This document shows, piece after piece, positions 1 to 64,000 of a DNA stretch of 64,000 nt. Both the position numbers and the translations under genes were made by a program. Positions within the stretch are counted from its first letter, which is position 1, and each line of letters begins with the position of its first letter. This DNA comes from Lachnospiraceae bacterium (GTDB lineage Bacteria; Bacillota; Clostridia; Lachnospirales; Lachnospiraceae): positions 55,465 through 119,464 of the forward strand of contig JAFOEY010000027.1 of assembly GCA_017387565.1 (NCBI GenBank), written 5' to 3'. The notes beneath the pieces were generated by a model that worked only from the letters and a program-made list of their open reading frames with translations, did not search any database and had not been told where the DNA came from.

Positions 1-1976
1 CCATCATCAAATGCGATTATCATAAAGGAAGCATAATCATTGATTTCTTTTATAATGCCGACATCTCCATTAAAAATTCCCATTCCGTTTTTTATGGGAA
101 GGTTATAGTTGCCACGAATTTCCCATTCCAGTTTATAGTTATTTTTGGTCTGCATCACTTTATCGCCTTCACGAAACAGAATATCTCCGTAAGCATGCTC
201 TCTTTTAGATAAATCGGCAGGATTGAGATATTTTTGTAAAATCACATTTAACTCTTCCACACCCAGCGGACCTTTCCGCATCGGAGTAAGAACCTGCACG
301 TCCATGACATCTACCCCAAAATTGCGTGGCAGCATATCCGAAACAAGTTTAATAATGTTGGTATAAATTTCCATCGGATTACTGCGTTCCAGAAAATAAA
401 AATCTTTACTTTCCTTGTTGTTAATTAACAATTCTTTACCGTCCTGAATCCGATGGGCATTCATGACAATTTCGCTTTCCGCAGCCTGACGGAAAATATT
501 TTGAAGGGCAACTGTCGCAAAGCATTCACTGTCAATCATATCCTTTAATACACAGCCCGGTCCCACACTCGGAAGCTGATCAACGTCACCAACCATGATC
601 AGATGTACTCCCTGAGGAATCGCTGATAACAGTGCCCGGAACAAAAAGATATCCACCATAGACATTTCATCAACAATAACCACATCTGCATCCAACGGAT
701 AATCTTCGTTTCTTGCAAAGCTTCCGCCCCCGCTTTCCTCACCGCCTCCATTTACCTCCAACAGGCGGTGAATGGTTCTTGCTTCCATGCCACAGGCTTC
801 TGTCATACGTTTTGCCGCCCTTCCGGTCGGTGCTGCAAGCGCTATTTCCATCTGTTCTTTTTCAAAGTACCGCAGCATAATATGAATGGTGGTCGTCTTA
901 CCGGTTCCCGGTCCGCCTGTCAAAATCATGACTCCATGCTGAATGGCATTCTGCACAGCTTCCCGCTGCATTTCATCCAGAACAATCCCACATTCATCCT
1001 CTATTGCAGCTATTTTATCGCGAATCAGGCTTTCCTGTTTGGTCATGCAATCTTTTCCACTTTCAAAAAAAGAAACATCCAGATTGCTTAACATATAGGC
1101 ACACTCATTCTCGGCACGAAAAGCTGAGGGGCTATAAATATATACCGGACCGTTTTCCTCTTCCTGTCGCATGGTAATCCTGTGTTCTACGATCAGATTC
1201 GAAATTTCTGTATCAATCTCTTCATCTTTCACCCCAAGCAGTTTTGCTGCTTCCTGTATCAGTTCAGTCTTGGGAAGACAGGTATGTCCTGCAGACATAG
1301 CCTGCGTCAACGCATATACAATACCGCACCGTATCCGGTATTCGGAATTAATCAAAATACCGGAAGAAAGTGCAATTTCATCCGCAGTCTTGAAACCAAC
1401 CCCGTCAATTTCTTCCGCCAGCCGGTAAGGGTTTAACTTTAATACATCATAAATGGCATCCCCGTAGTATTCATAGATTTTTACTGCAAGCCGGTCACTC
1501 ATCCCATAATCCTGCAAAAACAGCATAGCACGTCGCATATCCTTTTTTTCAGAGACCTGTATGGCAATCTGCTGAGCTATTCTTTCACTAATGCCTTTCA
1601 CTTCAACCAGTCTGTGCGGTTCCTCTTCGATAATCCGGAAAGTATCTTCCCCAAATTTTTTCACAATTCTATCTGCAAGCTTTTCTCCGATACCCTTGAT
1701 GGCTCCGGAACCCAGATAACGTCTGATACTGCTAGAATCATCCGGTGGTATGATTTCAAATTGTTCCATACGTATCTGCATACCGAAGTTCGGATGTTCC
1801 TCTTCCCGACCTTCAATGTACAAATAATCACCCTGGCTCACCCCATGAAAAATTCCCACAACCTTTTCATCAGTTTTCTCACATGTAAGTGCCAGAACCT
1901 TATAATGATTTTCTTTGTTTTCAAAAATGATATGATCCACATATCCCTTTATCACAACTTTGTTTTCTGATTCCAT
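1..1976 (-). CDS. recD2: ATP-dependent RecD2-like DNA helicase (3' end cut by window edge)
   Basis: About 658 codons are visible and the frame runs off the left edge. RecD2 is a superfamily 1B 5'-3' helicase that acts in DNA repair and replication-fork maintenance in bacteria lacking RecBCD. The N-terminal third holds the OB-like and helix-hairpin-helix region expected of RecD2 (for example a GSGAIKGIGEKLAD helix-hairpin-helix). The ATPase core has a clear Walker A, GGPGTGKTTT, near position 905. The last visible residues, around GDVGIIKEINDY, belong to the C-terminal SH3-like/helicase region, so only a short tail is missing. The start is the ATG at 1976, preceded by AGAGAGAAAAC. It is alone here, with a family A repeat remnant upstream. 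Identification is confident from motif order. Confidence 0.93.
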   Translation of the reverse strand, partial: MESENKVVIKGYVDHIIFENKENHYKVLALTCEKTDEKVVGIFHGVSQGDYLYIEGREEEHPNFGMQIRMEQFEIIPPDDSSSIRRYLGSGAIKGIGEKLADRIVKKFGEDTFRIIEEEPHRLVEVKGISERIAQQIAIQVSEKKDMRRAMLFLQDYGMSDRLAVKIYEYYGDAIYDVLKLNPYRLAEEIDGVGFKTADEIALSSGILINSEYRIRCGIVYALTQAMSAGHTCLPKTELIQEAAKLLGVKDEEIDTEISNLIVEHRITMRQEEENGPVYIYSPSAFRAENECAYMLSNLDVSFFESGKDCMTKQESLIRDKIAAIEDECGIVLDEMQREAVQNAIQHGVMILTGGPGTGKTTTIHIMLRYFEKEQMEIALAAPTGRAAKRMTEACGMEARTIHRLLEVNGGGEESGGGSFARNEDYPLDADVVIVDEMSMVDIFLFRALLSAIPQGVHLIMVGDVDQLPSVGPGCVLKDMIDSECFATVALQNIFRQAAESEIVMNAHRIQDGKELLINNKESKDFYFLERSNPMEIYTNIIKLVSDMLPRNFGVDVMDVQVLTPMRKGPLGVEELNVILQKYLNPADLSKREHAYGDILFREGDKVMQTKNNYKLEWEIRGNYNLPIKNGMGIFNGDVGIIKEINDYASFMIIAFDD

Positions 1977-2007
1977 GTAGGTTTTCTCTCTTTTAATTTC
2001 TATGCTT

Positions 2008-2140
2008 CGTGATTTGTGTTCGTCTTCGAACAGTTGAAACCGGTCATTACTTTTGTTCGCTCATGACGCTAAGAAAGACACGAAACCTCGTAAAAGCCGG
2101 CGATAAAGATATAGAATGGGAACACAAATTCGAAAAGGGA
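2008..2140. repeat. Family A repeat, internally deleted copy
   Basis: Right half of the family A element: the core GTCTTCGAACAGTTGAAACC is followed by the conserved right arm ending in GGAACACAAATTCG. The left side keeps only GATTTGTGTTC, which can still pair with the right arm, so most of the left half is deleted. It lies between the flgJ-like terminator and recD2. Confidence 0.75.
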
Positions 2141-2176
2141 ATAATTTAAAGAGGCTGTCGCGTTCTGCAACAGCCC
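2141..2176 (-). terminator. Intrinsic terminator after the mbl-flagellar rod operon
   Basis: On the minus strand GGCTGTTGC and GCGACAGCC form a 9-bp stem around a 5-6 nt loop, followed by TCTTTAAATTATT. The T-run is imperfect, but position just after the flgJ-like stop fits. Confidence 0.65.
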
Positions 2177-2180
2177 CGTT

Positions 2181-2534
2181 TTATATTTCATAGTTGCGTT
2201 TCATCTGCTCAAACAACATCTGTGCCAATCCCAGACTGTTTTGTTCTGTCGACTGGCTTGCCAGATCTTCAATCGTCGAATCTTTGAAGAAATCGACCAG
2301 TTTGGCTGACGAATCGCTATCTTCCTCTCCAAAAAGATTGGTCGTCTTTTCCATTTCTTTAAAAACCTGCTCTAAGAAATAGGACTCAAACTGCTTGCAG
2401 ACATCCATCAGCTCTTCATCAGTTGCGCTCTCCAAATCGCTCTGTGACAGCTTTGAAATCCGACCGGTGGTCTTACTTGTCTGCTGTGTCGATTGATATT
2501 GATCCATATAGTTGTTTATACTACCTATGTCCAT
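2181..2534 (-). CDS. Rod-binding protein, FlgJ N-terminal type
   Basis: A 117-residue protein matching the FlgJ N-terminal (rod-binding) domain alone; the muramidase domain of proteobacterial FlgJ is absent, as is usual in Firmicutes. The diagnostic stretch is LMDVCKQFESYFLEQVFKEM at about residues 42-61, equivalent to the cap/rod chaperone helix of FlgJ. It ends an apparent four-gene operon: mbl, FlgF-like, FlgG-like, then this gene, 12 nt after the preceding stop. By family it would help assemble the flagellar rod through the periplasm-equivalent space and peptidoglycan. No signal peptide is visible, consistent with export by the flagellar type III system. A short serine/threonine-rich linker (residues 13-25) precedes the domain. 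Confidence 0.85.
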   Translation of the reverse strand: MDIGSINNYMDQYQSTQQTSKTTGRISKLSQSDLESATDEELMDVCKQFESYFLEQVFKEMEKTTNLFGEEDSDSSAKLVDFFKDSTIEDLASQSTEQNSLGLAQMLFEQMKRNYEI

Positions 2535-2546
2535 TTATATTTCCTC

Positions 2547-3365
2547 TTATCGTCTTAATTGGTTGGCCTGCTGCATCATATCGTCCGATGCCTGAATGAC
2601 TTTGGAATTCATTTCGTAGGCACGCTGTGCAATAATCAGATTTACCATTTCATCTGCCACCTGTACGTTGGAGCCTTCCAGATAACCCTGTACAATTCCA
2701 CTCTTTTTAATGTTGAGATTGGTGGTGTATTCGTTAATAGCGCCACCACTTGCAGCGGTTGCACTGTATAAACTGGAACTTGTCTTTTCCAATCCTGCAG
2801 GATTTTGGAACTGATACAATCCGATATAAATTCCAAGTCCCTGCGCATTATTATTGGCATCGGGATAACAAAGCTCTCCCTGACCGGACAGAGTGATATT
2901 GGATGTCACATAATTGCCGGGAACCGCAATGGGTTTTCCTGTAGAATCAAGCACCTGATACCCTTCGGATGTTGTTAAATTTAATCCGTTATTGCCGATT
3001 GCCCATGTAAAATTACCGTTTCGTGTATACTGTACTTCCCCGCTTCCGTCCCGGACAGCAAAAAATCCATCGCCATCAATGGCAAAAGCACTGGGACTTT
3101 CCGAATCGAGGAAACTTCCCTCGGTAAAAATAGAAGTAATGGAAGAATTCCGGACACCAAGACCAACCTGGGCACTGATAGGCTTTTGCTCACCGTTAGC
3201 CGTCGTTGTCTTTGTCTGTAATGTCTGATACAGGAGGCTCTTAAACTCTGCACGCTCTGTTTTATATCCTGTCGTATTGACATTTGCCAGGTTATTGGCA
3301 ATTGTATCAACATTTGTCTGCTGGGCAATCATGCCGGTTGCACCCGACCAGAGAGATCTAACCAT
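2547..3365 (-). CDS. flgG: Flagellar basal-body rod protein FlgG (FlhP-like)
   Basis: A 272-residue flagellar rod/hook-family protein. The N-terminus carries the family signature NNLANVNTTGYK (about residues 26-37) and the C-terminus the paired helix VADEMVNLIIAQRAYEMNSK; these two ends form the coiled-coil of axial flagellar proteins. The central beta domain contains GDGFFAVRDGSGEVQYTRNG, typical of FlgG. Its position directly behind mbl and a second rod protein mirrors the mbl-flhO-flhP order of Bacillus subtilis, where this is FlhP. The gap to the FlgF-like gene is 12 nt. FlgG and FlgF paralogues are hard to tell apart by eye; the canonical 260-270 residue size and position support the distal-rod role. 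Confidence 0.88.
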   Translation of the reverse strand: MVRSLWSGATGMIAQQTNVDTIANNLANVNTTGYKTERAEFKSLLYQTLQTKTTTANGEQKPISAQVGLGVRNSSITSIFTEGSFLDSESPSAFAIDGDGFFAVRDGSGEVQYTRNGNFTWAIGNNGLNLTTSEGYQVLDSTGKPIAVPGNYVTSNITLSGQGELCYPDANNNAQGLGIYIGLYQFQNPAGLEKTSSSLYSATAASGGAINEYTTNLNIKKSGIVQGYLEGSNVQVADEMVNLIIAQRAYEMNSKVIQASDDMMQQANQLRR

Positions 3366-3377
3366 ACCTTATTCCTC

Positions 3378-4151
3378 CTATACTTTTCCAAGCTGATTAA
3401 CTGCTTTATCCAATGTTTCATCTATTGTCTGAATGACTTTCTGATTGCTTTCATAAGTCCTGGTCGCACTAATCAACTCAACCATTTCACTGACAACCTG
3501 CACATTGGAAGCTTCCAGATAACCTTCAAATACTTTGGCACTTGCTTCAGTCATCGTCGCACCTTCTACAGGCTGATAATAGTTTTCGCCATAATGCTCC
3601 AGATAATTATAATCTTCAAAATCCTCGAGTCCAATTGTAGTCACTCTTTGATCATTTTGAAAAATCGTACCATTTTCATCGATTCTGGCATCTGAAAGCG
3701 GGTCCAGCTTAATATGCTTACCCTCCTCATCCAAAACATAGTCTCCGTCTTTGGTAACCAGATAACCATCCACATTGAGCGTAAAGGAACCATCCCTCGT
3801 ATACTTCGTACTCGTTTCACCGGATTTATTCGTAAATTCCACACAGAAAAAACCTTTTCCCGACAATGCCAGGTCATAGGTATTGTTGGTCGTTTCAAAT
3901 GCTCCCTGGCTGTAATCGACATAGTTTTCGCCAATCTTAACGCCGAGATTCATTGTCCCGATTTTTTTCCCTCTGAAAGCAGAAGTCTGGTCTTTGATCT
4001 TGTATGCCAAAACCGCATCAAAAGCCTCACTTGTAGACCCCTCTTTTTTAAAACCGGTTGTTGCCGCATTTGCCAGATTGTTGGCAATGACATCTACCTT
4101 ATTTTGTTGGTTCAGCATACCCGTATAAGCGGTATATAGACCTTTTACCAT
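3378..4151 (-). CDS. flhO: Flagellar basal-body rod protein FlgF-like (FlhO-like)
   Basis: A 257-residue rod protein with N-terminal signature NNLANAATTGFKKEG and the C-terminal helix VSEMVELISATRTYESNQK. It starts immediately after the mbl stop codon (no spacer), so translation is probably coupled. In Bacillus subtilis the gene at this position is flhO, required for rod/hook completion. The central domain is more diverged than in the following FlgG-like protein. Export would be through the flagellar secretion apparatus; there is no signal peptide. No other flagellar genes lie nearby, so the main flagellar operons must be elsewhere in the genome. Confidence 0.85.
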   Translation of the reverse strand: MVKGLYTAYTGMLNQQNKVDVIANNLANAATTGFKKEGSTSEAFDAVLAYKIKDQTSAFRGKKIGTMNLGVKIGENYVDYSQGAFETTNNTYDLALSGKGFFCVEFTNKSGETSTKYTRDGSFTLNVDGYLVTKDGDYVLDEEGKHIKLDPLSDARIDENGTIFQNDQRVTTIGLEDFEDYNYLEHYGENYYQPVEGATMTEASAKVFEGYLEASNVQVVSEMVELISATRTYESNQKVIQTIDETLDKAVNQLGKV

Positions 4152-5150
4152 TTAGAAATCTCCTTTGTAATCTGCAAGGATTTCAACATATTTTCCTGTT
4201 CCAACCGCTACGCAGGTCATCGGATCTTCTGCCGTCATGGTATGAATTCCGGTCTTGGCTTCAATTAAATCTTCCAGTCCGCGAAGCAGAGCACCGCCAC
4301 CTGTTAAAACAATTCCTCTGTCGGCAATATCCGCTGCCAGCTCCGGAGGCGTCTGTTCCAATACACTGTGTATGGTCTCAATAATCTGCGCCGTCGTTTC
4401 TTTTAAAGCTTCTTCCGTTTCTTCACTTGTCACCGTAACGGTCTTAGGAAGACCTGTTACTAAATCCCTGCCTCTGACATCCAGAACATCTACCTCAGGA
4501 CGTCTGTATGCGGTTCCGATTTTAATCTTTAAATCCTCGGCAGTTCTTTCACCGATTAATAAGTTGTGTTTTTTTCTCATATAACGAACCAATGCTTCAT
4601 CAAAATCATCACCTGCGACTTTGATGGATGCACTGATTACCGTACCCTTTAAGGAAATTACCGCAATATCGGAAGTACCACCACCGATATCTACAATCAT
4701 ATTTCCACAAGGCTTTGAAATATCAATTCCCGCACCGATTGCAGCAGCAATTGGTTCTTCGATCAGTTTTACATCTCTTGCTCCTGCTGAATAGGTAGCA
4801 TCTTCAACTGCTTTTTTCTCAACTTCTGTAACACCACTGGGTACACAGACAACTACGCGCGGCTTTTTAAAGGACTTTCTTCCTAATGCTTTCTGGATGA
4901 AGTATTTCATCATCTTTTCGGTAACGGTATAATCCGAAATAACACCCTGTCGAAGCGGTCTGACCGCTGTAATATTGCCGGGAGTTCTACCAAGCATCAG
5001 TCTGGCATCTTCTCCGATGGCTTTTATCTTATTGGTATCTCTGTCAAAAGCAACTACGCTGGGCTCCTTTAAAACAACACCCTTGCCTCTGATGTAAACC
5101 AGTATACTGGCTGTTCCTAAATCAATTCCGATATCGGTATCTCTCATCAT
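4152..5150 (-). CDS. mbl: Actin-like rod-shape protein Mbl/MreB
   Basis: MreB-family actin homologue that directs lateral cell-wall synthesis at the membrane. Phosphate-1 loop GIDLGTA lies at the N-terminus, the phosphate-2 region VDIGGGTSDIAV in the middle and the adenosine motif LTGGGALLRG near the C-terminus. Its position ahead of two flagellar rod genes (mbl-flhO-flhP order) identifies it as Mbl rather than MreB. An upstream in-frame ATG at 5174 exists, but AGAAAGGG sits about 10 nt before the ATG at 5150, giving 332 residues, the normal length for Mbl. A good vegetative promoter and a leader hairpin precede it. Confidence 0.93.
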   Translation of the reverse strand: MMRDTDIGIDLGTASILVYIRGKGVVLKEPSVVAFDRDTNKIKAIGEDARLMLGRTPGNITAVRPLRQGVISDYTVTEKMMKYFIQKALGRKSFKKPRVVVCVPSGVTEVEKKAVEDATYSAGARDVKLIEEPIAAAIGAGIDISKPCGNMIVDIGGGTSDIAVISLKGTVISASIKVAGDDFDEALVRYMRKKHNLLIGERTAEDLKIKIGTAYRRPEVDVLDVRGRDLVTGLPKTVTVTSEETEEALKETTAQIIETIHSVLEQTPPELAADIADRGIVLTGGGALLRGLEDLIEAKTGIHTMTAEDPMTCVAVGTGKYVEILADYKGDF

Positions 5151-5198
5151 GATTCCATATCCCTTTCTATACATTCTGCTTATATGAAAACCTTATTC

Positions 5199-5240
5199 CG
5201 CAAAGAAACTTCTTTCTTTCATAAATCTCGTTTCTTTGCG
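5199..5240 (-). other. Leader hairpin in the mbl 5' UTR
   Basis: On the minus strand CGCAAAGAAAC and GTTTCTTTGCG form a perfect 11-bp stem around a 20-nt purine-rich loop, between the predicted promoter and the mbl ribosome binding site. It is not followed by a T-run, so it is not an ordinary terminator. Function unknown; it could stabilise the mRNA. Confidence 0.6.
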
Positions 5241-5277
5241 ACAATACGGCTATTATCAAAAATACACATATAGATGA

Positions 5278-5306
5278 ATTATAACGCACTCCATACAGTT
5301 TTTCAA
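5278..5306 (-). promoter_or_regulatory. Sigma-A-type promoter for mbl operon
   Basis: Minus strand: TTGAAA, 17-nt spacer, TATAAT. The -10 is a perfect consensus. It lies about 130 nt upstream of the mbl start, after the uvrA terminator. Confidence 0.75.
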
Positions 5307-5330
5307 AGGGTTTTGCGGAATTTCATGTTT

Positions 5331-5386
5331 TTTTATAAAAAATGCACAGAAAAGTAATCAGCATCCTCCTGATTTCTTTTTTGTGC
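5331..5386 (-). terminator. Intrinsic terminator after uvrA
   Basis: Minus strand stem GCACAAAAAAGAAATCAG pairs with CTGATTACTTTTCTGTGC around CATCCTC-like loop bases, followed by ATTTTTTATAAAAAA. It lies about 70 nt past the uvrA stop. Confidence 0.8.
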
Positions 5387-5454
5387 ATCCATGCTATTTT
5401 TTATATCGACATAGGTTGTAAAAAACTTTATGGTCGGCCCAAAGAAATAAAAAT

Positions 5455-8289
5455 TTATTTTTTCAGCATCTTGTCCACATAAATACCGGTATAAGACTTG
5501 GGATTTTTTGCGATTTCTTCCGGTGTGCCTGTTGCGACAACCGTTCCACCGCCATCTCCGCCTTCCGGTCCCATGTCAATGATATAATCCGCCGCTTTAA
5601 TGACATCCAGGTTGTGTTCAATAACCACAACTGTATTGCCGCCTTCTGCAAGTCGGTGCAGAATATCCACAAGCTTATGGACATCTGCAAAATGAAGGCC
5701 TGTCGTCGGTTCATCCAGAATATAGATGGTTTTACCCGTACTTTTTCTGGAGAGCTCCGTTGCAAGCTTGATTCGCTGTGCTTCACCACCTGATAAGGTC
5801 GTAGATGGCTGTCCCAGTTTCACATAGGATAATCCCACGTCATATAGTGTCTGAATCTTGTTGCGAATCGAAGGTACGTGTTCGAAGAACTTAACCGCTT
5901 CTTCCACCGTCATATCCAGCACATCATAAATATTCTTGCCTTTGTAAAGACATTCCAGCGTCTCACGATTGTATCTCTTTCCGCCACATACCTCACATGG
6001 AACATAAACGTCCGGCAGAAAATGCATCTCAATCTTGATAATACCGTCGCCACTGCAGGCTTCACAACGCCCACCCTTAACATTAAAACTGAAACGACCT
6101 TTCTGATAGCCTCTCTCTTTTGCATCTGTTGTACCCGCAAACAGATCACGGATCATATCAAATACACCGGTATAGGTTGCCGGATTGGATCTGGGCGTCC
6201 GTCCAATCGGTGACTGGTCAATGGCAATCACTTTATCCAGATTTTCAATTCCTGTTATGGATTTGTATCTACCCGGAACAGTATGTGCCCGGTTTAGCTT
6301 TTTAGCCAGTGCCTTATAAAGAATTTCATTGATCAAAGAGGATTTTCCGGAACCGGAAACACCGGTCACACAGGTAAATACTCCAAGCGGAATATCCACA
6401 TTGATATTCTTCAGATTGTGCTCGGCCGCACCTTTGATATGAAGAAATCCCTTTGGTGTTCTTCTGACTGCAGGAATCGGAATTTGCAGTTTTCCGCTTA
6501 AATACTGACCGGTAATGGATTCTTCGACCTGCATGATTTCCTGTGCCGTTCCGCATGCAACGACTTCTCCGCCGTGACTTCCTGCTCCCGGTCCGATATC
6601 CACCACGTAATCAGCAGCAAGCATGGTATCCTCATCATGTTCTACCACAATCAGGGTATTACCCAGATCTCTCAGATTTTTAAGTGCCGCAAGCAGTCTG
6701 TCATTATCTCTCTGATGCAACCCGATACTGGGCTCATCCAAAATATAGCAGACTCCAACCAAGCCGGATCCAATTTGTGTCGCCAGGCGAATACGCTGCG
6801 CCTCTCCACCGGATAATGAAGCCGTACCTCTGGAAAGAGAAAGATATTCCAGTCCGACATCCTTTAAAAATCCGATGCGCGCACGAATTTCTTTTAATAT
6901 ACGCTCACCAATCAGCTCCTGCTGCTTTGTTAACGTCATATTCTGTAAAAATGTATATAAATCTCCAATGGAATAGGATGTCATGTCATAAATATTTTTA
7001 TCACAGATGGTAACTGCCAATGACTCTTTTTTCAAACGACGGCCGCCACACGTCGGGCACGGGGTAATACGCATATAGGCTTCATATTCTGCCTTTGTTG
7101 TCTCCGAACCGGTTTCACGGTATTTTCTCTGGACATTTTGGGTCAGGCCTTCAAAAGCAATCGGATAGACGCCTTTTCCACGCTGTCCTTCGTACTCCAC
7201 CATGACCTTTTTGCCATTGGTTCCGTTAATTAAGATATCATGAACCGAATCGGGATATTCTTCAAACGGAGTATCCAGATCAAAACCGTATTCTTTGCAT
7301 AATGCCTGTAACAACGCGTTGGTAAAACTTCCTTTGGTGTTGCAAGACTGCCATCCCATAACGGCGATGGCTCCCTGATTAATGGAAAGACTTTTATCCG
7401 GAATCATAAGCTCCTCATCAAACTCCATCCGATATCCCAAACCGAAACAATCAGGACATGCTCCGAAAGGGTTGTTAAAAGAAAAACTACGGGGCTCTAT
7501 CTCATCAATACTGACTCCACAATCAGGACACGAAAAGCTCTCCGAGAAGGTCATTTCTTCCTGACCGACAACATCAACCAGCAAAATCCCCTCTGCAATT
7601 GCCAGCGCATTTTCTGCAGAATCCGTCAATCTCTTTTCGATTCCTTCTTTTACAACCAGACGGTCAATAACAATTTCTATATTGTGCTTGAGATTCTTTT
7701 CCAGCTTAATATCATCAGAAAGATCATAGAGATTGCCATCTACACGTACTCTGACATAACCACTCTTTTTCGCACGCTCGAAGACTTTTACATGCTCACC
7801 TTTTCGTCCGCGAACAACAGGTGCCAGAATCTGAATCCGAGTTCCCGGTTCCAGTTTCATGATCTGATCCACCATCTGATCTACTGTCTGTCTGGAAATC
7901 TCACGTCCGCAGACCGGACAGTGCGGCACGCCGATTCGTGCAAATAGCAGACGGAAATAGTCATATACTTCCGTCACGGTACCGACCGTCGATCTCGGAT
8001 TCCGGTTGGTAGACTTCTGGTCAATGGAGATAGCCGGTGATAACCCTTCTATCTTTTCGACATTTGGTTTTTCCATCTGTCCCAAAAACTGTCTTGCATA
8101 AGAAGACAGCGATTCCATATAACGCCTCTGACCTTCTGCATAAATTGTATCAAATGCCAAAGATGACTTTCCCGATCCGGAAAGCCCGGTAAATACAATC
8201 ATCTCATTTCTCGGTATATCGAGGTCAATATTTTTCAGATTGTGCTCTTTGGCTCCTCTGATTTTTATAAATTCCTGTTCTCTTGCCAT
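5455..8289 (-). CDS. uvrA: Excinuclease ABC subunit UvrA
   Basis: A 944-residue UvrA, the damage-sensing ATPase of nucleotide excision repair. Two ABC cassettes are visible: Walker [10 protein letters not shown] (residues 35-43) and GVSGSGKSS in the second half, each with an ABC signature ([12 protein letters not shown] and [12 protein letters not shown]). Zinc-binding Cys pairs occur at CPVCG, CPDCG...CPDC and CEACSGDG...CEVCGG. Full family length, no damage. It follows uvrB by about 170 nt on the same strand, so the pair is probably co-transcribed from the promoter and SOS-type operator upstream of uvrB, though a weaker internal promoter in the gap is possible. AGAGG lies 7 nt before the ATG. 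Confidence 0.98.
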
Positions 8290-8461
8290 GTTTCTGCCTC
8301 TGTTTTACATTTCATTACCATCATTCGTGATTCTACCATCCATAATACACCAATTATTTTTATACTATCCAAAATCACAAATAATGTCTTATCTATATTT
8401 TTCCCATCATTTTACCTAAAATACTAATCTTTATTCCTTCTCGGATTAATATATGGCTCCA

Positions 8462-10462
8462 TCATTCATCTATCTTTTCCAGATATTTTTTGAGTTCTAC
8501 CATCTTGTCACGAAGCTCTGCGGCCGCCTCAAAATTGAGATCCGCAGCAGCTTTTTTCATTTCTTTCTGCACTTTTCCAATCAGTTTTTCCAGTTCCTCC
8601 CTGCTCATAGACTCCGGATCTTTTTCAAAGGTCATCTCTTCTTTTGCAATGGTCTTAGAAATACTGATCAAATCGCGGACAGCCTTCTTGATGGTGGTCG
8701 GTGTAATTCCATGCTCTTCATTGTATGCCATCTGGATTTTTCGTCTTCTGGCGGTTTCTTCGATCGCATTCTTCATAGAATCGGTCATCGTATCCGCATA
8801 CATGATGACATGCCCTTCCGCATTTCTGGCAGCACGTCCGATGGTCTGGATCAAAGAGGTAGTCGATCTTAAAAATCCCTCTTTATCCGCATCGATGATA
8901 GCCACAAGAGAAATCTCGGGAATATCCAGACCTTCTCTCAACAAATTGATTCCGACCAGAACATCAAAAACATCCAGTCTCATGTCGCGGATAATTTCCG
9001 CACGTTCCAAAGTATCGATATCCGAATGCAAATATTTTACCCGGATACCGACCTCTTTCATATAATCGGTCAGATCTTCTGCCATACGTTTGGTCAGTGT
9101 CGTCACAAGTACTTTGTTCTTTTTGGCAACTTCTGTGTTGATTTCCGAAATCAGATCGTCAATCTGACCTTCCACCGGTCTTACAAACACTTCCGGATCC
9201 AGCAATCCTGTCGGCCGGATAATCTGTTCCGCACGGAGCATCTCGTGCTCCTCTTCATAGACAGAAGGTGTTGCCGATACAAACAACATCTGATCTATTC
9301 TACTTTCAAATTCTTCAAAGTTGAGCGGTCGGTTGTCCATCGCAGAAGGAAGACGGAAACCATAATCAACCAACGTCGTTTTTCTGGAGCGGTCTCCAAA
9401 ATACATACCGCGAATCTGCGGAACCGTCATGTGTGATTCGTCTATGATAATCAGAAAATCATCCTTGAAGAAATCGATCAGTGTATGCGGCGGTTCTCCT
9501 GCTTTCATACCGCTTAAATGCCGGGAATAATTTTCAATGCCGCTGCAAAAACCGGTTTCGCGCAGCATTTCCACATCAAAGTTCGTCCGTTCTGACACGC
9601 GCTGTGCCTCTAAGAGCTTGTCCTCTCCCTTAAAATAGCGCACACGTTCTTCTAACTCCTGTTCAATGTCTTTACATGCCCGGTTTATTTTTTCCTGCGG
9701 AACTACATAATGCGATGCCGGGAAAATAGAAACATGATTTAATTCCGTCATTACTTTCCCAAGTAAAGGATCCACTTCACAGATTCGGTCAATCTCATCC
9801 CCGAAATACTCCACACGAATCAGATAATCTCCACCCTGAGCGGGATTAATCTCAATCGTATCGCCTCGAACTCTGAAACAGCTTCGGTCCAGATCCATAT
9901 CGTTGCGCAGATACTGGATGGCAATCAGTTCCCGGATAACTTCATCCCGATCCTTTTCCATCCCGGGACGCAAAGATACAATCATCCCCTGATAATCGTC
10001 CGGACTTCCCAGACCATAAATACAGGATACGGAAGATACAACAATCACATCCCGCCTTTCTGCCAAAGATGCCGTCGCTGAAAGCCGTAATTTATCAATC
10101 TCATCATTAATGGAAGAATCTTTTTCGATATAAGTATCCGTCGATGGCACATATGCCTCCGGCTGATAATAATCATAATAAGATACAAAATATTCTACCG
10201 CATTTTCCGGAAAAAATTCTTTAAACTCGCCATAAAGTTGCCCCGCCAGTGTCTTATTGTGTGCAATGATTAGCGTCGGCTTATTTAATGCCGCAATGAC
10301 ATTGGCCATGGTAAAGGTTTTACCGGAGCCGGTCGCACCAAGCAAAGTCTCAAACTGATATCCCTTTTTAAATCCTTCTACAAGCTGCTCAATCGCCTGC
10401 GGCTGATCACCTGTGGGCTGATATTCCGAATGTAATTTAAATATCGAATCCTGCTTAGCCAA
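8462..10462 (-). CDS. uvrB: Excinuclease ABC subunit UvrB
   Basis: UvrB helicase-like subunit that receives damaged DNA from UvrA and positions UvrC. The N-terminus has the [17 protein letters not shown] motif and Walker [11 protein letters not shown]; motif [11 protein letters not shown], and a C-terminal UVR domain ([13 protein letters not shown]) are present. The longest frame opens with ATG at 10513, but that codon lies inside the predicted -10 region. A TTG at 10462 has AGAAAGGA 8 nt upstream and gives 666 residues, normal for UvrB, so it is chosen. The beta-hairpin region ([20 protein letters not shown]) is intact. Confidence 0.96.
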
Positions 10463-10503
10463 TTTCTTAATCCTTTCTTCATAAATAAGATAACCGCGTA
10501 TGA

Positions 10504-10532
10504 AGTATACCATACTCCAATGCGGTTTGCAA
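10504..10532 (-). promoter_or_regulatory. Sigma-A-type promoter for uvrB-uvrA
   Basis: Minus strand TTGCAA, 17-nt spacer, TATACT. The predicted transcription start falls about 40 nt upstream of the TTG start of uvrB. Confidence 0.75.
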
Positions 10533-10543
10533 ACATTTGTTCT
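10529..10543. promoter_or_regulatory. Candidate LexA/DinR (SOS) operator
   Basis: AGAACAAATGTTTGC on the minus strand resembles the Gram-positive SOS box (GAAC, 4 nt, GTTC) with one arm reading GTTT. It overlaps the -35 of the uvrB promoter, a position suited to repression. uvrBA is a typical LexA target in Firmicutes. Confidence 0.55.
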
Positions 10544-10577
10544 GTTTTTCTATCCTTTTAGATTTATATTTCCGTAC

Positions 10578-10810
10578 GCCAGTCGTCCTTACAAAAATAT
10601 ATATCTTTGCCGCTTCATACTTCGGTTTCTGGCATTTCTAAGCGGCATGCTCACAAAATATATATTAAATGCCCGGTTTCAAAACTCAGACTTCGTCTTC
10701 AGACAGTTGAAACCGGGCATTATTTTTGTTCGCTTATGCCGCTAAGAAATGCCAAGAAACCTCGCTAAATTCCGCAGGCAAAGATATATATTTTTGTAAG
10801 GACGACTGGC
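10578..10810. repeat. Family A repeat, complete 233-bp palindromic element
   Basis: The first 34 nt (starting GCCAGTCGTCCTTAC, ending ATCTTTGCC) are perfectly complementary to the last 34 nt. A second internal hairpin, TGCCCGGTTTCAA with TTGAAACCGGGCA, surrounds the centre, and intermediate segments (TTCTAAGCGGCATG with its partner near ATGCCGCTAAGAA) also pair. The core is shared with copies at 47.8 kb and 59.3 kb, but the outermost arm bases are specific to this copy. It lies between the GT14-like gene and the uvrB promoter; the remaining roughly 90 bp to the next gene holds nothing recognisable. Confidence 0.9.
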
Positions 10811-10903
10811 TATGTCCCCAAAATTGCGAATAATAAAAAGTGAGAAGCGACGCCAGAGAAAAAAGTCTGCAACTAAGGTCGAAAGCACCCTATATTCGCA
10901 TTT

Positions 10904-11797
10904 TCATGCATCCCACAATTCATTCCGAATCCGCTCTTTCAACTTTGCAGATTCTTTTCCGTGGAATTTTCTGGCAAATATGCAGTTACTCTTTGCTAAC
11001 TCTTCAAAATCAGAGTCATCCAGATACACCGGACTGCCACCATCTCCCCGCTCCCAGTTCATAAAACGCAATTCTCTGTCAACGATGTGGCTTTTCCATT
11101 TGCCATCACAGAATTTCTCATTTAAAAGTAAAGTATGGAAGAAAAATTCCTCCGGTAACTGGCACCGGTATAAATCCTTTTCATATTCCGGATGACTTAT
11201 CAGGTAAGTAAGAATATCCTTTGCCGCCGCAACCGGCATGGATATATAGACCAGACCTTTATAGATTTCATCAAACTCTCCCAGTCCTTTACGCTTTATT
11301 CCGATTATCTTTTGCAAAAAGACCGTGAAATCCTGAATTAGCCAGAGAATTTTATTTTTTACATTTTTATCCTGAAAAAAATTATAATAGTAATAGCGTT
11401 TTTTCACGGCTTCGTTAAAATCACGTTCCGCAATATAACTCAAATATATATGTTCATCCTCTATAAACTGCTCATGGATTTTTGAAGGCGGCATGAGCAA
11501 ATAATCTTCTCCGGTCAGCATATGGATGTAGGAAACCTCCGGATTCTCTACTGCTCTTTTCATCAAAGACAGCAGAGCCTTTACATGATTGTAACCACCC
11601 CATGCAATGTCAAATTCTTTATACGCCACACAGTTAGCAAGAGCATTGAGTTTTTCCAATTCCGGTTCAGAAAGCTGTGTGCTTTTTTTATCTACATGAA
11701 TATAGACATCATCTTCTTTACACAAAAAAGAGGCCAGTTCATACACTGCATCAAAATCCTTGTATGCAGTTAATAAATAGGCCTGTTTTTTGCTCAT
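10904..11797 (-). CDS. GT14-like (core-2/I-branching type) glycosyltransferase
   Basis: A 297-residue protein resembling the core-2/I-branching beta-1,6-N-acetylglucosaminyltransferase family (CAZy GT14). Seen in sequence: an N-terminal YLLTAYKDFDAVYELASFL strand-helix, YIHVDKKS, WGGYNHVKALLSLM and YIHMLTGEDYLL, the hallmark blocks of bacterial members. No signal peptide or membrane segment, so it probably acts on the cytoplasmic face on a nucleotide-sugar donor. The acceptor is unknown; bacterial homologues usually sit in capsule or surface-glycan loci, but here the gene is a singleton between a family A and a family B repeat, so context gives no substrate. A stand-alone surface-polysaccharide modification enzyme is inferred. 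Confidence 0.75.
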   Translation of the reverse strand: MSKKQAYLLTAYKDFDAVYELASFLCKEDDVYIHVDKKSTQLSEPELEKLNALANCVAYKEFDIAWGGYNHVKALLSLMKRAVENPEVSYIHMLTGEDYLLMPPSKIHEQFIEDEHIYLSYIAERDFNEAVKKRYYYYNFFQDKNVKNKILWLIQDFTVFLQKIIGIKRKGLGEFDEIYKGLVYISMPVAAAKDILTYLISHPEYEKDLYRCQLPEEFFFHTLLLNEKFCDGKWKSHIVDRELRFMNWERGDGGSPVYLDDSDFEELAKSNCIFARKFHGKESAKLKERIRNELWDA

Positions 11798-11845
11798 ATT
11801 ATACTCCGGTTTTAATATTTTTCTTATTATTTATATTTTTATATT

Positions 11846-11917
11846 GATGATGTTGGGGGCAAAAGGTATTTTGACCCCAATGATACCGGATTTCTTCGCT
11901 CTTCGAGCTCTCGAAAT
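11846..11917. repeat. Family B repeat, partial copy with compensatory hairpin
   Basis: Starts GATGATGTTGGGGGC and contains the TTGGGG...CCCCAA hairpin followed by GATACC and a second hairpin. The second hairpin reads GGATTTC...GAAATCC and GCTC...GAGC where other copies read GGATTGC...GCAATCC and GCAC...GTGC, so both sides of the stem changed together. Confidence 0.75.
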
Positions 11918-11962
11918 CCACGAACACCCCTTACTACCATAAAATGTCGCATTTACGCCATT

Positions 11963-13219
11963 TTACTGTATTTTTTCTTTCAAAATCTCTTTCGCACGGT
12001 CTAACTGATTATCCGTTCCATCTTCCAGATAAGCTTCCTTGTCTAATTCCAGTTCCTCATCCGGTTCAATACCAACGCCATGAATGTCATTTCCTTTGGG
12101 TGTATAGTAGTGACTGATAGTCAGTTTTAATGCCGAACCGTCTGATAATGAGAAAATCTTTTGTACAATACCTTTTCCAAAGGTTGTTGTTCCTAAAATC
12201 GTACCAACTCCATAGTCTTTTATGGAACCTGCCAGGATTTCGGATGCGCTGGCACTGTTACCATTGACTAACACAACAAGTGGAACCTCTATCTCATGTT
12301 TGCCGTCGCACTCGTATTCTTTACGATTGCCATCCCGGTCTTCGGTATAAACAATCAGACCTTTGGGCAAAATCTGATTGGCAATCTCAACAACGGTAGA
12401 AAGACTTCCTCCGGGATTGTCTCTAAGATCAATGACAAGTCCTTTCATGCCGTCACTTTGCGCCTGAGCCAGATAATCCTCAAACTGTCCGGAGGTTACT
12501 TCATCGAATTCTGCAATCTGGATATAAGCAATGCCGTCATCATCTATATTATATGCCACTGTGGGAGTTTCTATTTTACGTCTTTCCACTGTAAAATGCA
12601 GATAATCGAGCTCGCCTTCACGATAGATGGTAAGTTCTACATTGGTTTTTTCAGGTCCCTTGATGTACGTCACAATTTCACTGGTCTGAACCTTATACAT
12701 ATCCTTACCGTCTACTTCAACAATAATATCATCCGGTAACAGTCCAATTTCTTTAGCCGGAGAATTATCCATACATTTGGCGATTTTGCAATAATCCCTG
12801 TCTGTATCATAACCAATGTAAGCGCCTATTCCATAATATACTCCCTGGGTTGATTCTATGATATTCTCCAACTCCTCCGGAGAATAGTAAGTAGAATACG
12901 GATCTCCCAGTCCCTCTACCAGTCCATGGTAAAGACTGTTTTGAAGCTCTTCCTGTTCGGAATCGTTGAGATAATAAGTCTCAATACCTTCTTCCAATTT
13001 TTGTAATTTAGAAATTGTCGCCGCATTAATAACCGATTCCGAATCATCATAAGATATGGTTGTTTTTGACTGCTGTAAAATTATAAAATACGCAATCATT
13101 CCGGTTACCAACGCACCCAAAAGTACTCCCAGGGCAAAAATTACCAAACGTTTTGCCGGTTTCAATTTGTTATCTGTATTTTGTGGCTGTTGTAATTGAA
13201 CCTGTTCTTCCAAAATCAT
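11963..13219 (-). CDS. Carboxyl-terminal processing protease (S41 family)
   Basis: A 418-residue S41 peptidase. Order: cytoplasmic N-terminus, one membrane segment (about residues 24-46), helical linker, PDZ domain (about 125-200) and protease core. The catalytic dyad is visible as Ser324 in NSASASEILAG and Lys349 in TFGKGIVQ, the same 25-residue spacing as in CtpB. It would act outside the membrane, degrading or processing exported proteins. It directly follows the M23 peptidase gene (11-nt gap), so it may control the amount of that hydrolase, a role known for Ctp proteases elsewhere (inference). The ATG is only 2 nt from AGAAGG; a TTG two codons in (13213) has better spacing and may be the true start. 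Confidence 0.93.
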   Translation of the reverse strand: MILEEQVQLQQPQNTDNKLKPAKRLVIFALGVLLGALVTGMIAYFIILQQSKTTISYDDSESVINAATISKLQKLEEGIETYYLNDSEQEELQNSLYHGLVEGLGDPYSTYYSPEELENIIESTQGVYYGIGAYIGYDTDRDYCKIAKCMDNSPAKEIGLLPDDIIVEVDGKDMYKVQTSEIVTYIKGPEKTNVELTIYREGELDYLHFTVERRKIETPTVAYNIDDDGIAYIQIAEFDEVTSGQFEDYLAQAQSDGMKGLVIDLRDNPGGSLSTVVEIANQILPKGLIVYTEDRDGNRKEYECDGKHEIEVPLVVLVNGNSASASEILAGSIKDYGVGTILGTTTFGKGIVQKIFSLSDGSALKLTISHYYTPKGNDIHGVGIEPDEELELDKEAYLEDGTDNQLDRAKEILKEKIQ

Positions 13220-13230
13220 TACCTTCTAAC

Positions 13231-14535
13231 TTATAAATAACTCCATGGGCTTACATAGCTTCCATTCACACGAACAGAAAAATGTAAATGATTTCCCGTA
13301 GACCGGCCGGTTGTTCCAACCGCTGCAATCTTCTGACCTTTAGTCACCGTCTGCCCCGCTGAAACATATAAAGCAGATGCGTGCATATAGATCGTAATCA
13401 CGCCACCGCCATGATTAATCATAATGTAATTCCCCATGGTAGAGCTGTAAGCTGCTGCAATAACAGTACCACTTTGCGCTGCTAAAATGGGACTACCACC
13501 GGGCGCTGCAAAATCAATACCATTATGGAACTGTTTCACACCCAAAATCGGATGGATACGATTTCCGTAATCATCCGATACTCTGGTATAGGATGGTGCC
13601 GGCATACAGAAAGGTCCTGAGAAAACCTGTTGCGTCGTTACCGGTTTAGAAGAAGGCGCACTGTCAATATCATTATCAGACAAGCCCGATTCTTCCAATT
13701 CTTTTTGCAAAGCTTCTGCTTCTCTTTCAGCCTGCAAGATACTGGCTTCCAGAGCTGCGATAGTCGCATTCTGTGATGCAATCATGGCTTCATATTCTTT
13801 AATTGCATCTTCCTTCGTATCAATTTCCGATTCATATTTTTCTATTTCACCATTTTTCTGATTAATCAGGCTTGTCATCTGCTGTTCCTGTATTGCTGCC
13901 TGTTCCTGTGTTTCCATTAAAGAAACCTGCTCTGTTTCGAGTTTGTCTTTTAGATTAATAACCCGGTATTTTGTTTCCGTATATTCATCCAAAAGTTTTC
14001 TGTCATATGCAGATAATTCTTCAATATATTCAGCCTTATTCAGCATTTCAGTCAGATTTTGTGCACCAAACACCATGGAAATATAAGCAACATCACCCTT
14101 TTCATACATGAATTTGATACGTTGCTTCATCGAAGTATACTGCTCATCCTGATTAGACTCTGCCTCCCGTAATCGTTCTTTGGTTTTCTCAATCTGTGTT
14201 GTCTTTCTTTCAATATCCTCTTCTAATTCGGTCAATACTTCCTGAACGCCACTTAGCTTTGTATCCAGTTCTTCCACTGTTGCACTCAGTTCATCTTTCG
14301 CAATCTGCAGTTCTTTTTTTTCACTGTTCAATCCTGCTACCGTCTCCTCCATCATTCCAACTTTGGATTCGGAATCTTTCATTTCCTGTTTTTGCTCTTC
14401 TGCCTTATTTTTCTTTTCCTGAATTTCTTCTTTGTAGTCAGCCGCTGTTTTTTCAGTTGCAAGAACCTGTGCGGGTGTCATTATCAAAAGAACCGTACAA
14501 AGCAGTATACTCGACATTTTCCAAATATTTCTCAT
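13231..14535 (-). CDS. Coiled-coil M23 peptidoglycan hydrolase (EnvC/FtsEX-partner type)
   Basis: A 434-residue secreted murein hydrolase. Signal peptide (residues 1-26), long coiled coil (about 30-285) and C-terminal M23/LytM domain. The zinc ligands and active-site residues are visible: His337 and Asp341 in FHNGIDF, His385 in YMH, and His416/His418 in HLHF, so the domain should be catalytic, unlike some EnvC activators that have lost them. The gene lies 23 nt after ftsX. By analogy with FtsEX-PcsB/CwlO/EnvC, the coiled coil would dock on the FtsX extracellular loop and ATP hydrolysis by FtsE would release the peptidase during division or growth. Proline-poor linker with serine-rich stretch at about 290. 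Confidence 0.92.
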   Translation of the reverse strand: MRNIWKMSSILLCTVLLIMTPAQVLATEKTAADYKEEIQEKKNKAEEQKQEMKDSESKVGMMEETVAGLNSEKKELQIAKDELSATVEELDTKLSGVQEVLTELEEDIERKTTQIEKTKERLREAESNQDEQYTSMKQRIKFMYEKGDVAYISMVFGAQNLTEMLNKAEYIEELSAYDRKLLDEYTETKYRVINLKDKLETEQVSLMETQEQAAIQEQQMTSLINQKNGEIEKYESEIDTKEDAIKEYEAMIASQNATIAALEASILQAEREAEALQKELEESGLSDNDIDSAPSSKPVTTQQVFSGPFCMPAPSYTRVSDDYGNRIHPILGVKQFHNGIDFAAPGGSPILAAQSGTVIAAAYSSTMGNYIMINHGGGVITIYMHASALYVSAGQTVTKGQKIAAVGTTGRSTGNHLHFSVRVNGSYVSPWSYL

Positions 14536-14557
14536 GACTGTTTTTTCTCCTTAAAAA

Positions 14558-15454
14558 CTAAACACGTATGTGCTTTCTTACTGTTACAAAACTTCCGATA
14601 AAACCAATTCCCACACCAATTACAAGAGAAATCGGCAATAATACACGGAAAATTTCCTGCACGGTAAGGAAATTTAAAATTGAACTTAAAACCGTAAATT
14701 TATTGAGCACAAAACCAATTACATTGTTATAAATCAGATAAACAATTCCCAGGGGAACAAGCGAACCGATTAAACCAATTATCATACCTTCAATAACGAA
14801 AGGACATCTTACAAAGAAGTCAGTTGCTCCTATGTATTTCATAATATTGATTTCTTCTTTTCGGACAGAGATACCAATCGTAACTGTATTTCCAATCAAA
14901 AATACAGAAACGAAAAGCAGTAAAACAATGATACCAACTGTAACATATCCAACCAGACGGTTAATACCATCTAAAGTATTCGCTGTGATCTCAGATTGAT
15001 TTACCATACGAATTCCTTCTACACCTTCCAAATAGGAAACCAAACTCGCCTGCATGGAAACATCTTTGATATAAATCTCATAGTTGGCAGAATCTGCAAG
15101 CGGATTTTCCGTAAAACCATCTGCATATTCGCCCAGATATTCATCTTTAAAACTATTCCATGCTTCGTCTGCAGAAATAAAATTGATATGATCTACTTCG
15201 CTTCTCTGCTGAATTTCATTTCCAATTTGTGCAATCCGCTCTTCACTGATGCCCTCATCAAAAAATACTGTTACAGCGACGCCATCCTGTGCCGTCTTTA
15301 AAATATACTGAAAATTGGCGACAACCGAATAAAAAATACCAAACAAAAACAAACATGCACTAATTGTTGCAATAGATGCCAGGGAATACCATTTATTGCG
15401 TACTATATTTGTAAAACCTTGTTTTATCGTATAAAGTAATGTACTAAATCTCAT
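14558..15454 (-). CDS. ftsX: Cell division protein FtsX
   Basis: Membrane component of FtsEX. Four membrane segments: one after the amphipathic N-terminus (about residues 25-50 of the called protein), a large extracellular loop, then three near the C-terminus, with the typical SVRKEEINIMKYIGAT coupling-helix region. The reading frame opens at a GTG (15481), but the ATG at 15454 has AGAAAGAAGG 11 nt upstream and matches the usual FtsX beginning (MRFSTLLYTIKQG), giving 298 residues. It overlaps the end of ftsE by 11 nt, implying translational coupling. Confidence 0.95.
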   Translation of the reverse strand: MRFSTLLYTIKQGFTNIVRNKWYSLASIATISACLFLFGIFYSVVANFQYILKTAQDGVAVTVFFDEGISEERIAQIGNEIQQRSEVDHINFISADEAWNSFKDEYLGEYADGFTENPLADSANYEIYIKDVSMQASLVSYLEGVEGIRMVNQSEITANTLDGINRLVGYVTVGIIVLLLFVSVFLIGNTVTIGISVRKEEINIMKYIGATDFFVRCPFVIEGMIIGLIGSLVPLGIVYLIYNNVIGFVLNKFTVLSSILNFLTVQEIFRVLLPISLVIGVGIGFIGSFVTVRKHIRV

Positions 15455-16130
15455 CGATGTAAGAGCCTTCTTTCTGATCACTTACAACAACACCCTGACT
15501 CATTGTAATGACCCTTTTTTTCATAGCGTTTACAATTTCTCTATTATGTGTAACCACCAATACGGTTGTACCTTTTTCATTAATTTCTTCCAAAAGTTTC
15601 ATGATTTCCTGTGAATTCTTGGGATCCAGGTTACCGGTCGGCTCGTCTGCCAATAAAATCGGCGGTTCATTTACCAATGCTCTTGCAACGGCCACACGCT
15701 GCTGTTCCCCACCGGACAATTGTCTGGGTCTTGCTTTATACTTGCCAGCCAGTCCAACCACCGAAAGAATGGAAGGAACATTTTTACGTATCTGTTTATT
15801 TGGAATCTGTACAACTCTCTGGGCAAATGCAACATTTTCATATACATTTCGATCCATTAAAAGACGGAAATCCTGGAAAACAACCCCGATATTTCGACGA
15901 AACTTGGGGATTTGTCTATGTTTTAACTTGCCAACATTGGTTCCGTTTACCACAATGTTACCCGAAGTCGGCAATAATTCTCTCAGTAATAATTTGATCA
16001 ATGTAGATTTACCTGAGCCACTGTCTCCAACTATAAATACAAATTCTCCGGGCTCAATATGGATACTGACATCATTTAATGCCGGTGCTCCGGTCGAATA
16101 CGACTTACTCACATGATCCAATGTAATCAT
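15444..16130 (-). CDS. ftsE: Cell division ATP-binding protein FtsE
   Basis: A 228-residue ABC ATPase: Walker A GDSGSGKST (residues 35-43), the FtsE-typical VFQDFRLLMDRNVYENVAFA Q-loop region, signature LSGGEQQRVAVARA and Walker B ILLADEPTGNLDP. It powers conformational change in FtsX to control extracellular peptidoglycan hydrolysis. It is the first gene of ftsE-ftsX-M23-ctp. The 120-nt gap upstream, to the CdaR-like regulator gene, is AT-rich with no obvious strong terminator. Confidence 0.97.
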   Translation of the reverse strand: MITLDHVSKSYSTGAPALNDVSIHIEPGEFVFIVGDSGSGKSTLIKLLLRELLPTSGNIVVNGTNVGKLKHRQIPKFRRNIGVVFQDFRLLMDRNVYENVAFAQRVVQIPNKQIRKNVPSILSVVGLAGKYKARPRQLSGGEQQRVAVARALVNEPPILLADEPTGNLDPKNSQEIMKLLEEINEKGTTVLVVTHNREIVNAMKKRVITMSQGVVVSDQKEGSYIDEI

Positions 16131-16250
16131 TTTGTTTACCTGCTTTCTTTTGCTTTTTACTCTCTTTTCTTTAACTTTCTTTTAACAATTGTGTTTCTAA
16201 CAAATATACCGATTTTATCACAAATCCCATTTCTCACAATCCCGGTATCA

Positions 16251-17339
16251 TTAATAATTGAAACTTTCCATATATTTCATGTATTTTACTACCATCAATG
16301 CGATTTTAAAGGTAATAGCATCTTCAAACACCCTCAAATCAAGACCGGTACTCTTTTGAAGCTTATCCAAACGATATACCAGAGTATTTCGATGAATAAA
16401 CAACTGACGGGAAGTTTCTGAAACATTCAGACTATTTTCGAAAAATTTATGAATGGTTGTAATGGTTTCTTCGTCAAAATCATCCGGATTACGACCACCA
16501 AATATTTCATTAATGAACATTTTACAAAGCGGTATGGGAAGTTGATATATCAAACGCCCAATACCCAGTTCACTATATGCAATTACACAACGCTCTTCAA
16601 AGAAAATCTTTCCAACATCCATGGCCATCTTGGCTTCTTTGTAAGAACGGCTTACTTCTTTTAACTCATTTACTATATTACCATATGCAATATGCACTCT
16701 GGAAATGCCCTCTTTATCCAGATGATTTTTTATCATGGAAGCGGTCTTTTCAATATCATCTTTGGAATCTGTTCCTACAATTTCCTTTACAATTACCACA
16801 CTGTTTTCATCAACCGCCGTCACAAAATCTTTGCCATTAGCCGGAAAACATGCCCGAACAGCTTCATTAAGACCACTATCTTTTCCGTCAATCGGTTCTA
16901 CAATCATTGCCGTTCTTTTGGCTTCCATGGGAATATGTAACTTTTGGGATCTGCTGTAAATATCCACTAACAAAAGATTGTCCAAAAGCAGATTTTTAAT
17001 AAAGTTATCTTTATCAAACCGCTCTTTATAGGCAACCATTAATCCCTGCATTTGAAATGCTGCCATCTTCCCAACCAAATAAGAATTATCCCCCGAACCA
17101 ACTACCACCAGCACATATTCGGGTGACTGGTCATCATATATTTTGAAAAACAAATATTTTGAGAACTCCTGACTGTCAGCCGGGGATTTGACAAATTCCA
17201 CAACTTCCGTTCCATAATCAAAGCTCTCTCTGCTTGTCTGTGCGACTTCATTACCATCTGTATCTAAAACAATAAAATCAACACCGGAAATCCCCTTTAG
17301 TCCATCGATTGTATTTTGTAATATCTGATTTGAAATCAT
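16251..17339 (-). CDS. CdaR/PucR-family transcriptional regulator
   Basis: A 362-residue regulator. N-terminus: a putative sugar-diacid-recognition-like sensory domain (about 1-130; LDTDGNEVAQTS). Middle: a GGDEF-like/CdaR dimerisation region (about 140-260). C-terminus: PucR-type helix-turn-helix, NVSETSRQLFIHRNTLVYRL, at about 305-324. Proteins of this class respond to small metabolites such as sugar diacids, but the ligand here is unknown. It sits directly upstream of ftsE on the same strand and could be co-transcribed. RBS AGAGAGGG lies about 10 nt from the ATG. Regulatory class confident; specificity unknown. Confidence 0.85.
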   Translation of the reverse strand: MISNQILQNTIDGLKGISGVDFIVLDTDGNEVAQTSRESFDYGTEVVEFVKSPADSQEFSKYLFFKIYDDQSPEYVLVVVGSGDNSYLVGKMAAFQMQGLMVAYKERFDKDNFIKNLLLDNLLLVDIYSRSQKLHIPMEAKRTAMIVEPIDGKDSGLNEAVRACFPANGKDFVTAVDENSVVIVKEIVGTDSKDDIEKTASMIKNHLDKEGISRVHIAYGNIVNELKEVSRSYKEAKMAMDVGKIFFEERCVIAYSELGIGRLIYQLPIPLCKMFINEIFGGRNPDDFDEETITTIHKFFENSLNVSETSRQLFIHRNTLVYRLDKLQKSTGLDLRVFEDAITFKIALMVVKYMKYMESFNY

Positions 17340-17670
17340 AATCCATGCACCCTCTCTAATTCAACAGCATTACTTCCCCATATACCATATTGAATCATTA
17401 TGTAAACAATTTTAATACATTTTCACAAATAATGCCAGCATTTTTTGTGAATTTTTTGGCTTTTTTGTTTTTAAAGAAAAAACAGTCGATTATTTATGTA
17501 AATCTATTTTTACCCATATATTTGGTATAGGATACCCATATAATTTACATATCTTGTGATTTTTACTTTCATATGTACTATATTCCTGTGATATAAATAA
17601 AAATTGTGCACAAATCCAAATCGAAATTGTGCACAATTTTTTCTAAAAAAATCCTGTATTTAATGACAGA
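17340..17670. other. AT-rich intergenic region with regulator promoter area
   Basis: No gene. Minus-strand TTTACA, 16-nt spacer, TATATG about 40 nt before the regulator start is a moderate promoter candidate. The far end holds the terminator of the WecG-like gene. The middle is AT-rich and shows nothing else. Confidence 0.4.
17598..17646 (-). terminator. Terminator after WecG-like gene
   Basis: Two AATTGTGCACAA blocks, each itself palindromic, face each other 12 nt apart and on the minus strand are followed by TTTTTATTT. They form a strong hairpin about 25-70 nt past the stop codon. Confidence 0.7.
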
Positions 17671-18402
17671 TTATAGTTTTTCCTCCGAATCAATATTACA
17701 TGTCGAACTTTCTGGTATATGCTCCTGTTCTGCATTTTGAACATGATATCGGATTAATCTGGCCGAAAAAATCTTTTTTAAGATCTGTTTATGAATTTTA
17801 CGCAAAAATCCATTTTCCCTTTCCGACAAATCAACATCAGCCCGTACCATCATCCAGATTGCAACATTGAGTTTCATGTGATTTTCAGAAAGAAAACTCT
17901 CTCGTCCGGGCGATTCCAAATTGGAAATCAAGACATCTGCAAATGCCATATTAATTTCATTTACAACATAGTCATCGCCGTTTTCTGTAGAATCCAAAGA
18001 AAAAGAACCAATAATCCGGATATCTTCTTCATAGGATAATATTTCTTTTTTCAATTTTTCCAGTTTTGCCGAATTATCGCTCAGTAAATATACTGTTTTC
18101 TTTTGTCTCGCCAGCCTTTTGAAAAATTCTGTAACAAAAACATTATTCTCCACATCCCGGATCCGGTTATGAAAAGCAATGTCTCCGGCTCGTAATATTT
18201 CTACATCTGCCGGAACGGCCAAATCGATTTTTGTCATCCACTCTTTGATGGATTCATCTTCGTGCGCAACCAGCAGTCCTTTCATAGTAATGACTGCAAC
18301 TGTGCTGACTCTCCCATCTTTAAAAAAAGAATCCACCTTTTTCATCGATTCGCGAATGGTATAATCCGTCAACGGTATCCCCAAGACTTCTGTCTTTCGC
18401 AT
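17671..18402 (-). CDS. WecG/TagA/CpsF-family glycosyltransferase-like protein
   Basis: A 243-residue protein matching the WecG/TagA/CpsF family (CAZy GT26), enzymes that add N-acetylmannosamine(uronic acid) or similar sugars to lipid-linked intermediates in wall-polymer synthesis. Seen: VLGIPLTDYTIRESMKKV at the N-terminus, the KIDLAVPADVEILRAGD block (about residues 80-96), and VYLLSDNSAKLEKLKKEI. The canonical NG or TAN substrate motif is altered (AVITMKGLLVAHED), so activity may differ from TagA. The C-terminus has a basic, membrane-peripheral type region followed by a hydrophilic tail. It stands alone with no other wall-teichoic genes nearby. Family assignment good; substrate unknown. Confidence 0.75.
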   Translation of the reverse strand: MRKTEVLGIPLTDYTIRESMKKVDSFFKDGRVSTVAVITMKGLLVAHEDESIKEWMTKIDLAVPADVEILRAGDIAFHNRIRDVENNVFVTEFFKRLARQKKTVYLLSDNSAKLEKLKKEILSYEEDIRIIGSFSLDSTENGDDYVVNEINMAFADVLISNLESPGRESFLSENHMKLNVAIWMMVRADVDLSERENGFLRKIHKQILKKIFSARLIRYHVQNAEQEHIPESSTCNIDSEEKL

Positions 18403-18459
18403 AACATCACCTGTTCAAATAAGCCGTCACATTGTCATGTAGCTATCAAATCATTACCC

Positions 18460-18690
18460 TTAGCTCATCATGAAGCTTAATAATTTCTGAATATCTTCCG
18501 GTTCATATGCCAGCAATTCCAACTCTGCAATTGTTCCATCCGAAAAAATATTAGCCATGGAAACATACTGAGATAATTTAGACTTCAGATTCAGGCGGTC
18601 TCCTTCGCCGGTAACCAGCTCCACTTTTCCTTTGCAGCTGTCAATAACTTCAAAAAACTTGTCCACATCTGTAATATTCTGAACTTTCAT
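18460..18690 (-). CDS. Small HPr-fold-like protein without active-site histidine
   Basis: A 76-residue protein. A longer frame extends upstream to 18798, but GAGGT lies 7 nt before the ATG at 18690 and the upstream part looks non-coding. The pattern (helix, VELVTGEGDRLNLKSKLSQ, then a strand-helix with ELELLAYEPEDIQKLLSFM) parallels the HPr-like protein at 46.8 kb: DLVSGRYVIDAKSIMGI aligns with ELVTGEGDRLNLKSKLSQ. The HPr phosphohistidine segment (GIHARPA) is missing. This similarity is my own reading and is modest. It could be a regulatory HPr-like (Crh-like) protein or only an HPr-like fold. Confidence 0.6.
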   Translation of the reverse strand: MKVQNITDVDKFFEVIDSCKGKVELVTGEGDRLNLKSKLSQYVSMANIFSDGTIAELELLAYEPEDIQKLLSFMMS

Positions 18691-18891
18691 TTTGTCTACC
18701 TCACTTATTCTTTTATTTTGTATCACAGGAAACTGTAAAAATGATCTCTTTAAATATATTAAAATCAGGAAATCAGTCCACAGAAAACCTGCCTGCATTG
18801 ATTATAAAACAATTCTACCAAAAAGGAAACACTTTTCAGACTTTCCTTGTTTTTTGCCGACACTTTTACATGCATTTGCATGCTTCAGCTT

Positions 18892-19749
18892 TTAATTGTT
18901 TTTTCGAATTTCTTTGTCAGAGATTGTGATTCTTCTCTCTTTATATAAATGACCTGCTGCCCTTTTGAATTCGTTTTTACTCATTTGAAGCAGTTCCCTG
19001 ATTTCTTCCGGAGCAGACTTATCTCCAATCGGCAGTACTCCATTATTAGCAGTTAACAGTTCCATGATTTTTTCTCCATCCGGTGTCAACTGCATATATG
19101 CTTTTTGACGGAGACTCAAATCCAGTTTTCCGTCTTCTTTTACCGCAACGACACGTGCTTTTATTTGATTACCGGCAAAAAGCTGTCCCGTCAGTTCCTT
19201 TTGAGGAATCATTGCATGATATTTATCATCCACGGCAACATACGCACCAAAATTGGGGGCAATCTCATAAACCGTTCCCGTTACAACATCGTCCTTTTCA
19301 TATTCTTTTGCGATGGAAAGATAAGGATAGAGTCGCATTGTGGCCGCCAGTCTGCTGCTTTTATCAATATACAGAGCCACCAGTATTTCATCTCCTGCCT
19401 GCACTTTTTTGGTCTGCTCTTTATATGGCAGGAACAAATCTTTTTCCAGGCCCCATTCCAAAAATGCACCAATTTTGGTTGTCTGTGCAACCTTTAATCG
19501 TGCGATTTTCCCCAATGTCATTGCAGGCTCCCGAACCGTTGCAATTAATCGATCCTGTGAATCTTTATATAAAAAAACTTCGAGTGAATCACCAATTCCA
19601 AAATCTTTAGGAACCTGTTTTATTGGCAGAAGCACCTTTTCTATCTCAGAAAGATTCTCTCCTTTTTTAGGAATAAATTCTGCCAGATATACTCCAAAGG
19701 ATTCTTTTTGGATAATACTTAATCTTTGTTTTTCACCTAGCTTTAACAT
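18892..19749 (-). CDS. cvfB: CvfB-family S1 RNA-binding protein
   Basis: A 285-residue protein of the CvfB/YitL family: tandem S1-like OB domains (IGAFLEWGLEKDLFLPYKEQ at about residues 92-111 and VVTGTVYEIAPNFGAYVAVD at about 154-173) and a C-terminal winged-helix (IRELLQMSKNEFKRAAGHLY). In Staphylococcus aureus CvfB binds RNA and affects virulence gene expression; the role here is presumably post-transcriptional. The start overlaps the end of the thioesterase gene by 7 nt, so the two are translationally coupled. The 200 nt downstream to the HPr-like gene hold a TATAAT-like -10 with a poor -35. Confidence 0.9.
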   Translation of the reverse strand: MLKLGEKQRLSIIQKESFGVYLAEFIPKKGENLSEIEKVLLPIKQVPKDFGIGDSLEVFLYKDSQDRLIATVREPAMTLGKIARLKVAQTTKIGAFLEWGLEKDLFLPYKEQTKKVQAGDEILVALYIDKSSRLAATMRLYPYLSIAKEYEKDDVVTGTVYEIAPNFGAYVAVDDKYHAMIPQKELTGQLFAGNQIKARVVAVKEDGKLDLSLRQKAYMQLTPDGEKIMELLTANNGVLPIGDKSAPEEIRELLQMSKNEFKRAAGHLYKERRITISDKEIRKNN

Positions 19750-20468
19750 GTTTTTCCGTCCTCTTTTTTTGTAAATTCCAAGTTACAGTATACCTTATCA
19801 TCTTCACTTAATAATGCAACACCGATTTTGTCCTGCTTATGATAAACCACCGGATACAACATCGTTCCCAGATGAGCCTGCATCTTATATTCTACCCTGA
19901 GTTGTCCGACTGAAAAATCCATCGGCAGAAAATCCATGGCAATATCGACAAACTGTCCGTTATTGACATGCATATTGGTATCCAGATGGTGCTTGACCAC
20001 TTCTATTTTTTCTTCCCTGACAGGCTCTCCTTCAAACTGTATTCTTCGCGGCGCATATTCCATGTCCAATTTGGGAGAGAGTTTATATATTTCCTGAATT
20101 TCAGGCGGACATTTTTTTGGCATTCCGCTTTGAATATCTACCAGACTCCAAATGGAATTGGCCCATGCAATCATTTCTCCGTTTTCATCCTTCATCCAGA
20201 AATTACGATTTCCCATAAATCCTTTAAATTCATAAGGTGCCGTTCCAACCGTGACAGTCTCACAGACCTTTGGATAACGTTTTACTACAATCTGCCAGGC
20301 TGACAGCGCCCAAAACATCCCCTGATCCTTTAACGCCTCAACACCGGCTCCCAGGCTGTCCGAATGAAAAATAGAACTATCCTGAAAATAATTTAACAGT
20401 CCTAACAGACTGAGATTTCCATTACTGTCTGTTTCACTGTATCTGATTTTGGCCTGAAATTCATACAT
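19743..20468 (-). CDS. Acyl-ACP thioesterase
   Basis: A 241-residue acyl-[acyl carrier protein] thioesterase, a double hot-dog enzyme that releases free fatty acids from acyl-ACP. Seen: N-terminal hot-dog with ETDSNGNLSLLGLLNYFQD, and the second domain with HHLDTNMHVNNGQFVDIAMD, which carries the conserved Asp/Asn/His set. Length is normal. It precedes cvfB with an overlap. In clostridia such enzymes adjust membrane fatty-acid chain length; no other lipid genes are near. Confidence 0.9.
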   Translation of the reverse strand: MYEFQAKIRYSETDSNGNLSLLGLLNYFQDSSIFHSDSLGAGVEALKDQGMFWALSAWQIVVKRYPKVCETVTVGTAPYEFKGFMGNRNFWMKDENGEMIAWANSIWSLVDIQSGMPKKCPPEIQEIYKLSPKLDMEYAPRRIQFEGEPVREEKIEVVKHHLDTNMHVNNGQFVDIAMDFLPMDFSVGQLRVEYKMQAHLGTMLYPVVYHKQDKIGVALLSEDDKVYCNLEFTKKEDGKTC

Positions 20469-20503
20469 CTTGTATCACCTTTATTTTTATACTCTCAGTT
20501 TGC

Positions 20504-20662
20504 AGTTGTGCGGCTAAGATATTTTATATATTCTTCTCACAGACTGTATGACAACGTCAGCACTTAATGAGCAATTTATTGCGAATTTAGTACTGCTACG
20601 TTGTCATCCAAGTGAGAACGCGTCTGTAAGAAGAATATATAAAATATCTTAGCCGCACAACT
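20504..20662. repeat. Family C repeat, 159-bp element with 34-bp inverted arms
   Basis: Arms beginning AGTTGTGCGGCTAAG and ending CTTAGCCGCACAACT are perfectly complementary over 34 nt. The 91-nt core contains a second hairpin (ATGACAACGT with ACGTTGTCAT) and the segments CACTTAATGAGCAATTTATT and AAGTGAGAACGCGTCTG, which recur at 40.3 kb. It starts 18 nt beyond the hflC stop and could also end that transcript. Confidence 0.88.
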
Positions 20663-20679
20663 ATATGAATAAGAGTTTT

Positions 20680-21687
20680 TTACTGCACCCCGCTAAAAAT
20701 CTGTGCCACAGGGCTGTCTTTATCCAGGAATATGGTCGTATTTCCGTTTGTCACGGATTCTTTTATGGTATCCAACTGCAGACTGAATAAATAAAAGTCT
20801 GCTTTTCCCTCATCGTTGTATGCTTCGGACAGGATGCGCATATATTCCGCTTCACCTTCCGCAACCGTAGCATCAGCCTTTGCCTTTGCTTCGGAAAGCA
20901 TTACCGAAACTTCTTTATCCGTTGTGTTACGAATAATCTGTGCCTCTGATTCGCCCTGCGCCTTGTATGCAGCTGCGATATTATTTCTTTCCGTAATCAT
21001 ACGGTTGTAAACAGCCTCTTTATTTTCATCAGGAAGATCCAGAACTTTGATTTTTACGTCGGAAATCTCAATACCATATTGGTCACACTGGTTTCCAACA
21101 CACTGCTGCAGCCGGTCAGAAATGACAATAATCTCAACATCATCTTTTGTGGAATCATTTATCACATTGCCTTCTTCATCCAGCTCCTGTGACTCAATAT
21201 CATTGATTTCAATATCTTCCGTCTCATCCGTCGTGTTTACAATTTTAACAGCCATATCACGGCTGGCAATCAGCTCTTCCTGTGTCATGGATGAAATCGT
21301 TGTTTTAATTGCATTGTATACAATAACGTCAATACGTCCCTGCGCAGTTGATGAACTCGCATTTAACGTCTGCGTATATGCCTTTGCATCTGTAACTTTC
21401 CACAATACGTAGGCATCCACAATCATAGTCTTTTTATCACTGGTAATAACCTCTGATTCCGGAAGGTCATAAATCTGAACCGCTTTAGGCACATAGTTGA
21501 CAGACTGGATAAATGGTACCTTCATCCGAAGACCTGCTGTATCATTAGTCTGAACGATTTTTCCAAATTGTTTTACAACGGAATATTCATTTTCCATTGT
21601 TGTATAGAATGATCCGGACACTACCATCAATGCCGTGACCACAACTACAAAAATTAATACTTTCCATGCTTTTTTCATATCCGGCAC
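20680..21687 (-). CDS. hflC: HflC, FtsH-modulating SPFH/prohibitin-type membrane protein
   Basis: A 335-residue SPFH-domain protein: one N-terminal membrane anchor (about residues 8-28), SPFH/band-7 domain (about 30-260), and an Ala/Glu-rich helix with SEAKAKADATVAEGEAEYMR typical of HflC. With HflK it forms a large membrane cage around the FtsH protease and restrains it. An acidic insertion (about 150-185; rich in D, E, I) interrupts the SPFH domain compared with usual HflC. The gene begins 3 nt after the hflK stop. Confidence 0.9.
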   Translation of the reverse strand: MPDMKKAWKVLIFVVVVTALMVVSGSFYTTMENEYSVVKQFGKIVQTNDTAGLRMKVPFIQSVNYVPKAVQIYDLPESEVITSDKKTMIVDAYVLWKVTDAKAYTQTLNASSSTAQGRIDVIVYNAIKTTISSMTQEELIASRDMAVKIVNTTDETEDIEINDIESQELDEEGNVINDSTKDDVEIIVISDRLQQCVGNQCDQYGIEISDVKIKVLDLPDENKEAVYNRMITERNNIAAAYKAQGESEAQIIRNTTDKEVSVMLSEAKAKADATVAEGEAEYMRILSEAYNDEGKADFYLFSLQLDTIKESVTNGNTTIFLDKDSPVAQIFSGVQ

Positions 21688-21690
21688 CTC

Positions 21691-22725
21691 CTATTGTGTA
21701 ACCTCTCCGGTTGTATCTGTTGTACTCGAAGCACTTTTTGCTGCTTTTGATGTATCAACTCCGGCTGCTTTGTTTAATTCGGTAATCGGATAATACTTCA
21801 TGACCTCGCCGTCTCCCTGGTCAATAACAACCTGAAGAGAAGGAAGAACATCGGACATGGTCTCTAAAAACATTCTCTGCTTGGTAATTAACGGATAATT
21901 TACATATTCATCATACTCTTTATTAAAACGGGCAGCCTGACCGGTTGCTTCGTTGATTCGCGCTGTCTTTTCCGCTTCTGCATTCTGGACAATTTTGTCT
22001 GCTTCTGCTTCTGCTGCCGGAAGCTGTGCATTTCTGTATGCATTTGCTTCATTTACAGCCGATTCTTTTCCCTGTTTTGCAGTTTCCACTGCCGTAAAAG
22101 CTTCAATGACATCGTCTGTCGGCGGTTCAACATCCTGAATACTTGCATCTACCAGCGTAATTCCGATATCCTGATCTTCCAGTTCGGAAATAATCATCGC
22201 CTTCACATTGCTCTGAATCTGCGCCTTGCCGGTTGTAATGGCATTGTCTACCGTAAATGCAGAAACCGTGGAACGGATGCTGGACATTGCAATATTTTTT
22301 ACAATAAAGTCCGGCTGGTCCGAATTATATAAATATTTGATCGGATCGGTAACCTGATAAGAAATATAAAAATCACAATCAATAAAATTGTAATCCGACG
22401 TAATCATGATGGATTCATGTTCAACACTATATGTATTGCCATCAGAATCTTCTCCGTAACCGATTTGAATTCCACGTACCGTGGTATCAACCTTGGTGGC
22501 CTTCTGCACAAAAGGGATTTTAAAATGCAGTCCCTTTTCATCTACTAAAGTTGCTTTTCCAAATGTCGTGATAACAACCGATTCTGTCTCTCCTACCGTA
22601 TAAAAAGAAGAAAAGACAGCAATCAAAACAAAAAATCCCACAAAAAATCCCAAAAAGATTTTTGCGACTTTTTTACCGGTGCCGGGATTAGATCCGACAT
22701 CTATAACTTTTTCTTTCTTTTTCAT
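21691..22725 (-). CDS. hflK: HflK, partner of HflC
   Basis: SPFH-domain protein with short cytoplasmic N-terminus, one membrane segment (about residues 22-42), band-7 domain and a C-terminal helix rich in Ala/Glu (AEAEADKIVQNAEAEKTARI), ending in a Ser/Thr-rich tail. Forms the HflKC complex that modulates FtsH. The frame has an ATG at 22737 and another at 22725; GGAG lies 6 nt before the latter, which is chosen (344 residues). A candidate promoter (TTTCAG, 16 nt, TATAAT with -10 at 22829-22834) lies upstream. Confidence 0.9.
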   Translation of the reverse strand: MKKKEKVIDVGSNPGTGKKVAKIFLGFFVGFFVLIAVFSSFYTVGETESVVITTFGKATLVDEKGLHFKIPFVQKATKVDTTVRGIQIGYGEDSDGNTYSVEHESIMITSDYNFIDCDFYISYQVTDPIKYLYNSDQPDFIVKNIAMSSIRSTVSAFTVDNAITTGKAQIQSNVKAMIISELEDQDIGITLVDASIQDVEPPTDDVIEAFTAVETAKQGKESAVNEANAYRNAQLPAAEAEADKIVQNAEAEKTARINEATGQAARFNKEYDEYVNYPLITKQRMFLETMSDVLPSLQVVIDQGDGEVMKYYPITELNKAAGVDTSKAAKSASSTTDTTGEVTQ

Positions 22726-22738
22726 ATGAATCTCCATT

Positions 22739-22758
22739 CTACCGACCTATGCCGGTAG
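22739..22758 (-). other. Small hairpin directly upstream of hflK
   Basis: CTACCGGCATAGGTCGGTAG folds as a 6-bp stem with an 8-nt loop, immediately before the hflK start region. No T-run follows. It could influence translation; no further evidence. Confidence 0.4.
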
Positions 22759-22883
22759 AGCAAATAGCAATGAATGAATAACCATCACGCCATGTGCTCT
22801 TTTTTATCGTTATTGTAGATACAGGATGATTATATCATATTCCTTTTTTTCTGAAAAATGAAAATATTCTAAAGAGATTTTTC

Positions 22884-23195
22884 TTATAAAAAATTCTTTA
22901 ACTCATTTATCAAAACTTCTTTGGGTTTAAATCCAACAAGCATTCCCTCACGTTTGCCGTCTTTTAAAACCAGCAGTGCCGGAATATTTGTAATCATATA
23001 ATCCTGTGCCAACTCCATATTTTCATCAATGTCCACATTGAAAAAATTCATCTTTCCTTCCATTTCCTCGGAAATCTGCTCCAATACAGGCTCCATCATA
23101 TGACAGGGACCGCACCACTGTGCAGAAAAATCCACAACTGCAATTCCGTTTCCTGTTTCCTGTTTAAATTCATTTTCTGTAATTTTCTTTACCAT
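22884..23195 (-). CDS. trxA: Thioredoxin
   Basis: A 103-residue thioredoxin with the active site WCGPC (Cys28, Cys31), the cis-proline region NIPALLVLKDG and the usual fold length. Reduces disulfides in cytoplasmic proteins. AAAAGGAGAAAG lies just upstream of the ATG. It lies downstream of the thioredoxin-reductase-like gene, separated by a family B repeat and an AT-rich 180-nt stretch, so the two are functionally linked but may be transcribed separately. Confidence 0.97.
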   Translation of the reverse strand: MVKKITENEFKQETGNGIAVVDFSAQWCGPCHMMEPVLEQISEEMEGKMNFFNVDIDENMELAQDYMITNIPALLVLKDGKREGMLVGFKPKEVLINELKNFL

Positions 23196-23374
23196 AAGTT
23201 TCTTTCTCCTTTTTTGATTATCTTTATTATTGTCTTTTGTATTGTCTTTGTCCGTTCTTTTTTGTTCTTTTACCAGTATCTTTCATTTTACAATTGTTTC
23301 ATTAACTGTATATTCTTTCTGCACGATTGTTCTGCATGATTATTCTGTATTATTATTTTGTATTATTATTTTGT

Positions 23375-23485
23375 ATGATGTTGGGGTCAAAAGGTATTTT
23401 GCCCCCATGATACCAACGGATTGCTACGCACTTTGTGCTCTCGCAATCCTAAAACATTCGAAATCCGCCCTAATCGGGCTACTTT
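23375..23485. repeat. Family B repeat, truncated copy overlapping a stop codon
   Basis: Runs from ATGATGTTGGGGTC through hairpins TTGGGG...CCCCCA and GGATTGC...GCAATCC to CGGGCTACTTT, where it is cut. Its last bases supply the final AAG TAG of the flavoprotein gene. It is inverted relative to the full copy at 24.4 kb, and the two bracket that gene. Confidence 0.85.
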
Positions 23486-24336
23486 ATTGCATTCAAATAA
23501 GATACTGCAGATAACGCAGCCACATTTCCCTCACCGGCTGCCTTAATATATTGATAAGGAATTCCCGTACAATCCCCGCATGCAAAACAACCTTTTAGAT
23601 TGGTCTCCATATTGCGATTAACTAAAATGTGATTCCCCTCCACGGTTAATCCCGGAACCAGACTCTGGGGAAATACGCTGTCTCTTAAAATAAAAATACC
23701 ATCCACAGACAATTCATCATTTTCAAAAACCAGCTTGTCCGCCTTTATCGCCCCCATAATAGAAACCGGTTTTTCATTTCGTACGGTAATATCTTTATTA
23801 AATGATACTTTCTCAGAATACAAGGGTATATAATAGACTTTTTTTGCTATTTCCGCCATAAATTCAGCTTCCGCCTCTTCTTTTGGAGAGGTTCCGATGA
23901 TTGCCACAGTCTTGTCACGATATAGCAACGCATCACAGGTTGCGCAATAACTGACACCTCTTCCCAAAAATTCTTCTTCTCCGGGATAGGGCTTTTCAAA
24001 ACTGATACCGGTCGCCAAAATCACGCTTTTCGCTTCATATATGTGATTGCTTTTAGTCTGTATCGAAAACATCTCACCCATTGCATAAACGGCAGAAACC
24101 AATTCCTGTGTGATTTGAATTCCAAGACTGTCAATATGTTTCTTCAGATTTTTTGCAAGTTCTTCTCCTGATACATCAGGCAAACCCGGATAGTTCCGAA
24201 TCAGATGAGCTTTCCCTATTTTATCGCTCAGATGAGCGCTCCCAAATAAAAGGATCTCTTTGTTGCGGATTTTCAAAGTAATTGCGGCAGATAAACCTGC
24301 CGGTCCGGTCCCAATGACTGCCACATCATAACGCAT
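23479..24336 (-). CDS. Thioredoxin-reductase-like flavoprotein, probably not NADPH-dependent
   Basis: A 285-residue FAD disulfide reductase. FAD motif GTGPAG (residues 9-14), redox-active CATC (131-134), the ATG motif at 108-110 and the C-terminal FAD motif CFACGDCTG are all present. The NADPH-binding features of ordinary TrxB are missing: the GGGxxA loop is replaced by IIGTSPKEEAE (about 146-156) and there is no HRRxxxR; the protein is about 25 residues short. This matches the known class of ferredoxin-linked, pyridine-nucleotide-independent reductases (FFTR) described in clostridia, whose partner would be the adjacent thioredoxin. The stop codon lies in a family B repeat. A ferredoxin partner is inferred only. 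Confidence 0.85.
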   Translation of the reverse strand: MRYDVAVIGTGPAGLSAAITLKIRNKEILLFGSAHLSDKIGKAHLIRNYPGLPDVSGEELAKNLKKHIDSLGIQITQELVSAVYAMGEMFSIQTKSNHIYEAKSVILATGISFEKPYPGEEEFLGRGVSYCATCDALLYRDKTVAIIGTSPKEEAEAEFMAEIAKKVYYIPLYSEKVSFNKDITVRNEKPVSIMGAIKADKLVFENDELSVDGIFILRDSVFPQSLVPGLTVEGNHILVNRNMETNLKGCFACGDCTGIPYQYIKAAGEGNVAALSAVSYLNAIK

Positions 24337-24436
24337 TCCGTTTCTCCTTGTCTTTATATTATGGCAATGAATTTTTCTTTTATTCTTTGATATCTGTTAA
24401 ATTTGAATTGTCATTTCATATTTACAATTTCATTGT

Positions 24437-24623
24437 ATGATACCAGGGTCAAAAGGTCATACTTTTCATGCTCGCATGAAAAAGTATGACTTTGGGACCC
24501 GCAAAACATGAGAAAGTAGCCCGATCAGAGCGGATTTCGATTGTTTACGGATTGCGAGAGCACAAAGTGCGTAGCAATCCGTTGGTATCATGGGGTCAAA
24601 ATACCTTTTGACCCCAACATCAT
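24437..24623. repeat. Family B repeat, full-length 187-bp copy
   Basis: Order: ATGATACC; hairpin GGGTC...GACCC containing GTCATACTTTT/AAAAGTATGAC and a CATG-CTCG-CATG tip; a GCCCGAT...CGGATTTCG segment; hairpin CGGATTGCG...GCAATCCG; GGTATCAT, which pairs with the first block; and a final hairpin TGGGGTC...GACCCCA. A 10-bp direct repeat TCATTGTATG lies at both ends (24430-24439 and 24620-24629). The 100 nt between this and the flavoprotein gene are AT-rich without features. Confidence 0.9.
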
Positions 24624-24717
24624 TGTATGCAATTTATTATGTTTTGTCGAATTATTTTTCTATATTTTATTTTTCCCTATTATTTTTCTATTTTCTATTT
24701 TTCCCAAAATACAATAA

Positions 24718-24793
24718 TACTTCAGTTTTTAGACTTTCTAAGCGGCATGGCGAGTAAAGATATATATTGGCAACACGAATCCGAAAAGAGAAT
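24718..24793. repeat. Family A repeat remnant
   Basis: Contains the TTAGACTTTCTAAGCGGCATGGCGAG-type left block (read in two parts) fused directly to a right arm AAAGATATATATTGG...CCGAAAAGAG. The core hairpin is deleted. Confidence 0.7.
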
Positions 24794-24810
24794 TATTTTA
24801 TAAAATAGTA

Positions 24811-24845
24811 AATGCAGGCATACGCCAACACGCATACCTGCATTT
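24811..24845 (-). terminator. Hairpin terminator after trpD
   Basis: AAATGCAGGTATGCG and CGTATGCCTGCATTT pair around TGTTGG on the minus strand, about 75 nt past the trpD stop. The following TACTATTTTAT is only partly T-rich, so efficiency is uncertain. Confidence 0.6.
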
Positions 24846-24921
24846 ATCCGATCATACTTATTCACACATATTTTTTAAAAACTTACAAAAGTAATTCTGT
24901 TACACGATGACAGTCTGATGG

Positions 24922-25941
24922 TTATCGATTGCTTACTTCTATAACTTTATTCAGCGTTTCCAATGCTTTATTGCTGTCAATCAACTCTGCTGCCAGTTTC
25001 ACACCATCAGCAAAGGTCTCTGCTTTATTGCCGATATATAAAGAAGCACCGGCATTCAATAGAACGGCATTTCTCTTATGTCCTCGTTCCTCACCGCTCA
25101 AAATAGCTTTTGTAATAGCCGCATTTTCTTCCGGCGTTCCTCCGACTAAATCCTCTTTCCTGCATCTTTCAAATCCAAAATCTTCCGGGGTAATCACATA
25201 GTTTTTCATCCAGCCGTCTTTAAATTCACAGATGGTTGTGGGTGAGCTTAAAGAAATTTCATCCAATTTGTCCTGGCCATATACAACCATCCCTCTTTCC
25301 ACACCAAGATTAATTAAAACCTGTGCCAATGGCTGAACAAGATATTCGTCATATACGCCGAGTAACTGCATCTTTGGACTACCGGGATTTGTCAACGGTC
25401 CCAGAATATTAAATACGGTTCGAAATCCCAGTTCTTTTCGAATAGCACCCACATACTTCATGGATGAATGATATTTCTGTGCAAAAAAGAAACACATTCC
25501 TGCTTCTTTTAAGAGCTCTACACATTTTTCGGGATCCTGCTGAATATTAACGCCCAATGCTTCCAGGCAGTCTGCTGTTCCGCATTTTGAAGATGCCGCA
25601 CGGTTTCCGTGTTTTGCCACTTTCATTCCTCCCGCGGCTGCAACCAGTGCAGAAGTTGTAGAAATATTAAAGCTCTGTGCATTGTCTCCGCCGGTTCCTA
25701 CAATTTCAAAAACATCCATTCCGGTTTCCACTTTGGTTGCATGATCACGCATGGCTGCCGCACAGCCTGCAATTTCATCGGTTGTTTCTGCCTTTGCACT
25801 CTTGGTGGAAAGTGCTGCCAAAAATGCCGCATTTTGTGTCGGTGTAGTTTCCCCACTCATAATCTCATTCATAACCTGATAAGCTTCGTCATAGCTTAGG
25901 TCTTCCTTGTTGACAATTTTTACGATTGCTTCTTTAATCAT
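24922..25941 (-). CDS. trpD: Anthranilate phosphoribosyltransferase
   Basis: A 339-residue TrpD, joining anthranilate and PRPP in tryptophan synthesis. The PRPP-binding glycine-rich loop GTGGD (residues 82-86), KHGNRAASS and [10 protein letters not shown] are intact, so it should be active. No other trp gene is present: downstream come repeats and a flavoprotein, upstream a T-box leader and then the glycogen phosphorylase gene. Expression should rise when tRNA-Trp is uncharged. The 300 nt between the T-box terminator and the ATG are largely filled by a tandem duplication. Close paralogues (pyrimidine phosphorylase) differ in the loop, so TrpD is favoured. Confidence 0.93.
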
Positions 25942-25978
25942 GTTTTTCTCTCCTTTTTTGTTTGATTTTCTTGTTTGA

Positions 25979-26234
25979 TTCCGACTGATTGATATACACT
26001 CTGTATAATCCCTTCGATTTCACTTCGTTTCATCTCAGTGATTATACGTTCGCCAAATTCAAATTCTTGTGCAAGCACAAATTTGAACTTGGCTCATCGT
26101 GACAATCAGTCTTCCGACTGATTGATATACACTCTGTATAATCCCTTCGATTTCACTTCGTTTCATCTCAGTGATTATACGTTCGCCAAATTCAAATTCT
26201 TGTGCAAGCACAAATTTGAACTTGGCTCATCGTG
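25979..26234. repeat. Family D tandem duplication, two 123-bp units
   Basis: Two copies, identical as read (25979-26101 and 26112-26234), separated by 10 nt; period 133. Each unit contains the dyad CCAAATTCAAATT...AATTTGAACTTGG closed by TTGTGC/GCACAA, the pair GTATAAT/ATTATAC, and an outer ATACAC/GTGTAT pair that is complete only in the second copy. The block lies in the trpD leader, after the T-box terminator. It encodes no protein. Confidence 0.92.
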
Positions 26235-26242
26235 TATAACAA

Positions 26243-26527
26243 AAAAGTCCCTGACAGAATCTTATCTGTCAAGGACGAATAATCTTTATCCGCGGTGCCA
26301 CCTTGAATTTGTGAACAATCACACACTCTGCAGGATACCTCTGATATCCCCGGCAACTGACGCATGCCTTACGTCGCAATATACTCGATTCATTATCATC
26401 AATCTTTCCCTGCGCCCTCCGTGGTCCATTTGACGTCTTGTTTCCTGCCTGTTTCTCAGCATCACAGGCTCTCTGTATGGGCATGAAACGCCGTTATCTC
26501 CACTTCATCGGTTTAGCTTGTTAAATT
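26243..26527 (-). promoter_or_regulatory. Tryptophan T-box leader with terminator
   Basis: Minus-strand leader for trpD. Stem I has the AGAGAGCC...GCTGAGAAACAGGC apical region; the specifier codon reads UGG (26426-26428), within AATGGACC. The T-box AAGGTGGCACCGCG lies at about 26290-26303; its variable base C pairs with a G discriminator, as found in bacterial tRNA-Trp. The intrinsic terminator GTCCTTGACAG...CTGTCAGGGAC plus TTTTTT ends at 26243. Uncharged tRNA-Trp would disrupt the terminator. Confidence 0.93.
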
Positions 26528-26533
26528 AGTAAA

Positions 26534-26562
26534 ATCTTAGCACTACATTTGTTTCTTGTCAA
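26534..26562 (-). promoter_or_regulatory. Promoter of the trpD T-box transcript
   Basis: Minus strand TTGACA, 17-nt spacer, TAAGAT. The predicted start, about 26527, is just upstream of T-box stem I. Confidence 0.8.
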
Positions 26563-26612
26563 TCACTATTCCATGTATTATTTTTTCCATATATTATTTT
26601 TTATTATTTCCA

Positions 26613-26745
26613 TTTTGGGATTTTTGTTCCCATTATATATCTTTGCCGCCTTGTACTTCGTTTTCCGGCTTCAAACAACACGCCCACAAAGTATTATTAA
26701 AAACCGGTCTCAAAACTCAGACTTTTTCTTCAGACAATTTACAAC
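26613..26745. repeat. Family A repeat, left half only
   Basis: Left arm TTTTGGGATTTTTGTTCCCA, then ATATATCTTTGCCGCC, the diverged left block and the core ACCGGTCTCAAAACTCAGAC up to about TTCAGACAATTT. The right arm is missing. It lies between the glgP terminator and the trp promoter. Confidence 0.75.
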
Positions 26746-26747
26746 AT

Positions 26748-26786
26748 AAAAAAATCCCCGTTTATCACATATAAACGGGGATTTCA
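26748..26786 (-). terminator. Intrinsic terminator of the maltodextrin module
   Basis: AAATCCCCGTTTAT and ATAAACGGGGATTT form a strong 13-14 bp stem followed by TTTTTTATG, 22 nt after the glgP stop. Confidence 0.9.
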
Positions 26787-26808
26787 ACTTTAAACCTGTG
26801 TATTTATT

Positions 26809-29058
26809 TTACAGTTTCCAGATTTCTTTGTTGTACTGGTCGATGGTTCTGTCTGATGAGAAGAAGCCTGCTTTGCTGATATTTACAAGCATCATCTTAG
26901 CCCATTTCTTACGATCTTCATAAGCTTCATAGCATGCATTCTTTGTCTTTACATATTCTGCAAAGTCAGGGAATGTCATAAACCAGTCTTTATTGAGAAG
27001 TTCGTTGTATAAACGTTCCAGATTTTCTCTGCAGCCAATCTTCATCAGATCGTCACTTACGATAAAGTCAACAGCACGTTTTAAATCTGCATCCTTTTCA
27101 TAGTAAGATCTTGAACTATAATCACCACGTGCATAACGATCGATGACAGTCTGTGAATCTTCACCAAATACGAAAATATTATCTTCTCCAACCAATTCTG
27201 CGATTTCTACGTTTGCTCCATCACTTGTTCCAAGTGTAACAGCACCGTTTAACATAAACTTCATGTTAGAAGTACCGGAAGCTTCTTTGGATGCCAGTGA
27301 AATCTGTTCAGAAATATCACATGCGGGAATTAATTTTTCTGCCATGGTAACATTGTAGTTTTCAACCATAACAACCTTTAAGTAAGGACTAACTTCCGGA
27401 TCGTTGTTAATCAATTCCTGTAAGCATAAGATCAAGTGAATGATATCTTTTGCAATGATATAAGCCGGAGCTGCTTTTGCACCAAAAATAGCGGTAATTG
27501 GTCTTGCCGGTTTCTTTCCTGCTTTGATTTCGAAATATTTGTGAATGATAAACAATGCATTCATCTGCTGACGTTTGTACTCATGCAGACGTTTTACCTG
27601 AATATCAAAGATAGAATTGGAATCAATATTTAATCCCTGTGTTTTAGCAAGATAATTTTCTAATTCCACTTTCTTTTCATTCTTAACTGCAAGAACTTTA
27701 TCAAGAACCTCATCGTTATCAACGAATTCTCCAAGCTTGGTCAGTTCCATAGCATCCTTTTTCCAGCCTTCTCCGATTAATTCTGTAATCAGGGCTGCCA
27801 ACTGCGGATTGCAAGCCATTAACCAACGACGGAAAGTAATTCCGTTGGTCTTATTGTTGAATTTTTCAGGATACAGCTTATAGAAGTTGTTTAACTCTGT
27901 ATCTTTCAAAATTTCTGTATGAAGATATGCCACACCATTGACACTGTAACCATAGTGGATATCCATGTGTGCCATGTGTACTAAACCATCTTTAATGATG
28001 TAGGTACTTTCGTCTGAAACATTTTCACGAACACGGTTGTCCAATTCACGAATAATCGGCATTAACTGAGGAACAACTTTTTCCATATAGTGGATGGGCC
28101 ATTTTTCAAGAGCTTCTGCCAGAATTGTATGGTTGGTGTATGCACAAACCTTGGAAACGATGTCAATTGCCTTTTCCATACGAATTCCGCGCTCCTGTAA
28201 CAGGCGGATTAATTCCGGAATTACCATGGAAGGATGGGTATCATTAATCTGAATGGTTGCATAATCTGCAAGATCGTATAAATTAGATCCTTTTGCAACT
28301 GCCTCATCCAAAATCAACTGTGCTGCATTGCTGACCATAAAATACTGCTGGTAAACACGAAGCATTCTTCCTTTATCGTCAGAATCGTCGGGATATAAGA
28401 ATAATGTTAAATTCTTTTCAATTAACTCTTTGTCAAAATCAATAGTATCACCAACAATGCTTTCATCTACTGTTTCAATATCAAATAAATGAAGCTTTGT
28501 AGTACGGTTATCATAACCTAAAACATCGATGTCATACATTCTGGATTTTGCTGTCATACCGCCGAATTTTACATCATAGCAGGTTTCTGTTTTGTGAAGC
28601 CAGCTGTTTTCTTCCATCCAGGGATTCGGTGTTTCTTTCTGAAGATGATTTTCAAATACCTGTTTGAACAAACCGAAATGATAGTTAAGACCTACACCGT
28701 CTCCGTTTAATCCAAGTGTTGCAATGGAATCCAGGAAACATGCTGCAAGTCTTCCCAGACCACCGTTTCCTAAAGAAGGTTCCGGCTCTACTTCTTCAAT
28801 TTCTGCTAAAGATTTTCCCTGTGCAGCAAGTTCTTCTTTGATTTCATCGTAAATACCAAGATTGATTAAATTGTTGGATAACAGTTTACCAATCAAAAAT
28901 TCAGCGGAAATGTAATAAAGCTTTTTCTTTCCTTCGTTGCTTACTTTTGAAACTGCCATGTCTTTTGTCAGATTTAACAAAGCCACATACAGTTCTTCAT
29001 TGCTGCAGTCAGCAATACTTTTGTTGCAGTTTTTTGACAAATAGTCTTGTAATTTCAT
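26809..29058 (-). CDS. glgP: Glycogen/maltodextrin phosphorylase
   Basis: A 749-residue GT35 phosphorylase releasing glucose-1-phosphate from alpha-1,4-glucans. Seen: [19 protein letters not shown] (glucan/active-site loop), [21 protein letters not shown], and the pyridoxal-phosphate site [15 protein letters not shown]. Slightly shorter than many GlgP proteins because the N-terminal regulatory part is reduced, as in bacterial maltodextrin phosphorylases. It is the last gene of the maltodextrin module; imported dextrins shortened by MalQ and the GH13 enzyme would be phosphorolysed here. A strong terminator follows. Confidence 0.97.
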
Positions 29059-29145
29059 CAGATTTCCTCCATGTTTTAATGCGTTTTTATAATTGTATAT
29101 TTAAATCATACCGATTTTGAATTAGTTTGTCAAAAAAGATTTAAC

Positions 29146-30912
29146 TTATTCTCTAATTCTGCGAATCAGAATTCCATTACACAATAATGCAGTATCAATA
29201 TAATGCCTTGCAAATAAAACTTCGCCTTTTTGTTTGATCTCTACATCTTCATCGGAAGTATTGATTATAATCTCAATATAATTATCGCTCCATCCCATTT
29301 TACGGAACTGAATTATACGAGGAAGATCTGCATATTCGTTAGGAAAATGGAAATTTCTACTCTTCAGAAGAGGTTCATTCTTTCGTAGAGCTATTAACTC
29401 CCGAATAATATTAATCCGATCTGCATATTCGCCCTTTTCAATTTCATCCCATGGCATACACCGTCTGCAATCGGGATCATATGAGCCCTCCATTGCAATT
29501 TCTGTTCCATAGTAAATACACGGACTTCCGGGCATTGTAAAAAGTATGGCCAGCTGTGCAAAATATGCATCCAGACTTTTTACATCCGAACGTAATCGCT
29601 TAGTGTCATGGGAATCGAGTAAATTAAAAAGAACATCATTGGTCTGCTGCATATACATCGTATAACAACGATTGACCGTATATTCAAAATCTTCGTTTGT
29701 CAATGATTTATCAATCCAGAAATCTTTAATACTCTCTCCCAGCGGATAATTCATAACCGCGTCAAACTCGTCACCACGAAGCCACGGCAGAGCATTATGC
29801 CAAATTTCACCTAATATATAAATGTCAGGGTTTATACTTTTCAATCTGGCTCGAAGTTCCTTACAAAATTGATGTGACACTTCATTTGCAACATCCAAAC
29901 GAATACCGTCAACACCATAATCCTCTACCCATTTTGCACAGATATCAACAAAATATCTGCGTACAGCCGGATTATTTGTATTGAGCTTTGGCATGTCATC
30001 AAAAAATGCAAAGGTATAATATTCACCTTTTTTTGCATGACCGCCCCCCACAGAAAGCGGCCATTTATTAATCATAAACCAGTCAAAATATTCTGACTCA
30101 GTTCCTTTGGAAAGGACATCCTGCCATGGTTCGAAATAATATCCACTGTGATTGAAGACACCGTCCAACATCACACGGATTCCTCTCTCATGTGCTTTTG
30201 TCACAAGTTCCTTAAATACTGTTTCATCTCCAAATAATGGATCAATTTGGGTATAATCAACAGTATCATATTTATGATTAGAATATGATTTATTAATGGG
30301 AGTCATATAGATTCCCGTAATTCCAAGATCTTTAAGATAATCCAGTTTAGAAATGATTCCCTTTATATCGCCACCAAAGCATTCTTCGTTTAAGACAGAT
30401 TCTTTATGACTTCTCCATGGCAATACGTTATCCGGATCTAAAGAATGATCTCCGTTACAGAATCTATCAGGAAAAATCTGATACCATACAGTATCATTAA
30501 CCCATGCCGGAGTTGTAGCTATATCACATGGATTCATCCATGGGAAAACAAAACACTGTCTGCTTCTTCCGGCCAAATTCTTTTGTTCATCACTTAGAAA
30601 TCCATCTTCAAAATAATACCATTTCTCATCGTCCGTAATTAATTCAAAATAGTATTTAAGCCTTTTATACTCAGGTTTTACCGTAGTTGTCCACCAAACC
30701 TGATTTTTAAGACGTTTTTTAAAAACGACCGGTTCTCTTTCACCTTCCCAGCCTTCTCCTCCGCCTAAAATACCATTTGCAAACGGATCCCCGACAATAA
30801 TATTGACCGACTTGATATCATAGCCGGTCTTTATATTTATGATTAATTCATCATTATTAAATGGATAGCAATAATTATCATTCGCTTCATGATAAACAGC
30901 ATTAAAATCCAT
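29146..30912 (-). CDS. GH13 alpha-glycosidase (cyclomaltodextrinase/neopullulanase type)
   Basis: A 588-residue intracellular GH13 enzyme: N-terminal beta-sandwich (about 1-120), then a TIM barrel with catalytic residues Asp340 (DGIRLD), Glu369 (LGEIW) and Asp436 (DSHD), and a C-terminal beta domain. Motif MLDGVFNHSG is region I. No signal peptide, so it hydrolyses imported maltodextrins or cyclodextrins in the cytoplasm. It lies between malQ (86-nt gap) and glgP (87-nt gap). Exact specificity within the maltogenic subfamily cannot be read by eye. Confidence 0.92.
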   Translation of the reverse strand: MDFNAVYHEANDNYCYPFNNDELIINIKTGYDIKSVNIIVGDPFANGILGGGEGWEGEREPVVFKKRLKNQVWWTTTVKPEYKRLKYYFELITDDEKWYYFEDGFLSDEQKNLAGRSRQCFVFPWMNPCDIATTPAWVNDTVWYQIFPDRFCNGDHSLDPDNVLPWRSHKESVLNEECFGGDIKGIISKLDYLKDLGITGIYMTPINKSYSNHKYDTVDYTQIDPLFGDETVFKELVTKAHERGIRVMLDGVFNHSGYYFEPWQDVLSKGTESEYFDWFMINKWPLSVGGGHAKKGEYYTFAFFDDMPKLNTNNPAVRRYFVDICAKWVEDYGVDGIRLDVANEVSHQFCKELRARLKSINPDIYILGEIWHNALPWLRGDEFDAVMNYPLGESIKDFWIDKSLTNEDFEYTVNRCYTMYMQQTNDVLFNLLDSHDTKRLRSDVKSLDAYFAQLAILFTMPGSPCIYYGTEIAMEGSYDPDCRRCMPWDEIEKGEYADRINIIRELIALRKNEPLLKSRNFHFPNEYADLPRIIQFRKMGWSDNYIEIIINTSDEDVEIKQKGEVLFARHYIDTALLCNGILIRRIRE

Positions 30913-30998
30913 ATATTACTCCTTCAAAGACAAAAATATCAGTACGTGATATCTTTGACCGAACTTTATTCAGGCAATAACCGCGGGTTCTTATCCTC

Positions 30999-32495
30999 TT
31001 AAACACGCCCATATAATTCAGTCAACGAACTGATTTGTTTTGCAAGATCCGCATTCATATCTTCGGCACTCATTCTCCATACCCAGTTTCCACCAAGTGT
31101 AGAAGGCTTATTGATTCTTGCAGAATTATCAAGATGTAAATAATCCTGGAATGGAATAATACATGTATCCGCCACTGAGCTGTGCGCAAGACGAATTAGT
31201 TTATCGGCTAATTCTGTATTATCATTTCCATCATAATCGACATAGGATTTTACCATCTCACATTCTTCTTGTGTAATCTCTCCTAACCAACCTACAACCG
31301 TTTCATTATCATGGGTTCCGGTATACACAACCGAATTATGAATATAGTTATGAGGAAGATATTCGTTTCTGCTTCCGGAATCTCTTGAATCAAATGCAAA
31401 TTCCAGAACTTTCATATTGGGGAAACCGGTATCCTTTACCAGCTGACGCACGGTATCTGTCATAAATCCCAAATCTTCCGCAATAATATTTACGCCATCA
31501 AGCGTTTCTTTCAAAGCATTAAACAATTTCATGCCGGGACCTTTTTTCCATTCGCCCTTTTTTGCTGTTTTAGCACCTGCAGGAATAGAATAAAACTCAT
31601 CAAACCCACGAAAATGGTCAATACGTATAACATCGTAGAGTTCCCTGCATTTTTGCATACGTTGTTTCCACCATGCAAATCCGGTGCTTTCATGATAATC
31701 CCAGCGATAAATGGGATTACCCCATAATTGACCATCTGCGGAAAAACCATCCGGTGGACAGCCGGCAACTGAAATCAGATTTTTTTTCTCATCAAGTTCA
31801 AAAAGTTCCGGATTAGCCCATGCATCAGAACTGTCATAAGAAACATAAATCGGAATATCTCCAATAATCTTTATTCCCTTACTGTTTGCATATTTTTTCA
31901 GGTCTGTCCACTGCTCCATGAACTTAAATTGTAAAAATTTGTAAAATCCGATGTCATCCGATAACTCTTTTTCGTATGCAGCAACTGCTTCAGGACGTCT
32001 CATCCTAATATCTTCGTCCCATTGATCAAAACTAACATCATGAAATTTGTTTTTTACACTCATATACAAAGCATAATCATCAAGCCAAAATGCATTGTCT
32101 TTTATAAAACGTTGATAGAACGTATTACTTGATAAATCTGCTCTATGATAAGCTACCTTTAACAACGAAAAGCGATTTCGATACATAATATCATAATCTA
32201 TTCGATTAGAATTAGTACCAAAATCAACTTTATCACATTCATCTGCACTTAGAAGGCCTTCTTTTACAAGACCTTCTAAGCAGATAAAATAAGGGTTCCC
32301 TGCAAAGGTAGAGAATGACTGGTACGGTGAATCACCGTAGCTCGTTGGACCTAGTGGCAAAATCTGCCAATAGGTCTGTCGAGCACTCGCCAAAAAGTCA
32401 ACAAATTGATATGCTTCCTTTGAAAAACAGCCTATACCATATTTACTTGGAATACTGAAAATCGGAAGCAATACACCACTTTTTCGCATACACAT
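30999..32495 (-). CDS. malQ: 4-alpha-glucanotransferase (amylomaltase)
   Basis: A 498-residue GH77 enzyme. Signature blocks: GDIPIYVSYDSSDAWANPEL, DVIRIDHFRGF (catalytic Asp), IIAEDLGFMTD (catalytic Glu) and YTGTHDNETVVGW. Transfers glucan chains between maltodextrins, generating longer substrates for GlgP plus glucose. It follows the MalG-like permease gene by 22 nt, so it belongs to the same transcript as the transporter. Confidence 0.97.
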   Translation of the reverse strand: MCMRKSGVLLPIFSIPSKYGIGCFSKEAYQFVDFLASARQTYWQILPLGPTSYGDSPYQSFSTFAGNPYFICLEGLVKEGLLSADECDKVDFGTNSNRIDYDIMYRNRFSLLKVAYHRADLSSNTFYQRFIKDNAFWLDDYALYMSVKNKFHDVSFDQWDEDIRMRRPEAVAAYEKELSDDIGFYKFLQFKFMEQWTDLKKYANSKGIKIIGDIPIYVSYDSSDAWANPELFELDEKKNLISVAGCPPDGFSADGQLWGNPIYRWDYHESTGFAWWKQRMQKCRELYDVIRIDHFRGFDEFYSIPAGAKTAKKGEWKKGPGMKLFNALKETLDGVNIIAEDLGFMTDTVRQLVKDTGFPNMKVLEFAFDSRDSGSRNEYLPHNYIHNSVVYTGTHDNETVVGWLGEITQEECEMVKSYVDYDGNDNTELADKLIRLAHSSVADTCIIPFQDYLHLDNSARINKPSTLGGNWVWRMSAEDMNADLAKQISSLTELYGRV

Positions 32496-32517
32496 TTTAC
32501 TCTCAATCTTTTTCTAA

Positions 32518-33369
32518 TTAACCTTTTACAGCACCAGCTGCCACGCCCTTGATAATATGTTTCTGGCATGTGAGGTAGAAAATAATAACCGGAATAATAC
32601 TTAATGTGATCAGAGCCATAATAGCACCCAGATCCACAGAACCATAACTTCCCTGTAAATACTGGATATGAATCGGAATTGTCATATACTCTGTACGATC
32701 CAGTACCAGATAAGGTAAGAGGTAGTCATTCCAAATCCACATGATTTCCAGAATACCAACAGAAATCAAGGTAGGCTTTAACATAGGAAGAACAACCATG
32801 AAGAAAGTTGCAAGCGGATTACATCCGTCAATTGCTGCTGCTTCCTCAATTTCCAACGGCAATCCCTTAATAAATCCGGTGAACATAAATACTGCCATTC
32901 CAGCACCAAATCCCAAATAAATAATCGGAATTGTAAAAGGTGTGTTCAATTTCAGGGTATCTGCTGTTTTTGCTAATGTAAACATTACCATCTGGAAAGG
33001 AACTACCATAGAGAATACAAAAACGTAATACATAAGTTTACAAAATTTATTATTAACACGTACAATGTACCATGATGCCATAGAGGCAAATAACAAAATT
33101 AAAACCGTAGCTAAAATTGTGATAATAACACTGTACATTACTGATTTCGCAAAGGGATAATCGCCAAATGTCACACCTTTAATGTAGTTTGCAAATCCGG
33201 CAGCACTTTCACCTGCTGGTAAGCCAAATGTGTCTGTTTTTACGAAGGTGTTCAACTTGAATGAGTTCATAAATACCATGAAAATCGGAAAAACCCACAC
33301 AATTGTACAAATAATCAATACAACCATACCGGAAATAAGACCGGCAGATGCCTTTTTCTTGTTCTTCAT
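32518..33369 (-). CDS. malG: Maltodextrin ABC transporter permease (MalG-like)
   Basis: A 283-residue inner-membrane permease with six predicted membrane segments and the coupling motif EIEEAAAIDGCNPLATFF (EAA loop). Carbohydrate-uptake class 1 type. Its ATG overlaps the MalF-like stop codon (TAATG), so translation is coupled. No ATP-binding subunit is encoded nearby; as in many Gram-positive bacteria a shared MsmK-like ATPase presumably serves several transporters. Confidence 0.92.
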   Translation of the reverse strand: MKNKKKASAGLISGMVVLIICTIVWVFPIFMVFMNSFKLNTFVKTDTFGLPAGESAAGFANYIKGVTFGDYPFAKSVMYSVIITILATVLILLFASMASWYIVRVNNKFCKLMYYVFVFSMVVPFQMVMFTLAKTADTLKLNTPFTIPIIYLGFGAGMAVFMFTGFIKGLPLEIEEAAAIDGCNPLATFFMVVLPMLKPTLISVGILEIMWIWNDYLLPYLVLDRTEYMTIPIHIQYLQGSYGSVDLGAIMALITLSIIPVIIFYLTCQKHIIKGVAAGAVKG

Positions 33370-34286
33370 TATTGCTGCACCTCCTTATTTTTTGTAGCGG
33401 ACAACTGAATTAGAGAAATAGCTGCAACCAATACAAAGAATAAAACAGCTTTTGCCTGAGCTACGCCTCGTGCTGTAGAGGACTGTCCGTAGAATGTATT
33501 ATAGATGTTAAGTGCTAACATTTCTGTTGTTTTTACAACAGTTCCATCTGCCTGCCAGTTGAAAGGCTGACCAGCGGTCAGGGCCAAGTTCTGGTCAAAC
33601 AGCTTAAAGCCATTTGTTAATGATAAGAATAAACAAATAGTTACGGAAGGCATTAAGTTCGGAAGTGTGACCTTGAACAATGTCTGCATTTTGCTTGCTC
33701 CGTCAATACGGGCAGCTTCAATCATATCTTCCGGAATAGACTGAATACCGGCAATATAAATAATCATCATATAACCAATCTGTTGCCAGCACATCAGAAT
33801 AATCAAGCCCCAGAAACCATATTTGGTTTCCAATAAAATACTGGTTCCGTAACGGCTCAAAACACCATCAAAAATCATACTCCAAATGTAACCAAGTACG
33901 ATACCACCGATTAAGTTCGGCATGAAGAAAACCGTACGGAAGATGTTGGTTCCTTTAATTCCCTGTGTCAAAAGAAATGCAAGGAAAAATGCCAATACAT
34001 TGACTAAAATCAAAGAAACAACCGTATACAGTGAAGTAAATCCAAATGCATGAACAAATGTTGCATCGTGAAATGCTTTTATGTAGTTACCAATGCCGAT
34101 GAATTCTGCATTACTGGTTGTAGTAAATGAACAAAATGATAAATATAAACCTTTAACAAAGGGATACACAAATCCGACTAAAAAAGCAATTGTAATCGGT
34201 AATAAAAATACCGGGAAAAAGCGAGCAATCGGACGTGTAATCATAGTTGAATTCGTATTGCTACTTTGAGATTTTTTCATTTTCAT
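33369..34286 (-). CDS. malF: Maltodextrin ABC transporter permease (MalF-like)
   Basis: A 305-residue permease with six predicted membrane segments and the EAA loop DMIEAARIDGASKMQTLFKV. Pairs with the MalG-like protein. It lies 85 nt after the binding-protein gene, but an intrinsic terminator between them should lower its expression relative to the binding protein, a common arrangement. The start has only a weak ribosome binding site; an ATG two codons in is an alternative. Confidence 0.92.
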   Translation of the reverse strand: MKMKKSQSSNTNSTMITRPIARFFPVFLLPITIAFLVGFVYPFVKGLYLSFCSFTTTSNAEFIGIGNYIKAFHDATFVHAFGFTSLYTVVSLILVNVLAFFLAFLLTQGIKGTNIFRTVFFMPNLIGGIVLGYIWSMIFDGVLSRYGTSILLETKYGFWGLIILMCWQQIGYMMIIYIAGIQSIPEDMIEAARIDGASKMQTLFKVTLPNLMPSVTICLFLSLTNGFKLFDQNLALTAGQPFNWQADGTVVKTTEMLALNIYNTFYGQSSTARGVAQAKAVLFFVLVAAISLIQLSATKNKEVQQ

Positions 34287-34314
34287 ATTTCCATACCCGT
34301 AAACCCTTATTATT

Positions 34315-34346
34315 TAAAAAAGAGGGGCGAGCACTCCCTCGCCCCC
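34315..34346 (-). terminator. Intra-operon terminator between binding protein and permeases
   Basis: GGGGCGAG and CTCGCCCC pair around a 6-nt loop, followed by TCTTTTTT. Located 25-55 nt after the binding-protein stop; partial read-through would feed malF. Confidence 0.85.
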
Positions 34347-34370
34347 CGTGTTGTTTATGTGTTACTTTTT

Positions 34371-35750
34371 TTATTGATTTGCTGCCTGATACTGCTGAGC
34401 CCATCCTGCTGTGAATGCTGTTACAACATCATCCCAAGATCCGCCTGCATCGTATTTGTTCATTGCTGCTACTAAACCTGCTCTCCAGTCATTTACGTTA
34501 GGAGTGTAGTTGAATGTCCATTCAACAACATATTTTCCTTCGTCGATGTACTGTTTTGCATATTTGAAGAATACGTTAGAGTTTTCTGCTGCATTCTTGT
34601 AAGGAATTTCGCCGAACTGTTCCATCATCGTCTGAGTACCTTCTTCAGATGTTACTAACCATGTCATGAAATCGATAGTAGCTTTGATGTCAGCATCTGA
34701 TGCATTTTTGTTAACTGCCCAGCAGTTTTCTGTACCAGAGCAAAGACCAGCGTTTTCTTCACCGTCAGCTCCACAGTAAATCGGGATCATAGCTAATTCA
34801 TCATCAGACCATGATTCGCTTAATGCACCATATTCCCATGTACCATTCTGGAAGAATACTGCTTTACCATCTTTGAATTCAGCTTCTGCATCATATCCGC
34901 CTGTTGCTAAAGAAGCAGGATCTACAGCTGAGTCTGTGATGTAAAGATCCCAGATGTTTTTGAATAAATCAAGGTAAGTACCTTTGATTTCTGCAGGACA
35001 TTCTGTCCAGTTGTCTTCTTTTGCTTCATAGTATAAAGGCATGTTTGCTAAGTGACCTGAGAATCTCCAAGAAGAAGAGTCATCCATACCTGATGATGTG
35101 AAAGCATCAAATCCGAGTTCATCAGCACGTGCATGAATATCATCAGCAACTGCTTTTAATGATTCGAAATCTGTGATGTCATCCAAAGAGTATCCTGCTT
35201 CACCTAAAAGTTTTGTATTTGTGATGATACCAAAACTTTCGTAGCAGTAACCGATTGAGCAAGCTTTTCCATCTTCATCATATAATGTGAAGTCATCAGT
35301 TGTTAATTCATTGTAAATATCTGTTCCTTTTAAATCTAAGCAATACTCGCCCCATGTTTTAACAGCTGCCTGGTTACCTACAACGAATAATGTAGGAGCG
35401 TTGGATTTGTCCATTTCTGCTGTTAATGTTGATTCGTAGTTACCAGATGCTGCAGTTACAACTTTTACTTCTACGCCTGTTTCAGCTGTGTAATCTTTTG
35501 CGATCTGCTGTAATGCTTCATCTGCTTCGGGTTTGAAGTTTAACCAGTAAACAGAACCGCCTTCTGCGGATGCGTCTACTACTGTACCTTCGTCTTCAGC
35601 TTCTTCAGTTGCTTCTTCTTCAGTTGCTTCTTCTTCAGTTGCTTCTGTTTTTTCTGTTGTTTCTGTTGTTTCTGCTGTGTTTCCGCAACCAACAAGTGTT
35701 GCAGCAACCATGCTTACGCATAATAATGCGCTAACCAGTTTCTTTTTCAT
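34371..35750 (-). CDS. malE: Extracellular maltodextrin-binding lipoprotein
   Basis: A 459-residue family 1 solute-binding protein. Signal peptide with lipobox TLVGC (Cys22 as lipid anchor), then an acidic repeat-rich linker (residues 28-58, repeated ATEEE units encoded by a short tandem DNA repeat) and the two-lobed binding domain. Sugar specificity is inferred from the operon: two permeases, MalQ, a GH13 enzyme and GlgP follow. It is the first gene of the module and sits behind two operator-like dyads. Confidence 0.9.
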   Translation of the reverse strand: MKKKLVSALLCVSMVAATLVGCGNTAETTETTEKTEATEEEATEEEATEEAEDEGTVVDASAEGGSVYWLNFKPEADEALQQIAKDYTAETGVEVKVVTAASGNYESTLTAEMDKSNAPTLFVVGNQAAVKTWGEYCLDLKGTDIYNELTTDDFTLYDEDGKACSIGYCYESFGIITNTKLLGEAGYSLDDITDFESLKAVADDIHARADELGFDAFTSSGMDDSSSWRFSGHLANMPLYYEAKEDNWTECPAEIKGTYLDLFKNIWDLYITDSAVDPASLATGGYDAEAEFKDGKAVFFQNGTWEYGALSESWSDDELAMIPIYCGADGEENAGLCSGTENCWAVNKNASDADIKATIDFMTWLVTSEEGTQTMMEQFGEIPYKNAAENSNVFFKYAKQYIDEGKYVVEWTFNYTPNVNDWRAGLVAAMNKYDAGGSWDDVVTAFTAGWAQQYQAANQ

Positions 35751-35792
35751 GTTTTTCCTCTCTTTTCTTTTTGAAAATTTTTAGTTGCTTTT

Positions 35793-35847
35793 GGTAACGT
35801 TCCCATTGGCAACATTACCTTAGTTTTATACGGTCGGTAACGTTCCC
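35793..35847. promoter_or_regulatory. Two LacI/CcpA-type operators for the maltodextrin module
   Basis: GGGAACGTTACC (minus strand) occurs twice, at 35793-35804 and 35836-35847, both centred on AACGTT, the core preferred by LacI-family regulators such as MalR. One lies just after the -10, the other about 43 nt downstream (four helical turns), suitable for looping or roadblock. The regulator gene is not in the window. Confidence 0.75.
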
Positions 35848-35855
35848 GTTATTCT

Positions 35856-35884
35856 AATTTAGCATGCTTTTTTTTATTATGCAA
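35856..35884 (-). promoter_or_regulatory. Promoter of the maltodextrin module
   Basis: Minus strand TTGCAT, 17-nt spacer, TAAATT, directly upstream of the first operator. The rest of the gap up to the tRNA terminator (35885-36046) is AT-rich and shows no further feature. Confidence 0.6.
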
Positions 35885-36046
35885 CCCCTTAGTGTCATTT
35901 TTGTTAAAAAAGTCATATACTTTCTGTATATTTTGTACATATCTCACAATTTGACAAAATATTCTTTCTTTATTCTTCCTTTATTTCCATTTTATGCAGG
36001 TGGAGTCCCCTTTTAAAAGTTCCCTTTTATAAAATAAATAAAATAA

Positions 36047-36081
36047 TAAAAAAGCCACCTGTCAATCAATGACAGATGACC
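36047..36081 (-). terminator. Terminator of tRNA-Gln transcript
   Basis: GGTCATCTGTCA and TGACAGGTGGC pair around TTGAT, followed by TTTTTTATTATTTT, directly after the tRNA. Confidence 0.9.
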
Positions 36082-36085
36082 TAAG

Positions 36086-36158
36086 CAGCGCTACCAGGAT
36101 TCGAACCTGGAAAATGACGGAGTCAGAGTCCGTTGCCTTACCGTTTGGCGATAGCGCT
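36086..36158 (-). tRNA. tRNA-Gln (anticodon CUG)
   Basis: 73-nt cloverleaf: acceptor AGCGCTA/TAGCGCT, D arm with GCC...GGC, anticodon stem ACGGA/TCCGT with loop CTCTGAC (anticodon CTG), T arm CCAGG-TTCGAAT-CCTGG, discriminator G. CCA is not encoded. The body matches tRNA-Gln. The neighbouring glutamine synthetase gene is a suggestive but probably coincidental link. Confidence 0.95.
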
Positions 36159-36170
36159 TCAACATTTGTT

Positions 36171-36199
36171 AGTATACACAATTCACATTAAAAAAGCAA
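36171..36199 (-). promoter_or_regulatory. Promoter of tRNA-Gln
   Basis: Minus strand TTGCTT, 17-nt spacer, TATACT, 13 nt before the mature tRNA. Confidence 0.75.
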
Positions 36200-36287
36200 G
36201 CATAATTTTCATTTTTTTATATTTTCCCGATAATCCTTATTTTTTTCGTCATTTTAAGCGTCCGAACACACAATTTTTGAAGCTTTG

Positions 36288-36323
36288 AAAAAGGGCAGGA
36301 ATCGCTTTTTCGCAACCCTGCCC
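36288..36323 (-). terminator. Terminator of glnN
   Basis: GGGCAGGG and TCCTGCCC with inner TCGC/GCGA pairing, followed by TTTTTC, about 55 nt after the stop. Confidence 0.85.
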
Positions 36324-36377
36324 CTGAAATTAATTATTATGCCTTAAACAAATCTTTATACCTGGTTTTGTACCCGA

Positions 36378-38489
36378 TTAAACTTCAAACATCAATTCAC
36401 CATATGTAGGAATTGGCCATAATTCTTTATCAACAATCATTTCCAACTCATCTGCAGGTTTTCTAAGCTCAGCCATAATTACCATAACAGTATCTTTATA
36501 GAAGAAGGCCTGTTCTTTGACATCTGTCATAGAAGATCCTTTTGCTTCTGCTTTCTCCAATTTTACTAAAGCTTTCTGTATTGCTTCTAATTTCTTAGTA
36601 ACCTGTTTTAATAAATCTGTCTGAACGGATGCGTCTGCACCTGCTGCCTTAACAGCATTGATGGTATCCGCCAGTACTTTCGTGTATTTTACAACTGCAG
36701 GAATAATCTGTTTACTAGCCATATCAATCATGGTCAATGCTTCAATATTGATTGATTTAGCATATGTCTCGTAAATAATCTCTTCACGGGATTTCAATTC
36801 TGCCTCTGTATAAATACCGAATTTTTCAAACAGAGCAACTGCTTTCGGATCTGTGATGGTGCTTGCAGCTTCAATCATGGATTTAATATTCGGCAATCCT
36901 CTCTTTTCAGCTTCTTTTACCCATTCATCGGAATAACCGTTGCCATTGAAGATAATTCTTTGGTGTTTGGTCATATATTCTTTAATCAGATCATGTACTG
37001 CAGCATCGAAATCATCAGCTTTTTCGAGAATATCTGCTGCCTCACAGAATGCTTCTGCAACAATTGCATTTAAGGTTGTATTGGGGCCTGCGATAGAGTC
37101 GGCACTACCAACCATACGGAACTCAAATTTATTACCGGTAAAAGCAAACGGTGATGTTCTGTTACGGTCTGTTGCATCTTTCTGTAAATCAGGTAATGTT
37201 GATACACCTGTTTCCAATTTTCCACCCTGTTTTACAGAATCGGCACTACCTGTTTCAACAAGCTGTTTTACAACATCCTCAAGCTGTTCTCCAAGGAACA
37301 TGGAAATAATAGCCGGAGGTGCTTCATTGGCACCAAGTCTGTGATCATTACCAACGTCAGAAGCTGACTGACGAAGCAGATCTGCGTGCGTATCAACCGC
37401 TTTCATAATGCAGGCAAGCACAAGTAAAAACTGGATGTTTTCATTTGGTGTATCACCGGGTTCCAATAAATTAACGCCGTTATCGGTTGTAATTGACCAG
37501 TTGTCATGTTTACCGGAACCATTTACACCTGCATAGGGTTTTTCATGTAAAAGGCATCTCATACCATGCTTAACAGCAACTCTCTTCATCGTCTCCATAA
37601 CCAGCTGGTTGTGGTCTACAGCGATATTTGCTGTTTCGTAAATCGGTGCTAACTCATGCTGGGCAGGAGCAACTTCGTTGTGCTGTGTTTTAGCTGTTAC
37701 ACCTAATTTCCAAAGCTCCTCATTTAAATCTTTCATATATGCGCCGACACGCTCACGGATAACACCAAAGTAGTGATCTTCCATTTCCTGTCCTTTCGGA
37801 GGAAGCGCTCCGAAAAGAGTGCGTCCGGAAAACATTAAGTCAGGGCGCTGTTTGTATAATTTTTCATCTACTAAGAAATATTCCTGTTCAGGGCCAACGG
37901 ATGCCGTAACCTTTGTTGCACCAGTGTTACCGAATAATCTTACAATACGAAGTGCCTGCTTAGAAACAGCTTCCATAGAACGAAGCAAAGGTGTCTTTTT
38001 ATCGAGTGCTTCACCTGTATAAGAACAGAAAGCTGTAGGAATACAAAGAATAGCGCCTGTTGCAGCTTCTTTTAAGAAAGCAGGAGAGGTGATATCCCAT
38101 GCTGTATATCCTCTGGCTTCAAATGTTGCACGAAGTCCGCCGGAAGGGAAAGAAGAAGCATCGGGCTCACCTTTAATTAATTCTTTTCCGGAAAACTCAG
38201 TAATCATTTTTCCCATTTCATCGGGATGTGCAACGAATGCATCGTGTTTTTCTGCAGTAATACCTGTCAGGGGCTGGAACCAATGTGTATAGTGTGTTGC
38301 ACCATTCTCAACAGCCCAGTCTTTCATTGCTTTTGCAACAACATTCGCAGTTGCCATGGAAAGTTCTCCACCTTGGTCCATTACCTTTTTAACCTCTTTG
38401 AAGGCATCTTTGGGAAGGCGTTCCTTCATTTTACCAAGGGTAAAAACATTTTTTCCGAAGATTTCTTCGACGTTCATAACTTCACTCAT
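36378..38489 (-). CDS. glnN: Type III glutamine synthetase
   Basis: A 703-residue GSIII (GlnN), forming glutamine from glutamate, ammonia and ATP. Family marks: N-terminal GSIII domain with [19 protein letters not shown], the metal-binding [22 protein letters not shown], and [34 protein letters not shown]. The length is typical and much greater than GSI. AGGAG lies 9 nt before the ATG. The long leader contains a terminator overlapped by an alternative hairpin, so expression is probably controlled by antitermination in response to nitrogen status. Confidence 0.97.
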
Positions 38490-38620
38490 TTTTCATATCT
38501 CCTTTTCCTCTTATTGGGAGCTGATATTTTAAACACCGTCACAAATCCCGCTAACCAGTTCCACCTCTGATTATGCAGTTATCAGACACTTCCTTATACA
38601 AATGCATCTGATGCGTTACG

Positions 38621-38696
38621 AAAATAAAAAAAGTTCCGAACCGTACGGTTGGAACTTCATCGTTCAAAATATCTTATGTCGGTGGCTTCAACACCG
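38621..38696 (-). promoter_or_regulatory. glnN leader: twin hairpins and overlapping intrinsic terminator
   Basis: In transcript order: hairpin CGGTG-TTGAAGC-CACCG (38680-38696); hairpin GAAC-GATGAA-GTTC (38652-38665); terminator stem AAGTTCC-AACC...GGTT-GGAACTT (with one bulge) followed by TTTTTTTATTTT (38621-38657). The second hairpin uses the 5' arm of the terminator, so the two exclude each other. The arrangement resembles ANTAR-type antitermination targets, but the loop bases do not clearly fit that consensus. Confidence 0.65.
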
Positions 38697-38792
38697 TTTT
38701 CTATTTTATATAGATAAGATACTCTTATTTTTTCAAAAATGCAAGTATATTTTTAAAAAAATTTAATTCCGGCCGCGGTTCACACTTCTGTT

Positions 38793-38822
38793 ATTATAGC
38801 AGAGTATTTAAACTACGGTCAA
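38793..38822 (-). promoter_or_regulatory. Promoter of the glnN leader
   Basis: Minus strand TTGACC, 18-nt spacer, TATAAT; gives a leader of about 295 nt. It begins only about 25 nt past the trhP stop. Confidence 0.8.
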
Positions 38823-38847
38823 GAATGTTATCTTTTTATGACTAATC

Positions 38848-40083
38848 TCATTCTTGTTCAGGCGCTTTCTTTCGCAGTAAATCATATACGGATGCCGGCT
38901 GATCCAATTCAACCCTCAGTTTTTGCTGCGGATGGGGAGCACTTTCCATTTTTTCTCCGGTTTCTTCATTTATAATAGAAACAACCTTAGTCTCTACGTT
39001 ACTTCCATCCGGTTTCATAATTTCAATGGTTTCTCCAACGCAGAACTTATTTCTTTGCTCAATATAAACTACATTCTGTTCTGCACGGTTGATAATGCCC
39101 AAATAGATATATTCATTGATATACGTGTTACTGTCATAAATCTGTGTATTTTCATCCGGCTTTCCAAAATAAAATCCCGTCGTAAACTGTCTGTATGTGC
39201 ACTTGGAAATTTCTTCTTTTGCCCAAGGCAGGATTTCTTCAAAGGTCTCTTTTCCCTGCACGGCAGCATCAATGGCTTTGCGATAAGTCCTTGCAACCGT
39301 CGCCACATAAAGAGCGGTTTTCATTCGTCCTTCAATCTTAAAACTGTCAATACCGGCATCAATCATCTCGGGAATATGCTCAATCATGCATAAATCCTTG
39401 GAATTAAAAATATAAGTTCCCCGTTCGTTTTCATATACCGGAAGATATTCACCGGGACGGCTTTCCTCCACAACCGCATATTTCCAACGGCAGGGATGAG
39501 TACAAGCTCCGTGATTGGCATCCCTTCCGGTAAAATAATTGCTGAGCAGGCAACGTCCGGAATAGGAAATGCACATAGCTCCATGAATAAAACATTCGAT
39601 TTCCATATCATCCGGAATGTTTTCCCGAATTTGCCTGATTTCTACCAAAGAAAGCTCTCTGGCACAGACCACTCGCCGAATTCCCTGATCATACCAAAAA
39701 CGGAAGGTCATATAGTTCGTATTATTAGCCTGCGTACTGATATGAATTTCAATATCCGGGCAATTAGCCTTTGCTAACATTACCATCCCCGGATCCGCAA
39801 CAATAATCGCATCCGGTTTGATTTCTGCCAATTCGCGAAAATAGTTAGCTGCACCTTCCAAATCATAGTTGTGAGCAAGAATATTTGCGGTAACATGAAC
39901 CTTTACACCATGTTCATGGGCAAATTTAATGCCTTCTCTCATCTCATCCGGTGTAAAATTCTTAGCTTTTGCCCTTAGTCCAAAAGCTTCCCCACCGATA
40001 TATACTGCATCAGCACCAAATATTACTGCTGTTTTTAACACTTCTAAACTACTTGCAGGAATCAACAATTCCGGTTTTCTCAT
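38848..40083 (-). CDS. trhP: U32-family tRNA hydroxylation protein TrhP
   Basis: A 411-residue U32 protein. In Bacillus subtilis TrhP makes 5-hydroxyuridine at position 34 of certain tRNAs, after which TrmR methylates it to 5-methoxyuridine. The Cys cluster expected to hold an iron-sulfur centre is visible at Cys171, Cys178, Cys194 and Cys198 (CISYSGRC, CTHPC). The trmR gene lies directly upstream (320 nt, occupied by repeats), supporting this assignment over a collagenase-like peptidase, the older family label. Start ATG at 40083. Confidence 0.9.
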   Translation of the reverse strand: MRKPELLIPASSLEVLKTAVIFGADAVYIGGEAFGLRAKAKNFTPDEMREGIKFAHEHGVKVHVTANILAHNYDLEGAANYFRELAEIKPDAIIVADPGMVMLAKANCPDIEIHISTQANNTNYMTFRFWYDQGIRRVVCARELSLVEIRQIRENIPDDMEIECFIHGAMCISYSGRCLLSNYFTGRDANHGACTHPCRWKYAVVEESRPGEYLPVYENERGTYIFNSKDLCMIEHIPEMIDAGIDSFKIEGRMKTALYVATVARTYRKAIDAAVQGKETFEEILPWAKEEISKCTYRQFTTGFYFGKPDENTQIYDSNTYINEYIYLGIINRAEQNVVYIEQRNKFCVGETIEIMKPDGSNVETKVVSIINEETGEKMESAPHPQQKLRVELDQPASVYDLLRKKAPEQE

Positions 40084-40110
40084 ATTCCAAAATCTCCTTA
40101 ACGAAATACT

Positions 40111-40175
40111 ATGATGTTGGAGTCAAAAGTTATTTTGACCCCATGATACCAACGGATTGCTACACAATTTGCGTA
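40111..40175. repeat. Family B repeat, partial copy
   Basis: ATGATGTTGGAGTC...GACCCCATGATACC and the beginning of the CGGATTGC hairpin, which then decays. It is fused to family C sequence. Confidence 0.7.
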
Positions 40176-40235
40176 TCTTTGGGATTTTATATATTCTGCG
40201 TACAGACACATTCTTTCTTGTCGACTCTTTTCCGT

Positions 40236-40378
40236 CATCTGCCGGATTTATATATTCTGCGCACAGACTGTATTTGGGCGTCAGCATTTAATGAGCAATT
40301 TATTGCGAATTTAGTACTGCTACGTTGATATCCAAGTGAGAACGCGTCTGGAAGCAGAATATATAAATCCGGCAGATG
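40236..40378. repeat. Family C repeat, 143-bp copy with different arms
   Basis: Perfect 25-bp arms beginning CATCTGCCGGATTT and ending AAATCCGGCAGATG enclose the same core as at 20.5 kb (AATGAGCAATTTATTGCG, AACGCGTCTG). The outer arm bases differ from that copy yet remain complementary. A broken extra left arm (TTTATATATTCTGCGTACAGACA, in two parts) lies at about 40193-40215. It sits between trmR and trhP. Confidence 0.85.
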
Positions 40379-40404
40379 CAAAACACACACAAACCAAAAC
40401 AGGT

Positions 40405-41040
40405 TTATTTTCTGGCAGAAACAGCCACTCCATCACCTAATGTCAGGATAGATGTTTCCAGTTCCTCATGATGTTTGAGTGTATATAGATATTCTCTCAT
40501 TCGCTTGTGAATTGTCCGGTCTCTTCTTGTGACCGCGTATTTGGATTCGATAATGTCCCCATCCTGCATTACGTTATCGGAAATCAGGACTCCGCCGGGA
40601 GCTAATAAGCGCATAATCTCAGGTAAATAGTGAATATACTGACCCTTGGCAGCATCCATAAAAATAAAGTCATAGGGACCGTCTAAGGTTTTTAAGACTT
40701 CCATGGCATCCCCTTCAAGCAGGGTTATCTGCTCTTCTTTATGATATTTTTTAAAATTATCCCTTGCAATGGGAATCCGCTTATCGTAATTTTCTATGGT
40801 TGTAATATGCCCGTCTGTAAACTCACTCATCAATAAAGCAGAAAAACCGATGGCAGTTCCCACTTCCAGAATCTGCTTCGGTTTATTCATTACAAGCATG
40901 GTTTTCATAAAACTCTGCATTTCTTTCCGAATAATCGGAACCTGTGTGTTTAAGGCATATGCTTCCAGTTCATCCAGATAAGCCGGATTGCCTGCATCCA
41001 ATGAATTGATGTAAGCAACAAAACGCTCATCGGTAATCAT
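40405..41040 (-). CDS. trmR: tRNA 5-hydroxyuridine O-methyltransferase TrmR
   Basis: A 211-residue SAM-dependent O-methyltransferase of the catechol-O-methyltransferase-like family. SAM loop EVGTAIG (residues 59-65), IENYDKR and FIFMDAAKGQY are visible. In Bacillus subtilis TrmR (YrrM) forms 5-methoxyuridine in the tRNA wobble position; there too it stands between mltG (yrrL) and the U32 genes. Here the MltG-like gene lies 56 nt upstream and trhP downstream, so the same role is inferred. Confidence 0.9.
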   Translation of the reverse strand: MITDERFVAYINSLDAGNPAYLDELEAYALNTQVPIIRKEMQSFMKTMLVMNKPKQILEVGTAIGFSALLMSEFTDGHITTIENYDKRIPIARDNFKKYHKEEQITLLEGDAMEVLKTLDGPYDFIFMDAAKGQYIHYLPEIMRLLAPGGVLISDNVMQDGDIIESKYAVTRRDRTIHKRMREYLYTLKHHEELETSILTLGDGVAVSARK

Positions 41041-41096
41041 AATCTTACCCCTTTTTTCTATTTGTGGTTTTCGTATGTTTTAGGATTGCGAATAAC

Positions 41097-41624
41097 TTAT
41101 TCATTTTCCTGTACGGTATCTTCGCCTTCTTGAGCGCCATCTTCCTGATTGCCTTCAAATTCCGGTACTACTTCATCATCGGCATTATTCATAATGGTTT
41201 CATTTGCCGGATCCGTCGTTTTTGCATCGGCGTCAGCGTTTTCATCATTCTCGTCTTCTTCGCCGGCACCTGCTAAAGCAGCCAGAAGTTCTTCCGAATT
41301 CATGGAATTATTGAGTGTATAAATTCCCGGCTTTAAATCCTCTTTATACTCGGAAAGCAAAATCTGTACACGGAATAACTTCCAGTCCTCAACCAGCCCC
41401 ACCTTTTCGAACTCTTTTGCAAGCTCTTTTTCATCCATAGATTCTGTGACCGTAACCTGGATATCTCTACCCGGAGCAATGGCACATGGCAAATCGGCAA
41501 AAATACGATAGCCAAAATTATAAGCACTGATTGCTGTTTGATACAAATAATATAGAACAAAAATGGCAATGATAACTCGTAAAACCATGCCAACAAATGC
41601 TCCTACTACTTTTTTTGCATCCAT
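41097..41624 (-). CDS. MltG-like membrane protein lacking the catalytic domain
   Basis: A 175-residue protein at the place where Firmicutes carry mltG. It has a membrane segment (about residues 9-31), then a LysM-like YceG N-terminal subdomain (QVTVTESMDEKELAKEFEKV and KPGIYTLNNSMNSEELLAAL). The sequence then turns into a 55-residue acidic, low-complexity tail and stops; the roughly 200-residue lytic transglycosylase core with its catalytic Glu is absent. It is therefore not expected to cut peptidoglycan. It may bind glycan or act as an accessory. Gene order: ylbF upstream, trmR downstream. Confidence 0.75.
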   Translation of the reverse strand: MDAKKVVGAFVGMVLRVIIAIFVLYYLYQTAISAYNFGYRIFADLPCAIAPGRDIQVTVTESMDEKELAKEFEKVGLVEDWKLFRVQILLSEYKEDLKPGIYTLNNSMNSEELLAALAGAGEEDENDENADADAKTTDPANETIMNNADDEVVPEFEGNQEDGAQEGEDTVQENE

Positions 41625-41633
41625 AGGCTCCTC

Positions 41634-41978
41634 CTAATTCGACAAGTCGAAATCTTTCGCAAAAGCTTCACCAAGAACCGATTGGATTTCCTGGTACATA
41701 CGACAGAAAGCAAGCTCCGCCGCCAAAAAATCACTTACGATCGGATTTTTGCGAAATTCTTCATATTCCCGCTCAAAACGATCGGTTTCATCAAAAAGTT
41801 TGTCTGCATCTGTTTCGTTTTGTAATTTAAAATTGCGATATCGAAATTCATCAATCTGTTTTTTCAAGTCCGGGTATTGCGTTGACACGAATTCCTTCTG
41901 CCTGAAATACTCTTTACAGATATCTTCTTCCCGCATCTTATTGATATAATCAGTTGTAATCTTTAAATAATCGCTCAT
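41634..41978 (-). CDS. YlbF/YmcA-family protein
   Basis: A 114-residue all-helical protein of the YlbF/YmcA (DUF964) family, whose Bacillus members form a complex that modulates RNase Y and mRNA maturation. Seen: LKITTDYINKMREEDICKEYFRQKEFV at the N-terminus (in parts) and FLAAELAFCRMYQEIQSVLGEAF at the C-terminus. The long frame up to 42068 overlaps the RNase J gene; AGAGAGG 5 nt before the ATG at 41978 fixes the shorter start. Position right behind RNase J suggests a shared role in RNA turnover (inference). Confidence 0.82.
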   Translation of the reverse strand: MSDYLKITTDYINKMREEDICKEYFRQKEFVSTQYPDLKKQIDEFRYRNFKLQNETDADKLFDETDRFEREYEEFRKNPIVSDFLAAELAFCRMYQEIQSVLGEAFAKDFDLSN

Positions 41979-42013
41979 GAAAGCCTCTCTGCGTATCTTA
42001 TCGGTTTGTTTTG

Positions 42014-43684
42014 TTACACTTCCATTATAATCGGTAATATCATCGGACGACGTTTTGTTTTTTTCCACAAATAATCACCAAGATTATCTTTAATCGCTGC
42101 TTTTATTTTACCCCAATCCGAAACATTTCTTTCCTGAAAGCGCCCCATCATATCTAAAACCATTTCCCTGGCTCCGTCAATCAGTTCATCCGATTCTCTT
42201 ACATATACAAATCCGCGGGATACAATATCCGGTCCCGACACAAGATAATTGCTTGCCGATTCCAATGCCATGACAACAATCAGAATACCATCCTCTGCCA
42301 GGTGTTGACGATCCCGCAAAACGATATTGCCGACATCTCCGACTCCTAAGCCGTCAACATAAACGGCACCCGTAGGTACTTTACCAATTACTTCAGCACT
42401 TTCTTCGGAAATTTCCAAAACATCGCCGGAGCTCAAAATAAAAATATTCTCTGAATCATATCCCAATCCTTTTACAAGTGAAGCCTGTGCAATCAGATGC
42501 CGGTATTCACCATGAACCGGAATTGCATATTTGGGACGAACCAATGTATATAAAAGTTTAATTTCTTCCTGGCAGGCATGTCCCGATACATGTGTATCCT
42601 GGAAAATAACATTTGCACCTTTGGCATATAACTCATTAATAATTTTAGAAACCGCTTTTTCATTGCCCGGAATCGGATGCGATGAAAAAATAACCGTATC
42701 ATTGGGTCCGATGCTGACCTTTCTGTGCACGCCACCTGCCATACGGCTGAGCGCAGCCATGCTTTCTCCCTGACTTCCGGTCGTAATGATAACCGTTCTG
42801 TCATCGGGATAGTTTTTTAATTCTTCTATCGTAATCAACGTATTATCAGGCACATTCAGACAACCAAGTGCAGCGGCTGTATCAATAATGCTGACCATAC
42901 TCCGTCCTTCGACCACAACCTTACGCCCGAATTTGTATGCAGAATTAATAATCTGCTGAACCCTGTCCACATTGGATGCAAACGTCGCAATAATAATCCG
43001 GGTTCCCGTGTGTTCGGCAAAAATATTGTCAAAGGTTTTTCCAACTGTCCTCTCCGACTGCGTAAAACCAGGTCTCTCTGCATTGGTACTGTCGCACATC
43101 AATGCCAGCACACCCTTTTTCCCAATCTCGGCAAATCGTTGAAGATCAATGGCATCACCGAATACCGGTGTATAATCCACTTTAAAATCACCGGTGTGAA
43201 CCACAATCCCGGCAGGAGAATAAATCGCCAGCGCAGCCGCATCCACAATACTGTGATTGGTCTTAATAAATTCAATTCGAAAGTTTCCAAAGTTAATAAT
43301 TTGTCCGAATTTTACGACTTTACGCTTAACCACATGTTCCATGCCATGCTCTTTTAACTTATTTTCAATAATGGCCATGGTCAGATTTGTTGCATAAATC
43401 GGAACCGGAATATCCTTTAACACATAGGGCAGCGCGCCAATATGATCCTCATGCCCATGTGTTATCATAAAACCTTTGACCTTATCCAGATTTTCTTTTA
43501 AATATGTCACATCCGGAATCACGAGATCAATTCCAAGCATATCATCTTCCGGAAATGATAAGCCGCAGTCCACAACAACAATACTGTCTTCGTACTCAAA
43601 GGCAGTAATGTTCATACCAATCTGCTCCAGACCTCCCAACGGAATAATTTTCAGCTTGGAAGCCGGCATCTTTTTCTTATTCAA
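42014..43684 (-). CDS. rnj: Ribonuclease J
   Basis: A 556-residue metallo-beta-lactamase/beta-CASP RNase. Metal-binding motif HGHEDH (residues 76-81), SFPEDDMLGIDLVIPD near the N-terminus, the beta-CASP region with GSQGESMAALSRMA, and HVSGHACQEE further on. RNase J has 5'-3' exonuclease and endonuclease activity in mRNA decay and rRNA maturation. GGAGG precedes the start region. It heads the rnj-ylbF-mltG-trmR-trhP run. J1 and J2 cannot be told apart by eye. Confidence 0.96.
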   Translation of the reverse strand: MNKKKMPASKLKIIPLGGLEQIGMNITAFEYEDSIVVVDCGLSFPEDDMLGIDLVIPDVTYLKENLDKVKGFMITHGHEDHIGALPYVLKDIPVPIYATNLTMAIIENKLKEHGMEHVVKRKVVKFGQIINFGNFRIEFIKTNHSIVDAAALAIYSPAGIVVHTGDFKVDYTPVFGDAIDLQRFAEIGKKGVLALMCDSTNAERPGFTQSERTVGKTFDNIFAEHTGTRIIIATFASNVDRVQQIINSAYKFGRKVVVEGRSMVSIIDTAAALGCLNVPDNTLITIEELKNYPDDRTVIITTGSQGESMAALSRMAGGVHRKVSIGPNDTVIFSSHPIPGNEKAVSKIINELYAKGANVIFQDTHVSGHACQEEIKLLYTLVRPKYAIPVHGEYRHLIAQASLVKGLGYDSENIFILSSGDVLEISEESAEVIGKVPTGAVYVDGLGVGDVGNIVLRDRQHLAEDGILIVVMALESASNYLVSGPDIVSRGFVYVRESDELIDGAREMVLDMMGRFQERNVSDWGKIKAAIKDNLGDYLWKKTKRRPMILPIIMEV

Positions 43685-44041
43685 TTAAAACTCCTCCACA
43701 TTCTTTCATATCTGCGGATCCTTCATGCATGAATCATTCCTTCAAAAACGGTTGATAAAGCTTGTCCCCGAAACCATAAAACTTATCCGGATTTTTACGA
43801 TAATGATCCAGGTCATGCAGCTTCCGTAAATATGTACTACATTTATTATTTGCCTAATCAAGTATTATCTTTATCTAAGTATTTACTTTCTCAAGTATTT
43901 ACTTCTCAGGTATTTATTTCTCAAGTATTTACTTCTCAAGCATTTTCTTTCCCAAGTTTTTCAAAAATTTTGCTCTTAGGCTTATTATCAATTTTTATCA
44001 TCATAATCATTTTTGAAATTCCAATGTTGTCTTATCATTAT
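43685..44041. other. Degenerate, repeat-rich intergenic region upstream of RNase J
   Basis: Holds a 39-codon protein-like fragment (separate entry) and, at about 43866-43965, five to six imperfect copies of a 15-16 nt unit TCTCAAGTATTTACT. The rest is AT-rich. No convincing promoter was found on either strand. Confidence 0.6.
43734..43853 (-). pseudogene. Possible C-terminal fragment of a lost gene
   Basis: The minus strand has 39 sense codons and a stop without any start codon; the translation contains LRKLHDLDHYRKNPDKFYGF and DKLYQPFLKE, a composition that looks protein-like. Upstream an in-frame TAG and the short tandem repeat interrupt it. I do not recognise the protein. It may be chance. 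Confidence 0.3.
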
Positions 44042-44314
44042 TTACTCTTCTGAGTCGTTTGATACCAAATCAACATCTTCCAGAATATCTTCAAAAATTG
44101 CGGCAACCGCATTTAATTCCTGATCATCACTGACAATTTCATACAATCCCTCTTCCTCTGCATCGGAAGATAAATCTTTTAATATCAGAGCTTCGGCATC
44201 TCCTTCTTCTTTATCGGTCACTAACAGGTAGTTGATGCCTCCCAATCTGGTTTGTTCCAATACGTAAAATTCAACCGTTTCCTCATCCGGTCTGGTAAAA
44301 CTGATTTTCTCCAC
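44042..44314 (-). CDS. DUF1292 (YrzB-family) protein
   Basis: A 90-residue acidic protein of the DUF1292 family: FYVLEQTRLGGINYLLVTDK and ALILKDLSSDAEEEGLYEIV match the family pattern. Function unknown. In Firmicutes it sits directly behind ruvX in the ireB-ruvX-DUF1292 order seen here, followed by mltG or RNase J genes. The gap to ruvX is 26 nt. AAGGAGAG lies upstream of the ATG. Confidence 0.88.
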   Translation of the reverse strand: MEKISFTRPDEETVEFYVLEQTRLGGINYLLVTDKEEGDAEALILKDLSSDAEEEGLYEIVSDDQELNAVAAIFEDILEDVDLVSNDSEE

Positions 44315-44340
44315 AAATACTCTCCTTTACCGGCAAAAAT

Positions 44341-44775
44341 CTATTGTTCTTTTTGTATCCTTAAGCTGTCTAAATACCCTTGCAAAATAAAAGAAGCAGC
44401 AATGGCATCGACATATTCTTTGCGTTCTTCGCGGCGAATGCCCGACTCCATCATAACACGATCTGCCGATACCGTAGTCAGCCTTTCATCCCACATAACA
44501 GGCTCTATTCCTGTACGTCTGTATATCATATCGGCAAACTCTCTGGTCTTTTCCACGCGTTCGCCTTCGGTATTGTTCATATTTTTGGGAAGACCGATGA
44601 CAATCCGGTCGACTTCATATTCCTCGATCAGTGTCTCAATCCGGGCCAACGTCTGGCGCAGCTTGTTTTCCTGCTTTCTGCGAATAATCTCGACACTTTG
44701 TGCAGTAACGAACAAAGGATCACTGACAGCAACTCCTACCGTTTTTGATCCGAAATCCAGCCCCATGATCCTCAT
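44341..44775 (-). CDS. ruvX: YqgF/RuvX RNase H-fold resolvase
   Basis: A 144-residue protein: [19 protein letters not shown] with the first catalytic Asp, [14 protein letters not shown], and [13 protein letters not shown] with the second acidic site, typical of YqgF. The family is implicated in pre-16S rRNA processing and Holliday junction resolution. Conserved neighbours ireB and DUF1292. Confidence 0.96.
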
Positions 44776-44787
44776 AGCTTTTCCTCT

Positions 44788-45048
44788 TTACTTCCAGTTA
44801 TTTGTCTTGATGTACTGCTTTAACATTTCTTCAACCAGTTCGTCACGTTCCACTTTCATAATCAGGCTTCTAGCATTCATATGACTGGTAATATAGGTCG
44901 GATCTCCCGACATAATGTATCCTACAATCTGGCTTACCGGATCATATCCTTTTTCTGTCAGTGCTTCATAAACGGTTGATAAAACGATTTTAACGCCGTT
45001 TTCCGGCTCAGTCACTTTAAAATACTGTGTATTTCCTAAATCTTGCAT
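44788..45048 (-). CDS. ireB: IreB-family regulatory phosphoprotein
   Basis: An 86-residue protein of the IreB/DUF965 family; motifs [20 protein letters not shown] and [15 protein letters not shown] are diagnostic. In Enterococcus IreB is a substrate of the Ser/Thr kinase IreK and a negative regulator of cephalosporin resistance. The frame extends to 45069, but AAAGGA lies 9 nt before the ATG at 45048 and that start gives the usual N-terminus with TQYFKV. Confidence 0.93.
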
Positions 45049-45097
45049 TTTGTCACGTCCTTTATCCATAGATATTGTTATTTTACCCCATCTTCTA

Positions 45098-46669
45098 TTA
45101 AATTACAACCACAATATCCTTTGTCAGCATATCTGTCAGCCGGACTTTCACAATTTTTCCGGAAAGTTCCTGTGCACACGAAATATCATCAATCTCTTTT
45201 GCCACTTTGACATAGCGTGTCGTATGCCCAAGAATATACCATTTATGATCAATCTCCTTGGCCTCTTCAAACAAAACATCCTCTTCCTTTCCAAGAAAAG
45301 AAACTCTGTATTGATACGACTGCTCTTCTTCCAGTTTCAGAAGCTCATGTGCCCTCTGCTTTTTGATTTCACCGTCAACCTGTCCGGGCATATTAGCAGC
45401 AATCGTATTTTTTCGACGGGAATATGGGAAAATATGCATTTCAAAGAAATTTATTTCCTTCAGAAATTTTTGTGTACAGAGAAATTCTTCATCGGTTTCT
45501 CCCGGAAAGCCTACGATAACATCCGTTGTAATCGCAGGATTATCATAATATCTGCGTAGACTCTCCACACCTTTTTTGTACTCTTTGGTGGTATAATGGC
45601 GATTCATCCGCTTTAATGTTGCATCACATCCGCTTTGCAGGGACAGATGAAAATGCGGACAGATTTTGGAAAGCTCTGACATTCTTTTTGCAAAACCATC
45701 CGTGATAATCCGGGGTTCTAACGATCCCAACCGTATACGCTCTACTCCTTCTATCTCATGAATCGTTTCAATCAGAGAAAGTAATCTGGAAATTCCTTTA
45801 AAGTATACAACCTCATCATTTTTGTTCGCATCACTTTGCTCCCTATATGTCTGTTTGCCATCACTCTGCCCATTCTCTGTCAGCATGTAATCTGTATCTT
45901 CCGGGGTTTCCGCCTGCTTATGACTGTCACTTGTAAAATCCACGCCGTAGGAGCTGATGTGAATACCGGTTAATACAAATTCCCGATATCCTTTTTTTAC
46001 CAGACCTTTGATTTCTTTACAGATATCCTCCACACGTCTGGAACGCACCCTCCCTCTTGCAAAAGGGATAATACAATAAGTACAAAACTGATTGCATCCA
46101 TCCTGTATTTTGATATATGCTCTGGTATGTTCCCCTGTTTTTGTCAGCTGCATCTCTTCGTATTCACCGGTATGATTAATATCGATAACAGAATCAGCCA
46201 AATAATCGTTTTTATCAACCAAATCCCTGTCATCTGTGAGTGCTGCGGATGTTCCGTCTCCGTCCGCAGAACCATCTGCAGCTTTATCTGCATATCCCGC
46301 ATCCGATACATGTTCCCTGATCCATGCCTCAACAATTTCAACCGTGTCTTTTTTACGATTATTACCGATTGCTAAATCTATACAGGGATCTAGCTTTACC
46401 TTCTTTGTATCTGTCTGCACATAACAGCCCAATGCCACAACAATCGAATCCGGATTTCTCTTTTTTGCCTGATGCAACATCTGGCGGCTTTTCCTGTCTG
46501 CGATATTCGTTACCGTACAGGTATTGATAATGTAGATATCCGCATTTTGATCAAATGGTACAATACAATATCCTTTTTCTTCAAATTTTTGTTGCACAAC
46601 ATCCAACTCATAAGAATTAACCTTGCATCCCAGGTTATGAAATGCCACATTTTTTATCGTTTTTTTCAC
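45098..46669 (-). CDS. mtaB: tRNA t6A37 methylthiotransferase MtaB with two insertions
   Basis: A 523-residue radical-SAM methylthiotransferase. N-terminal cluster ligands Cys15 (LGCKVN), Cys51 (NTCTVT) and Cys82 (LGCYVQ); radical-SAM triad Cys192/196/199 (CNQFCTYC); C-terminal TRAM domain. It converts t6A37 to ms2t6A37 in tRNAs reading ANN codons. It is about 80 residues longer than usual because of two hydrophilic stretches rich in Asp, Ala, Ser, Gln and Asn (about 118-168 and 245-288). All catalytic Cys residues are intact. In Firmicutes mtaB often follows prmA-rsmE; here it heads the ireB-ruvX run. Confidence 0.95.
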
Positions 46670-46690
46670 AATCTTTGTACTCTTTTCTTA

Positions 46691-46719
46691 TTGACTTTTC
46701 AATTTCTAACCATTAGTAT
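46691..46719 (+). promoter_or_regulatory. Promoter of the HPr-like gene
   Basis: TTGACT, 17-nt spacer, TAGTAT on the plus strand, 37 nt upstream of the start codon and divergent from mtaB. Confidence 0.65.
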
Positions 46720-46756
46720 AAAGGAGAAGGTATTAATTGAAAAGGAGGAATTTTTA

Positions 46757-46987
46757 ATGAAAACAGTACAGATTTCATTAAACTCAATTGACAAAGTAAA
46801 ATCATTTGTTAATGACATCACAAAATTTGATTACGATTTTGATCTTGTTTCTGGAAGATATGTAATTGACGCAAAATCTATCATGGGTATCTTCAGTTTA
46901 GATCTTTCTAAACCGATTGATTTAAACATCCATGCTGAAGACAACATTGATGATGTTTTAGCAGTATTGAAACCTTACATTATCTAA
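46757..46987 (+). CDS. HPr-family-like small protein without the phosphohistidine site
   Basis: A 76-residue HPr-like protein with very strong RBS AAAGGAGG. DLVSGRYVIDAKSIMGIFSL matches the HPr block around regulatory Ser46 (KSIMG), but the GIHARPA block with active-site His15 is missing. It therefore cannot carry phosphate from enzyme I as ordinary HPr does; a Crh-like regulatory role or loss of PTS function is inferred. It is transcribed divergently from mtaB with its own promoter and terminator. A longer frame starting at 46472 is antisense to mtaB and rejected. Confidence 0.85.
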   Translation: MKTVQISLNSIDKVKSFVNDITKFDYDFDLVSGRYVIDAKSIMGIFSLDLSKPIDLNIHAEDNIDDVLAVLKPYII

Positions 46988-47059
46988 TTGAGTGGCGGTA
47001 CATAACCGCAAACAATCTGTCATCTGCCCGTCAGATGACAAATATGTAAAGAGATTATT

Positions 47060-47090
47060 CAGCCGGTGCTTAGCCGGCTGATTTTTTCTT
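47060..47090 (+). terminator. Terminator of HPr-like gene
   Basis: CAGCCGG/CCGGCTG with loop TGCTTAG, followed by ATTTTTTC. Two smaller hairpins (GCGGT...ACCGC and GTCATCTG...CAGATGAC) lie between the stop codon and this terminator. Confidence 0.9.
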
Positions 47091-47217
47091 GTATTTTTTT
47101 AAACCCTCTGTTATTCTTAAAGCAGAAGGAAAATGTAATGTCTTATCACAAATGGTGTTCTGATGTCGGGGGAACGGAATACCTTATAACAACATACCTT
47201 GCAAAGGGGAAATTCTT

Positions 47218-47727
47218 ATGAGAAAAAATAATAAAGGTTTTTCTTTAGTTGAACTGATTATCGTTATCGCAATCATGGCCATTTTAGTTGGCGTTTTAGT
47301 GCCAACCTATCTGATTTATGTTCAGAAATCACGGGTTTCACATGATGCGCAGCTTGTCGATTCGATTTCAAAGGCTCTCACATATGCCGCTTCGGATTCC
47401 AAAGTTTCCGAAGATGCAGCCAGCCAGGCAATTCTTGCCAGTTTATCTTCTCCCACAAAGTTAGAAGATTTAGATAGTCCTGCCGGAAATCTTCTTGCTT
47501 CCGAAATTATGGATACTTTATATATGTCAGATTTGAATCAGTCCACTTATGAAAAAATGATTAAGTCCTCACATGCATCTAATTGTCATATTTATATCCA
47601 GAATCAAGGCTCTCTCGATACACCTTATGTTGTCTGGATCAGCAATACTGACCGGACCGGACGCGGTGATACATCCAATAACGCAACGGACATGAATCAT
47701 ATCGGAAAATGCATCTGTGTTAGATAG
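47218..47727 (+). CDS. Orphan type IV pilin/pseudopilin-like protein
   Basis: A 169-residue prepilin: short basic leader MRKNNKG, processing site G|FSLVEL with Glu at +5, then the hydrophobic helix IIVIAIMAILVGVLVPTYL. The C-terminal domain is polar and Ser/Thr/Asn-rich with two Cys (CHIYIQ and CICVR) that could form a disulfide loop. AAAGGGG lies 8 nt upstream of the ATG. No prepilin peptidase, ATPase or other pilin is near, so the assembly machinery must be elsewhere. It is convergent with thiI, with a family A repeat between. Pilus, competence or secretion role cannot be decided. Confidence 0.88.
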   Translation: MRKNNKGFSLVELIIVIAIMAILVGVLVPTYLIYVQKSRVSHDAQLVDSISKALTYAASDSKVSEDAASQAILASLSSPTKLEDLDSPAGNLLASEIMDTLYMSDLNQSTYEKMIKSSHASNCHIYIQNQGSLDTPYVVWISNTDRTGRGDTSNNATDMNHIGKCICVR

Positions 47728-47742
47728 GCTATCGTGGAATGT

Positions 47743-47973
47743 GAGTCGCCCAAATAAAAAATGATATATCTTTGCCCGCCGGCTTTTACGAGGTTTTGTG
47801 ACTTTCTTAGCGGCATGGCGAACAAAATTAATGCCCGGTTTCAACTGTTTGAAGACGAAGTCTGAGTTTTGAAACCGGGCATTTATATATAATTTTGTGA
47901 GCATGCCGCTTAGAAAGTCTAAAAACCGAAGTACGAGGCGGCAAAGATATATCATTTTTTATTTGGGCGACTC
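47743..47973. repeat. Family A repeat, complete 231-bp element
   Basis: Perfect 34-bp complementary arms beginning GAGTCGCCCAAATAAAAA and ending ATTTGGGCGACTC; inverted relative to the 10.6-kb copy. Core hairpin TGCCCGGTTTCAA/TTGAAACCGGGCA is identical to that copy. It lies exactly between the convergent pilin and thiI genes and may end both transcripts. Confidence 0.9.
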
Positions 47974-47982
47974 GCGTCTCAA

Positions 47983-49161
47983 TCATTTCACTTCAATAAT
48001 TTCACGAGTCTGAAGAGCTGTTTCTATCATCTCATCAATTTTATCAAAGACATTCTGCTCATGTTGTCTTATGACATTGACATTGGGTTTGGTAACCGGA
48101 TGTTTTGCCACGAATATCGTACAGCAGTCTTCAAACGGCAGAATGGAAGTTTCATACGTATTGATTTTTTCGGAAATATCCACGATGTCCTGTTTGTCAA
48201 ATGCAATCAACGGACGATAAACCGGCAAGGTACATACTTCATTAGTTGTCATTAAGGCCTGCATAGTCTGACTGGCAACTTGTCCGATACTCTCACCGGT
48301 AACCAGGCCGAGACAGTCATTTTCTTTTGCAATCATTTCGGCAATCCGCATCATATACCGGCGCATAATAATCGTCAGTTCATCATGCGGGCATTTTTCA
48401 TAGATATATAACTGAATATCGGTAAAATTGATAACATGCAGCTTTAGCGGACCGGAATACTCGGAAACATATTTTGCGAGATCTACAACCTTCTGCTTTG
48501 CTCTTTCACTGGTATACGGAGGCGCATGGAAATAAACAGCTTCCAAAGTTACCCCCCGCTTACTAATCATGTAACCGGCAACCGGCGAATCAATTCCACC
48601 CGATAATAAAAGCATTGCTTTTCCACCGGTTCCGACAGGCATTCCTCCGGGTCCCGGAATCACTTCGGAATAGATATAAATCTTCTCTCTGATTTCCACA
48701 TTCAGCTCAATGTCCGGAGTATGGACATCTACCTTCATTTCGGGAAAAGCATCCAGAATAACTCCCCCCAGATCAGCATTTACTTCCATGGAACTCTTCG
48801 GATAATTTTTTCTGGCCCTTCTGGTACATACTTTAAATGTTTTATGCTTGTCCGGATAAACGTTATCAATAAAATTGATAACGTCTTTCCCTAATTTTTC
48901 GAAACCCTCGTCTTCCACATATACAACCGGACAAATCCCGGAAATACCAAATACTTTCTGTAATGCAGATACCGTTTCATCAAAGTCAAACGCACTAACG
49001 GCATCAATATAAATTCTTCCTTGTGTTCTTCTCGTCTTGAATTGACCATCGATTTTAGATAAGGCAAACTCAATCTGTTTTACCAGCGCCTCTTCAAAAA
49101 GATATCTGTTTTTTCCTTTTACGCCAATTTCTGCGTATTTAATTAAAAATGCCGTAAACAT
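47983..49161 (-). CDS. thiI: tRNA 4-thiouridine synthase ThiI
   Basis: A 392-residue ThiI without a rhodanese domain: N-terminal ferredoxin-like/THUMP region, then the PP-loop SGGIDS (residues 187-192) and AANH ATP pyrophosphatase domain with HVINFTDIQ and LVTGESIGQVASQT. It thiolates uridine 8 of tRNA using sulfur from a cysteine desulfurase, which lies directly upstream. The frame begins at 49179, but AAAAAGGAG lies 6 nt before the ATG at 49161, which is chosen. Confidence 0.96.
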   Translation of the reverse strand: MFTAFLIKYAEIGVKGKNRYLFEEALVKQIEFALSKIDGQFKTRRTQGRIYIDAVSAFDFDETVSALQKVFGISGICPVVYVEDEGFEKLGKDVINFIDNVYPDKHKTFKVCTRRARKNYPKSSMEVNADLGGVILDAFPEMKVDVHTPDIELNVEIREKIYIYSEVIPGPGGMPVGTGGKAMLLLSGGIDSPVAGYMISKRGVTLEAVYFHAPPYTSERAKQKVVDLAKYVSEYSGPLKLHVINFTDIQLYIYEKCPHDELTIIMRRYMMRIAEMIAKENDCLGLVTGESIGQVASQTMQALMTTNEVCTLPVYRPLIAFDKQDIVDISEKINTYETSILPFEDCCTIFVAKHPVTKPNVNVIRQHEQNVFDKIDEMIETALQTREIIEVK

Positions 49162-49329
49162 TTCATTCTCCTTTTTCATTTCTAAGTTTGAATTTAAAAT
49201 AATCTTCTTTTCATCTTCATCCGAACCTTATACGATTCTATCCGGTTTCCAGTCATTTATCGGATTTTCATCGGCTTTGCTTATCCGCTTTTACAGATCA
49301 TAATTCATTCACTATGGAATTATACATTT

Positions 49330-50484
49330 CTACCGTCTCGTATATCTTCTGAGCATGGGCACCAGCTCATATAAACATTTTAAGGTATATTCAATTTCTT
49401 CTTCCGTAGTAAACACACTTAAACTGAAGCGTATGGTCGAATCCATATATTCTGTCGTCAATCCCATGGCATTTAGGGTGTCACTGACTGTATGCTTATG
49501 GGATGAGCAGGCACTTCCCGCAGAAACATAAACTCCCTTATCTTCTAAAGAATGCAGCATGACTTCTGAACGGATGCCCACAATGGAAGCTGATACAATA
49601 TGTGGTGCACCGGTCTCATCCTGAGGTCCGTTAATCTTGACATGGTCAATCTTTAACAGACCGGAAATCAATTTCTTTTTTAAGCGGTACAAACGGTTGG
49701 TATCTTCTACCAGATCGCGGTAGATTAATTCTGCAGCCTTTCCAAGTCCTGCGACACCGGGAACATTTTCGGTTCCGGAACGGTATCCGTTCTGCTGACC
49801 GCCTCCATATAAAATCGGCTTGATTTTTACTTTTTCATCAATATATAAGAAACCGGTTCCCTTGGGTCCGTGAATTTTGTGCCCACTGACCGAAACCATG
49901 TCAATCTTCCATTTTTTTGGTAAAAGTCTGAGCTTTCCAAAGCCCTGAACGGCATCCACATGAAACAGCGTTCGCGGATTTACCTGTTTGATAACCTCTC
50001 CTGCCTCGTCAATCGGCTGGATGGCTCCGACCTCATTGTTCACAAACATAATCGATACCAAAATCGTATCCGGCCGGATGGCATTTCGTAATTCATCCAG
50101 CGAAATCTGTCCATACTGATTTACGGATAAATACGTGATATCAAATCCCAGTTCCTTTAAATGCTCCATGGTCCGTAATATTGCCGGATGCTCAATCTTT
50201 GTTGTAATCAGATGCTTTCCGCTTCTGTGATTGGCAAATGCCGCACCCATTAACGCCCAGTTATCCGATTCGGTACCACCGGAAGTAAAATAGATTTCTT
50301 TCTCTTTTACTTTCATGATGCCGGCGATTGTCGCTTTACTATATTTGAGATACTTCTCAGCATCAACACCCTTTGAGTGCATACTGGAAGCATTTCCGTA
50401 ATCATTGGTCATAATATCTGCAACCAGACTGACAACTTCAGGATAAGCTTTCGTCGTTGCAGAATTATCCAGATATACTTCCAT
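49330..50484 (-). CDS. Cysteine desulfurase (NifS/IscS-like, ThiI partner)
   Basis: A 384-residue PLP enzyme: FTSGGTESDNWAL, HVDAVQGFGKL, PLP Lys203 in SGHKIHGPKG and catalytic Cys326 in SAGSACSSHKH. The extended Cys-loop is of the group I (IscS/NifS-like) type. Downstream thiI (about 170 nt away) indicates that it supplies sulfur for 4-thiouridine in tRNA, the NifZ-ThiI arrangement of Firmicutes. The gap between them has no recognisable feature. Confidence 0.95.
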   Translation of the reverse strand: MEVYLDNSATTKAYPEVVSLVADIMTNDYGNASSMHSKGVDAEKYLKYSKATIAGIMKVKEKEIYFTSGGTESDNWALMGAAFANHRSGKHLITTKIEHPAILRTMEHLKELGFDITYLSVNQYGQISLDELRNAIRPDTILVSIMFVNNEVGAIQPIDEAGEVIKQVNPRTLFHVDAVQGFGKLRLLPKKWKIDMVSVSGHKIHGPKGTGFLYIDEKVKIKPILYGGGQQNGYRSGTENVPGVAGLGKAAELIYRDLVEDTNRLYRLKKKLISGLLKIDHVKINGPQDETGAPHIVSASIVGIRSEVMLHSLEDKGVYVSAGSACSSHKHTVSDTLNAMGLTTEYMDSTIRFSLSVFTTEEEIEYTLKCLYELVPMLRRYTRR

Positions 50485-50569
50485 TTTCTGAAACTCCCTT
50501 CCTAAGTTTCCTTTTTTCTTACTATTATCTTATGTGAAAACAGGCATGCCCGTTACTAACACAAAACTC

Positions 50570-51325
50570 TTATACAAATTCCTGATCGGTTTCCATATGA
50601 TACATCAAAATCGATAAAACCGTCATTCCTGCCGTCTCTGTCCTGAGAATTCTTTTTCCCAGAGATATGGGTCGAAAACCACAATCGGAAGCCTTTGAAA
50701 CCTCCTGTTTGTCAAAGCCGCCCTCAGGGCCAATCCACACAGCAATGCTTTCTCCCGGTCTGATAGAAGAAATCACCTGCTTTGTTTCCTCCATACCATT
50801 TGCCAGTTCATAAGGAAGCATTTTCACCTGCATGTCATCCGCATAGGAAAGCGCCTGTTCAAAAGAAAGAACTTCATGAATCTTTGGGATAATTCCTCTT
50901 TTACTCTGCTTAGCCGCCGCTTCTGCAATTGTCTGCCATCTTTTTAGTTTGGAAGAAGCCTTTTTCTCATCCAGGCGGACCACACAGCGGTTCATGGAAA
51001 CCGGAATGATTTCATGTACGCCAAGTTCTACCGCTTTCTGGATGATAAGCTCCATCTTATCGCCCTTTGGCAGCCCCTGAAATAAATAAATTTCAGCCGG
51101 AAGTTCCATCCCGTCTTCTTTTATAAAGCGCAACTCACATTCCACGGTATCTTCCGTATATGCTACAATTCCTACCCGGTATTCTTTTTGATCAACACCG
51201 TTTGATAGTGCAATCTCTTCACCTATTTTCATACGGAGCACGTTTTTGATGTGATTGAAATCGCTGCCTGTAATATATGCTTTTGTCCCTTGTATTTGTT
51301 CCGGACTTACAAAAAACTGATACAT
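50570..51325 (-). CDS. rsmE: 16S rRNA (uracil1498-N3)-methyltransferase RsmE
   Basis: A 251-residue SPOUT-fold methyltransferase: N-terminal PUA-like domain and C-terminal knot with VWIGPEGGFDKQE and SLGKRILRTETA, which bind SAM. Methylates U1498 in 16S rRNA. It begins 1 nt after the prmA stop, so the two are coupled, the standard arrangement downstream of dnaJ in Firmicutes. Confidence 0.96.
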   Translation of the reverse strand: MYQFFVSPEQIQGTKAYITGSDFNHIKNVLRMKIGEEIALSNGVDQKEYRVGIVAYTEDTVECELRFIKEDGMELPAEIYLFQGLPKGDKMELIIQKAVELGVHEIIPVSMNRCVVRLDEKKASSKLKRWQTIAEAAAKQSKRGIIPKIHEVLSFEQALSYADDMQVKMLPYELANGMEETKQVISSIRPGESIAVWIGPEGGFDKQEVSKASDCGFRPISLGKRILRTETAGMTVLSILMYHMETDQEFV

Positions 51326-51326
51326 G

Positions 51327-52448
51327 TTACCTCCGGGCCGTCACGCTGACCCATTCATTTTGTCTGGTTACTTCTAACACTTCCATCCCGGCGGCTTTTA
51401 TGGCATCTGTCACAAGCTGCTCTTTTTCTGCAATAATACCTGATGTAATATAGATGCCGCCTTTTTTCAAATGCTGTTTTACAACAGGAGTCAAAGGAAG
51501 TAATACCTCCGCAAGGATATTGGCAACCACAATATCATACTTATCATATCCTACGCGCTCCTGAATCTCTTTGTCAGAAATAATATTTCCAATCATCATC
51601 TCAAAGGAATCGAAAGCCACTCCATTTACTTCCATGTTTTCTCTGACTGCCTCCACGGCACAAGGGTCTAAATCGGTTCCGACCGCTCCCTTAATTCCAT
51701 ACATCAAAGACACAATTGCCAGAATTCCACTGCCGGTTCCCACATCCAGAAGTAATGTATCCGGTGTAATGTATTTTTTTAACTGACGGATACAAAGCTG
51801 TGTCGTCTCATGCATTCCGGTTCCGAAAGCCGTTCCCGGATCAATGTGCAACACCTTTTTATCTGCATCCTCCGGTTTCACCTCCTCCCAGGAAGGTGTA
51901 ACTAAGAGATCATCGATATAGAACTGATGAAAAAATTCTTTCCAGTTATTCAGCCAATCTTTATCCTCGGTTTCGGAAACAACGATACTGCCTTCACCAA
52001 TATCCATAAATTCCCGGATTTCATTCAGTTTTTCTGTGACTGCTAAAACCAGTGCATCCATATCCACCGGTTGCCCATTGCTAACCATAAAGTAAGAATT
52101 ATCCATATCTTCAGACAATCCGTTTTTTGTTGCGATACTGTCATTCTGTTTTTCCGCTATTCCTTGATCGGACAAATTATTGCCTGAGGCATCTTCTTTG
52201 GATAAACTTTTTTCGTTTTCCACATCGTCTTCATCAGAAGGCACTTCCACAAAGAAGCTCAGATAAGCAATGCCGTCATCCTCCGGCGCATCCGGAAGGA
52301 TATCCACAAACATCTGCTCCTTTTCCCATGCAGTCAGGGGTACATGATCTTCAATCATCGCACCTTCTAAGCCCAGATCATATAACTCTGAAATAATAAT
52401 ATCCTCTGCATCCGTTATGGTTTTTACAGTCAATTTTTTCCACTTCAT
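51327..52448 (-). CDS. prmA: Ribosomal protein L11 methyltransferase PrmA with insertion
   Basis: A 373-residue PrmA, which trimethylates ribosomal protein L11. SAM motif LDVGTGSGILAI, the DPGTAFGTGMHETT block and VVANILAEVLLPL are intact. It is about 60 residues longer than usual because residues 71-130, in the substrate-recognition domain, are an Asp/Glu/Ser/Asn-rich low-complexity stretch. Located between hisD and rsmE; in most relatives it directly follows dnaJ. Confidence 0.95.
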   Translation of the reverse strand: MKWKKLTVKTITDAEDIIISELYDLGLEGAMIEDHVPLTAWEKEQMFVDILPDAPEDDGIAYLSFFVEVPSDEDDVENEKSLSKEDASGNNLSDQGIAEKQNDSIATKNGLSEDMDNSYFMVSNGQPVDMDALVLAVTEKLNEIREFMDIGEGSIVVSETEDKDWLNNWKEFFHQFYIDDLLVTPSWEEVKPEDADKKVLHIDPGTAFGTGMHETTQLCIRQLKKYITPDTLLLDVGTGSGILAIVSLMYGIKGAVGTDLDPCAVEAVRENMEVNGVAFDSFEMMIGNIISDKEIQERVGYDKYDIVVANILAEVLLPLTPVVKQHLKKGGIYITSGIIAEKEQLVTDAIKAAGMEVLEVTRQNEWVSVTARR

Positions 52449-52543
52449 ATATTTTCCTCTAAATTAACTTTTTTCTAAATAAACTTATCCGAAAACAGCT
52501 GTTCAAACTATTCTCTTTGCACAGACGGTTAAATTCTCCATAA

Positions 52544-53806
52544 TTACTGCAACCGAATTTTTACAGACATCTCATGCGCAGCCAGGCCTTCGGTATGAGC
52601 CATGGTCATGCAGGTATCGGCAAGATTTCTCAATCCTTCTTTTGTGATGTGCTGAACAAAAGAAGTTTTTAAGAAAGTTCCCACATAAACACCGTTTGAG
52701 AATTTGGCATTTTTCATGGTCGGCAACGTATGATTGGTACCGGAACAATAATCTCCCAAAGCAACAGGTGCATCTTCTCCGATAAACAAAGAACCAAACT
52801 GATAAAGCTTTTTACTGTATTCTACCGGATCCTTTGTATGTACTTCCAAATGTTCCGGTGCAGCTTCATTAGCCAGAGCAGCCATTTCTTCCATATCATC
52901 TGCAATAATAATGGTTCCGTTATCGGCAAAACTCTGCATGGCAGCTTCTCCGGTCGGAAGTTTTGCTGCAAGCTCTTCCATTGCTTTCAAAATTTCAGGA
53001 ATTTTACTTTCATCCGTAATGATCAGTGTAGACTGAGCAAATGCGTCATGCTCGCTTTGCGCCAGTAAATCAATAGCAATATATTCCGGATTTGCGGTCT
53101 CATCCGCAACAATTAAAACTTCGGAAGGACCTGCCAGTGAATCAATGCCGACAGTACCCATGACCTGTCTTTTGGCTTCTGTAACATATCGGTTTCCGGG
53201 ACCTGCAATCAGATCTACTTTCGCAATAGACTCGGTTCCATATGCCATGGCAGCAATTGCCTGCGCACCGCCTACCGTATAGATTTCATCCACGCCTCCG
53301 ATATCCATCGCAACTAAGGTTGCCGGATGAATCATTCCGTACTGTTTGTTGGCAGGCGAACATGCAACCGTCCGCTTTACACCGGCAATTTTTGCGGGGA
53401 TGGAAAGCATCAATGCGGTACTGGGAAGCGGAAAACGTCCTCCCGGCACATATAAACCGGCTCCGTCAACGGGAATCAGCCTGTGTCCTAATTCTACTCC
53501 TGCAACAGGACTCATGACCTGAAGCGGTTTGATACAGTTTAATTGCTCTTTGGCATAAAAAGAAATCTGTTCTGCAGCTTTTTCAAAACTTTCCACCACA
53601 TGTGCATCCACCAGTTCATATGCTTTCTTTATATCTTCTTTTGAAACACGAATCTGTGTGAGTGTCGTATGGTCAAATTTTTCTGCCAGATCTTTTAATG
53701 CCTGATCCTTATCCTGCCTTACCTGACAGATAATATCCGCAACAGCCTTTGTCGCAGCTGCATCCCTTACTTCTTTTGCTTCTTTCGCATTTTTATAATA
53801 TCTCAT
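52544..53806 (-). CDS. hisD: Histidinol dehydrogenase
   Basis: A 420-residue HisD, the last enzyme of histidine synthesis. GAGLYVPGG, AGPGNRYVTEAKRQV, GPSEVLIVAD, and the zinc/catalytic segment EHDAFAQSTLI are intact. It is the only his gene in the window and interrupts the usual dnaJ-prmA neighbourhood. The longer frame to 53902 runs into a family B repeat; AAAGGATG lies just upstream of the ATG at 53806. A promoter (TTGTGT, 17 nt, TATATT) lies at 53983-54011. No T-box is seen in its leader. Confidence 0.95.
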   Translation of the reverse strand: MRYYKNAKEAKEVRDAAATKAVADIICQVRQDKDQALKDLAEKFDHTTLTQIRVSKEDIKKAYELVDAHVVESFEKAAEQISFYAKEQLNCIKPLQVMSPVAGVELGHRLIPVDGAGLYVPGGRFPLPSTALMLSIPAKIAGVKRTVACSPANKQYGMIHPATLVAMDIGGVDEIYTVGGAQAIAAMAYGTESIAKVDLIAGPGNRYVTEAKRQVMGTVGIDSLAGPSEVLIVADETANPEYIAIDLLAQSEHDAFAQSTLIITDESKIPEILKAMEELAAKLPTGEAAMQSFADNGTIIIADDMEEMAALANEAAPEHLEVHTKDPVEYSKKLYQFGSLFIGEDAPVALGDYCSGTNHTLPTMKNAKFSNGVYVGTFLKTSFVQHITKEGLRNLADTCMTMAHTEGLAAHEMSVKIRLQ

Positions 53807-53854
53807 TGTAAACATCCTTTCTTTTGAAAAATGTCTTTTCCTGTTGTTAATGAT

Positions 53855-53924
53855 GTTGGCGTCAAAATGTATTTTGCCCCCACGATACCAACGGATTGCC
53901 ACGCACTTTGTGCTCTCACAATCC
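53855..53924. repeat. Family B repeat, short copy with 11-bp flanking direct repeat
   Basis: Begins GTTGGCGTC, includes the TTTTGCCCCC hairpin side, GATACC and the hairpin GGATTGCC...CAATCC. TTGTTAATGAT is found immediately on both sides (53844-53854 and 53925-53935), as a target-site duplication would appear. It lies in the hisD leader. Confidence 0.82.
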
Positions 53925-53982
53925 TTGTTAATGATTGTATTTATTTACCCAAAACTAAAATTAATACTTGATACCATAAACT

Positions 53983-54011
53983 AATATAACACAAAATAAA
54001 GCAATACACAA
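53983..54011 (-). promoter_or_regulatory. Candidate promoter of hisD
   Basis: Minus strand TTGTGT, 17-nt spacer, TATATT; the -35 overlaps the T-run of the dnaJ terminator. Confidence 0.55.
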
Positions 54012-54058
54012 AAAAACTCTTTGAACTCATAGTATAAAATCTATTCCTTCAAAGAGTT
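54009..54058 (-). terminator. Terminator of the heat-shock operon
   Basis: ACTCTTTGAA pairs with TTCAAAGAGT around a 22-nt loop and is followed by TTTTTTTGTG. It lies about 65 nt past the dnaJ stop. Confidence 0.8.
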
Positions 54059-54123
54059 TTGTTTTAATTTAATACACTTTTCGGTTTCGTGTCCCTAAAA
54101 AGAATATGCCGAAAGGGTGTTAT

Positions 54124-55293
54124 TTATTTAAAAAATCCTTTTTTCTTTTTACTGTCTTTGCTTTCTTTATTCTCTTTTGATTCTTTCTCGGTATGATTTT
54201 TTACCGCATTCAGAGAATTACCGGTTGCTTCATCGAATTTCTTCAGTAAATCCTTCGCTTCTGCAGAAAGCTTTGTCGGAGTCTCAACAACCAGAGTCAC
54301 ATAATGATCACCACGGACATTTTTATCCCGCAAAGTAGGTACACCTTTTCCTTTTAACCGGACTTTGGTATCCGTCTGGGTTCCCGGTTTTACCTCATAG
54401 GCTACGCGTCCGTCAATGGTATCAATCAGGATTTCCCCACCAAGAGCCGCTACCGCATATGACATGGGAACCGTTGAGAAGATATTATAATCCTGTCTCT
54501 GGAAAATCGGATGTCTGGAAACGAGTACTTCAACCAACAGATCTCCTCTCGGTCCTCCGTTTGTACCCGGCTCGCCTTTATCACGGATACGGATACTCTG
54601 TCCGTCGTCAATTCCTGCCGGAACAGATACCTGAATTTTCTTTTTGCTCGCAATATATCCGGTACCATGACAGTCATTACATTTCTCTTTTATAATTTTA
54701 CCGCTGCCGCCACAATCCGGACAGGTCTGTACATTGCGGACCGTTCCAAAAAAGGATTGGCTGGTAAATACAATCTGGCCTTTTCCTCCACATTTTGGAC
54801 ATGTTTCCTTGGATGTACCCGGCTTTGCTCCAGTTCCGTGACAAGTCTTACATTCATCTTTTAAGGTCAATTCCAGATCTTTATCTACGCCAAAGCAGGC
54901 CTCTTCAAAAGTCACTCTGACACTGGTACGGACATTGGCACCCTTCATGGGGCCATTGTTTGCACGACGGCTTCCACCGCCAAACATTCCTCCGAACAGA
55001 TCTCCGAAAATATCACCGAAATCCATACTGTTGAAATCAAAACCTCCGGCACCGCCGGCTCCGTCAAACGCAGCATGACCAAACTGATCATATTGTTTCC
55101 TTTTTTCCGGATCGCTTAATACAGCATAGGCTTCGGAAGCTTCTTTAAACTTTTTTTCGGCTTCTGCATCACCCGGATTCATATCCGGGTGATATTTTTT
55201 AGCCAGAACACGATATGCTTTTTTTATTGCTGCGTCATCAGCATTTTTATCAACACCGAGGACTTCATAATAGTCTCTTTTTTGTTCAGCCAT
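54124..55293 (-). CDS. dnaJ: Chaperone DnaJ
   Basis: A 389-residue type I J-protein: J domain with HPD (YHPDMNPGD), Gly/Phe-rich linker (about 75-110), four zinc motifs ([32 protein letters not shown]) and C-terminal substrate domains, ending in a Lys/Glu/Ser-rich tail (about 360-389) longer than usual. Delivers unfolded clients to DnaK and stimulates its ATPase. It starts 6 nt after the dnaK stop and ends the operon. Confidence 0.98.
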
Positions 55294-55299
55294 AATAGA

Positions 55300-57207
<1,908 letters not shown>

Positions 57208-57334
57208 TTACCCAATTTATATGATTTTTGTTTACTTTTTATTTTCAAAAGGATCGCTCCTTATGATTGCTTTGTTTTATGCGATTTTTTATCATCTGAT
57301 AAATGTATTTTTTCATTTATTTCATCAGGCGTTT

Positions 57335-58024
57335 CTACTGTACTACAGCTACCATGCTGTGTCTTACTACCGTATCACGGTAGGTATATCCTTTTTGCAG
57401 TTCCTGTGCAATGAAACCCGATTCGTATTCTTCCGATTCAACCTGCATTACCGCATTATGAAGATTGGGATCAAATTCAAGACCAACCGTTTCAATCGGT
57501 TTTACGCCAAGCGCCTCAAGCTCTGTCACAAGCTGCTTATAAATCTTATTCATGCCGTCTGCAACAGGTGTATCTTTATCTTCCTCCGGGATCATTGCAA
57601 GACCTCTTTCAAAATTGTCGATGACCGGAAGAATTTTTTCGATGACACTTTTTGCACCGGTTTCAAACATTGCCATTTTTTCTTTTTCACTCCGGTTACG
57701 GAAATTTTCGAATTCAGCAAGCTGTCTTTTTACTTTGTCTTCCAGCTCTTCAATTTTTTCCTGTGCTTTATCTTTTTTCTTATCTTTCTTACCGAAAAGT
57801 TTCTTTCCATCCTTTTCTCCCGCACCTTCATCTGTCTGTGTCTCTTTTTTCTCTTCATCAGATGAAGCAGACACTTCCGATTCTGTCTGGGAAGGATTTG
57901 GGGCTGTCATATCTTCTGCTTTTGCCTCTTCTGCATCAGTATTTTCTTCAGTCGCTTCTGCTGCCTCTTTTTCGGCATCTGCCGTCAGCTCTTCATCCAT
58001 TTCTTTTTTTATATCTTCTGCCAT
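57335..58024 (-). CDS. grpE: Nucleotide exchange factor GrpE
   Basis: A 229-residue GrpE. The first 100 residues are very acidic and Ser/Thr/Lys-rich low complexity (long for the family), followed by the coiled coil (LEDKVKRQLAEFENFRNRSE) and the C-terminal beta domain with VMQVESEEYESGFIAQELQK. Releases ADP from DnaK. Sits between hrcA (7-nt gap) and dnaK. Confidence 0.97.
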   Translation of the reverse strand: MAEDIKKEMDEELTADAEKEAAEATEENTDAEEAKAEDMTAPNPSQTESEVSASSDEEKKETQTDEGAGEKDGKKLFGKKDKKKDKAQEKIEELEDKVKRQLAEFENFRNRSEKEKMAMFETGAKSVIEKILPVIDNFERGLAMIPEEDKDTPVADGMNKIYKQLVTELEALGVKPIETVGLEFDPNLHNAVMQVESEEYESGFIAQELQKGYTYRDTVVRHSMVAVVQ

Positions 58025-58031
58025 ATCTATA

Positions 58032-59111
58032 CTACATATCCTTTCTGTTTTTTCCGTATAATTCTTCCATCTGGCTCATCAAAGTATGCATGGTATCCAC
58101 AACTTTTTCGTAATCCATTCGCTTTGGTCCGATAATACCGATGGTACCTTTCATTCCTTCGCCTAACTCATAGGTTGCAGTCACCACACTACAGTCTTTC
58201 ATGGCTTCTACCTGATTTTCATCGCCGATATAAATCTGGATTCCATTTTTTTCTTCTTTTGATAAGGTATCCTGCACCAAAGTTGAGAGCAGTTGTTTTT
58301 CTTCAAATGTATTGATAATCTCACTGGCTCTCTCCTGATCTGCCAATTCCGGATATTTAAAAATGTTATTGGTACCGGATGTGTATATCTGCAAATCATC
58401 ATCGGATTTAATAGAATCGGCTACAGCATCAATCACATCTCCCACAATATCACTGTGAATACCCGCCTGCTGTTTTAATCTCGCTATCAGCCCCAGATTG
58501 ATTTCTTCAATCGGAAGTCCGTTTAAATGCGTATTCAACAGTATATTCAGCTTCAAAAGGGTTTCATCATCCATTTCCTCGGAAATCGTTAAAATATTGT
58601 TTTTGATGATGTTGCCATTTAATACCACCACCGCAACCAGCTGTCTGGCATCTACACGTGAGAGCTGAATGAACTTCAACTTATTGCCGCTGCAGCTCGG
58701 AGCCGAAATCATCGTCGCATAATTGGTGTTAACCGCAAGTGTTTTGGCAACCTGCTTTAACATATGGTCCATCTTTTCTTCTTTTTCGACTAACAGCTCC
58801 TTTAGCTCTTCCACTTCTTTGTCGCGAGCCGAAATCCGTGCTTCCATATCGTTCATCATGGTATCTACATATAAACGATATCCTTTATCGGAAGGAATAC
58901 GTCCTGCGGAAGTATGCGGCTGTATAATGTAGCCCATCTCTTCCAAATCTGCCATCTCGTTGCGGATGGTTGCAGAACTGAGATTTAAATCGGTGTACTT
59001 GGAAATGGTACGGCTTCCAACCGGTTCTCCGGTTTCTAAATACGTTTTGATGATTGCCTGCAGGATTTTCATCTTTCTTTCATCAAGTTCCACTCCATCA
59101 CTTCCTTCCAT
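58032..59111 (-). CDS. hrcA: Heat-shock repressor HrcA
   Basis: Winged-helix repressor of class I heat-shock genes that binds CIRCE. N-terminal helix-turn-helix region (LDERKMKILQAIIKTYLETG, VGSRTISKYTDLNLSSATIR) and the GAF-like effector domain are complete. The frame starts with an ATG at 59144, inside the CIRCE spacer; GAAAGG 5 nt before the ATG at 59111 supports the shorter 359-residue protein. First gene of hrcA-grpE-dnaK-dnaJ, so it regulates itself. Confidence 0.96.
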   Translation of the reverse strand: MEGSDGVELDERKMKILQAIIKTYLETGEPVGSRTISKYTDLNLSSATIRNEMADLEEMGYIIQPHTSAGRIPSDKGYRLYVDTMMNDMEARISARDKEVEELKELLVEKEEKMDHMLKQVAKTLAVNTNYATMISAPSCSGNKLKFIQLSRVDARQLVAVVVLNGNIIKNNILTISEEMDDETLLKLNILLNTHLNGLPIEEINLGLIARLKQQAGIHSDIVGDVIDAVADSIKSDDDLQIYTSGTNNIFKYPELADQERASEIINTFEEKQLLSTLVQDTLSKEEKNGIQIYIGDENQVEAMKDCSVVTATYELGEGMKGTIGIIGPKRMDYEKVVDTMHTLMSQMEELYGKNRKDM

Positions 59112-59130
59112 GATCGCCTTTCGTCTGTTG

Positions 59131-59157
59131 TTAGCACTCGTCATATTAGAGTGCTAA
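59131..59157. promoter_or_regulatory. CIRCE operator
   Basis: TTAGCACTC, 9-nt spacer, GAGTGCTAA: a perfect match to the HrcA-binding inverted repeat, 20-45 nt upstream of hrcA and just downstream of the promoter. Confidence 0.99.
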
Positions 59158-59174
59158 CATCTTTTCTGTATTCT

Positions 59175-59203
59175 AACTTAGCACCACATACTTTTATTGT
59201 CAA
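59175..59203 (-). promoter_or_regulatory. Promoter of the hrcA operon
   Basis: Minus strand TTGACA, 17-nt spacer, TAAGTT, directly upstream of CIRCE. Confidence 0.75.
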
Positions 59204-59245
59204 CAGATATTTTGCAGATTTTTTATTAAGAAATTATAAAATTCC

Positions 59246-59482
59246 CTTTTCGGATTTGTGTTCTCAATATATATCTTTGCACGCCTCGTACTTCGGTTTT
59301 TAGCCTCTCTAAGCAGCATGCTCACAAAATATTATAAAATGCACGGTTTCAAAACTCAGACTTTGTCTTCAAACAGTTGAAACCGTGCATTCTTTTTTTG
59401 TTCGCCATGCCGCTAAGACAGGCACAAAACCTCGTAAAAGCCGGCGCGCAAAGATATATATTGAGAACACAAATCCAAAAAG
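59246..59482. repeat. Family A repeat, complete 237-bp element
   Basis: 35-nt arms (left CTTTTCGGATTTGTG..., right ...CACAAATCCAAAAAG) pair with one mismatch. Core hairpin is TGCACGGTTTCAA/TTGAAACCGTGCA, a C-to-A/G-to-T paired change from the CCCGG version in other copies. Located between the DUF6465 terminator and the hrcA promoter. Confidence 0.9.
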
Positions 59483-59519
59483 CAAAAAATACCGCAGGAT
59501 AATTTCTTATCCTGCGGTA
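59483..59519 (-). terminator. Terminator of DUF6465 gene
   Basis: TACCGCAGGATAA and TTATCCTGCGGTA form a 13-bp stem with a 4-nt loop, followed by TTTTTTGC. It abuts the family A arm. Confidence 0.92.
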
Positions 59520-59538
59520 GCTTCTGTCGTGCTTTCGA

Positions 59539-59886
59539 CTAGATACCAAAACTTCCGGTAATTTCTCCGTTTACTACATAATATGCGCGGCTTTCTTCAG
59601 GCTTAACATATAACTCAACACTCTTGAAATCTGCCGGTTTATTTCCCAAGTCATATTTCCATACGTCTTTAGCAATTTTGATTAAATCTTCATTTGTATA
59701 TGATTTTCCATCAAACTGTAAATGGACAACGGCTTTTGCTTCTGCTTTTTTAACAGGTGATTTTTTTGCGGGTGCCTTTTTAGCAGGCGCTGCTTTCTTA
59801 ACGGTATCTTTTTTAACTTCCTCTTTTGCTACTACACTTTCTGCGGTTTCTGCTTTTACGGTTGCTTTTGCTTTTGTCTCTGCCAT
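59539..59886 (-). CDS. DUF6465-type protein with histone-like basic N-terminus
   Basis: A 115-residue protein. Residues 1-50 are a Lys/Ala/Pro tract (AAPAKKAPAKKSPVKKAEAK) like eukaryotic H1 tails or bacterial histone-like extensions; residues 53-115 form a compact domain (VVHLQFDGKSYTNEDLIKIA, VELYVKPEESRAYYVVNGEI) seen in Lachnospiraceae DUF6465 proteins. Function unknown; nucleic-acid or polyanion binding by the tail is inferred. AGGAGG lies 8 nt before the chosen ATG; an ATG two codons earlier is too close to it. Own promoter and terminator. Confidence 0.8.
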   Translation of the reverse strand: MAETKAKATVKAETAESVVAKEEVKKDTVKKAAPAKKAPAKKSPVKKAEAKAVVHLQFDGKSYTNEDLIKIAKDVWKYDLGNKPADFKSVELYVKPEESRAYYVVNGEITGSFGI

Positions 59887-59955
59887 ATGCATCTCCTCCT
59901 TAATTACACAAAAGATTCTTTTATGAAATAGTTTATGTACTTTTCTATAACAACA

Positions 59956-59984
59956 AGTTTAACCTAAAACAATAAGCATGTCAA
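59956..59984 (-). promoter_or_regulatory. Promoter of DUF6465 gene
   Basis: Minus strand TTGACA, 17-nt spacer, TAAACT, about 70 nt upstream of the start codon. Confidence 0.75.
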
Positions 59985-60060
59985 ATAATCCGGACATGAT
60001 TTTGTCTGACAATCCGCCAAAAATCTAATAATAAATCATCATGTGAATTATCTTCTAACA

Positions 60061-60909
60061 TCAGCCAACCATGATTTTACTAATCGCAAAATATAAAATC
60101 ACTAAAACGCCGAGCACAATCCGGTACCAGCCAAATACTTTGAAATCATGCTTTTTAATATAATCCATTAAAAAGCGGATAACAAAAACGGATACCACAA
60201 ATGCAACCACCATACCGGTCAATAAAATAGCGGCCTCCATTCCCGTAAAATGGAATCCGAATTTAACAATCTTTAACAGACTGGCGCCAAACATAACCGG
60301 TATTGCTAAAAAGAATGTAAATTCCGCAGCTACTGTTCTGGACACTCCGATTAACAAAGCCCCTACGATAGTGGCACCGGATCTGGATGTTCCCGGAAAA
60401 ATTGCGGCAATCAGCTGAAACATTCCGATAATAAATGCGGTTTTATAAGTCAGATTTTTCAATTTCGTGATACTCGGTTTTTTATTACGGTTCACATTTT
60501 CAATGACAATAAACAAAACACCGAATAAAATCAGCATAATCGCAACAACCCATGGATTATACAAGTACTGATCAATCAGATCATCAAATAACAAGCCGAC
60601 AATAGCAGCCGGGATGCATGCCGTTAAAATTTTAAACCATAAAATAAATACATTTTTTCTGACATAACCATGATGTTCTTCTGCTTTTTTCCCAAGATAA
60701 AACGGAAAAATCTTATTCCAATATAAAACAACAACCGCCATGATGGCACCTAACTGGATGACAACTTCAAACATAGACCAGAATTCCGGTGTCACATCCA
60801 GCGTCACAAATTCATTTAGCAAAATCATATGTCCGGTACTGCTGATGGGAAGCCATTCCGTAATTCCTTCAACAATACCAAATAAAATCGCTTTTAAAAT
60901 TTCTATCAT
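60061..60909 (-). CDS. uppP: Undecaprenyl-diphosphatase UppP (BacA)
   Basis: Integral-membrane phosphatase (282 residues) that recycles undecaprenyl diphosphate for wall synthesis and can confer bacitracin tolerance. Both family motifs are clear: EGITEWLPISSTGHM near the N-terminus and FPGTSRSGATI at about 190. Seven to eight membrane segments. The longer frame to 60960 starts in a family B repeat; AAGGGTG lies 5 nt before the ATG at 60909. Confidence 0.97.
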   Translation of the reverse strand: MIEILKAILFGIVEGITEWLPISSTGHMILLNEFVTLDVTPEFWSMFEVVIQLGAIMAVVVLYWNKIFPFYLGKKAEEHHGYVRKNVFILWFKILTACIPAAIVGLLFDDLIDQYLYNPWVVAIMLILFGVLFIVIENVNRNKKPSITKLKNLTYKTAFIIGMFQLIAAIFPGTSRSGATIVGALLIGVSRTVAAEFTFFLAIPVMFGASLLKIVKFGFHFTGMEAAILLTGMVVAFVVSVFVIRFLMDYIKKHDFKVFGWYRIVLGVLVILYFAISKIMVG

Positions 60910-60949
60910 TTTTTCACCCTTGTCCTTTTCTTTTTTATCGTACTCATAT

Positions 60950-61106
60950 ATGATACCCACGGATTGCTACGCACTACGTGCTCCCGCAATCCGTAAAACA
61001 TTCGAAATCCGCCCTATTCGGGCTACTTTCTCATGTTTTGCGGGTCCCAATGTCATACTGTTTCATGCAAGCATGAACAGTATGACCTTTGGACCCTGGT
61101 ATCATC
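60950..61106. repeat. Family B repeat with compensated first hairpin
   Basis: Reverse-oriented copy from ATGATACC to GGTATCAT, lacking the last TGGGGTC hairpin. Its long hairpin reads GTCATACTGTT/AACAGTATGAC where other copies read GTCATACTTTT/AAAAGTATGAC, a paired substitution. It starts 5 nt after the SGNH gene stop. Confidence 0.88.
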
Positions 61107-61111
61107 ATATG

Positions 61112-62047
61112 CTAACTTGTCTTCTTTGATGACAGATAGTCATTTAAATCATTGATTAACATCTTTGTTCGTACTTCTCTTCCTTCATTATTTAAATGAA
61201 GATACGTATTATAAAACAGGTTCATATCCATTCTATAATCTTCATAGCGTCCAATCAATGGGAAATTCAGGCGCTTTTCAATTTCATCGGAAAACGCAAC
61301 ATAATCTTCATAATCAGGCGTATATTGGGTAATCGGTGTAGGATATGGTGCAACCAGTAACGTGGCTCCTTTTTCCTGCAGCGTCTCATTTAACGCATTT
61401 AACCGGTCTATGGTTTCATCTCCGATAGACGGAATGTGTACTTCCGATAATTCTTCTTCGGAAACAGCCAATGCCGGTCTGTCAAATATATTGTCCCCAT
61501 ACTCATTAAATTGCAAACGGCTGTATTCCGTCTGGCTATCCATATTCCCGATTCCCTGACTCCACAAATCAAGGCAGTCTTTTAAATAAGTAGGATATGC
61601 TTTTATCATGGCAGGCCAGTCTTTTTTCCGGATGTACTTCCACAAAGCCGGATGATTTTCAATGGTTATCCATGCTAACTCCGGATTTTTAATAATATCG
61701 CCATCGTCAAAATTGCTATAACTGATGATCACAATATCTCCTTCATGAATATTCTGAACCGCAGCCTGTTCGTTAAACGGATTTCCAATTCCGCCATGCA
61801 TCCCCATGTTGACAACCGGCATATGCATAGCCTCCTGCAGCATCTTGGAATCCACACCGAAGGCCCAGTTGGAATTGCCGACCAAAACAATTTTCGCTTC
61901 CTCTATGGAACATAACCGTTCATTTTTATCAATTAGAGAGGCCTGATAATTCAACAAATACTGTGGCATGACAATTTTAAAACAGAATATCATGACAAGA
62001 GCAAGCATTATCAGGCATTTCACAAAGAAAACCAGTTTCTTTTTCAT
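61112..62047 (-). CDS. SGNH-hydrolase-like partner of MBOAT acyltransferase
   Basis: A 311-residue protein with an N-terminal membrane anchor (about residues 7-27) and an extracellular SGNH/DltD-like domain. Block I is VLVGNSNWAFGVDS (Ser59 as candidate nucleophile); the C-terminal His lies in NTYLHLNNEG, where the position four before His is Asn rather than the usual Asp. It directly follows the MBOAT gene (42-nt gap). By analogy with AlgI/AlgJ or DltB/DltD, MBOAT moves an acyl group across the membrane and this protein transfers it to a surface polymer. Polymer identity unknown. Confidence 0.78.
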   Translation of the reverse strand: MKKKLVFFVKCLIMLALVMIFCFKIVMPQYLLNYQASLIDKNERLCSIEEAKIVLVGNSNWAFGVDSKMLQEAMHMPVVNMGMHGGIGNPFNEQAAVQNIHEGDIVIISYSNFDDGDIIKNPELAWITIENHPALWKYIRKKDWPAMIKAYPTYLKDCLDLWSQGIGNMDSQTEYSRLQFNEYGDNIFDRPALAVSEEELSEVHIPSIGDETIDRLNALNETLQEKGATLLVAPYPTPITQYTPDYEDYVAFSDEIEKRLNFPLIGRYEDYRMDMNLFYNTYLHLNNEGREVRTKMLINDLNDYLSSKKTS

Positions 62048-62089
62048 AAAATAATCATTTCCTCATTTCCGGCTTTTGCCAAGTACTCA

Positions 62090-63745
62090 CTAGAACTGGA
62101 AATAAATGAATTCCGTCTGCGTGTATTCCAGGCCGTAAGCACCATATACCAGTATCATAAACAACAGCCCAAGATAGACGAGCCATCGAAACCACATTCC
62201 CTGGGATAGTACAATCTGAAACACGTTTTGGGGCGGCTCAGTCTGTACAATATCACGTTCTGTGCGATTTTGCCCGGCATGCCCTATATTACTTTCTACA
62301 TGCACTTGTCCACTCTGTCCAGCATTGATTTGTTTTTGTCCGACCTGCTCATCGCGGTTTCCGCGCCGATTTTGTACATCTCCTTTGGACATAAGATATA
62401 TATGGTTCTTTAATATATCAAATGCAAATAATAATAACATAGCAAAAATCAAAGCCACAAGTTGCTGCATGCTGTATCCCATGCGGTTAACTGCCAGCCC
62501 GAATATTTTCGCCGGTTGTAACGAAAAAACAATCTGTTTTAAAATATCAACGGCATTGCCAAGGCTTTTTGCACGGAAAAACAACCAGGAGAAATCCACC
62601 AGAAAAAATGTCACAAGTCCGCATCCCAATCGATAACTAAAATGGTCTTCCTGCACATGGAAGAACTGCTTTATCTTTTGTCTGACAGCAATAGTCGCAT
62701 CCTGCACAATCAGATAGATTCCATTGATAACTCCCCATACAACATAGGACCAGGATGCCCCATGCCATAGACCACTCACAAAAAATACAATAAATGTATT
62801 GATGTATTTACGCATCTTTCCTTTACGGTTACCTCCCATGGGAATATAGAGATAATCCGTAAACCATCCGGTCAGGGAAATATGCCATCGTCTCCAGAAA
62901 TCCTTTACGCTTGTTGCCTGATAGGGCGCATTGAAATTCTCCATCAGAGTAAATCCAAGAACTTTTGCACTACCGATAGCTATATAGGTATATCCTCCAA
63001 AATCACAATAAATCTGGAAGGCAAACATCATGGTAGCCAGAATGATTTCGATGCCGGTATATGCAGGATAATTTTCATAAACCGAATCAATGTATACAGC
63101 CAGATTATCTGCAATCATAATCTTCATAAAAAGTCCCCAGAGCATCGTCAGTAGTCCCTCTCTGACACGGTCTGTATCGAAGTTATGTTCTTCATCAAAC
63201 TGTTTTAACAGATTGGTACTTCTCTCAATGGGGCCTGCCACAAGCTGCGGAAAAAACGATACAAAAAGCATATATCGAAACAAATTTTTTGTTGCTTTTA
63301 TTTTTTCACGATATACGTCCATGGTATATCCGAGTGCCTGAAAAATATAAAAAGAGATACCGACAGGCAAAAGGATATCCAAAGCTCCGATCTCATTCGA
63401 ACCGGTTAATCCCAATATTCTATTGATATTCACAATAAAGAAATTAATATACTTATAGAAGAAGAGAATTCCGATATTGATTGTAAAATTAATCCCAAGT
63501 ACCCATTTTGCCAAAGAAAGCTTTTTCTTTGCTTTCGCTTTTTCAATCAGAATTCCGGCGAGATATGTAACAAAAGTAGAACCAAAAAGCAGCAATGCAT
63601 AGGTTGCATTCCAGTTCATATAGAAAAAATAACTTGCAATTAAAAGCCAGAAATTACGCATTTCTTTAAACTTTGCAGGAATTGCAAAATAAAACAATAT
63701 GACAATGGGAAAAAATATCAGATAATTTAAGGAATTAAATAGCAT
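62090..63745 (-). CDS. MBOAT-family O-acyltransferase (AlgI/DltB-like)
   Basis: A 551-residue multi-spanning membrane protein. Conserved SVKDFWRRWHISL (His288) and the catalytic SGLWHGASW (His328); also FPQLVAGPIER and YCDFGGYTYIAIG, typical of AlgI-like MBOAT. It transfers acyl (often acetyl) groups outward for modification of extracellular polysaccharide or teichoic acid. Before the last membrane helix lies a Gln/Asn/Gly/Arg-rich insertion (about 456-506) not expected in the family. Upstream is a family B repeat. Confidence 0.93.
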   Translation of the reverse strand: MLFNSLNYLIFFPIVILFYFAIPAKFKEMRNFWLLIASYFFYMNWNATYALLLFGSTFVTYLAGILIEKAKAKKKLSLAKWVLGINFTINIGILFFYKYINFFIVNINRILGLTGSNEIGALDILLPVGISFYIFQALGYTMDVYREKIKATKNLFRYMLFVSFFPQLVAGPIERSTNLLKQFDEEHNFDTDRVREGLLTMLWGLFMKIMIADNLAVYIDSVYENYPAYTGIEIILATMMFAFQIYCDFGGYTYIAIGSAKVLGFTLMENFNAPYQATSVKDFWRRWHISLTGWFTDYLYIPMGGNRKGKMRKYINTFIVFFVSGLWHGASWSYVVWGVINGIYLIVQDATIAVRQKIKQFFHVQEDHFSYRLGCGLVTFFLVDFSWLFFRAKSLGNAVDILKQIVFSLQPAKIFGLAVNRMGYSMQQLVALIFAMLLLFAFDILKNHIYLMSKGDVQNRRGNRDEQVGQKQINAGQSGQVHVESNIGHAGQNRTERDIVQTEPPQNVFQIVLSQGMWFRWLVYLGLLFMILVYGAYGLEYTQTEFIYFQF

Positions 63746-63860
63746 AGTCTTGTTCTTTCGTCTTTTTTAACAAACGGCCCTTTTCAAACGGTTCTTTTCC
63801 TGCAGCTGTCTGTTGATTTTTTTATCACAAATGATTCGGTCTGATCATCATTTTAATTAT

Positions 63861-64000
63861 ATGATACCAGGGTCAAAAGGTCATACTTTTCATGCTCGCA
63901 TGAAAAAGTATGACTTTGGGACCCGCAAAACATGAGAAAGTAGCCCGATTAGGGCGAATTTCGATTGTTTACGGATTGCGAGAGCACAAAGTGCGTAGCA
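63861..64000. repeat. Family B repeat, cut by window edge
   Basis: ATGATACCAGGGTC through the long hairpin, CGGATTGCGAG and onwards to GCGTAGCA at the edge; nearly identical to the copy at 24.4 kb and in the same orientation. The 115 nt between it and the MBOAT start contain no other feature. Confidence 0.9.

Follow-up and report, generated by a model that had tools for sequence, protein, structure and literature searches.

Three long palindromes at 10.6, 47.8 and 59.3 kb of a 64-kb stretch of DNA (the whole stretch that was analysed, in the following called the window) raise the question of what keeps the two arms of one copy complementary when the outer arms differ from copy to copy. In this study, we compared these palindromes, here named family A, with their further copies in the same genome and with the copies of related genomes at the same sites.

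Copies, anatomy and subfamilies

Complete copies at 10.6, 47.8 and 59.3 kb with a shared core and differing, self-complementary arms had been proposed in the original prediction and were recovered here, with 34/34, 34/34 and 38/40 complementary positions. The proposed common arm base was also found, as ATATATCTTTGC forms the base of the arm on both sides in all three. The 233-nt strand from 10578 to 10810 folds at -82.5 kcal/mol (z -19.8), whereas 200 dinucleotide shuffles gave -22.1 kcal/mol (sd 3.1) and none of them was equally low. For this copy the predicted palindrome stands and its boundary does not: similarity to the family extends from 10571 to 10905, so that the copy is longer than assumed and the sequence on its right side up to 10905 belongs to it. 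The following features were assigned in the window:

10578..10611, plus strand: left outer arm of the 10.6-kb copy (L051), subfamily a in the genome-wide table, 34 nt, 100% complementary to 10777-10810
10777..10810, minus strand: right outer arm of the 10.6-kb copy, by inverted-repeat match
10612..10776, plus strand: shared core with nested stems, from the fold and from 67 core copies genome-wide
10668..10727, plus strand: innermost hairpin AATGCCCGGTTTCA...TGAAACCGGGCATT with a T-rich run after it, from sequence and fold; terminator-like by eye
10811..10905, plus strand: right-hand remainder of the full-length element, from family similarity to 10905 and alignment with relatives
about 10554..10573, plus strand: degenerate b-type end CCTTTTAGATTTATATTTCC left of the 10.6-kb copy, by eye against the b end pattern
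47743..47973, minus strand: second complete copy with its core on the minus strand, from arms (47743-47776 and 47940-47973, 34 nt, 100% complementary), core match and family similarity; its sister copy is L082
59246..59482, plus strand: third complete copy, subfamily b, from arms (59246-59285 and 59443-59482, 40 nt, 95% complementary) and family similarity
2019..2142, minus strand: truncated copy, by family similarity
24717..24793, minus strand: decayed fragment, by family similarity
26608..26736, plus strand: decayed copy (L165), by core match and family similarity

About 65 such long palindromes are scattered through the genome of this uncultured gut bacterium (G000, a 2.9-Mb draft of 69 contigs), in which the core pattern has 67 matches with up to 3 mismatches and the reversed control pattern none. 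A search of 41 genomes for the element gave matches in four, namely its own, G004 (JAGAJL) and G008 (CAMEJJ), the latter two being congeners with dozens of copies each, and G001 with one weak match. Among the matches listed (at least 82 stretches), the named records with the core are three Lachnospiraceae MAGs, almost all rows coming from two of them; the relatives' copies analysed here are a sample taken from these listed matches. All genomes compared are drafts, and the occurrence of the same element with the same near flanks on two contigs of the draft genome (L015 on C67 and L016 on C56) is likely an assembly duplicate or a strain variant.

From the inside outward, a copy consists of the innermost hairpin, a middle stem, an asymmetric internal loop, a conserved TATATCTTTG block and the outer arm. 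The nested structure is retained in the 95 complete copies that were aligned, and the ATATATCTTTGC block is the most conserved part of their arms. The ACTTCGG side of the asymmetric loop lies only on the left in 92 of the 95, on both sides in one and on neither side in two; since the loop is kept asymmetric, conversion tracts appear to cross it seldom. Outer arms are of two wholly different kinds, a, resembling AGTCGTCCTTACAGAAA, and b, resembling TTTTCGGATTTGTGTTCCC, and the 37 complete own copies comprise 14 with a/a, 11 with b/b and 12 with one or both arms eroded or unclassified. In the full form of about 480 bp, b ends enclose an a module; one such copy in CAMEJJ (L074) has 482 nt between its b ends and folds as one near-continuous hairpin. 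This full-length form has probably given rise to the shorter a and b forms. L141 and L142 are loci of the relatives and stand outside the own-copy, ortholog and gene-context counts.

Reduced forms were also observed. In a full-length element (L184, G000:C4:135847-136136) the core is absent between the inner arms, and a minimal form (L186, G000:C37:152492-152540) has lost the core completely and is left with two b ends and an 11-nt loop between them. A copy of which scarcely more than the terminator-like hairpin is left lies in opposite orientations beside the same gene end in the two species compared (L153, G000:C26, and L073); as judged by eye, the own copy L153 seems to have shrunk via deletion between two CTCACAAAGT repeats.

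If the arms fell into a few fixed subfamilies inherited as units, the copies would be ordinary sequence subfamilies, as had been pointed out beforehand. The two subfamilies a and b do exist, but they leave the matched variation inside each subfamily unaccounted for. Arm identity within copies versus between copies was 0.926 versus 0.799 for own a arms (n=14), 0.898 versus 0.848 for own b arms (n=11), 0.917 versus 0.803 for the relatives' a arms (n=26) and 0.924 versus 0.860 for their b arms (n=14). An arm's own partner was its best match, alone or tied, in 11/14, 8/11, 13/26 and 9/14 cases, in the same order. Also, the outer modules of the longer copies contain 27 arm-matched runs of 12-28 nt that are present in at most three other copies, orthologs being counted separately, compared with a mean of 4.0 (range 1-10) when left and right flanks were shuffled among copies in 20 shuffles.

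Matched changes and inversions at orthologous sites

Own copies were paired through their flanks with the relatives' copies at the same site. After removal of pairs with less than 86% element identity or with short context, 22 ortholog pairs at 19 own sites (some sites counting twice) were available for the counting of double changes, five of the pairs being inverted. In a consensus fold of the 95 complete copies, gaps in the alignment caused the middle stem to be lost, and therefore single-copy folds were used for the ortholog tests. In 11 of the 22 pairs, 17 stem pairs in total were altered on both sides and are Watson-Crick pairs in both genomes; an eighteenth double change (L020/L067, outside the inverted stretch) was discarded as a swapped-flank artefact. 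With the partner slid by 2-6 nt either way, 0, 0, 0, 0, 0, 1, 1, 2, 2 and 3 double changes were counted, and at most about 1.1 are expected under independence. Homogenisation of the arms in situ, one of the two footprints expected of template switching, was thus found in 17 stem pairs compared with 0-3 in the slid controls, a pattern to which selection for pairing may also have contributed. Matched changes include an A to T in both arms of L015/L094, two A to C in both arms of L027/L101 and CGTTG versus CTTTG in both arms of L020/L067; between the 47.8-kb copy and L082, four pairs are changed and zero single changes were counted. Transversions account for 6/17 matched changes (A-T>T-A twice, A-T>C-G three times and G-C>T-A once), and these cannot be reached by two single steps through a wobble. 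If sites at which different subfamilies meet are included, 60 double changes result, a total that was left unused.

The same 22 pairs contain 93 stem pairs changed on one side and four changed on both sides in a non-complementary way. As unmatched changes thereby outnumber the matched ones (17-18), homogenisation appears to be slow or partial. Per base, change amounts to about 3.5% at paired sites versus 9% at unpaired ones and is slowest in the terminator-like stem, a hint that the stems are under some selection.

For the analysis of orientation, a list of 52 site pairs was made after removing duplicate loci of the same genomes; the relative has no core in seven of these, leaving 45. Of the 45 own-to-relative pairs, which cover 36 own sites, 10 pairs at 10 own sites have collinear flanks and a core of opposite orientation; between the two relatives this applies to 2 of 13 pairs, partly at the same sites. 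Nine of the inverted pairs could be tested against the approximately 142 copies listed. In five of them, none of these copies matches as closely as the inverted ortholog, although the margin is small for L017 and L020; this points to the same element having been turned. In-place inversion of the spacer, the second footprint of template switching, was thus found as well (10/45 pairs; ortholog closest in 5/9). In the remaining 4/9 another of these listed copies is closer, the ortholog in L034/L098 ranking ninth. Pairs in the same orientation have the ortholog as the closest or tied copy of this list in 15/30 cases and not as the closest in 15/30. Where the ortholog is not closest, replacement by another copy or a fresh insertion is possible.

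Proposed template switching and competing explanations

Both footprints of template switching are present in family A at the scale of whole repeats. This suggests slow copying between the two halves of a palindrome, with an occasional in-place flip of its middle part. During replication, the nascent strand would switch between the two arms. A switch within one stem would copy one arm onto the other, resulting in homogenisation, and one switch in each arm would invert the spacer; thereby, arms would drift together within a copy and diverge between copies. The excess of unmatched changes, the slower stems and the rarely symmetrised loop point to a process that is slow, acts within continuous stems and operates alongside some selection. 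Of the three origins initially envisaged for the matched arms, maintenance by template switching is the best supported, through in-situ double changes and in-place inversions from which we infer the mechanism. Family A is probably a non-autonomous, almost wholly palindromic, MITE-like element, located mostly at gene 3' ends, and template switching probably maintains the complementarity of its arms in situ.

Ordinary subfamilies combined with repeated insertion or ectopic conversion would also yield matched arms, since arms would be born matched and any change at a site would mean replacement by another copy. This happens at some sites: at 59.3 kb, L063 (CAMEJJ) and L125 (JAGAJL) are full length and the window copy is of the b form and has another type of core, so whole copies have apparently also been replaced or re-inserted. 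Different forms with like boundaries were likewise seen for L060/L074 and L035/L139. The existence of two subfamilies and the four of nine inverted orthologs that are not the closest of the listed copies fit as well. As the general explanation, replacement is nevertheless unlikely, because the ortholog is closest among the approximately 142 copies listed in 5/9 inverted and 15/30 same-orientation pairs (ties included), and because matched changes occur within the ortholog-closest pairs L015/L094, L020/L067, L027/L101 and L052/L082.

Selection for base pairing, either of an RNA hairpin or of a DNA cruciform, would act on independent mutations by favouring a second change that restores pairing. 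It would agree with the slower change of stems relative to unpaired sites, most pronounced in the terminator-like stem (which shows hardly any variation), and with the nested structure kept in the 95 aligned complete copies. Selection on an RNA hairpin of the core strand would predict more G-U than A-C intermediates. In the middle stem, G-T mismatches do outnumber A-C ones (34 vs 17), a single column supplying 25 of the 34. In the outer arms (82 distinct) 24 G-T and 36 A-C mismatches were counted (two-sided p 0.16); G-T intermediates are hence not in excess, which speaks against RNA-level selection there. Considering also that 6/17 matched changes are transversions and that inversions are left unexplained, we hold pairing selection to be a rather improbable origin of the pattern, with selection at the cruciform level as a possible source of matched arms. 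Template switching, in comparison, would produce both matched changes and inversions.

A dedicated site-specific recombinase acting at the conserved inner arm ATATATCTTTGC would turn the elements into invertible terminators. Such an enzyme would be in line with the high conservation of this block within the arm and with the inversions happening in place. A plain crossover would not yield the matched changes located up to about 30 nt outside ATATATCTTTGC, however, and the outer arms differ wholly between subfamilies, so that there is little to recommend a recombinase.

Copying of the flank into an inverted repeat at insertion, one of the origins initially envisaged, is hardly credible and fails as a general rule, since the 10.6-kb site carries no arm in G001, G002 and G006 and arms recur as two subfamilies that otherwise belong to the family, and since its two supporting cases are weakened: the matched arms of L107 (JAGAJL), which run about 20 nt past the b end into a terminator-like hairpin, largely coincide with an imperfect hairpin that already exists in G000 and G008, and of the 13 nt that the left arm at the 10.6-kb site of G008 shares, inverted, with the downstream gene end, about 8, which L148 has as well, seem to be part of the element itself. 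In G001, G002 and G006, the flanks of which are 71-82% identical, the stretch between the anchors of the 10.6-kb site is free of core, arm and ATATATCTTTG block. As G000 and G008 have no insertion at the L107 site and already carry the terminator-like hairpin there, L107 appears to have landed inside it. Insertion into existing hairpins, also put forward originally, fits this one copy; at several other sites an intact terminator-like hairpin adjoins the element instead, as judged by eye.

The G008 copy at the 10.6-kb site is L111, and the gene end with which its left arm shares the inverted 13 nt corresponds to 10904-10926 of the window. The gene end in the window's genome is two bases off that of G008 (Asn-Thr to Asp-Ala in the last codons), both toward the arm sequence. 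The arm may have been copied into the coding end of the gene downstream of the 10.6-kb copy.

Mobility, gene context and related systems

In being short and non-coding, with terminal inverted repeats and many dispersed copies, family A agrees with MITEs. The b end pattern gave 84 matches with up to 3 mismatches and its reversed control none, and the flanks of the copies are T/A-rich. Among seven candidate empty sites, some of them ectopic or deletions, no clean one with a target-site duplication was present. Twenty b-end sites of the own genome were read by eye for an autonomous partner, and no transposase was evident between two ends. The REP/RAYT system was considered and rejected, as REP palindromes of 20-40 nt go with a Y1 transposase and family A measures about 230-480 bp. 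Judged by eye, the sole Y1_Tnp match in the own genome looks IS200-like; it is located on a separate contig.

Gene context was determined by crude ORF calls for the 64 distinct copies with enough flank among the 67 own cores. Neighbouring ORFs are convergent for 25, tandem for 31 and divergent for seven copies, and one copy has no call on one side; in 14 of the 37 complete copies, the ORF caller placed an ORF over the element. For 13 of 27 truncated copies, an ORF on the same strand ends at most 55 nt upstream of the hairpin. A rule-based terminator scan with loops of up to 8 gave no hit at the 10.6-kb copy, because its loop exceeds the rule. Use of family A hairpins as terminators is plausible. 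That family A constitutes a mobile, invertible, bidirectional terminator, which flips appreciably by template switching or a recombinase and thereby lets termination toward the neighbouring genes vary by lineage or cell, is a speculative extension which we consider doubtful.

In Rfam, family A stays below the gathering score of every family; at 10400-11000 there are sub-threshold matches only, to three long-hairpin miRNA models. In the openly accessible literature, searched with a limited set of terms, no description of family A or of in-place inversion in a bacterial MITE family was found.

Template switching has been reported to homogenise inverted-repeat arms and to invert spacers in yeast coding genes (PMC8604942), and it has been proposed as the source of compensatory changes and inverted loops in hairpins of rRNA (PMC8794818). 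The rRNA study describes compensatory changes combined with loop inversion as very rare and the evidence for stem maintenance as "circumstantial" (PMC8794818). Family A resembles this quasipalindrome correction in arm homogenisation and in-place spacer inversion. It differs in scale, since the inverted spacers or loops described there are short (2-5 substitutions; loops of 4-8 nt; PMC8604942, PMC8794818) and family A flips about 165-230 bp. Also, unlike the yeast and rRNA cases it is a dispersed repeat, dozens of copies of which act as replicates. Palindromes in nematomorph mitochondria likewise have perfect inverted repeats, for which template switching has been suggested as the cause of concerted arms; these are coding and mitochondrial, whereas family A is a dispersed repeat family (PMC6649704). 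The element bcr1 of the Bacillus cereus group, which stands for bacterial MITEs and stem-loop repeat families and is likened here by description, is short and dispersed with a conserved stem and tens of copies as well; in-place inversion and matched evolution are features of family A that are absent from the parts of the bcr1 account drawn on here (PMC2267715).

Changes that compensate each other in a hairpin are often taken as proof of a selected structure. Three related species with dozens of equivalent palindromes at orthologous positions allow selection to be set against copying from arm to arm, the telling evidence being matched transversions, the lack of a G-T excess in the outer arms and flips of elements of about 200 bp. 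Family A thus offers a natural data set for rates of repeat rewriting and inversion by template switching in bacteria. It also calls for caution where covariation is used for RNA discovery in repeat families.

Invertons, which are phase-variable invertible switches, are typically driven by a recombinase; for family A, a recombinase and a promoter function are hypothetical. Both have, in gut bacteria, a segment that can invert and is bounded by short inverted repeats (PMC11892184).

Clostridiales-1 RNA (RF01699) is, like family A, a dispersed palindromic repeat in the same window, with matches at 24438-24590, 60951-61104, 63862-64000 and 23411-23556; it differs in being an Rfam family, family A reaching no gathering score. 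At L036, RF01699-like sequence adjoins a family A fragment, as judged by eye. A second palindrome family (TTTATATATTCT...CACAGAC) is located at 20504-20662 and 40186-40378. Its outer arms also differ between the copies and match within each, and it perhaps shares the arm process of family A.
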